From an uncultured Mycoplasmatota bacterium (GTDB lineage Bacteria > Bacillota_I > Bacilli_A > RF39 > UBA660): a DNA stretch of 40,581 bases. Positions 1 through 40,581 of the stretch are shown one piece after another. The translations under genes and the position numbers were made by a program. The notes below the pieces were generated by a model. The model was given only the letters and a program-made list of their open reading frames with translations. It made no database searches and was not told the DNA's origin. Within the stretch, counting starts at the first letter, position 1. The number at the start of each line of letters is the position of its first letter. The DNA is taken from NCBI GenBank assembly GCA_946497925.1, contig CAMMMG010000007.1, forward strand, positions 1 to 40,581, read 5' to 3'.

Positions 1-47
1 ATTGATTCCTATATCAAAAGTTCGAATAGTTCGAACAGATTTCCCAA

Positions 48-428
48 TGGTGGAGATGAGGAGATTCGAACTCCTGTCCAAAAATAAAGCTACATAAACT
101 TCTACAAGTTTAGATGATTAAGAAAATTCGAACTATTTTCTAGTAACCATCAACTAATAAAATAGCCCTAATCTAAAAAATTCCATCATAGTCTAGACAA
201 ACTATAACTATATCCTGCTAAAATAAACCATCTTAACTTAACACAGGAAATTAAGAAAAGACAGTGCATTTACCTATACTAGGCGAAAGCTAACTCAGTA
301 TTTTTATTAAATAAGTTAGCAAATGCTGTTTTAATACTGTTTCCAGTTATATTTAATTTAGTTTGTAACGTAAACAACTCGACTTGCCATTTATGCTCTA
401 TTATTCCTGTCGAAACCAAAGCATCCCC
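48..428 (-). ncRNA. ssrA: tmRNA (SsrA)
   Basis: Minus strand begins GGGGATGCTTTGGTTTCGACAGG (typical tmRNA 5' end), encodes a tag ending ...NKNTELAFA-stop, and ends GGACAGGAGTTCGAATCTCCTCATCTCCACCA (T-arm and acceptor with CCA). Confidence 0.95.
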
Positions 429-487
429 AAATACAACTAGATTATAACACAGAAGTATCAAAAAAGCAAATACCAATATTTACCAAA

Positions 488-925
488 TTATTTATACTTA
501 TTAAGCTTAGCAGCTTCCCTCTTCAAATCTTTTTCTTTAATACTTTCTCTTTTATCATAGTTTTTCTTACCTTTACAAAGTCCAAGTTCAATTTTCGCTT
601 TACCACGTACAAAATAAAGTTTTAAAGGTATAAGGGTATTACCTTCTAATTTTAGTTTATTATCTAACTTTTTAATCTCACTTTTATGAAGTAATAACTT
701 CCTACTTCTTGTCTCTTCATGATTAAAGATATTACCTTCTTTATAATGATCTATAAACATATTAACAAGATAAACTTCGCCATTTCTTATAATAGCATAA
801 CTATCTTTAATATTTGCTTTACCACCTCTTATAGATTTAATCTCTGTTCCTTTTAAAACAATACCTGCTTCATAAGTATCTTCTATAAAATAATCAAATC
901 TTGCACGTCTATTAATAATCTCCAT
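488..925 (-). CDS. smpB: SsrA-binding protein SmpB
   Basis: [40 protein letters not shown] is SmpB signature; adjacent to tmRNA. Confidence 0.97.
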
Positions 926-930
926 AATTA

Positions 931-2115
931 TCACTCCAAACTAGGCATCTCTATACTACTATCAAGAGATAATACTATATTTTTATAAGTCTCATAATAA
1001 TCTCTATATAAAGGAAGTATTTCATCATTTAAACTAGTATAAGGATAAACAACAAAGTTTCTTTTCTTTCCATATGTAGAATGAGTATATAAAAGTTCTG
1101 CTTTAGGATTTCTTAACTCCATAGTACTAACACCGTTTTCCACAGTCTTGTGGATATCTATACTAGCCATTAATCCTGTAAGACGCTCTACTCCTTCTTG
1201 ATCAGATATAAAGTTACCTAATGAATATATTACCATAGTCTTACCAATAAAGGCAATTGGCTCCACTACATGAGGGTGACTTCCTATAATTATATCAACA
1301 CCAAGAGAAGAAAGGTAGTTAGCAATTTCCTGTTGTGTTGCACTAACACTAGTAGAATATTCTGTTCCCCAGTGCATTGCCACAATTACAACATCTACTT
1401 CGTCTCTAACTTTCAGAATATCCGCTTTCGCTTTCTCGGGACTATAAACATTATTTAAATATTCTTTACCACTAGGAGTCTCTAATCCATTAGTCCAAGT
1501 AGTATAAGAAAAGAAAGAATAAGTAATACCATTAACTTCTTTAATAATTACTTCATCTCTATCTTCGAAAGATAAATAACTACCCGCTGTATAAACACCA
1601 TCTTTACTATTCCAATAGTTTAAAGAGTTAATTACTCCTTGTTCACCTTTATCCATAGTATGATTTGTTGCAAGACTAACCAAATTAAATCCTGCATCAA
1701 TAAAAGCATCACCAACTTCATAAGGAGAATTAAATCTTGGATAATTAGAAAGGCCTAACTCCGTTCCACCTAATATAGTCTCTTGATTATAATATTTTAA
1801 ATCATAATCTTGAATAAGTGGTTTAATCTCTTTTAACATTGGTTTAAAGTCATAACCATCACCTGTATAAGCATCATCATAAACAGTACTATGAATTAAA
1901 GCATCACCAACCATAACTAATGATGCATCCATCTCTTCTTTCTTACTAACCACTTCTTCTTCTTTTTTCTGTTCTTTAACATCATCTTTTTTAACATTAT
2001 CATTAGTCAAACGATAATAAAAACCTAAACTAGCACCAAATAAAACACCAATAGAAAGTATAATAACAAAACGTCCTAAGACAGTTAATTTTCTTTTCTT
2101 CTTAACTTTACTCAT
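931..2115 (-). CDS. CapA-family (poly-gamma-glutamate synthesis-like) metallophosphatase, membrane anchored
   Basis: N-terminal [50 protein letters not shown] motifs of the PGA_cap family. Confidence 0.85.
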
Positions 2116-2117
2116 AA

Positions 2118-4208
2118 CTACAACTTCTTAACAATCTCAAAGTCAATAGTTTTCGCTTCTTTAGAAGCAGCCACTACTTTAATTAGTACCCTTTCTCCAA
2201 TAGTATATTTAATATGACTCCTCTCACCTACTAAAGTCATTCTCTCTTCATCAAAAACAAAGTAATCATCCATAAGTCTAACAGGAACTAAACCTTCTAC
2301 TAAATTATCAAGTTCTACAAACATACCAAAACTCATTACTGATGATATCATTCCTTCGAATTCTTCCCCAATATGACTTTCCATATATTCAGCCATCTTC
2401 ATATCTTCAACTTCTCTTTCACAGTCAACTGATGCTCGCTCCATCGCTGATGAGTGGTCTGCTACAAACACCAACTTCTCTTCATAATGATGAATAGTAT
2501 GACTACTTAAATCATGATTAAATAAGTAAGTTCTTAAAAGTCTATGCACTGTAGTATCAGGATAACGTCTTATTGGCGAAGTAAAATGAGTATAACATGA
2601 ACTACCTAAGCCAAAATGTCCAACATTAGTAGGAGAATATATCGCTTTCTGCATACATCTAAGTAATAATGATGTAAGTATAGGCCCTTCTTTCTTATCA
2701 TGAACAAACTTAAGTAATTTTTGAACTGCCACACTCTTATTACCCTTTAAGTCACCAGTTACTTGATATCCTAAATTACTAACAAAACTTAAGAAATCTC
2801 TAATTTTATCTTCCTTAGGACTTTCATGAATACGATAGATAAATGGTAAGTCCATATTATATATATGAGAAGCCACACATTCATTAGCAGCGATCATAAA
2901 GTCTTCAATTAAGTTTTCACCAGTACCTCTTTCACGTTTAGTTATCTCATATGGAACACAAGCCTCATCTACAAGTATCTTCGCTTCATCAACATCAAAA
3001 TCTAAGTACCCTCTTCTTACTTTCATTTTTCTAAGAATAGTAGCAAACTCACTCATAGTCTTTAAATCATCAACAAACTCTTCATACCCTTCTGGTACAA
3101 TATTTTTCTCTAAGATACTATTAACATTTTTATAAGTCATTTGTTTTCTGGATTTAATTACACTAGGAAAAATATCATAATCTAGCATTTTACCTTCGCT
3201 ATCATATTTCATTACACAACTAATAGCAAGTCTATCTACTCCTGGATTTAATGAACAAATTCCATTAGATAACTCATGAGGTAACATTGGAATAACTCTA
3301 TCAACAAGATATACTGATGTACCTCTATCCATAGCCTCTTTATCTAAAGGACTACCTTCTTTAACATAATAAGAAACATCAGCGATATGAACTCCAAGAG
3401 TATAAGTATCACCATCTTTTTTTATAGATATCGCATCATCTATATCTTTAGTATCATCACCATCTATTGTAAAAATTTTCTCATCACGTAAATCACGTCT
3501 ACCTTTTAAGTCCTCTTCTCTTACTTCCATAGGTAAAGACTTAACTTCTTCTTCCACATCTTCTGGGAAACTAGTATTAATATCATATTTATATACAATT
3601 GATAAAATATCAACACCAGGATCATTCTTATGTCCTATTATTTTAACAACCTTACCTTCTGCTTTCTTATTACTAATTCTCTTAACAATCTCTACAACTA
3701 CTTTATGTCCATCAACAGCATTAAGACTATTTTCTTTAGCAACTACAACTTCTAAATTAACTTTATCTTCATCTAAAGTAACATAACCAATATTATTCTT
3801 AAAGTTAATCTCACCTACATAAGTATTACTTTCATGCTTTAAGACTTTAACAATTCTACCCTCTACTCTATCAAGACCTTTTTGACTAACTTGTTCAACA
3901 ACTACTAAATCGCCGTGCAATGCTCCATTTATATTTTCTTTAGGAATATAAATATCTACATCAGAATTATCTACATCAACAAAGCCAAATCCTTTTTTAT
4001 TAGAATGAAGTATCCCTTTAAGTAGATGACTATCTTCAAACAACATATATTTATCTTTATTAGTATGATAAACTAACGTCTCAATTTCAAGTTCTTTAAG
4101 TACTTTTAATAACTCTTCTAAATTATCACTACCTAGTTTTTCTTCAATCTCAAAAACACTAAGACTTTTACCTGCTTCTTCTAATATATTTAATATATCT
4201 TCTCTCAT
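2118..4208 (-). CDS. rnr: Ribonuclease R
   Basis: RNB domain motifs (TIDGDDTKDIDDAISI, HFTSPIRRYPDTTVHRLL), cold-shock and C-terminal S1 domains. Confidence 0.95.
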   Translation of the reverse strand: MREDILNILEEAGKSLSVFEIEEKLGSDNLEELLKVLKELEIETLVYHTNKDKYMLFEDSHLLKGILHSNKKGFGFVDVDNSDVDIYIPKENINGALHGDLVVVEQVSQKGLDRVEGRIVKVLKHESNTYVGEINFKNNIGYVTLDEDKVNLEVVVAKENSLNAVDGHKVVVEIVKRISNKKAEGKVVKIIGHKNDPGVDILSIVYKYDINTSFPEDVEEEVKSLPMEVREEDLKGRRDLRDEKIFTIDGDDTKDIDDAISIKKDGDTYTLGVHIADVSYYVKEGSPLDKEAMDRGTSVYLVDRVIPMLPHELSNGICSLNPGVDRLAISCVMKYDSEGKMLDYDIFPSVIKSRKQMTYKNVNSILEKNIVPEGYEEFVDDLKTMSEFATILRKMKVRRGYLDFDVDEAKILVDEACVPYEITKRERGTGENLIEDFMIAANECVASHIYNMDLPFIYRIHESPKEDKIRDFLSFVSNLGYQVTGDLKGNKSVAVQKLLKFVHDKKEGPILTSLLLRCMQKAIYSPTNVGHFGLGSSCYTHFTSPIRRYPDTTVHRLLRTYLFNHDLSSHTIHHYEEKLVFVADHSSAMERASVDCEREVEDMKMAEYMESHIGEEFEGMISSVMSFGMFVELDNLVEGLVPVRLMDDYFVFDEERMTLVGERSHIKYTIGERVLIKVVAASKEAKTIDFEIVKKL

Positions 4209-4288
4209 TCTATCAACCTCAATTCTTAATACCATTTTACTCTATTTTTAACACAAAGTAAAAAGAAAAAGACAATATTTCATGTCTT

Positions 4289-4504
4289 TTACATAAATGA
4301 ATATACTAAACAAATAATAAAGAAAGCAGCTCCTAATACCATTGTTATTCTAGTAATAACTAACTCACTACCTCTTTCTTTTCTATTCTTAAATAAATCA
4401 GTAGAGTTACCTGAAAGAATTTGTGCAGCACTTTCAGCTTTACCACTTTGTAATAGTACAATTATTATTAATAGTATTGATATAATTAATAAAGCTATTT
4501 GCAT
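4289..4504 (-). CDS. secG: Preprotein translocase subunit SecG
   Basis: 71 aa, two TM, LLQSGK...; upstream of rnr as in many Firmicutes. Confidence 0.85.
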   Translation of the reverse strand: MQIALLIISILLIIIVLLQSGKAESAAQILSGNSTDLFKNRKERGSELVITRITMVLGAAFFIICLVYSFM

Positions 4505-4581
4505 AGTTTACACCTCCGATAGATTTCTTTTAAACTGTTAATATAATAGCATAAACACTAAAGAAATGCAAGTAAAAGAGC

Positions 4582-5811
4582 CTATCTACTAAGCTCTTCT
4601 TCGATTCTCATTAACTGATTATATTTACAAATTCTATCTGTTCTTGACATAGAACCAGTCTTGATTTGACCTAAATCAAGTCCAACAGCTAAATCTGCTA
4701 TAGTTGTATCTTCAGTCTCTCCACTTCTATGAGAAATAACTGTTTTATAATTATGTGCTTTAGCAAGTTCAATAGTCTCAAGTGTTTCAGTAATAGTACC
4801 AATTTGATTTACTTTTAATAGTATTGCATTACCAGCTTTATTATCAATACCTTTTTGTAAGCATTCTTTATTAGTAACAAATAAATCATCACCAACAAGT
4901 TGAATCCTATCTCCAAGTAACTCTGTTACTTTACTAAACCCCTCCCAGTCATTCTCATCAACTGGATCTTCAATAGAAATAATTGGATAAGTATTAACTA
5001 AATCTTCATAGTATTTAATTAACTCATCAGTACTAAGTACTTTACCCTCTCCTACAAGGTTATATTTGCCATCACTATAGAACTCTGAAGCTGCAACATC
5101 AATGGCATAACAAACGTCTTTTCCTGGCTCATATCCAGCCCTTTTAACTGCTTCAGTAATTAACTCAAATCCTTCTTTATTAGTCTTAAGATTAGGAGCA
5201 AAACCACCTTCATCTCCAACACTAGTAGCATATCCCTTTTCATTTAAAACATTTTTAAGACTATGGAATACTTCAGCCCCTACTCTAACTCTTTCATGAA
5301 TAGTATCTCTTTGTGGAATAATCATATACTCTTGAAAATCTAATGAGTTATCAGCATGAGCACCTCCATTAATGATATTCATCATAGGAACAGGTAAAGT
5401 TTTACCATCTCCAACATATTCATATAACTCTTTTCCACAAGCTTTAGCAGCAGCTTTTAAACAAGCCATAGAAACACCAAGAATAGCATTAGCACCTAAC
5501 TTACTCTTAGTTTTAGTACCATCTAATTCTAACATTTTATAGTCTATTTCTTTTTGTTTAGTAACATCTATTCCAATTAGATTATCACGTAAAATAGTAT
5601 TAACATTATTAACAGCATTTAGTACTCCTTTACCATTAAATCTACTCTTATCTCCATCTCTCATTTCTAAAGCTTCTCTTTCTCCTGTAGAAGCTCCACT
5701 AGGTACACAAGCCCTACCCATAATACCATTATCTAGTATTACATCTACTTCAACAGTAGGGTTACCTCTTGAATCTAATATTTCTCTTCCTATAATATTT
5801 TTAATATTCAT
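4582..5811 (-). CDS. eno: Enolase
   Basis: [45 protein letters not shown]. Confidence 0.98.
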
Positions 5812-5837
5812 AAAATCATCCTTTCCAAACAACTACA

Positions 5838-6239
5838 TTATATCACTGTTTCACTATTTACTGTATTATTTTTTCTTTTAATTAATCTTTTTCCTACATT
5901 TTCTCTATTTTCTAAAGTACTAGAATTACTAGCAATATACTCATCTAGATTAATATACCCATCATACATTCTAGTCTCCTCATTATAATAGAATATTTTA
6001 GGAGAAAATCCTCCTAATCCTTTAAAAAAGCCATGAGGTAATGCTTCCTCAAAATCCAACTTAAAAGCTGTACTAACTAATTTATCAACGATATCAAAGC
6101 TCTTATCAATAGTTGAATCTTTCATATCTCTATAAATAGGATAAAACTTAACATTTTTTACTCCTAATAATGATGCCAAATACAAATCCCTTTGACTATC
6201 AGCAACTACAGCAGTATTAGGATTAAATGGATATATCAA
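5838..6239 (-). CDS. Hypothetical protein
   Basis: 133 aa ORF in the operon-like run between eno and the Fic-like gene; no family recognised. Confidence 0.5.
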   Translation of the reverse strand: MIYPFNPNTAVVADSQRDLYLASLLGVKNVKFYPIYRDMKDSTIDKSFDIVDKLVSTAFKLDFEEALPHGFFKGLGGFSPKIFYYNEETRMYDGYINLDEYIASNSSTLENRENVGKRLIKRKNNTVNSETVI

Positions 6240-6280
6240 TTACATCTTTCTTTCTACTTCTAAATTTTTCTTCATTATTA

Positions 6281-6976
6281 TCACCCTCTCAAACTAACAT
6301 AACATTTATCTTTTAAAAATTGTTTAATCTTATTAGTATCTCTTCCTTCATAATACATAATTAACATCTTCTTATAATCTTCCACTAAATATTCTGGAAT
6401 AGAAATAATTCCAAGTCCTTTTGATATCAAATGATGATTAGCAAAAATAACAGCAGTTCTCTTATTACCATCTATAAATACCTGTCTTTTCATAACATAT
6501 AACAATAATTCTGTAGCAAGACTAACATCATCTAATTCACTATTTAAAAGCCCATTTAACTCCTCTACTACCTGACTTTCTATAGGAATACTAGGCATCC
6601 AAGTAGTCCCACCTATCTTAGCAGGAGTACTTCTAACTTTACCTGCATTATAATAAAAGCCTTCAAGAACTAACTTATTAATTTTCGATAAAAAAGAAAA
6701 GTTCTCTTCTGTCATAATAACATTTTCATCTAAAACAAACTCCCAAGCATGTTTTAAATTAACAACTTTCATAATATCAGTAGAAGTCATTCCATTTACT
6801 TGTCCACTGTTTAAAATATTATTTACATTTTCATAAGTAGTAACAACACCTTCTAATATTGCCTGGTTATATATTAAATTAACCAAATTTTTTCTTGCAT
6901 AATCTATATTAATATCAACATTGCTCTGTTGTGAAGTATCCACCATTCTAAAATTATCATTCATCAAAATCACCAC
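6281..6976 (-). CDS. Fic/Doc-family protein with Gln in place of the motif His
   Basis: QVFIDGNKRTAVIFAN matches the Fic motif HxFxDGNxR except H->Q. Confidence 0.75.
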   Translation of the reverse strand: MVILMNDNFRMVDTSQQSNVDINIDYARKNLVNLIYNQAILEGVVTTYENVNNILNSGQVNGMTSTDIMKVVNLKHAWEFVLDENVIMTEENFSFLSKINKLVLEGFYYNAGKVRSTPAKIGGTTWMPSIPIESQVVEELNGLLNSELDDVSLATELLLYVMKRQVFIDGNKRTAVIFANHHLISKGLGIISIPEYLVEDYKKMLIMYYEGRDTNKIKQFLKDKCYVSLRG

Positions 6977-6988
6977 TATATATTTTTA

Positions 6989-8347
6989 TTAATACTTATT
7001 TAATTCTTTTACTATATCTCTAAATTCATCCCCTCTATCCTCACATTGTTTATATTGATCCCAAGATGCCGATGCAGGACTAAGTAACACTGTATCTCCA
7101 CTCTCTACAACACTATTGATATAGTTCATCGCCTCAACTAATTTCTCAAAAGTATTAGTCTTAATACCAACACTCTCTCCATATTCTTTAACTCTATCAC
7201 GGCACTCTCCAATACCAACTATCTCTTTAACTGGACTAATAAAACTATCTAAATCATGAAAGTCTTGACCTCGCTCTAATCCTCCAAGTATTAAGATAAC
7301 ATTCTTATCAAATGATGATAAAGCAATAGTAGTACACTTAGTATTAGTCGCTTCTGTATCATTATAATAATCTACACCATTAACTTTATCTATAAACTCT
7401 AATCTATGTCTAACACCAGTAAATGTCTTTAAAACACTAACTATTGATTCATTATCAACTCCCACTTCTTTTGCAATCATCATTGCCCCTAAAGCATTCT
7501 CAACATTATGATTACCTTTAAGTAAGAACTCGTCTCTATTCATAATAAATTCATCATAATAATAAAGTTTATCATCTATCATATATGCTCCATTTATCTC
7601 ATGTTTAGAAGAAAAGTACTTAACATTACTCTTAATATCAGTAGTGCCCTTCATTACTTCATCATTTTCTATATTTAAGATAGCAATATCATCATCACGC
7701 TGATTTGCAAAAAGTTTAAGTTTTACTTTTTTATATTCATCATAACTACCAAAGAAATCTATATGAGCTTCAGCCAAATTAGTCATTAAAGCAATATGAG
7801 GTCTAAACTCTTTCATATTAGCGAGTTGTTGACAAGATACTTCCATCACGATAATATCTCCACTCTCTAACTTTTCTAAAAAACTACACAAAGGATAACC
7901 AATATTACCTGCTAAATGAACTCTTTTACCACTCTTTTTAATCATCTCATAAGTAAGAGTTGTCGTAGTAGTTTTACCATTAGTACCAGTAATACCAATT
8001 AATGTAACATCATTAGGTAATAATCTATAAGCCATCTCTGCTTCATTAATAACTTCTATTCCTAACTCTTTAGCCTTAATTACATACTTATGATCATTTC
8101 TAATACCAGGATTTTTAATAACATAATCAAAACTATCATCAAGTAAATCATCAGGATGACTATCAAATATTAAAGTAACACCAAGCTCCTCTAATTCTAA
8201 AACCTTCTTCTCATCCTGCTTATCTCGACTCCCTCCATCATTTAAGATAATAGTATTATTATATTTACTTAAATATTTACACACTTCATAGCCACTACGT
8301 GCCATCCCTAATACTAATATTTTTTTATTTTCAAACATAATCATCAC
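6989..8347 (-). CDS. murD: UDP-N-acetylmuramoyl-L-alanine--D-glutamate ligase
   Basis: GITGTNGKTTTTTL, YNDTEATN, SPASASWDQY signatures. Confidence 0.96.
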   Translation of the reverse strand: MMIMFENKKILVLGMARSGYEVCKYLSKYNNTIILNDGGSRDKQDEKKVLELEELGVTLIFDSHPDDLLDDSFDYVIKNPGIRNDHKYVIKAKELGIEVINEAEMAYRLLPNDVTLIGITGTNGKTTTTTLTYEMIKKSGKRVHLAGNIGYPLCSFLEKLESGDIIVMEVSCQQLANMKEFRPHIALMTNLAEAHIDFFGSYDEYKKVKLKLFANQRDDDIAILNIENDEVMKGTTDIKSNVKYFSSKHEINGAYMIDDKLYYYDEFIMNRDEFLLKGNHNVENALGAMMIAKEVGVDNESIVSVLKTFTGVRHRLEFIDKVNGVDYYNDTEATNTKCTTIALSSFDKNVILILGGLERGQDFHDLDSFISPVKEIVGIGECRDRVKEYGESVGIKTNTFEKLVEAMNYINSVVESGDTVLLSPASASWDQYKQCEDRGDEFRDIVKELNKY

Positions 8348-8454
8348 TCGTTTCCTTCAATAACATTATACTAAATAATAGAAATATTTAAACCCTTTAA
8401 TTGAAAAGTAATCAATATATTGATATAATTTAATAAAAGAAAGTGTGGTCTTAT

Positions 8455-9699
8455 ATGAAAATAATAACTCTAGATGAAATAAGTTTTGACAAATTTGCAA
8501 ATACTCACAAATACCGTAACTATTATCAAACATCAGCTTACGGAAAAACTATCAAAAACCATGGCTATGATATTCATTACATCGGTATTGTAGATGATTC
8601 AGATAATCTTTTAGGAGCATCTCTACTTTTATATAAAGAAGTAATGATGAACTACAAAATTGCCTATGCACCACGTGGCTTTCTTTTCGATTATACAAAT
8701 ATCAATAATTTAAAAGAATTCACAACTAGACTTAAAAAATTATTAAGTAAACAAGGTTTTATTTCTGTCACAGTTGATCCTTATCTTCCTGTAAATATTA
8801 GAAATAAAGATGGGAAAATTATAAATATCAATAACGAAGCGAACATCTCTTTAGAAAACCTAAAAGGCTGTGGTTTTAATTATCTAGGACCAAACTTATT
8901 TTTTGAAAGTAAAAAGCCAAGATTTGAAGCAATTATTACTCTAAATGATGATATTAAAGATATATATCAAAGCTTTGAAAAAAGAGTAAGACACAAGATT
9001 AAGAAAGCTATTAGAAGTGGAATAGAAATATATAAAGGATCTAAAGATGATCTTCCTACATTTTATGATTTAATAAAGAAGAAATATGATAAACCATTAA
9101 ATTATTATATAGATTTATATAATAACTTTGATACAGACATTGATTTATACTTTGCCAAACTAAATACAGAAACTTTTGTTATTACTAGCAGATTACAATA
9201 TGAAAGAGAAATAGAAATAAATAATAATCTAGCTAATAAAATTCAAACTGCAACTAATATAAACTCTAAAAATAAACTAATTAATGAAAAAATGGAATCA
9301 GATAAACTTGTTAACACCTACAAGAAAAATCTTGTTTGGGCTACTAACTTATTAAAAGATAATCCTGAAGGATTAATCATAGGAACTGCTTTAAATCTTT
9401 CTTATGATAATGTATGTTATTTAATAATCGAAGGATTTAATCAAAGTTTTAAGACTTTAAATTCTAACTATCTTATCAAATGGAAAATGATAAACGACTA
9501 CAAAAATAAGAACTTTAAATATATAAATTTAAATGCTGTAAGTGGTGATTTTACAAATATTAATAAATACAGTGGTCTTAACGAAATGAAACTAGGCTTT
9601 AATTCATTAGTAACTGAATATATAGGAGAATTTGAACTTATTATTAGTCCATTACCTTATAATTTATATAAAAACTTAAACAAAGAAAAGAAAAAGTAA
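8455..9699 (+). CDS. FemA/FemB/FemX-family peptidoglycan bridge aminoacyltransferase
   Basis: YAPRGFLFDY, VTVDPYLP, FEKRVRHKIKKAIRSGIEIYKG, NLNAVSGDFTN typical of FemX. Confidence 0.85.
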   Translation: MKIITLDEISFDKFANTHKYRNYYQTSAYGKTIKNHGYDIHYIGIVDDSDNLLGASLLLYKEVMMNYKIAYAPRGFLFDYTNINNLKEFTTRLKKLLSKQGFISVTVDPYLPVNIRNKDGKIININNEANISLENLKGCGFNYLGPNLFFESKKPRFEAIITLNDDIKDIYQSFEKRVRHKIKKAIRSGIEIYKGSKDDLPTFYDLIKKKYDKPLNYYIDLYNNFDTDIDLYFAKLNTETFVITSRLQYEREIEINNNLANKIQTATNINSKNKLINEKMESDKLVNTYKKNLVWATNLLKDNPEGLIIGTALNLSYDNVCYLIIEGFNQSFKTLNSNYLIKWKMINDYKNKNFKYINLNAVSGDFTNINKYSGLNEMKLGFNSLVTEYIGEFELIISPLPYNLYKNLNKEKKK

Positions 9700-9727
9700 A
9701 AAATATTCTAATCGCTAGAATATTTTT
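9699..9727. terminator. Bidirectional intrinsic terminator between convergent genes
   Basis: aaaaatattcta-atcgc-tagaatattttt: 12-bp stem between convergent ORFs. Confidence 0.75.
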
Positions 9728-10382
9728 TTATATCATCTTCATTAAAACATATACTATCCATTACTTCATTAGCAACATCTTCCCACTCTTTATAAACATT
9801 AACTGGAGTATTAAACTCAATAGTAACTAATTTATTATCAAGAGTAAAGAATCTAATATTATAATAAGTATTCTGATCAGTTGCTACTAACTTTGCAAAA
9901 GTTTTATCATGTTTCTGATAAACTCCACTATCTAAAAGAGTCATATTGGTAAGTCCAGCTATCCTATTATTAAGATAAGCTTCTAACCCATCATCAGTCA
10001 TATCTTCATTAGTAGTACTTACAAATACGTGTTCTAAATCATCATTACTCATAAATACAAGTTCTGGACGATTATTATAGTTATATTTAGATTTTAATGT
10101 TGCCTCATCTAACATTATAAAAGTATCAGGAACATTCAAAAAGAAACTACTATCAACTCTATAAGTCTTAAAGGTAATTTCCACTCCATCCACTTCAAGT
10201 TTTTCTTCTTTCTTCTCTTCTTGCTTATTATTCTCACCACTATTAATAGACTTCACATGATTATCATGAATAATATTAGCAAGAAAATAAGCAACTACTA
10301 CTATTACAATGATGCCTATAACCCCTAAAATAATCTCTTTTCTATTCATATTAAACACCATAAAAAGTATATCACATATCAA
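9708..10382 (-). CDS. Hypothetical membrane-anchored protein
   Basis: N-terminal TM (EIILGVIGIIVIVVVAYFLAN) followed by an extracytoplasmic domain; no family recognised. Confidence 0.6.
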   Translation of the reverse strand: MICDILFMVFNMNRKEIILGVIGIIVIVVVAYFLANIIHDNHVKSINSGENNKQEEKKEEKLEVDGVEITFKTYRVDSSFFLNVPDTFIMLDEATLKSKYNYNNRPELVFMSNDDLEHVFVSTTNEDMTDDGLEAYLNNRIAGLTNMTLLDSGVYQKHDKTFAKLVATDQNTYYNIRFFTLDNKLVTIEFNTPVNVYKEWEDVANEVMDSICFNEDDIKKYSSD

Positions 10383-10387
10383 ACAAA

Positions 10388-10411
10388 AAAAGAAGTCCTA
10401 AGACTTCTTTT
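10388..10411 (-). terminator. tuf intrinsic terminator
   Basis: Minus strand AAAAGAAGTCTTAGGACTTCTTTTTTTG. Confidence 0.75.
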
Positions 10412-10420
10412 AAGCTTCTA

Positions 10421-11611
10421 TTATCCTTCGATTTCAGAAACAACACCAGCACCAACAGTACGTCCACCCTCACGGATAGAGAACTTAGTACCTTTTTCAA
10501 TAGCAATTGGGTGAATTAATTCAACTTCCATTGTTACGTTATCACCAGGCATAACCATTTCTACACCTTCTGGTAAAGTAATTACACCAGTAACATCAGT
10601 AGTTCTGAAATAGAATTGTGGACGATAGTTACTGAAGAATGGAGTATGACGTCCACCTTCTTCTTTACTTAGTACGTAAACTTCAGCTTTAAATTTACTA
10701 TGAGGTTTAACACTACCAGGTTTAGCAAGAACTTGTCCACGTTCAACTTGTTCACGAGAGATACCACGAAGTAAAACTCCTGCATTATCTCCAGCTTCTG
10801 CATAATCAAGTTGTTTTCTAAACATTTCGATACCAGTAACAACTGTCTTTTGAGTATCACGGATACCAACAATTTCAACTTCATCATTAAGTTTTAATTG
10901 TCCACGTTCAACACGTCCAGTAACAACTGTACCACGACCTGTAATAGTGAATACATCTTCAATACTCATTAAGAAAGGTTTATCAGTATCACGTTCAGGA
11001 GTTGGGATCCATTCATCAACAGCATCCATTAGTTCATAGATTGCGTTAACATATTTCTCTTCTCCTTCAAGAGCTTTAAGAGCAGAACCCTTAATAACTG
11101 GAGTTTTATCTCCATCAAATCCGTATTCAGTTAATAAATCACGAACTTCCATTTCAACTAAATCGATTAACTCATCATCATCAACCATATCACATTTGTT
11201 TAAGAATACAACCATACGAGGTACTCCAACTTGACGTGATAATAGGATGTGTTCACGAGTTTGAGCCATAGCTCCATCAGTAGCAGCAATTACAAGAATT
11301 GCACCATCCATTTGAGCAGCACCAGTAATCATGTTTTTAACATAGTCAGCATGTCCTGGGCAGTCAACGTGAGCATAATGACGTTTTTCAGTTTGGTATT
11401 CTACGTGTGCAGTATTGATTGTAATACCACGTTCTCTTTCTTCTGGAGCTTTATCAATGTTTGCATAATCTGTAAAATCAGCCCAATCAGGGTTTTTGTC
11501 ATGTAAACATTTAGTAATAGCTGCAGTTAAAGTAGTTTTACCATGATCTACGTGTCCAATTGTACCAATGTTAACATGTGGTTTTGAACGATCAAATTTT
11601 TGTTTTGCCAT
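10421..11611 (-). CDS. tuf: Elongation factor Tu
   Basis: [33 protein letters not shown]; complete EF-Tu. Confidence 0.98.
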
Positions 11612-11704
11612 ATTTTTTCCTCCTCTTTTTTTATACAATTTATATTTTATCTAACAATTACTAAATTTGCAACTGTTTAGAACTAATTTTACCAAAGTTT
11701 CTTA

Positions 11705-13774
11705 TTAATTTCCACTCTTTTTAATAATTTCTTCAGCAATATTTTTAGGTACTTCTTCATAATGATCAAATGTCATAACAAAGTTACCTCTACCCTGAGT
11801 ATTACTACGTAAGTTAGTAGCATAACCAAACATCTCAGAAAGTGGAACCATTGCTGATAATTTAACCACATTTCCAAGTGACTCTTGTCCTAGTGGACGA
11901 CCACGTCTACTAGTTAAGTCTCCCATAACGTTACCGAAGTATTCATCAGGGGTAGTAACATCAACTTTCATGATTGGTTCAAGTAATACTGCTTGACATT
12001 TATTCTTAGCTTCTTTTAAAGCCATAGATGCAGCAATCTTGAATGCCATTTCACTAGAGTCAACATCATGGTATGAACCATCATATAATGTTGCTTTAAC
12101 ATCAATCATAGGATATCCTGCTAAAATACCAGTTTGCATTGCTTCTTGTAATCCCTTATCAACAACAGGAATATATTCACGAGGAACAACACCACCTACG
12201 ATTTGATCAACAAATTCATAACCTTTATCAGGATTTGGTTCAAACTTAATCCAAACGTGTCCATATTGTCCACGACCACCAGATTGCTTAATGTATTTAC
12301 CTTCACATTCAGCTGTTTGCTTAATAGTTTCACGATAAGCAACTTGTGGTGCACCAACATTAGCTTCAACATGGAATTCACGTTTCATACGATCAACTAA
12401 TACATCAAGGTGTAACTCACCCATACCAGCGATAACAGTTTGACCTGTTTCATGATCAGTATGAACTTTAAATGTTGGATCTTCTTCAGCAAGTTTTTGT
12501 AATGCAAGTGCCATCTTATCTTGATCTGCCTTACTCTTAGGTTCAACAGCAAGTTGAATAACTGGCTCAGGAACAATAAGTTTCTCTAAGATAATAGGTT
12601 TCTTCTCATCACATAATGTATCACCAGTAGTAGTATTCTTAAGTCCAACAGCAGCCGCTATATCACCAGTATATACATCACTAATTTCTTTACGAGTATT
12701 AGCATGCATTTGTAATATACGACCAATTCTTTCTTTAGTATCTTTAGTAGAGTTAAGTACATAACTACCACTAGCTAAATGTCCTGAATAAACTCTAAAG
12801 AATGTTAAACGTCCAACAAAAGGGTCAGTCATAACTTTAAATGCTAAAGCACTAAATGGTTCATTATCACTTGGATGACGTTTTTCTTCTTCTCCTTTTA
12901 AGTTATGTCCTTTAATTGATTCTACATCAAGTGGACTAGGTAAATAATCAATAACTGCATCCATTAAAGGTTTAATACCCTTATTACCTAAAGCATCTCC
13001 ACACATAACTGGGAAGAACTTAGTTGCAAGGCATCCCTTACGAATAGCACGTTTAATCATTTCAACAGTTACTTCTCCACCTTCTAAGTATGTTTCCATC
13101 ATTTCATCATCAAATTCAGCGGTCGCTTCAATTAAGTCAGCATGTTTCTCTTCTACTAAGTCTTTTAAGTCAGCAGGAATTTCAATCTCCTTAGCTTCCT
13201 CTTCAGGCTTACCATCAAACTCAATTGCTTTCATAGTAACTAAATCAATAACTCCACGGAAATCATCTTCAGCCCCAATTGGCCATTCAATAGGTTTAGC
13301 ATTAACTCCTAAACGATCTTTAATTGATTTAAGACTATAATTAAAGTCAGCACCCATTTTACCCATTTTATTTGCAAAAATAATTCTAGGTACCATAAAT
13401 TCATCAGCTTGTCTCCAAACTGTTTCCATTTGTGGTTCAACACCAGCTTGAGCATCAAGCAAAGCTACAGAACCATCTAAAACTCTTAAACTACGACTAA
13501 CTTCGATAGTAAAGTCTACGTGTCCTGGAGTATCGATTATATTAAAACGATGATTTTTCCAGTGTACTGTAGTAGCAGCACTTGTTATTGTAATACCACG
13601 TTCTTTTTCTTGTTCCATCCAGTCCATTTGACTAGCACCATCATGAGTTTCTCCAATTTTATGGATATTACCACCATGGAACAAAATACGTTCAGTAGTT
13701 GTAGTCTTACCAGCATCGATATGAGCCATAATTCCAAAGTTTCTTGTCTTCTCTAAAGACGTATCTCTTGCCAT
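11705..13774 (-). CDS. fusA: Elongation factor G
   Basis: [19 protein letters not shown]; full-length EF-G in a str operon. Confidence 0.98.
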
Positions 13775-13786
13775 AATTTCTCCTTC

Positions 13787-14254
13787 CTACCAACGATAAT
13801 GTGCATAAGCTTTATTAGCTTCTGCCATTCTGTGGGTATCTTCACGTTTTTTAACAGCAGCACCTGTTCCATTAGATGCATCTATAATTTCATTAGCTAA
13901 ATTATCAGCCATTCCACGTCCTCCACGTTTTCTTGAGAAACCAACTAACCAACGTAAAGCTAAAGCTTCAGCTCTTGCTGGAGTAACTTCTTGAGGAACT
14001 TGATAATTAGCACCACCAACTCTTCTAGATTTAACTTCTAAAAGAGGTTTAATATTTTCCATTGCTTCATTAAAAGCATCTATTGCGTCTTTACCAGTCT
14101 TTTCTTTAACGATATTAAAAGCATCATAAACGATAGTTTGAGCAACACCTTTTTTACCATCAAGCATAACTGTATTAATTAGTTTAGCAACAGTCTTAGA
14201 CTTATATATAGGATCTGGTAAAATATCTCTTTTAACAGCACGTCTTTTACGCAT
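13787..14254 (-). CDS. rpsG: 30S ribosomal protein S7
   Basis: [30 protein letters not shown]. Confidence 0.98.
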
Positions 14255-14285
14255 AATTTATCCTCCTTCCGATTTCTTTCACATA

Positions 14286-14699
14286 TTAATTCTTAGGTCT
14301 TTTAGCCCCGTATTTACTACGGCCTTGTTTTCTATCTTTAACTCCTGCTGTATCTAGTGCGCCACGAATAATATGATAACGAACTCCGATTAAGTCCTTA
14401 ACACGTCCACCACGAACTAATACAACACTATGCTCTTGTAAGTTATGTCCAATACCAGGAATGTATGTATCTACTTCCTTACCATTACTTAATCTAACAC
14501 GAGCATACTTACGTAAAGCTGAGTTTGGTTTCTTAGGTGTCTTAGTACCAACACGAGTACATACTCCACGTTTTTGAGGAGATGGATTGTTTGTTTGTTT
14601 TCTTCTAATTGTATTAACTCCTACTAAAAGTACTGGAGCTTTACTCTTACGAGTTTTACTTCCTCTACCTTTACGAACTAATTGATTTACTGTAGGCAT
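14286..14699 (-). CDS. rpsL: 30S ribosomal protein S12
   Basis: [12 protein letters not shown]...[19 protein letters not shown]. Confidence 0.98.
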
Positions 14700-14759
14700 T
14701 GTAATCATTAACTCCTTTCTTTACACATATCCAGGTGTATCATATTTACTTTTAAATAA

Positions 14760-14782
14760 AATTTTGCCCATGGCAAAACTAA
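14760..14782 (-). terminator. Intrinsic terminator downstream of the DGR/HTH gene cluster, upstream of rpsL
   Basis: Minus strand AGTTTTGCCATGGGCAAAATTTTATTT: 7-8 bp stem followed by T-rich run. Confidence 0.6.
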
Positions 14783-14844
14783 ATTTAAATTAGCAAACAT
14801 ACTATAACATTATATGCAACTACTTGTCAATATATTTTCTAAAA

Positions 14845-15324
14845 TTATTTATCATAACTAGATTTATATTTAATTTTCTTTTTGCTTTCCCTATTATTAA
14901 TAACATCATCTAACATATCATTAAGAGCATCCCATTCTAAAGAAGAAAGTTCCATCTCCATAGCTTTTCTTAAAAATAATCTAGCATTTCTATTTTCCAT
15001 TAAATATTTATTATATTCACTATACCCTTTAGTAGCATTTGCCATATCATAGAAAGAATTAACTTGGTTTTCCGGAATATTTAAATATTCTATTAGACCA
15101 CTTAAAATATTACCTTTAACAGGAGCATATCTATTACCTCTTTCAATATCACTCAAATACATTGGAGATATATGCAAATTTTTAGCAAGTCCTCTCACAG
15201 AAACACCTTGTTCCTCCCTTTGTTTTCTTATACACTTTCCAAAAGTATATTTATCATAAGTAAGAGGATCTATCTTATTAAAATCCATTAAATCACCCCC
15301 AAAATTATTAGAATTATTATACAT
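14845..15324 (-). CDS. XRE-family HTH transcriptional regulator
   Basis: FGKCIRKQREEQGVSVRGLAKNLHISPMYLSDIERGNRYAP. Confidence 0.85.
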   Translation of the reverse strand: MYNNSNNFGGDLMDFNKIDPLTYDKYTFGKCIRKQREEQGVSVRGLAKNLHISPMYLSDIERGNRYAPVKGNILSGLIEYLNIPENQVNSFYDMANATKGYSEYNKYLMENRNARLFLRKAMEMELSSLEWDALNDMLDDVINNRESKKKIKYKSSYDK

Positions 15325-15353
15325 AAAGCAAATAATTTTTACAATCTAAATCA

Positions 15354-15746
15354 TTACTTTTTATTTATTTTTTTCTTTATTATTCCTTCTATTATAAATA
15401 CCGCCTCTAAAATAGCTAAAAAGATTAACATAGACCTAAGAAATGCATAAACAAATGAATACAACTGAAAATTTTCAATATCACTCAAGTTAGAAAAAAA
15501 ATGTAATAATATAAATATACCTGTAAAAACAAAAGTTATAGTTTTATACTTCAGAGCATATGGAAAAATATTATCATTAACTAAATATAAAGTACCTGCT
15601 AACAAAAGGATATAAAGATTAAACTCAACAATAACCATAGTAGAAGGTCCAAAAACAAATACCACATACCATATAATCGCTATATTAATAAGTAAAATTC
15701 CCCTAGATTTTTCATATATATCCATAAAGACTACCCTCTTTCGCAA
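15354..15746 (-). CDS. Small multi-pass membrane protein, function unknown
   Basis: About four hydrophobic segments; directly follows the RT gene (9-nt gap). Confidence 0.6.
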   Translation of the reverse strand: MRKRVVFMDIYEKSRGILLINIAIIWYVVFVFGPSTMVIVEFNLYILLLAGTLYLVNDNIFPYALKYKTITFVFTGIFILLHFFSNLSDIENFQLYSFVYAFLRSMLIFLAILEAVFIIEGIIKKKINKK

Positions 15747-15754
15747 ATGATATA

Positions 15755-16819
15755 CTATAATATTCTCCCATAAGCATCCTCCTGGGGTTTCTTTAAGTAT
15801 TCTTTAAAAAGTATTTTATTATACATATTCATTTGTAATTTATAACACTTACCATGAGAACTATGTCCTAACCAAGAATTCCATTCAAGCACTGTCTTAT
15901 CTAAGTCAAGAAGACCTCTTTCATAAAGTAGATTCCAACGTCTTACTTTTCTTTTAATCTTTTTAATACTTCTTTTCCTAAGTAATCTATAACTCTCATA
16001 TATCCTAAATCCACAGAAATCGAGTCCCATCTTATTAGGATAATATCTACTCTTATTATTAAGTTCTAAATGAAGTCTTATCTCTACATATTTCTCTACT
16101 TCCTTAAGAACATTCCTAGCTTCTTCCTTACTCCTAACAAACATAATAAAGTCATCCATATATCTTACATAATATTTAACTTTAAGTACTTCTTTAACAT
16201 AATGATCAAGTTCATTCATATAAATATTGGCAAAGAACTGAGAAGTATAATTACCAATAGGAAGCCCTACCTCTTCACCATCATTATATATAAATTCATA
16301 AGTCAAAGCTAAGAGTTTATCATCTCTAATAAATCTCTTTAAGATATTATATAAGATATCTTTATCTATATTATAAAAGAATCCCTTAATATCACATTTA
16401 ACAATATAATAAGTACCATATTTATTTTTCATCTTCTGCATATACTCTTGAGCTCTATCAACCGCTTTATGAGTTCCTTTACCTTCAATACAGGCATAAG
16501 AATCATTAATAAAACGAGGAACAACATAAGGTTTAATAAATTCATGAATATACCACTGATGAACAATTCTATCCACATAAGGTAATGCTCTTATAACTCT
16601 TTCTTTAGGTTCATATATTTTAAAAGTTCTATATTTACCCATTTTATATGTACCATTTTTTAATTTCTTATAAAGATTAACTATATTAGTCTCTAAATCT
16701 ATTTCAAACTTTAAAACTTCCCTAGAATATCTCTTAGTCTTACAAGCACGTTCATGAGCATCTAACAATGCTTTAATAGTTAAATGTTTATCAAACTCAT
16801 TTCTTATCGTGTGAGGCAT
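15755..16819 (-). CDS. Reverse transcriptase of the diversity-generating retroelement class
   Basis: KCDIKGFFYNID, GLPIGNYTSQFFANIYMNELDHYVKE (DGR-type GxxxSQ motif), YYVRYMDDFIMF catalytic motif; overlaps the Avd-like gene. Confidence 0.95.
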   Translation of the reverse strand: MPHTIRNEFDKHLTIKALLDAHERACKTKRYSREVLKFEIDLETNIVNLYKKLKNGTYKMGKYRTFKIYEPKERVIRALPYVDRIVHQWYIHEFIKPYVVPRFINDSYACIEGKGTHKAVDRAQEYMQKMKNKYGTYYIVKCDIKGFFYNIDKDILYNILKRFIRDDKLLALTYEFIYNDGEEVGLPIGNYTSQFFANIYMNELDHYVKEVLKVKYYVRYMDDFIMFVRSKEEARNVLKEVEKYVEIRLHLELNNKSRYYPNKMGLDFCGFRIYESYRLLRKRSIKKIKRKVRRWNLLYERGLLDLDKTVLEWNSWLGHSSHGKCYKLQMNMYNKILFKEYLKKPQEDAYGRIL

Positions 16820-17160
16820 GATCTAATCCAACCTCCATTAAGATTAGAAATATTAGTAAGTTTCTTACTCCATGCCGTATAATTTTTAGAATTAATATAT
16901 TTTTTCTTATGAGAAACTCTAATTAATACTTTAATAATTTTAAGATTAGCATCAAGTTCATTTAAATATGAAAGTCTTTTTTTCTTATCATATTCTTTCT
17001 GAGCATAAATAATATCTTTAAGACCATCATAAGTAGAATTTTTAATATCTTGAGCTAAAGAAAATCTTTCACTCTTAGGATATTTTAAAAGTATTGAAAG
17101 AGTATAATAAATAAGCTCTACATATTGTTTATAGATAACTAATCCTTCTAAATCATCCAT
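16804..17160 (-). CDS. avd: Avd-like DGR accessory variability determinant (four-helix bundle)
   Basis: 118 aa, helical, YPKSERFSLAQDIKNSTYDGLKDIIYAQ...LDANLKIIKVLIRVSHKKKYI...GGWIRS resembles Avd/S23-like proteins; start overlaps the RT gene by 16 nt. Confidence 0.88.
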   Translation of the reverse strand: MDDLEGLVIYKQYVELIYYTLSILLKYPKSERFSLAQDIKNSTYDGLKDIIYAQKEYDKKKRLSYLNELDANLKIIKVLIRVSHKKKYINSKNYTAWSKKLTNISNLNGGWIRSCLTR

Positions 17161-17251
17161 AGTCGCCCTCCAAAATGTTATATTTTTCTAGTATTCATCT
17201 CCTACTAACTAGAAAAAAATTACTTCGTTTTTTTATTTGTATATACAAAAA

Positions 17252-17487
17252 GGAAAAAACTTTCTATGATATTTATTTTTTATTATATAAATAATAACTT
17301 AAATAATTCTTATATCATAGTCCTCATCACGAGGCGGAACGAGCCATTGTTGTTAGCATTACCAATGTTCCAACTATTAGTATTGAAATAGAAAACGCCC
17401 GCATTATTACCACCAGTATTATAGTTACCGCCGCGCAACATGAACAAACATCCACTAAAAAGAATATAGTTTTTAAATTTTTCCCTA
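17252..17487 (-). ncRNA. Template-like unit R1 (core 17340-17426, 87 nt)
   Basis: Reads LRGG-NYNTGGNNAGVFYFNTNSWNIGNANNNGS-FRLVM; leader 17475-17487 complementary to trailer 17252-17265. Confidence 0.7.
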
Positions 17488-17596
17488 CTTAAAAATTAAC
17501 ATAAAAAACAAAAAGATACAATAAAAAAGTCCTCTAATATTCAATTATTACTAATTAGAGAAACATTACTTTATTTTTTATTTGACAAAGCAAAAA

Positions 17597-17820
17597 GGAA
17601 AAAACTCTCTATGATATTCATTTTTTATTATATCTATAATAACTTAAATAATTCTTATATCATAGTCTCTCATCACGAGGCGGAACGAATTGTTAATGTT
17701 ACCAGCGGCCTGAGTAGTAGTACGATTAAAGTTGAAAACACCTGCATTAGTAGTATCGTTATAGTTACCGCCGCGCACCAACTAAATCATATTACAAAAT
17801 AACTTTTAAGTTTTTCCCAA
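17597..17820 (-). ncRNA. Template-like unit R2 (core 17686-17766, 81 nt)
   Basis: Reads VRGG-NYNDTTNAGVFNFNRTTTQAAGNINNS-FRLVM; leader 17808-17820 complementary to trailer 17597-17610. Confidence 0.7.
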
Positions 17821-17951
17821 CAAAAAAGTACCATAAATTACTAAGAAAAACAATATATATAAATAAATAATTTTAAACACAATACTTTCTAGTATTCGAA
17901 AAACCTACTAACTAGAAACATACTACTTCATTTTTTCATTCATAAAATGAA

Positions 17952-18174
17952 TTGGAAAAAACTTTCTATGATATTTATTTTTTATTATATACATAATAAC
18001 TTAAATAATTCTTATATCATAGTCTCTCATCACGAGGCGGAACGAGCCATTGTTGTTACCATTACCAAGATTCCAGGTATTGAAGTTGAAAATACCTGCA
18101 TTAGAAGTGTTGTTATTGTTACCGCCGCGCAACAACTAAATCACATCACAAAATAACTTTTAAGTTTCTCCCAA
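17952..18174 (-). ncRNA. Template-like unit R3 (core 18043-18120, 78 nt)
   Basis: Reads LRGG-NNNNTSNAGIFNFNTWNLGNGNNNGS-FRLVM; leader 18162-18174 complementary over 13 nt to trailer 17952-17964. Confidence 0.7.
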
Positions 18175-18303
18175 CAAAAAAGTACCATAAATTACTAAGA
18201 AAAACAATCTATATAAACAAATAGTTTTAAACACATACTTTCTAGTATTCGAAAAACCTACTAACTAGAAATATATTACTTCATTTTTTATTCATAAAAT
18301 GAA

Positions 18304-18526
18304 TTGGAAAAAAACTCTCTATGATAAATATTTTTTATTATATCTATAATAACTTAAATAATTCTTATATCATAGTTCTCATCACGAGGCGGAACGAGTT
18401 GTTACTGTTAGGACCACCAAGATTAATAGTTGCGTTAAAGTTGAAAACACCCGCATTAGTAGTATTATTATAACCACCGCCGCGCACCATAACATAAATA
18501 AAACGGTATTTAAAAGTTTTTCCCAA
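18304..18526 (-). ncRNA. Template-like unit R4 (core 18395-18475, 81 nt)
   Basis: Reads VRGG-GYNNTTNAGVFNFNATINLGGPNSNNS-FRLVM; leader 18512-18526 complementary to trailer 18304-18318. Confidence 0.7.
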
Positions 18527-18550
18527 ACAAATTTTATCAAAACTACATAA

Positions 18551-18573
18551 CAAAAACAAGGCTAAGAGCCTTG
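18551..18573 (-). terminator. Intrinsic terminator separating R5 from R4
   Basis: Minus strand CAAGGCT-CTT-AGCCTTG-TTTTTGTT. Confidence 0.65.
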
Positions 18574-18711
18574 CCTATGATTACTGATATTCGCCCAAAT
18601 AAACTACTAACCATCATCATATATATAAGTTTACTTATAAAAGTAGGAATTAAATCTCTAGGATATTAATTTTTTATTATATACACAATAACTTAAATTA
18701 CGATTATATCG

Positions 18712-18824
18712 TAGTCACGCTCATCACGAGGCGGAACGAGCCTTACGAGCATCGTATCAAAATAGAGCAACAAAGAATATTGACGAAATCAATTACACAA
18801 AAAACCACCGCCGCGCAACAACCA
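18712..18824 (-). repeat. Repeat R5: 113-bp exact copy of the target gene variable region (core 18737-18806, 70 nt)
   Basis: Identical to 19870-19982 by direct comparison. Confidence 0.95.
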
Positions 18825-19011
18825 AAATATTTGGAAGCAATAAAAGAGCGAAGTACCAACATCAAGAGAAAACAGTACAATGATTTAATCCCTATCATCT
18901 AATTATTAGATGACAATTTCATTGTACAAAAACTAAAATTAAATAACAATGAAAGTTTTTTCCAGTTTTACTATCGGTTAATATGATATAATTAACATTG
19001 AAGGAGGAAGT

Positions 19012-19671
19012 ATGGATACAGCAGTTTTAAACAATATTACTTATGGTATGTATATAGTAACTACAAAAGATAATAATAAAAATGTAGGCTGTATTATTAA
19101 TACAGTAATGCAAATAACATCAAAAAATCCTATAATATCTATAAGTTTAAACAAAGAAAACTATACAAATAAAGCATTAAAAGAAAACAAAAAATGTGCA
19201 ATATCTATTTTAACAGAAGAAACAAAGCAAAAAACAATTTCAACATTTGGATATTTTTCTTCAAAGGACATAGACAAATTCAAAGATATAGAATGGGAGG
19301 AAATAAATAACTTACCTGTAGTATTAGAAAATATATCAGGATATATAATAGGAGAAGTTATAGATATAATAGATGTTAATACTCATGATGTATTTTTAAT
19401 AAAGATTAAAAACACAAAACAAACATCTAATAAAACACCAATGACATACAAATACTATCATGAAGTTTTAAAAGGTAAATCACCTTCTAAAGCACCAACA
19501 TATAATGAAACAAAGGAGAAGGAAAATATGAAAAAAGGAAATAAATATAAATGCACAATCTGTGGTTATATATATGATGATGAAAAAGAAGACATAAAAT
19601 TTGAACACTTACCCGATGATTGGAAATGTCCAATATGTGGAGTAGGTAAAGATAATTTTATTAAAATATAA
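19012..19671 (+). CDS. Flavin reductase-domain/rubredoxin fusion protein
   Basis: N-terminal flavin reductase-like domain; C-terminal rubredoxin [13 protein letters not shown]...[16 protein letters not shown]. Confidence 0.9.
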
Positions 19672-19673
19672 TT

Positions 19674-19713
19674 AAGTCCGTGGCTTATCAAAAGAAAAGC
19701 CACGGACTTTTTC
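19674..19713 (+). terminator. Intrinsic terminator of the flavin reductase-rubredoxin gene
   Basis: AAGTCCGTGGCTT...AAGCCACGGACTTTTT. Confidence 0.85.
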
Positions 19714-19749
19714 TACTTCTTTACAAATAATCAAAAAAAAACGAAAATC

Positions 19750-19780
19750 GCCTCGGGGCAAAAAAGAGGGCCCCGAGGCT
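19750..19780 (-). terminator. Intrinsic terminator downstream of the DGR target gene
   Basis: Minus strand GCCTCGGGGC...GCCCCGAGGC (10-bp GC-rich stem) followed by a T-rich run. Confidence 0.85.
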
Positions 19781-19855
19781 AATCATCACGAATAATTCGA
19801 CAATATTCTTTCTTTCTCTATTTTTACCATCTTATTTTGCTCAGTGAAGAAGAGT

Positions 19856-19871
19856 TAGTCCTTACGGACTA
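19856..19871 (-). promoter_or_regulatory. DGR variable-region downstream hairpin with GTAA tetraloop
   Basis: Minus strand TAGTCC-GTAA-GGACTA immediately 3' of the conserved TTCCGCCTCGTGATGAGCGTGAC segment; resembles known DGR target-site hairpins. Confidence 0.8.
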
Positions 19872-19982
19872 GTCACGCTCATCACGAGGCGGAACGAGCC
19901 TTACGAGCATCGTATCAAAATAGAGCAACAAAGAATATTGACGAAATCAATTACACAAAAAACCACCGCCGCGCAACAACCA
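19870..19982 (-). repeat. DGR variable region R6 at the 3' end of the target gene
   Basis: Shares GCGCGGCGGT and TTCCGCCTCGTGATGAG boundaries with R1-R5; core 19895-19964. Confidence 0.88.
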
Positions 19983-21725
19983 TGGGTACTCCTCACTTAC
20001 CATCGTCCTAGCATCATTATACCATCCTGATGTCTCACTTAATCCATGTGATAAACATTCACTTCCATTACATGCTGTACTAGGATTATTACTTGTATAC
20101 TTGTTATAATACTTTGCTTCTGGCATACTCTCAAATCCACTTGAAGCTACCATATCGTTATAGTTTCCCATAACATACTCCCAAGCTCCTCCTGACATAT
20201 CATATACACCATAGATTGTTCCCGTTGTACTGGCTCCTACTCCTTTTCCTGTCATTCCTTCTTCTGTTCTTATATTATTATCATATGTATATTGACATCC
20301 ATAATCTGTATTTGCATTACTTGGACTTCCATAACTACATCCCGTTATATAACTATCTGATTTATTTTGATATACTTCCTTTTCTGCACCTGTATAGTTC
20401 TCATTTCCTAATTTCCCATATTTACTTTGACTTAAATAACTTACTACTGCCCATTCATTATTTTTCATAGAATGTGAGTTCATATTTGTACTAAATCCAT
20501 ATCTATTTCCTTCTGCACTCACTTTTGTCGCTACTGCATGAATATTACTTACATTTATATTTCTCCAACTTGTTACATTTGGTTTTATCATCGCATCAAG
20601 ATTAGTTACATTTCCTCCTCCATATTCGGCACTCGGATTACTACTACTTGTCTCAAACTTTCCTACCCATATTCCACTAAGTTCTTCATCACCAAATGTA
20701 AATGCATCTGGAGTATACCAATTTTTAGGTTTTTCCGTTGCAAGATATTTTGCAGTACCTGTATCTTTTTCATCTTTACTTATAAACTTAATATCAATCT
20801 CTCCTGGTAAAGCTGCTGTTGGATTACTGTTCAAATACACTCCTCTTTTTCCGTAATAGTTTGTTCCATTCTCACTTGCTATTGTATAACTATATCTCGG
20901 TATCCATACCCACATTGTTTCTACATCATCCATATTTATTTCTGTTCCAACTGGAGCGCTTATGTATTCAGCTAACTTATCACTTTTTACAGTAACTGCA
21001 TTAGCCCATATACCCATATCATAGTTATACCAACCATTACTAGTATCCGTTTTAACCCAATTATAACCATCATGTTTAATTGCTATCATATTACTATCCA
21101 TATCCGGAGCATTAACTGCATCATTTCCTTGTTCAAAATCAGGGTCATCTACTTGTTGTGTTGCAAATACTTTAAGTTGTCCTAAATACACTTTACCCAT
21201 CGCTTCATTAGTAGCATTTATATTTAACCAAACTTTTAACTCTCCATCAATTACTTCTTTAGAATCTATAACTCCATAACTTATAATTGATGAATCAGAA
21301 AGACTTCCTGTAAATGTTCTATCTCCCATTTTAAGTTCATATCTTACATCTCTAGGATCTAACAATTCACAACTTCCTCCATCTGTTGTTTGACAATTAG
21401 ATAAAGCTTCTTCATCATCTACTAATGAAAGTGTATAATATAATCCTATATTACTTTTATTCTCAAGTGAAAACTGATAAGGTGTACCACTTTTTCCATC
21501 ATCATCATATGTTGGAATAACATTCACAAGTTGTATACCATCATTTTTTTCATTTAAGACTAAATCTATATTACCAACTATAATTTGAACATCCTTTTTT
21601 CCTTTTAAAGTTGTCCTAAGCCAAGCATATGAAACACCAATAATTATAATTAAAAGAACTACAAGAGTAATAATAGCCACCTTTTTCTTATTCTCTTTCA
21701 AAGTTCTCCCTATATTTTTAACCAT
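19947..21725 (-). CDS. DGR target: TasA/camelysin-like N-terminus plus FGE-sulfatase/C-type-lectin-fold domain, truncated in the variable region
   Basis: N-terminal TM; SYAWLRTTLKGKKDVQIIVGNIDLVL; GVYDMSGGAWEYVMGN and WLLRGGGF typical of the FGE/CLec fold; TGA stop at 19947-19949 inside the variable core. Confidence 0.85.
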   Translation of the reverse strand: MVKNIGRTLKENKKKVAIITLVVLLIIIIGVSYAWLRTTLKGKKDVQIIVGNIDLVLNEKNDGIQLVNVIPTYDDDGKSGTPYQFSLENKSNIGLYYTLSLVDDEEALSNCQTTDGGSCELLDPRDVRYELKMGDRTFTGSLSDSSIISYGVIDSKEVIDGELKVWLNINATNEAMGKVYLGQLKVFATQQVDDPDFEQGNDAVNAPDMDSNMIAIKHDGYNWVKTDTSNGWYNYDMGIWANAVTVKSDKLAEYISAPVGTEINMDDVETMWVWIPRYSYTIASENGTNYYGKRGVYLNSNPTAALPGEIDIKFISKDEKDTGTAKYLATEKPKNWYTPDAFTFGDEELSGIWVGKFETSSSNPSAEYGGGNVTNLDAMIKPNVTSWRNINVSNIHAVATKVSAEGNRYGFSTNMNSHSMKNNEWAVVSYLSQSKYGKLGNENYTGAEKEVYQNKSDSYITGCSYGSPSNANTDYGCQYTYDNNIRTEEGMTGKGVGASTTGTIYGVYDMSGGAWEYVMGNYNDMVASSGFESMPEAKYYNKYTSNNPSTACNGSECLSHGLSETSGWYNDARTMVSEEYPWLLRGGGFLCN

Positions 21726-21800
21726 TAAACTTTATCTACCTCCTTATATTATCAAATTATTCTAATTAAATAATAACATCTTTTGGGAAAATATGAAAGA

Positions 21801-21839
21801 ATTTTGACAAAATTTATTTACTATTAATTTTGTCAAAAT
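21801..21839. promoter_or_regulatory. 14-bp perfect inverted repeat / duplicated operator-like site upstream of the DGR target gene
   Basis: attttgacaaaatt ... aattttgtcaaaat; each arm itself near-palindromic (ATTTTGWCAAAAT) and contains TTGACA. Confidence 0.6.
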
Positions 21840-21867
21840 TTATTTACTATTAATTAACAAAAAGAAA

Positions 21868-21884
21868 AAGACTCTAAAAGTCTT
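21868..21884 (-). terminator. Intrinsic terminator of the nucleoside kinase gene
   Basis: Minus strand AAGACTTTTAGAGTCTTTTTCTTTTTG. Confidence 0.65.
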
Positions 21885-23538
21885 AATCATGATAACAACT
21901 ACCACCAATAAATTCTCTAAGTATAGAATCATCTGGAATACTCTCACTTGGTATAGGTAATATAAGTCTTAAGATATTTAAAAGTCTCTTTGCCTCTTCA
22001 TAATAAGCTGAATCTTCATCTACTGAATAAAGTAAGGGTTCAACATAAGTTTTTAACACTCCTAACTCATATATTAATGCTGTATTAATAGTAACATCCG
22101 CTTCATCTTGATAAGGGAATATATATTTCTCTTCCCCACTTCTAACATTATTCCAAACTCTCAAAGTATCAACTACATTATATCCTCTAGTTCTATTGTC
22201 TCTAATTATTCTTCTTAAAAGTCTATTATCTGTAGTAGGAAAACGATTATGATAATCTATATTAAGTTCCGTCAATGCAGATAAGTATATTTTAAATTTA
22301 TTTTTAGCAGGTATTTCTTTTAACACTTTAGGGTTTAAGGCATGTATTCCTTCTATTAATAAAATATCATCTTTATCTAATTTTAACTCTTTAACAAACT
22401 CTTTAACTCCTTCTTTAAAGTTATAAATAGGAGCCAATACTTCTTTACCTTCTAATAATTCATTAATTTGTTTGGTTAATAACTTATTATCAACTGCCTC
22501 AAAACACTCATAATCTTTCTCACCTTTTTCATTTACTGGTGTCTTATCTCTATCCACAAAATAATCATCCATACTAATCATTTTAGGATTAAGTCCAAAA
22601 CTCTTTAAATACATACAAAGTTTAGTAGTAGTTGTCGTTTTACCACTAGAAGATGGACCAGCAAGTAATATTATTTTCTTATCTTTTTTATTATCTACTA
22701 TCTTTCTAGCCACATTTAATAGTCTATTACTCTGTAAAGTTTCATCTATTCTAATTAAATCTGCAATCTTACCACGACTAACAACTTCATTTAAATCAGC
22801 AATAGTTTCTATTTTCATTAATTTAGTCCAATCTCTACATTCTTTAAAGACTTTAAACATATTAGGATGATGAGTATATGTTTTAATTTGATTATGAGAA
22901 TATTCTGTAGGAAACTGTAATACAAAACCATTATCATCGACATAAGTTAATTTAAACTCTTTTAAACAGCCAGTAGATGGAGGCATTTGTCCATAAAAGT
23001 AATTATAGTAATTAGAAAGTCTATAAAGAGTAATAGAAGTATTAGTATTATACTTCATAATTTTAGCTTTAGCTAAATCATTAATACTCTCAAAATAATG
23101 TATTGCAGATATTCTATCAACACTAACTTTAGTAATAGACAGATCCATCTCAACTAGTTTTAACATCTTTCTAGCTATTGTCTTTAAAATTGTCTCAGTA
23201 AGAGGAAAAGTTGTTTTAATATAGATTCCCTTATCTAAAGAGTGCATTACTTTAATATTGGCATCTAGTCCAAATATCTCTTTAACAGCAACTACTAAAA
23301 GAAAGGTTAAACCAGCAATATGAGCTCTATTACCTATCTTAGAATTCAAATCGAAAAAAGTTATTCCACAAGAATCATTAACTACATAACTAAGTTCTTT
23401 AGAAACATTATTAACACTTGCAAGAATAATAGGAAAACGATAATCTTTCTGATATTCTTTACTTAATTGCAATAAAGTTGTACCTCTGCTTACTATCTCT
23501 TCTTTACCATTTATTGTTACTTTAACATCTTCTATCAT
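21883..23538 (-). CDS. TGS-domain nucleoside (uridine-like) kinase
   Basis: N-terminal TGS-like segment and threonyl-tRNA synthetase-like region; P-loop LLAGPSSSGKTTTTTKL; SMDDYFVDRDKTP. Confidence 0.88.
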   Translation of the reverse strand: MIEDVKVTINGKEEIVSRGTTLLQLSKEYQKDYRFPIILASVNNVSKELSYVVNDSCGITFFDLNSKIGNRAHIAGLTFLLVVAVKEIFGLDANIKVMHSLDKGIYIKTTFPLTETILKTIARKMLKLVEMDLSITKVSVDRISAIHYFESINDLAKAKIMKYNTNTSITLYRLSNYYNYFYGQMPPSTGCLKEFKLTYVDDNGFVLQFPTEYSHNQIKTYTHHPNMFKVFKECRDWTKLMKIETIADLNEVVSRGKIADLIRIDETLQSNRLLNVARKIVDNKKDKKIILLAGPSSSGKTTTTTKLCMYLKSFGLNPKMISMDDYFVDRDKTPVNEKGEKDYECFEAVDNKLLTKQINELLEGKEVLAPIYNFKEGVKEFVKELKLDKDDILLIEGIHALNPKVLKEIPAKNKFKIYLSALTELNIDYHNRFPTTDNRLLRRIIRDNRTRGYNVVDTLRVWNNVRSGEEKYIFPYQDEADVTINTALIYELGVLKTYVEPLLYSVDEDSAYYEEAKRLLNILRLILPIPSESIPDDSILREFIGGSCYHD

Positions 23539-23662
23539 CTTAACACCCTCTTAATTCTATATATGATTATACCAAACTTACCATGCAAAGTCTAATAATT
23601 TTGCCACATCTTGTAGGGTATAATTTAAAGTTTATTTGGATATAGTAGAATTAGGTGATAAT

Positions 23663-24232
23663 ATGAATTTAGTACCAATGATTGTAGATAAAGAAATAAA
23701 TGGCGAAAGAAGTTATGATATTTTTTCTAAATTATTAAAGAATAGAATAATTATATTAAGCGGCACTATTAATGATGAATCTGCTAATACAATAGTTGCA
23801 GAACTACTCTACCTAGATTCTCTAAATCATGAAGACATATCTCTTTACATTAATTCCCCAGGTGGCTCTGTAACAGCAGGCTTCGCTATCTATGATACGA
23901 TGAATTTAATTAAGAGTGATGTCTCTACTATTTGTATGGGTTTATCTGCATCAATGGCAGCTTTTCTCCTATCTAGTGGTTCAAAAGGAAAAAGATATGC
24001 TCTACCTAATAGTGAAATAATGATACATCAACCATTAGGAGGAGCAGAAGGTCAAGCGACAGAGATTAAGATAGCAGCAGAGCATATCATTAAAACTAAA
24101 AAAAAGCTAAACAAAATCCTAGCTTTAAATACTAAACAAAAATTAGAAAAAATAGAACAAGATACAGAAAGAGATTATTTCTTAGAAGCTAAGGAAGCTA
24201 AAGAGTATGGACTAATAGATAAAGTTCTCTAA
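23663..24232 (+). CDS. clpP: ATP-dependent Clp protease proteolytic subunit
   Basis: [56 protein letters not shown]. Confidence 0.95.
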
Positions 24233-24447
24233 TCTACAAAGACTTTATCCATTAGTTTTTTTATTTTCTTCTTACGTTCTTTCGTTTTCTTTTTATTAAC
24301 AAAAACTTCTTTAGTGTCACTATTAATTTCTAAAACATCCCCTTCTTTAACAGTAGGAAGTTTATCTATTCTATAAGTCATAACTTTTCCTTTATCTAGT
24401 TCAACCACTACTAAATTATTCTCTATTCTATCAACAATTACTTCCAT
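24229..24447 (-). CDS. DUF3006-like small protein
   Basis: [37 protein letters not shown] pattern. Confidence 0.7.
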
Positions 24448-24718
24448 AGGTTTAACATATTCACTAAATATAAAAGTCCCTCCTTTCTTATAATATCTCT
24501 TTCTAAAGACACTATAACAGAAAAGAAAAACTTTGAAAAATTACGATTTTTCAAAATTCAAAGTATTTTTATAAGCAAATTTAAAAATTCCCTATAGGAA
24601 AATAAAATATCTATATCCAAAAATATTTACATTTCCAAAATTACAACTTTTTCACTTTTTTAACACATAAAGTCCGATTGCGTTCAAGTATTAACTTTTC
24701 ATACTTACAATAAAACTG

Positions 24719-25207
24719 GTGATTAAATTGAAAGAATTAGGAAATAGAATGGCAATGCTTCGGCACAACAATAATTTAAAACAGAAAGATATTGCAAAAA
24801 TATTAAATGTAAAAGAAAACACTTATTCTAAATGGGAAAAATGTTCTAATGACATACCTTTAGAGAAAGTTAATATACTAGCAAATTATTATGATGTTAA
24901 CTTAGATTATCTATTAGGAATCTCTAACAAGATAGAACATAGTGAAAAATTAAAGATTGACTACAAGAAGATATGTGAAAGGCTATTAGAACTTAGAAAA
25001 GAAAATCACTTAACGCAAGACAGGCTAAGTGATAAAATAGGATTTTTTCAAACAACTTACTCTAGCTTTGAAACTGGTGTAAGACGCCCTACTACTTATA
25101 AATTACTTTATATAGTAAACTTTTATAATGCATCAATAGACTATGTTGTAGGTAGAACTGATACTAAAAAAGTATATAAAAGAAGCTCATCTAAAATAGC
25201 TAAATAG
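24719..25207 (+). CDS. Regulator with two tandem XRE-family HTH domains
   Basis: Two HTH units: RMAMLRHNNNLKQKDIAKILNVKENTYSKWE and RLLELRKENHLTQDRLSDKIGFFQTTYSSFETGVRRP. Start codon in the ORF track is non-ATG. Confidence 0.8.
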   Translation: MIKLKELGNRMAMLRHNNNLKQKDIAKILNVKENTYSKWEKCSNDIPLEKVNILANYYDVNLDYLLGISNKIEHSEKLKIDYKKICERLLELRKENHLTQDRLSDKIGFFQTTYSSFETGVRRPTTYKLLYIVNFYNASIDYVVGRTDTKKVYKRSSSKIAK

Positions 25208-25225
25208 TATTCTTATACATTATAT

Positions 25226-26137
25226 TTAATTATTTAAGAATTTAAGTGCCAACTCTTTAATCTTTCTAAATCTATGATTAAGTCCTGACTTAGTAATTTT
25301 CTTACCAGTTTCTAAACTAATAATCTCACTAAGTTCTTTAAGTGAAGCTTCTTGATACTTCTTACGAAACTCTAAAGCCTCTTTAGTCTTATCATCAAGT
25401 AACTCAACTCCCATATTATCTTCAAGTACTTTTATATAGTTTAATTGTTCCATCGCTGTCTCTAAAACTCTATCCATATTAGCTTGTTCACAATTATTAA
25501 GACGATTAGTTTTATTTTTAGCATCTCTATAAACCCTTATTTCTTCATAATATAGTACTGCTTTACTACAACCGATTATCTTTAAAAAATCACTTATCTT
25601 ATCAGCTTCTTTAATATATAACATAAATCCTTTATCACGACTTAATAGTTTAGCATTTAATGAATAAGTATTAAGAAGTTTCTGAACAAAAACTGCTTCT
25701 TCCCCCTTCTCGATTAAAAACTCTAAATGATATCTACTAGTCTTAGGGTCATTAATACTCCCACTACTTAAAAATACACCTCTTAAGTATCCTCTAACCT
25801 CATCATCTAACTCTACTAAATAACTAGGAACAACTTCATTATCAATACAAAAGTTTTCTCTAATAAAAATATCTCCTTTAGTAATAATTAAAGCTTTAAG
25901 TTTATTTTTACTAAAATTATTATTATCTAAAAGTTCTTCTTCATAAGATATCTCTTCATAACTATCAAGTAAATCTTTTAAATAATTTATAACACTATCA
26001 TTTTCACTACTAATTGCAATAGAATCTTTTATTATTTGGTAATTATTACGAAAAAAACCTGAAATTAAAGCTATTTTAGCAGTTTCAGTTAATTTTAATG
26101 TTGTTATTTCATTTTTAACAGTACCTGTAAAAGACAT
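25226..26137 (-). CDS. whiA: Sporulation/cell-division regulator WhiA
   Basis: LAGIDADG-like N-terminus, KNKTNRLNNCEQANMDRVLETAMEQLNYI, C-terminal HTH SGLNHRFRKI. Confidence 0.94.
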   Translation of the reverse strand: MSFTGTVKNEITTLKLTETAKIALISGFFRNNYQIIKDSIAISSENDSVINYLKDLLDSYEEISYEEELLDNNNFSKNKLKALIITKGDIFIRENFCIDNEVVPSYLVELDDEVRGYLRGVFLSSGSINDPKTSRYHLEFLIEKGEEAVFVQKLLNTYSLNAKLLSRDKGFMLYIKEADKISDFLKIIGCSKAVLYYEEIRVYRDAKNKTNRLNNCEQANMDRVLETAMEQLNYIKVLEDNMGVELLDDKTKEALEFRKKYQEASLKELSEIISLETGKKITKSGLNHRFRKIKELALKFLNN

Positions 26138-26148
26138 AAAACTCCCCC

Positions 26149-27102
26149 TTACCTCATCAAGTATGAGAATATTAAAGCACTAAGTTTCTGACTATGATGT
26201 TTCAAAGTATTATCAGCAACAGTTAAAAGGTCAGCTTCAATAAATTCTGTATCTAATTTAGACAAAACAGGATAATCTATCTTAACAGGATCTTTCTGTT
26301 CTTCATTGGCATATCTCAAAGCCATCGCATCACTTATTTTAGAGTTTGATGCTATAACTACATCAAGTTTATGTTTACCTAAATAACTATTAATAAGTTT
26401 AACATGATCACTTACAGTAAAGTCATCAGTCTCTCCTGGTTGTGTTACTATATTACATAAATACATAATTGGAGTCTTAACTTCATCTAAAGATTCTCTT
26501 ATATCATCACTAATAATATGAGGAAATATACTAGTATAAAGACTTCCCATACTAAAAATGATTAAGTCAGCCTCTTTAATAGCAACCTTTACTTCTTCTA
26601 ATACTTCAGGTTGTTCTTTATAAAAAAGTCTCTTTACTTTTTTATCACTCTTAGTAATAGAAGCTTCTCCTTCTATAACACTACCATCAGTCATCTCTGC
26701 CATAAGTGTTACATTAGCATCTTCTGTTAATGGTAACACTTTATTTTTAATATCTAAAAGTGTACAAAGTTCATTAATAGATTCTTTTAAACTGCCAGTA
26801 ATATTTAAAAGAGATATAAGTATTAAATTACCTAAAGCATGTCCATCTAAATCACTTGTAGTATCAAAGCGATACTCTAACATATTTTTAATATTATCAC
26901 TTGTAGAAGACAAACTACTAAGTACTTTTCTAATATCCCCAACAGCAGGAGCATGAAACTCTTCTCTTAATTTACCAGTACTTCTCCCATCATCTGAAAC
27001 AGTTATAACTGCTGTTATATCTAAAGGAAAATCTTTAAGTCCTTTAAGTAAATAAGAAAGCCCTGTTCCTCCTCCAAAAACTACGATCTTTTTATTATTC
27101 AT
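26149..27102 (-). CDS. yvcK: YvcK/GlmR-family gluconeogenesis factor
   Basis: VVFGGGTGLSYLLKGLKDFPLDITAVITVSDDGRSTGKLR. Confidence 0.94.
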   Translation of the reverse strand: MNNKKIVVFGGGTGLSYLLKGLKDFPLDITAVITVSDDGRSTGKLREEFHAPAVGDIRKVLSSLSSTSDNIKNMLEYRFDTTSDLDGHALGNLILISLLNITGSLKESINELCTLLDIKNKVLPLTEDANVTLMAEMTDGSVIEGEASITKSDKKVKRLFYKEQPEVLEEVKVAIKEADLIIFSMGSLYTSIFPHIISDDIRESLDEVKTPIMYLCNIVTQPGETDDFTVSDHVKLINSYLGKHKLDVVIASNSKISDAMALRYANEEQKDPVKIDYPVLSKLDTEFIEADLLTVADNTLKHHSQKLSALIFSYLMR

Positions 27103-27109
27103 TTATTAC

Positions 27110-27988
27110 TCATCTCCTTGAAATCTCTAAAGCAACACGAGCAGCCTCACCCATTGCGATAACTATTTGGTAATCATACTTATTTAAGGCATCACCCACT
27201 GCATAAATTCCATCAATAGAAGTCATTAAATTATCATCTGTCTTAATATAGCCTTTATCATCTAAAATACCTAAATCAGATACAAAACTAGCATTAGGAA
27301 TCTGTCCTATATATATAAACACTCCATCAGTAATTATATCATCACTATTCTTTGTCTTAATAGTAATTCTATCATCTTTACTAAAACTTTCTACTTCTCC
27401 TTTTACAAAAGAAATATTATCAATTTTCTTAATCATATCTTGTAAATAAGCTTTCGCTCTAAATTCATTACGATATAAAACAGTAACAGACAAAGCTAGC
27501 TTACTCAAATATATTGCCCCTTCAAAAGCAGCGTCACTTGCCCCTACTACTACAACATCTTTATTCTTATATAAAGCCCCATCACAAACAGCACAATAAC
27601 TTATTCCTTTAGTCCTAAGTTCATCTTCACCTTTAACACCAAGTAATTTAGGTTTACGACCAGTAGCAATTATTACATAATCACAGATATATTCATCTTT
27701 ACTAGTAATAACTTTTTTCTCTTTATCTATCTTAATCTCAGTAACTTCTTCATATTTAACAGGAACACCTAAATCAGTAATTTGTTTTAACATTTTTATT
27801 GCTAAATCACTTCCGCTAATAGACTCATATGAGGGAAAGTTCATAATATTACCATTATCTACAATCTGTCCACCAGGCATAGACTTTTCTAAAATAATAC
27901 AGTCTATCCCTGCTCTATTCAAGTATAATGCTGCAGTCATTCCTGCAACACCACAGCCTATAATAACTACTTTATATTTATTATTCAT
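27110..27988 (-). CDS. trxB: Thioredoxin-disulfide reductase family
   Basis: GCGVAGMTAALYLNRAG, SYCAVCDGALYKNKDVVVVGASDAAFE. Confidence 0.93.
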   Translation of the reverse strand: MNNKYKVVIIGCGVAGMTAALYLNRAGIDCIILEKSMPGGQIVDNGNIMNFPSYESISGSDLAIKMLKQITDLGVPVKYEEVTEIKIDKEKKVITSKDEYICDYVIIATGRKPKLLGVKGEDELRTKGISYCAVCDGALYKNKDVVVVGASDAAFEGAIYLSKLALSVTVLYRNEFRAKAYLQDMIKKIDNISFVKGEVESFSKDDRITIKTKNSDDIITDGVFIYIGQIPNASFVSDLGILDDKGYIKTDDNLMTSIDGIYAVGDALNKYDYQIVIAMGEAARVALEISRR

Positions 27989-28775
27989 AAAGCACATCCT
28001 CTCTATACAATCCATTTTTTCTTCGCACAAAGACAAAGTAAACTCCTACTATAAACAATACTACAGATACAAGTTGAGCCGCTTTAATAGGACCTAACAT
28101 TAAACTATCAAGTCTCATACCTTCTATTATAAACCTAATAAAAGAATACCACATCATATAAAATCCCATAAGTTGCCCTGTTCTTAAATTCTTATAAAAC
28201 TTTCTAATTAATAAAAGTATTATAAAACCAATTACATTCCAAACAGACTCAAAGAAGAATGTTGGCATATAGTAATCTCCATTAATATACATACCTCTAA
28301 TAATAAATTCCGGTATATATAAACTCTTTAAATATCCATATGATGTAACATATCCATAAGCTTCACTATTAAAGAAATTACCCCATCTGCCTATCGCTTG
28401 TCCAATAATAAGACCTACTACTAGTATATCTAAAAGTTTTAAAAGATTTAATTTATGCTTCTTACTATAATACCAAAGATATAAAAGCCCACCAAGTATT
28501 CCTCCATGAATAGCAAGTCCTCCATGCCATATATAAAGTATTTCTATAGGATTAGACAAGTAATATGGTAGATTAAATAAAACATAATAAAATCTCGCTC
28601 CTAAAAAAGCAAAGATAATTGTATAGAAAAACATATCAAAGAGTTCATCTTTATCAACCCTATTTTTTTCTAGCTCTAAAAAGACACAAATTCCACCTAC
28701 TATTACACCTAAAAGAATAAAGATAGAATAATAATATATTTTTATAAATCCTAAATCTAAAAACACTCTATCCAT
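27981..28775 (-). CDS. lgt: Prolipoprotein diacylglyceryl transferase
   Basis: HGGLAIHGGILGG, GQAIGRWGNFFNSEAYG. Confidence 0.95.
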   Translation of the reverse strand: MDRVFLDLGFIKIYYYSIFILLGVIVGGICVFLELEKNRVDKDELFDMFFYTIIFAFLGARFYYVLFNLPYYLSNPIEILYIWHGGLAIHGGILGGLLYLWYYSKKHKLNLLKLLDILVVGLIIGQAIGRWGNFFNSEAYGYVTSYGYLKSLYIPEFIIRGMYINGDYYMPTFFFESVWNVIGFIILLLIRKFYKNLRTGQLMGFYMMWYSFIRFIIEGMRLDSLMLGPIKAAQLVSVVLFIVGVYFVFVRRKNGLYREDVLYE

Positions 28776-29196
28776 GACGTTTTACCTTTCTTATAATAGG
28801 TTTAATAACAAATTCTTCTATTAAAACATTCGCTACTGAAATTAATATTGAAATAACAAGAGCAACCCATATATCTAAAAGATTAAAATATTTACCTAAA
28901 ATCCAATCTGTTAGTTTTAATATGAACAAATTTATAAATGGATAAAAAAGTCCAAGTGTTAAAGCCGTCACTGGTATTGTTAATCTAACAAGTAATGGCT
29001 TAACTGTCTGATTTAAAATATAAATTATAAATGATGCAAGTATTGAAAAAAGCACAGGATGAGATGGATCAATATAAAAGGATTTAAAAACTTTAGAAAC
29101 TAAAAAGAAAACTAATGAATAACTAGCAAAATACAAAAGCCACTCTAAAAATCTATTTAATCTGATTTTTTCTTTTGTCTTTACAATTATTCTCAT
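28768..29196 (-). CDS. Phage-holin-family (4-TM) membrane protein
   Basis: Multi-TM; LNQTVKPLLVRLTIPVTALTLGLFYPFINLFILKLTDWILG pattern. Confidence 0.75.
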   Translation of the reverse strand: MRIIVKTKEKIRLNRFLEWLLYFASYSLVFFLVSKVFKSFYIDPSHPVLFSILASFIIYILNQTVKPLLVRLTIPVTALTLGLFYPFINLFILKLTDWILGKYFNLLDIWVALVISILISVANVLIEEFVIKPIIRKVKRHG

Positions 29197-29212
29197 AGTC
29201 TCCTCCTATAAC

Positions 29213-32029
29213 TTATAACATCTTCTTTAAGAATTGTCCCGTATAAGACTCTTTAACTTTACTTACTTCTTCAGGAGTACCAGTAGTAACTATACTACCA
29301 CCACCATCTCCTCCTTCAGGACCTAAATCAATAATGTAATCAGCACATTTTATAACATCTAGGTTATGCTCTATAACAAGCACTGTATCTTTATTATCGA
29401 CTATTTTCTGTAAAATTGCAAGTAGCTTCTTAATATCTGCTGAATGTAGTCCTGTAGTTGGTTCATCTAAAACAAATAAGGTCTTACCGGTCGCTTTCTT
29501 TTGTAACTCTTTAGCAAGTTTAACACGTTCAGCTTCTCCTCCAGAAAGTGTTGGAGCACTTTGACCTAATTTAATATAACCAAGTCCTACATCGTCTAAT
29601 ACTTGAAGTTTATTCTTAATCTTAGGAACATTACTAAAGAACTCTAATGCTTCACTAACACGCATATCTAAAACATCTGCAATATTCTTCTCTTTATAGT
29701 AAATGTTTAAAGTCTCTCTATTATACCTCGTACCATGACAAACTTCACAAGGGACATAAACATCAGGTAAGAAATGCATCTCTATTTTCTTAACCCCGTC
29801 CCCTCGACATGCTTCGCATCTACCACCTTTTACATTGAAAGAAAATCTATTCTTCTCAAAGCCATACATCTTCGCTTCTTTAGTATTAGTAAATAACTCT
29901 CTAATATCATCAAATACTCCAGTATAAGTAGCAGGATTACTTCTTGGAGTTCTACCAATAGGTGACTGTGATATATCAACAAGTTTATCAATATTATCAA
30001 GACCAAGTATCTTTTTATGTTTACCAGGTTTAGTTTTAGATTTATATAAAGTATTAGATGCAGCTTTTACAAGTATCTCATTAATCAAACTACTCTTACC
30101 ACTACCACTAACACCAGTTACACAAGTAAATGTTCCAAGAGGAATTTTAACATCTATATTTTTTAAATTATTCTCTTCTGCTCCTTTAATAGTTATATAT
30201 TTACCAATACCTTTTCTTCTAGTTTTTGGTACTTCAATACACTCTTTTCCACTTAAATAACGTCCAGTAACACTATTATCATTAGCCATAACTTCACTAG
30301 GTGTCCCTGCTGCAACTATTTTTCCTCCTCTATCTCCTGCTTCAGGACCAACATCAACTAAGTAATCTGCAGCAAGCATAGTATCAGTATCATGTTCTAC
30401 AACTATCAAAGTATTACCTAAATCTCTCATTTCAAGTAATGAATTAATAAGTCTATCATTATCTCTTTGATGAAGTCCTATACTAGGTTCATCTAGTACA
30501 TATAAAACACCAGTTAAACGAGAACCAATCTGAGTAGCAAGTCTAATACGTTGTGCTTCTCCTCCTGATAAAGTTCCAGCACTTCTTGCAAGAGTTAAAT
30601 ATTCAAGACCAACATTTTTTAAGAATGATAATCGTGACTTAATCTCCTTAAGGATAAGGTCTGCAATCTGCATATTCTCTTCACTTAATTTAAGATTATC
30701 AAAGAAAGTAATAAGTTCTTTAACACTCATACATGTTACTTCATAAATATTTTTATCTCCCACTTTAACAGATAAAACTTCATCAGCAAGTCTTGCCCCA
30801 TTACACACTTCACAAGTTTGTTCTATCATAAATTTCTCTAACCATTCTCTAATCCAACTACTAGATGTTTCCATATAACGTCTCTCAAGATTATTAATTA
30901 TTCCTTCATAATAATCAGTCTGGTTAGTAACATTACCACTTTTTGAAGTAAAATGAAAATTGATTAATTCATCACTTCCATATAAAATTAAGTCTTTCTC
31001 TCTTTCAGTTAGTTTCTTAAAAGGTTTAGTAAGACTTATTTTATAATGCTTACACAAACACTCTAATTTCTTAAAATAGATATTATCAGTATCATCTCCA
31101 AGAGTAACAATCGCTCCATCTTTTAAAGATTTATTCTTATCAGGAATAACTAAATCAGGATCTATTTTTAACTTTATACCAAGTCCCTTACACTCATGAC
31201 ATGCTCCATAAGGTGCATTAAAACTAAATAGACGAGGTTCAAGTTCAGGTAAAGAAAAATCACAATAAGGACATGCAAAATCTTCTGAATAAACCACTTC
31301 TTTATCCCCAAGGAAATCTACTACTACTTTACCTTTACTAAGTTTAGTTGCAACCTCTAAAGACTCAAATAATCTACTTCTAATACCATCTTTTAAAACA
31401 ATTCTATCAACAATTACTTCAATATTAGACTTTTTATTCTTCTCTAAAGTAATCTCTTCTGTTAAATCATGCATCTCTCCATTTACTCTAACTCTAACAA
31501 AACCTTGTTTTCTTAAATCATCAAGTAAATCTTTATGAGTACCCTTCTCTCCATGAACAACAGGAGCCATAATAACAAGTCTAGTACCTTCCTCATGTTC
31601 CAATATTTTATTAGTCATCTCTTCAATACTCTGGCTAGTTATAGGAATATTATGATTAGGACAATATGGAACCCCAACTCTTGCAAATAAAAGACGTAAG
31701 TAATCATATATTTCTGTAACAGTACCAACAGTACTACGAGGATTCTTACTAGTAGTCTTCTGATCAATACTAATCGCAGGACTAAGCCCTTCTATAGAAT
31801 CTACATCAGGCTTTTCAGTCCCTCCTAAAAACTGTCTAGCATAAGCAGAAAGACTCTCTACATATCTTCTTTGTCCTTCTGCATATATCGTATCAAAAGC
31901 AAGAGAAGATTTACCACTACCACTAACACCAGTCATTACAATTAATTTATTCTTAGGTAATTCTATTGAAACATTCTTTAAATTATTTTCTCTAGCACCT
32001 TTAACTATTATTTTATCCACAATTACCAC
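29213..32029 (-). CDS. uvrA: Excinuclease ABC subunit A
   Basis: [61 protein letters not shown]. Confidence 0.98.
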
Positions 32030-32170
32030 TTCCTTAAAACGCTATTTATTATAATACAAAACAATACATTTTTCTACTACCAAAATATACCATAAGTAAT
32101 GCATTTAGTCAAACAAATTTTCTATAAAAGAGAAATAATAAAAGTATAGACCACTCTCTAATCTATACTA

Positions 32171-32869
32171 TTATCTTTGTCCTAATAAGAAAGCAATTAA
32201 AGGTATTAAAATACTACTAGCGATTACAACAAATGCTAAAGCATAATTAGTAACAAAAGCTGCTATATCATTATCTTTCTTTCCAGGTAATGGCATTGGA
32301 ACAATATTATCATCATCATTACCATAATGTCCTGTACTCTTAACATAACTTCTACCTTTACTAGAACCACCTTCTTCTTCAAGAGCTTTATTAAGTTTAG
32401 TAATTTCCTGTTTGTTTTTAATTTCTAGATAATCACACAAATAAGTATGACCCCCATTAACTACAATCATCTGATAATAATTAACTAAATTCTCAGGTAT
32501 AAATATTTTAAACTGTGAATAGTTTTCTTTCAAAAACTCTGGTTTTAAATGTTCCAATGTTTCTGACAAAATACCTATCTCTAAGAAAGCTAAGTTATAT
32601 ATATTATTATTTATTTTATTAGTAATATCATCATCCATTACATCAATACTTTTAAAATTAACATAATCTTCATTATTATTAGTAACACCTACTACTATAT
32701 TTTTAGGATTAAAGTTAATAACGTAATATCCTTTACCATGAATATATTTCATCGTAGAATCCATAACATAAAAAAGACGTGTATACTCATCATTATTATG
32801 ATAAGTCTTAGTATACTCATCTAATGTCTCTTCAAAAGGAAATCTAATTATCTCTCCCATAGGCATCAC
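32171..32869 (-). CDS. Tail-anchored membrane protein with kinase-catalytic-loop-like motif
   Basis: YIHGKGYYVINFNPKNIVV resembles a HxxGxxxxNxxPxNI kinase loop; C-terminal TM AFVVIASSILIPLIAFLLG. Confidence 0.5.
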   Translation of the reverse strand: MMPMGEIIRFPFEETLDEYTKTYHNNDEYTRLFYVMDSTMKYIHGKGYYVINFNPKNIVVGVTNNNEDYVNFKSIDVMDDDITNKINNNIYNLAFLEIGILSETLEHLKPEFLKENYSQFKIFIPENLVNYYQMIVVNGGHTYLCDYLEIKNKQEITKLNKALEEEGGSSKGRSYVKSTGHYGNDDDNIVPMPLPGKKDNDIAAFVTNYALAFVVIASSILIPLIAFLLGQR

Positions 32870-32915
32870 TGCTTTCTATTCTTTATACTATAATTTTATA
32901 GCATTTTAAGATTAA

Positions 32916-33794
32916 TTACAAGAGGCGTTTATATTCAAGAATCTTTTCTTTCGCTCTAGTTGTCTTAACAGAATCTAACCAATAATCTTCAGGACTTCCT
33001 CCCATTACAAAAGATACTCTATCATTATTTTTTAATTCATAATCAAGTGGTACTTCTATTCCATTAACAATCGCTCTATCAAGATTATAACCAGTACTGT
33101 CGCCTTCTAAAAATGCTAAATCTATAGGAGTAGAACCTAAAGGTAATTCAATAGTCTTATTATTTTTAGTTCTAACATAGACATGTTCATTAGCAAATAA
33201 CTCTTTTTTAACTTTCTCTACATATAAATCATTTCTTTCAAAATATTCACTAAGAAAGTTAAGATCTTTACAAAACTGTAAATTCTCTCTAATCTCATCT
33301 TGTAGTTCCCTAAATGGTTTATTCTTAGAATAAATGTAATAAGGAAGACCATACGTATCAACCATATCCATATCATTAGTCCTAATTTGTGCTTGCACTA
33401 AACAATTATTAACCGAAAAAACAGTATGTAAAGACTGATACAAATTAGTTTTAGGTACTGCAATAAAATCTTTAATTATTGATTTAGCAGGAACATATTC
33501 TTTATTTATAACAGCCACAGCTTTATAACAATCTAAATAATCATCAGTTATTATTTTAACAGCAAATAAATCATGTACTGCATCAAGAGTTACAATATTT
33601 GTATTACTATGATTAAGCTTTCTATTAAGTTTATTTAACTTTTTATAAGTACTATAAACTTCTTTTATTCTTAACTTAACAACACCTTTAATATTATTAT
33701 CTCTTAAAGTCCTTTCTATATTAAAAACAACTCTATCTAATGTATCTTTATTTACATCAAAATACTCATTTATTTTTTCTTGAAGTATCTTCAT
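32916..33794 (-). CDS. RelA/SpoT synthetase-like plus TGS protein (split Rel, C-terminal part)
   Basis: KLRIKEVYSTYKKL, HDLFAVKII, KDFIAVPKTNLYQSLHTVF, AQIRT; TGS VYVRTKNNKTIELPLGSTPIDLAF. Confidence 0.85.
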   Translation of the reverse strand: MKILQEKINEYFDVNKDTLDRVVFNIERTLRDNNIKGVVKLRIKEVYSTYKKLNKLNRKLNHSNTNIVTLDAVHDLFAVKIITDDYLDCYKAVAVINKEYVPAKSIIKDFIAVPKTNLYQSLHTVFSVNNCLVQAQIRTNDMDMVDTYGLPYYIYSKNKPFRELQDEIRENLQFCKDLNFLSEYFERNDLYVEKVKKELFANEHVYVRTKNNKTIELPLGSTPIDLAFLEGDSTGYNLDRAIVNGIEVPLDYELKNNDRVSFVMGGSPEDYWLDSVKTTRAKEKILEYKRLL

Positions 33795-34374
33795 AATCTA
33801 AAGGATTCAACACTTTAAAAGATAAATCTTCTAATTTCTTTTTCACTTCATAAATACCAGTACGATATGCTAAAGGAACATACAAATCTATTGTCTCAAG
33901 TGCATTTTCTTTTTGTTTAAATTCACTCTTAAAACCAATTGTCATCATATTATGAAGTCTATCTGCACACTTAATATGAATATCTCTAATATCATCATTA
34001 ATCGCTCTTAATATCTTGGCTGTATTCGCTTCTACTTTTTCACTCTTACTAGAAAAGTTCATCCCTTTTAATTTACTAACACCATCAACAAGTCCTGCCA
34101 CACTACTTCCAAATATAGACTCTATTTCTCCTAAAGTAATATCAGTATCTTCAACAACATCATGTAAAAGTCCAGCCACAATCGTTTCTGTATCATTATA
34201 AGTAGAAGCAAGGATATAGGCAACATATAAAGGATGAGTTATATAAGGCTCCCCACTCTGTCTAAACTGCCCTTCATGAAGTTTAGAAGCTAAAAGATAG
34301 GCTTTTTTAATGACTTCTTCTCCTCCTATATTATTTTCTCTTACTTTATCAAGAACATCATTAATAGTTATCAA
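33766..34374 (-). CDS. HD-domain (p)ppGpp hydrolase-like protein (split Rel, N-terminal part)
   Basis: HEGQFRQSGEPYITHPLYVA, VAGLLHDVVEDTDIT, KCADRLHNMMTIG. Confidence 0.9.
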   Translation of the reverse strand: MITINDVLDKVRENNIGGEEVIKKAYLLASKLHEGQFRQSGEPYITHPLYVAYILASTYNDTETIVAGLLHDVVEDTDITLGEIESIFGSSVAGLVDGVSKLKGMNFSSKSEKVEANTAKILRAINDDIRDIHIKCADRLHNMMTIGFKSEFKQKENALETIDLYVPLAYRTGIYEVKKKLEDLSFKVLNPLDYEDTSRKNK

Positions 34375-34404
34375 AATATCACTCCTCTCTAAAATTATTT
34401 ACAA

Positions 34405-34433
34405 AAAAATGACTTACCAAAAAAGTCATTTTT
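34405..34433 (-). terminator. Intrinsic terminator between the sigma factor and rel-like genes
   Basis: aaaaatgactt-accaaaa-aagtcattttt stem-loop. Confidence 0.6.
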
Positions 34434-34524
34434 ATCAATCATTAAATATATCTAAAAAACCTCTCATAATACCACTACCTCTTTAAAATATTAGAAAGAT
34501 AATAACAAAGAAAAGTAATATTTG

Positions 34525-35094
34525 TCAACTACAAAACTCAACTTTTTCCCTCATCGCTTTAATAACTCTACTAATATGAGAAGAACTAACCTCTAAAAGT
34601 TCTTCTATTTCAAAATATTTAAAGTTATTTAGTCTTAAGGTAATAATAGCAGAATCTAACTGACTTAAATTATCTAAATAGTCATCCAATGTATTATATA
34701 TATCTAAATTATCTATAGAATCATATGGATCTACTGCACTAGAATCTTTAACTTCAAAGTCTAACTCTTGATATTTTAAAAGAGGTCTATTCTTAAGCGT
34801 AAGAATACTTCTATACATATAATTAAAACTAGATGTTAAACATACTAAAAGAAAAGAATAAAACAAAGTTCCTTTATTAGAATCAAATTTCTTAATAGCA
34901 TGATTAAAAGCAATAATACCTTCCTGTAAGAAATCATCAAGAGTAAAACCCTCATAGTGATTAGTTTTTAAATAATTATAATATTCCAAAGCTTTACCAT
35001 AAATAACAGGTTTATACTTTTTTAGCATAATATTATAGGCCACTTCATCATTATCATAAATTAAATCTAAAAGCTCATAATCATTATATTTCAT
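34525..35094 (-). CDS. RNA polymerase sigma factor, sigma-70 family (SigH-like)
   Basis: LDDFLQEGIIAFNHAIKKFDSNKGTLFYSFLLVCLTS region 2; C-terminal HTH. Confidence 0.8.
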   Translation of the reverse strand: MKYNDYELLDLIYDNDEVAYNIMLKKYKPVIYGKALEYYNYLKTNHYEGFTLDDFLQEGIIAFNHAIKKFDSNKGTLFYSFLLVCLTSSFNYMYRSILTLKNRPLLKYQELDFEVKDSSAVDPYDSIDNLDIYNTLDDYLDNLSQLDSAIITLRLNNFKYFEIEELLEVSSSHISRVIKAMREKVEFCS

Positions 35095-35099
35095 AAATC

Positions 35100-35804
35100 C
35101 TACTTTCTATTTCGGACTACCTCATATATCAATATACCAGCTGCGACAGAAGCATTTAAACTATCTATTTTAGGACTAATAGGAATAGTCACTAAAAAGT
35201 CACAATTTTCTTTAACTAGCTTACTAATACCTTTCTCTTCATTCCCAATAATAAGACATGCTTTTCCATTATAATCTACTTTTCTATAGTCTTCTCCATT
35301 CATAACAGTACCATATATCCAAAAACCATTATCTTTAAGAATCTTAATAGTATTATTAAGATTAGTAACCAATACTATATCAATATCAAATACTGCACCT
35401 ACACTAGTCTTAATAACAGTAGAATTTATAAGCACTTGTCTATCATTAGGAATAATAATTGCATTAAAACCAGCAGCTACCGCTGTTCTAATAATCGCTC
35501 CAAAATTATGAGGATCAAGAATATGATCTAATATAAGTACTTTATCATATTCTTTTTCTATAATTTTATTTAAAGGCGTATATTGATAGTCCTCCATATC
35601 AATGATTATACCTTGATGAACCCCATCTATCAAATTATCAAGTTCCAATTTTGACATAAATCTAATCCTAGATTTTAAATTTTCACTAGAGAAAATTTCA
35701 TTTTTCTCATAATAATTCTTTTCAACATATATTTTTCTTACTTTTTTAAAATTTTTATCATCTTTAAGTACTCTTTCTGCCACATTTCTTCCATATACTA
35801 ACAT
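35100..35804 (-). CDS. rlmB: TrmH-family 23S rRNA (guanosine-2'-O-) methyltransferase
   Basis: VYGRNVAERVL, LDHILDPHNFGAIIRTAVAAGFNAIIIP, IGNEEKGIS, IPISPKIDSLNASVAAGILIYE. Confidence 0.93.
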   Translation of the reverse strand: MLVYGRNVAERVLKDDKNFKKVRKIYVEKNYYEKNEIFSSENLKSRIRFMSKLELDNLIDGVHQGIIIDMEDYQYTPLNKIIEKEYDKVLILDHILDPHNFGAIIRTAVAAGFNAIIIPNDRQVLINSTVIKTSVGAVFDIDIVLVTNLNNTIKILKDNGFWIYGTVMNGEDYRKVDYNGKACLIIGNEEKGISKLVKENCDFLVTIPISPKIDSLNASVAAGILIYEVVRNRK

Positions 35805-35806
35805 AA

Positions 35807-36229
35807 CTATTCCTCCGTAATAAACTTAATAACTTCATCTATTCTATCCACTCTATTGCTAAGTTTTAAATAACCAATTAAAGCCTCAAGAGCAGTCGCT
35901 TTTTTATATTCTATCACACTACAGCCTTTAGGATTAGCATGACTCTTAGCATTTCTAGCCCGTTTAACAACACTAATCTCATCTTCATTAAAGAAGTCAC
36001 TATCTAACATTTTATCTAAAAAATAAGCTTGTCTTTTTGCACTAACATAATTAATAGACTCCTTCTGCAAATCATTAACTTTATTAATTTTTTTCTCTAT
36101 TAAATACATTCTAATATACTCTTCATAAACTGCATCACCAAGATAAGCAAGTACTAAAGAATTAACACATCTAATATCCATAAACATCTCCTCTAAAGAA
36201 AAAAGACTAAAAAGTCTAATCTCTATCAT
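35807..36229 (-). CDS. mrnC: Mini-ribonuclease III
   Basis: LAYLGDAVYEEYIRMYLIEK, RNAKSHANPKG, KKATALEALIGYL. Confidence 0.92.
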   Translation of the reverse strand: MIEIRLFSLFSLEEMFMDIRCVNSLVLAYLGDAVYEEYIRMYLIEKKINKVNDLQKESINYVSAKRQAYFLDKMLDSDFFNEDEISVVKRARNAKSHANPKGCSVIEYKKATALEALIGYLKLSNRVDRIDEVIKFITEE

Positions 36230-36905
36230 TACCCATTACAATTAAAACTAATCTTAATAATTCTAATAATGTTGATATTAAAGAAGCAACATAAGTCATA
36301 GCAGCAGCCATCAACATAGAACTAGCCATAGACTTCTCGCTTGCTTCAACAACTTTTAATTTATTAAGAAACATTTTACCTCTTTTAGAAGCATTAAACT
36401 CTACAGGTAAAGTAATAAGTTGAAATAGTAATATTGCCACTAACAAGAATATACCAACCCAAGCAAGGTTCATCGCTCCAAAGATAAGACCAATTAAAAC
36501 AGCTAAATAACCAAACTTAGAACTAAAATTAACAATAGGTACTAAGAAAGATCTAAACCTTAAAAAGAAATATCCCTCTTTATCTTGAACAGCATGTCCA
36601 CATTCATGAGCTGCCACACTAACACTTGCAATAGAGTCACCATTGTATATATCAGTAGAAAGTCTAACAACTTTAGCTCTTGGATCATAATGGTCAGTCA
36701 AATATCCTCTAGTCTCTACAACATAAATATCCTCTAATCCATTATCTTTTAATATCTCTCTAGCAACTTCTGCACCTGTCATACCACTTTTAACTTTAAC
36801 TTTTTTATATTTACTATATCTTGTTCTTAAATAAATATCTGCAACTAATGTTATAAGAAAAGCAATTATAACAAGTCCATATCCAAAATACATATAATAA
36901 AACAT
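36216..36905 (-). CDS. Zinc metallopeptidase (YugP-like, HEXXH-type)
   Basis: SVSVAAHECGHAVQDKEGYFFLRFRSFLVPIVNFSSKFGY. Confidence 0.9.
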   Translation of the reverse strand: MFYYMYFGYGLVIIAFLITLVADIYLRTRYSKYKKVKVKSGMTGAEVAREILKDNGLEDIYVVETRGYLTDHYDPRAKVVRLSTDIYNGDSIASVSVAAHECGHAVQDKEGYFFLRFRSFLVPIVNFSSKFGYLAVLIGLIFGAMNLAWVGIFLLVAILLFQLITLPVEFNASKRGKMFLNKLKVVEASEKSMASSMLMAAAMTYVASLISTLLELLRLVLIVMGNDRD

Positions 36906-36915
36906 TTAAAACCTC

Positions 36916-38298
36916 CTATATTTTCTCTATAGTAGTACCTTCTCTACTATCTATTAATCTAATACCTTTAGTAAGAAGATAATCTCTTATCTCATCAGCT
37001 CTACTATAATCTTTATTTTTCTTTGCTTCATTTCTTTCTTCAATTAATTTAACTATTCTCTGATCAATATCTATTATATCATCTTTTAGTAAATCTAAAC
37101 TTAAAACTTTATCAAATTCCATAACTAACTGTTTCTTAGTCTTATCACTAGTATCAAGTTTTAATACTTCATAAAGAACTGTTAAAGTCATCGCTGTATT
37201 CATATCATCAGATAATGCTTCTTTAAATTTATCTAGATAAGTCTTAATTATCTCCCCCTCAAGTTCACCTTCATCTTTAAGTAAAGATACTCTATTCTTA
37301 AGTTTCTTATAAGCATTTTCTGCTTGCCCTAAAGCTTCATAAGTAAAAAGTAATGGTTTACGATAATGAGACTCTAAACACATATAACGATAACTTAAAG
37401 GATTATAACCTTCTTTTTCTAAAGTACTAACAGTAAGTATATCTCCTTTAGATTTACTCATCTTACCACTTTTATCATTTAAATGTTCTCCATGTACCCA
37501 ATAATTACACCATTTATGACCTAAATAAGCTTCACTCTGAGCGATTTCATTAGTATGATGTGGAAAGATATTATCAACACCACCACAGTGTATATCAAGA
37601 TGTTCTCCTAAATTTTTAATAGCAATGCAAGAACACTCTATATGCCAACCAGGATAACCAACACCAAAAGGACAATCCCATTTTAACTCTTGTGAATCAA
37701 ACTTAGACTTAGTAAACCATAAAACAAAGTCAGCTTGATTTTTCTTATTACTATCAAACTCAACACCTTCACGTGCACCCACTACCATATCATCAATTTT
37801 ATGATTAGTTAAAATATAGTAATCACTAAGTTTAGATGTATCAAAATAAACATTACCACCTGCTTTATAAGCATAACCTTCATCAAGTAGTTTTTCTATC
37901 ATCTTTATATAAGAATCTATATTACTAGTAGCAGGACTAACAATACTAGGCCACTTAATATTAAGTTTCTCTGTATCTTTTTTAAACTCCTCAGTGTAAA
38001 ACTTAGCGATATCTAATACTGATTTGTGTTCTCTTTTCGCACTTTTAAGCATTTTATCATCACCACTATCAGAATCACTTGACAAATGCCCAACATCAGT
38101 AATATTCATACAACGCTTAACATTATAACCTAACATATTTAAAGTTTTTTCTAACACGTCTTCCATTATATAAGTCCTTAAATTCCCAATATGAGCATAA
38201 TGATAAACAGTAGGACCACAAGTATACATCTTAACTTCATTTTTATCTATTGGCACAAACTCTTCTACACTTCTTGTAAGAGTATTATATAATTTCAT
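36916..38298 (-). CDS. cysS: Cysteinyl-tRNA synthetase
   Basis: MYTCGPTVYHYAHIGNLRTY, GWHIECS, HGEHLNDKSGKMSKSKG. Confidence 0.97.
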   Translation of the reverse strand: MKLYNTLTRSVEEFVPIDKNEVKMYTCGPTVYHYAHIGNLRTYIMEDVLEKTLNMLGYNVKRCMNITDVGHLSSDSDSGDDKMLKSAKREHKSVLDIAKFYTEEFKKDTEKLNIKWPSIVSPATSNIDSYIKMIEKLLDEGYAYKAGGNVYFDTSKLSDYYILTNHKIDDMVVGAREGVEFDSNKKNQADFVLWFTKSKFDSQELKWDCPFGVGYPGWHIECSCIAIKNLGEHLDIHCGGVDNIFPHHTNEIAQSEAYLGHKWCNYWVHGEHLNDKSGKMSKSKGDILTVSTLEKEGYNPLSYRYMCLESHYRKPLLFTYEALGQAENAYKKLKNRVSLLKDEGELEGEIIKTYLDKFKEALSDDMNTAMTLTVLYEVLKLDTSDKTKKQLVMEFDKVLSLDLLKDDIIDIDQRIVKLIEERNEAKKNKDYSRADEIRDYLLTKGIRLIDSREGTTIEKI

Positions 38299-38427
38299 AA
38301 CGTCACCTCTTTCTAATTGAATATATTATATCATTAAACTATTTAAAAGAAAATAAGAGACTTATACTTATCCCTTATTACATTATATGATTATTTTATA
38401 ATATTCTTTTCATCTTTTTATTAACAA

Positions 38428-38772
38428 CTAATCTACATATTTATGTTGCTCACTAGTCCAAGCAGGAGTACAAGGTACACATGCCTCAAACTCTCCTTCA
38501 AAAGCATAACACTCATTTTTATCAAGTAAAATAACGTCACCACTTTTAAACTTTATCTTTTCTTCCTTGCCTTTAACTTCTAAAATACCACTACCAGTCA
38601 TTATATAAAGTAGTTCTTTACATTCAGTATTTGTTTGATAACCTACTTTAGGACTTCTTCCATTTATTTTAATAATGGATAAATCCAAATCTTTATCGAA
38701 TATAGGATATTGAAAGCCAGACTTATCATCATTACCAAAAAACTCTGCCTTTTCTTTGCTTACATAAATCAT
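38428..38772 (-). CDS. Cupin-domain protein
   Basis: YIMTGSGILEVKGKEEKIKFKSGDVILLDKNECYAFEG. Confidence 0.75.
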   Translation of the reverse strand: MIYVSKEKAEFFGNDDKSGFQYPIFDKDLDLSIIKINGRSPKVGYQTNTECKELLYIMTGSGILEVKGKEEKIKFKSGDVILLDKNECYAFEGEFEACVPCTPAWTSEQHKYVD

Positions 38773-38797
38773 AATAAATATCTCCTTTCAAAAAATA

Positions 38798-39112
38798 TCA
38801 TTCATTATTTTCTATTAGTAATTTCATTTCTTTTAATTTTGTTTCTAATAATTTCTTATCAATAAGCTTTAATTTATATTCAGAAATTAAAGTTTGAGTC
38901 ATATTTTTACTAAGTGAGTATTCTACAACATCTTTATCTTTAGAACTACAAAGAATAACTCCAACACTAGGATTTTCTTGTTCTTTTTTAACATCTCTAT
39001 CTAATGCTTCTAAATATAAGTTCATTTTTCCTAAATATTCTGCTTTAAATTCTCCTAATTTCAATTCAAAAGCTACTAAACAAGATAACTCTCTATTGTA
39101 AAATAACAAATC
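38798..39112 (-). pseudogene. 3' part of an interrupted DUF1016/YhcG-type PDDEXK nuclease gene
   Basis: DLLFYNRELSCLVAFELKLGEFKAEYLGKMNLYLEALD... matches the DUF1016 C-terminus; residues N-terminal to DLLFYN in the ORF track appear IS-derived. Confidence 0.8.
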
Positions 39113-39122
39113 TAGAACAAAT

Positions 39123-39142
39123 AAAACAAACAGGTTTGTTTT
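39123..39142. repeat. Subterminal right-end palindrome of the IS element
   Basis: aaaacaaac-ag-gtttgtttt, perfect 9-bp stem about 10 nt from the inferred end. Confidence 0.75.
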
Positions 39143-39275
39143 TACCTTGTCGTTACCTCCAAGGATTCCTACTTCATAGATAGAGTAACCTCTATTCTCC
39201 ATAGGCTTAAATTCCGATAGTCGCTACCGTACTAATTTATTTTTATATTAAATTGTTATTTATCTAAAACATTAT

Positions 39276-40424
39276 CTATACTAAACTAACTAAATTATAG
39301 TGTAACTTTAATCCTTCTAATAATATATTTAAACTAGCATTTATATCTCTATCATTATGTGATCCACATTTTGGGCAATCATACTCTCTTATACTTAAAT
39401 CTTTTAATTTACTATTCTTATATCCACAGTGACTACATATCTGACTACTTGGATAATAGGTATTTATCTTATAATAATACTTTCCTTTTATCTTACTTTT
39501 CCATTCTATTAGAGAACATAATTTACTTAAACTTGCATCTGATAGACTTTTGTTAAATGCTTTTACTTTTTCTTTAAACATATCTTTTACTAATAGACTC
39601 TCTGTTACTATAATATCATGGTCATCTACTATCTCATTAGCAATGTCATTTAAATAATGTTTTCTATAATTCTTTATCTTAGCATGTACTCTTGCTATTT
39701 TTTCTTTTGTCTTTAAATAATTCTTACTACCTTTAACTTGTCTAGATAACTTTCTTTGTAATCTTTTTAACCTCTTTTCAAATTTCATTAATACTTTATC
39801 ATTACCATATTTAATACCATCACTTGTTACTACTAAATCTTTTATTCCTAAATCTATTCCTACTATAGTTGTAGGTATTATCTTTTCTATTATGATATCT
39901 TCTTCTACTAATACACTAACATAATACTTATTGGTTGCATCTCTTGATATAGTTGCATTTACTATCTTACCTTCTATTCTTTCTTCATTTCTAAATCCTC
40001 TTATTTTAACTTTTCCTAGTTTTGGTAATTTTATATTTCTAGTTAATAAATCTACTTCTATATTACTATATTCTTTTTCTTTATATCTACTTCTTACACA
40101 ACTAGTTCTATATGACTGTTTACTAAATTTACTTTTAAATTTAGGATAACCTTTTCTTTTTGCATAATAATCATTAAAAGCTTTACATAAATCATCTACA
40201 GCAGAACATAATACAGTTGAATCTACTTCTTTTAGAAATTCATTTTCTTCTTTTAATTTAGGTAAATCTTTATGTAAATCAAATCTATTTATACCATTAT
40301 TATCCTTTAAATAATTAAGATAATAATTATATACAAAACGTTTACATCCTAAAGTTCTATTAATAAATCCCCTTTGGTCATTTGTTGGATATAACCTAAA
40401 TTTATATGCTTTATATATCTTCAT
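39276..40424 (-). CDS. tnpB: TnpB/OrfB-family RNA-guided endonuclease-type protein
   Basis: YKFRLYPTNDQRGFINRTLGCKRFVYN; GIDLGIKDLVV (RuvC Asp), VTESLLVKDM (Glu), CSHCGYKN...CPKCGSHNDRDINASLNIL (zinc finger, Asp). Confidence 0.93.
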   Translation of the reverse strand: MKIYKAYKFRLYPTNDQRGFINRTLGCKRFVYNYYLNYLKDNNGINRFDLHKDLPKLKEENEFLKEVDSTVLCSAVDDLCKAFNDYYAKRKGYPKFKSKFSKQSYRTSCVRSRYKEKEYSNIEVDLLTRNIKLPKLGKVKIRGFRNEERIEGKIVNATISRDATNKYYVSVLVEEDIIIEKIIPTTIVGIDLGIKDLVVTSDGIKYGNDKVLMKFEKRLKRLQRKLSRQVKGSKNYLKTKEKIARVHAKIKNYRKHYLNDIANEIVDDHDIIVTESLLVKDMFKEKVKAFNKSLSDASLSKLCSLIEWKSKIKGKYYYKINTYYPSSQICSHCGYKNSKLKDLSIREYDCPKCGSHNDRDINASLNILLEGLKLHYNLVSLV

Positions 40425-40526
40425 AATCCGAACACCTCTGTTTAATTTTTTGTAACCTAAGCGTACTATATAGAAGATATGTTTGTCAATACATTTTTTC
40501 GATTTTTCAGTATAAATTTCCTATTA

Positions 40527-40581
40527 TATAAAAAAGTCATGATTACCAACTTGAACTCTATACTCATCTCCAATAAAAGTA
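40527..40581 (-). pseudogene. 5' part of the interrupted DUF1016/YhcG-type nuclease gene (runs off the window)
   Basis: Minus strand reads TFIGDEYRVQVGNHDFFI before hitting the IS end, matching the segment preceding DLLFYNR in DUF1016 proteins. Confidence 0.75.

Follow-up and report, generated by a model that had tools for sequence, protein, structure and literature searches.

Diversity-generating retroelements (DGRs) are usually described as systems in which one template is mutated into a target. In silent-cassette antigenic variation, as in vls of Borrelia and pilS of Neisseria, an expressed site is refreshed from an array of silent cassettes. The hairpin requirement in DGRs has been described (PMC3240598). 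DGRs with more than one template repeat (TR) have also been reported: one cited case with six unique TRs is called atypical and has few A-to-N changes (PMC6642488), and for T. denticola several TRs per human individual are mentioned (PMC4891356). Neither a tandem array feeding one site nor a null template is described in the accessible parts of these two papers. Our literature search on DGRs with arrayed TRs, with silent cassettes or with templates that are null or carry a stop yielded nothing beyond them; multi-TR DGRs may be better covered in a 2018 NAR survey, which lay outside this search.

The stretch of DNA analysed here (40,581 nt, termed the window) is contig C7 of the draft genome G000, which comprises 1.2 Mb in 102 contigs. 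Among named genomes, the closest relatives belong to uncultured Bacilli and Candidatus Onthousia, and every one is a metagenome bin. On its minus strand the window carries a target gene, six related repeats (R1 to R6), the accessory protein Avd and a reverse transcriptase (RT). With a DGR-type RT, an Avd and a hairpin just 3' of the variable repeat, the locus is a DGR of chicken-gut Bacilli of the Candidatus Onthousia group. The truncated form of the target is referred to as OFF and the full-length form as ON. A close relative, G010, shares several of the following features:

15755 to 16819, minus strand: DGR reverse transcriptase, intact, 354 aa (Pfam RVT_1, 4e-19; PHROG 1423 reverse transcriptase, 6e-118)
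16804 to 17160, minus strand: accessory protein Avd (Pfam bAvd, 3e-23; NCBIfam NF033474 DivGenRetAVD, 84 bits, above the cut-off of 80)
17340 to 17426, minus strand: R1 core, ordinary template, 87 nt, in frame and stop-free
17686 to 17766, minus strand: R2 core, ordinary template, 81 nt, in frame and stop-free; core shared with G010
18043 to 18120, minus strand: R3 core, ordinary template, 78 nt, in frame and stop-free; core shared with G010
18395 to 18475, minus strand: R4 core, ordinary template, 81 nt, in frame and stop-free; core shared with G010
19750 to 19779, minus strand: terminator of the target gene (direct reading and partial prediction)
19856 to 19871, minus strand: hairpin TAGTCC-GTAA-GGACTA with loop GTAA, directly after the variable repeat; kept in relatives, with the ON stop codon (TAA) within the loop
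19870 to 19982, minus strand: R6, 3'-terminal variable repeat of the target gene, currently a copy of R5 (OFF; repeat comparison)
19947 to 21725, minus strand: target gene as now read, truncated, 592 aa, with an N-terminal membrane segment and a C-terminal part weakly like FGE-sulfatase (C-type-lectin type)

The closest solved structure to the RT is 8ub7, a reverse transcriptase (E 5.8e-46), which we take to be the DGR RT of phage BPP-1. Among the 35 genomes of the genus, 11 match the window RT at E 1e-60 or better, and no relatives were found in the viral contigs searched. The same genome holds two more distant RT matches, G000:C23:769-1668 (L002, 35% identity) and G000:C26:5774-6424 (L003, 34%). 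In G010 the DGR RT gene is split (L034, 7241-9126, minus strand) with Rfam group II intron matches between its two pieces, so that a group II intron seems to lie within it, judging from these matches. A flavin reductase-rubredoxin fusion gene (19012-19671) is located on the plus strand between the target gene and R5.

That the target is of the C-type-lectin kind has weak support. Its FGE-sulfatase match lies below the cut-off in all nine members (best 4e-4), an AlphaFold model of the ON domain reached a pLDDT of 31, and a PDB profile search with the target gave no meaningful match.

Ordinary units of the template array

The core of R6 (19895-19964) measures 70 nt, which is not a multiple of three, and a TGA at 19947-19949 ends the target protein at ...WLLRGGGFLCN. 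The earlier note, made from the window alone, had regarded this as a frameshifted, OFF-like state that R1 to R4 would repair, template choice thereby switching the protein between two forms. The cores of R1 to R4 are indeed all stop-free multiples of three. Set into the context of R6, each of them leads to the predicted end SFRLVMSVTSP followed by a stop, the TAA lying in the hairpin loop, and natural full-length proteins with this end occur in the five relatives G010, G013, G016, G015 and G018.

Readable arrays were found in nine genomes, with 3 to 16 units per array, 3 to 15 of them ordinary. All 69 non-null cores (69/69) are in frame and stop-free, where about 15% would be expected per shuffled core, which indicates that the units are kept usable; no combined p-value is given for the 69 cores because duplicated units are not independent. 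An RT-associated RNA element also seems to accompany each template individually. Stretches resembling RT-14 RNA (Rfam RF02921) follow all four ordinary units on the minus strand, at 17180-17276, 17526-17621, 17886-17978 and 18233-18328, with scores of 26.9-36.3 bits that all stay below the gathering score of 48.1; in the same search the stretch after R5 was unmatched.

The template array appears specific to this genus because the resolvable loci in other genera of the family show the usual repeat pair just upstream of the RT, one template and one target; several contigs from other genera are too short to tell. Further genes with variable repeats lie far from the array (L073-L077, L082 and L084 in G002, G004, G028 and G009), in part with a different 3'UTR, and probably serve this element as additional targets. 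A comparison of unit pairs gave no clear case of a variable repeat having been archived in the array.

Donors of the variable repeat

In the eight genomes with both an array and a variable repeat, each repeat matches exactly one unit of its own array, and the second-best unit always differs at no fewer than nine non-adenine sites (at least 9). Donor units and changes relative to the donor were as follows:

G013: first ordinary unit; 11/25 adenines and 0/75 other bases changed
G016: first ordinary unit; 17/27 adenines and 0/76 other bases changed
G026: RT-proximal unit; 15/31 adenines and 0/69 other bases changed
G008: RT-proximal unit; 14/29 adenines and 1/68 other bases changed, plus a 3-nt gap
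G015: 13th of 16 units counted from the target; 5/26 adenines and 0/77 other bases changed
G010: RT-proximal unit; 7/24 adenines and 1/85 other bases changed
G032: R5; 1/8 adenines (A-to-G) and 0/83 other bases changed, plus one T (T-run slip)
Window: R5; 0/12 adenines and 0/80 other bases changed

In total, 70 of 182 template adenines were changed, compared with 2 of 613 other bases. The six ON relatives with ordinary donors account for 69/162 adenines (about 43%) and 2/450 other bases, so that changes there are adenine-specific. The window alone is unable to reveal this signature because R6 and R5 are without any difference. R1 to R4 are competent coding templates, as had been proposed; simple repair does not describe their effect, since with about 43% of adenines altered each switch gives a new variant. 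The element was active recently, as G026 and G008 have gene bodies that are 99.9% identical and repeats that differ though copied from the same unit.

Template choice itself is borne out by the differing array positions of the donors across these eight genomes, and the ON form occurs in G010; switching within a population is suggested by comparison between genomes. Truncation is not the state of all relatives, since G010, whose target gene body is 98.3% identical to that of the window (dN/dS 0.21), is ON.

R5 and the 3' untranslated region

The unit nearest the target, R5, and its surroundings comprise the following features:

18554 to 18576, minus strand: terminator-like hairpin after R5
18699 to 18713, minus strand: small inverted repeat TACGAT-ATA-ATCGTA after R5, in the place of the target hairpin; kept in most R5 units (direct reading)
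18712 to 18824, minus strand: full identity block of R5 with R6, 113 nt, 100% (repeat comparison)
18737 to 18806, minus strand: R5 core, candidate null template, 70 nt with 17% A, each of the three frames closed by a stop; 100% identical to R6
18921 to 18949, minus strand: promoter-like TTGTTA-17-TACAAT upstream of R5 (consensus match only; block alike across seven null units)
19785 to 19850, minus strand: 3'UTR element complementary to R5-class cores; its core element (19789-19821) is near-invariant in 12 genomes

The 113-nt identity between R5 and R6 is far beyond chance and makes R5 the source of the truncated state. Of the earlier description of R6, the truncated, OFF-like state therefore stands and the frameshift does not: R6 is a copy of the conserved R5, and its stop precedes any frameshift effect. 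A frameshifted ordinary core was rejected as an origin, for the R5/R6 core cannot be aligned as a shifted R1 to R4 core and belongs to a separate conserved class. As to direction, G010 has R2 to R4 in common with the window and an R5 that is two T's longer, and its gene is ON and copied from a different unit. This argues for copying from R5 into the gene, and copying from R6 into R5 is unlikely. The promoter-like site and the terminator-like hairpin suggest that R5 may be a short transcript of its own.

R5-class units are present in seven of the nine arrays (G000, G010, G013, G016, G015, G032 and G002) and in all seven are the array unit nearest the target. They contain 9-17% A and 44-55% T, and many have lengths that three does not divide. 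In 7/7 the target frame is interrupted by a stop; closure of all three frames is found in the unit of the window, not in every unit. Each of the nine arrays (9/9) contains, once, the full or nearly full length of the flank that lies downstream of the R5 site. At this site a coding core instead of the null core is found in G026 and G008, so the null unit is not essential. That core (G026, L029 3970-4069; G008, L085 6235-6334) resembles an adenine-changed copy of another array unit, from which it differs at 11 adenines and 5 other positions; the R5 site might thus itself be open to incoming copies. A second species, G032, carries an R5-type copy as well, which brings the known OFF genomes to two.

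The best reading of the locus is, in our view, template choice from a DGR cassette array with R5 as a null template, for which we estimate a probability of about two in three. Each ordinary unit (R1 to R4) would be a template repeat followed by an RNA element of its own. RT and Avd would copy the RNA of one unit while changing adenines, and the cDNA would take the place of the 3'-terminal variable segment in the single target gene, so that the displayed protein would be set by unit choice and adenine mutation. R5, nearest the target, would be an A-poor, stop-closed null template with its own promoter-like and terminator-like sequences, copied by the same RT and selected as an OFF switch. Its copying into the gene would give a truncated protein, and the new segment would pair with the 3'UTR as a long hairpin that may silence the transcript. 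The window gene would thus be OFF because the last recorded copying used R5. A later copy of one of R1 to R4 would turn it on with a new variant, making the switch reversible within a population.

How R5 enters the gene is where this reading meets a serious rival. Ordinary units might home by mutagenic reverse transcription while R5 enters by RT-free homologous recombination, that is gene conversion, over its long shared ends; the gene would still be switched off by a null cassette. The ends that R5 shares with the target are longer than those of R1 to R4 and include CGTGACTA after the repeat. Across the two R5 copies just 1/20 adenines is altered, compared with 69/162 for ordinary donors, and the context-corrected probability of zero adenine change in the window is about 0.005, figures that count against the null-template reading; R5 may therefore be copied by another route. 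However, the adenine deficit is not decisive because the events are few, and selection on ON variants and repeated rounds may have inflated the ordinary rate. R5 moreover retains a template-like downstream element in line with the ordinary units, and the sole base change in the G032 copy falls on an adenine. On balance we consider entry by recombination rather unlikely.

R5 further shows complementarity to the 3'UTR of the target. The UTR element follows the hairpin, reads AAAATAAGATGGTAAAAATAGAGAAAGAAAGAATATTGTCGAATTATTCG in the window, and is almost unchanged in 12 genomes with one copy in each. Between the R6 core and 19796-19824 there is an inverted repeat of 29 nt at 90%. R5 cores pair with the UTR element of their own genome at -34 to -49 kcal/mol, and ordinary cores at -17 on average; the energy of the R5 pairing was reached by 0/500 shuffles in each of six out of six genomes. 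Although R5 cores differ from that of the window at 15-33 sites, they pair better than after equal numbers of random changes (fractions of 1000 pairing as well: 0.010, 0.000, 0.001 and 0.013). By direct reading, a UTR change in G032 from TCGAATT to TCAAATT is matched by AATTTGA in its R5. As the UTR hardly varies between the genomes, the strength of pairing shows no clear species specificity. The number of predicted pairs between variable region and UTR is 42 in the OFF transcript of the window and 36 in that of G032, compared with 0 to 10 in ON transcripts, and OFF transcripts are thus predicted to fold into a long hairpin. Possible roles of this pairing are silencing of the OFF transcript, control in trans or an effect on the next homing event, and selection for pairing with the UTR could have produced the stop in R5 as a side effect. 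We tentatively propose, at somewhat short of an even chance, that in a retroelement diversifying a surface protein a dedicated OFF template has evolved which is A-poor and frame-closing and, after being copied in, pairs with a co-evolved 3'UTR element and silences the transcript; one machine would then provide variation, choice of template lineage and switching similar to phase variation.

In an alternative reading, R5 would be mainly a regulatory RNA pairing in trans with the target 3'UTR, its entry into the gene being a side effect of template-like ends. Conservation of the complementarity in 6/6 genomes, the promoter-like and terminator-like sites of R5 and the retention of the UTR element in ON genomes are consistent with such a role. 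Yet the element is retained also in G026 and G008, which are without a null core, and an R5 copy is the present state in two of eight genomes and hence not rare. We regard a mainly regulatory R5 as quite unlikely. That R5 is decayed junk and the OFF gene a pseudogene, or that the 113-nt repeat is an assembly artefact, is very improbable: the repeat is short and identical and the genome a 102-contig draft, but the place, sequence and complementarity of R5 are conserved in seven genomes, gene body (dN/dS 0.21) and RT are intact, and the OFF repeat of G032 differs from its own R5 at two places and so is not a collapsed repeat.

The artefact that the earlier note had considered is weakened by these G032 differences, and an artefact confined to the window, where R5 and R6 are identical, is unlikely. 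With the rest of the target intact, a dN/dS of 0.21 against G010 and an intact RT, the OFF gene is not an old pseudogene, and the OFF state is most likely real and recent.

Relation to known systems

Here the template is chosen from an array in which all ordinary members are kept coding, and DGR variation comes to resemble cassette-based antigenic variation plus mutation. From a conserved null template it would follow that DGRs are able to turn genes off as well; it would further be a natural test of what makes the copying of a template mutagenic or not. Since the donor is still identifiable from each variable repeat, genome and metagenome sequences suffice to follow template choice, and no experiment is needed for this.

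With DGRs of the phage BPP-1 type the locus shares the RT, Avd, template repeats, a single target gene that ends in a variable repeat, adenine-specific changes and a hairpin after the variable repeat that holds the stop codon. The loop of the hairpin here is GTAA, in contrast to GRNA in phage DGRs. The locus differs further in that one site is served by as many as 16 different templates, each seemingly followed by an RNA element of its own, and in that one conserved template bears a stop. As in the vls and pilS systems, the expressed site is renewed from an array of cassettes; unlike in these systems, copying of ordinary units bears the adenine signature of an RT and adds mutations. Its parts make the locus a DGR, while in its mode of action it is like antigenic variation from cassettes to which mutation has been added.
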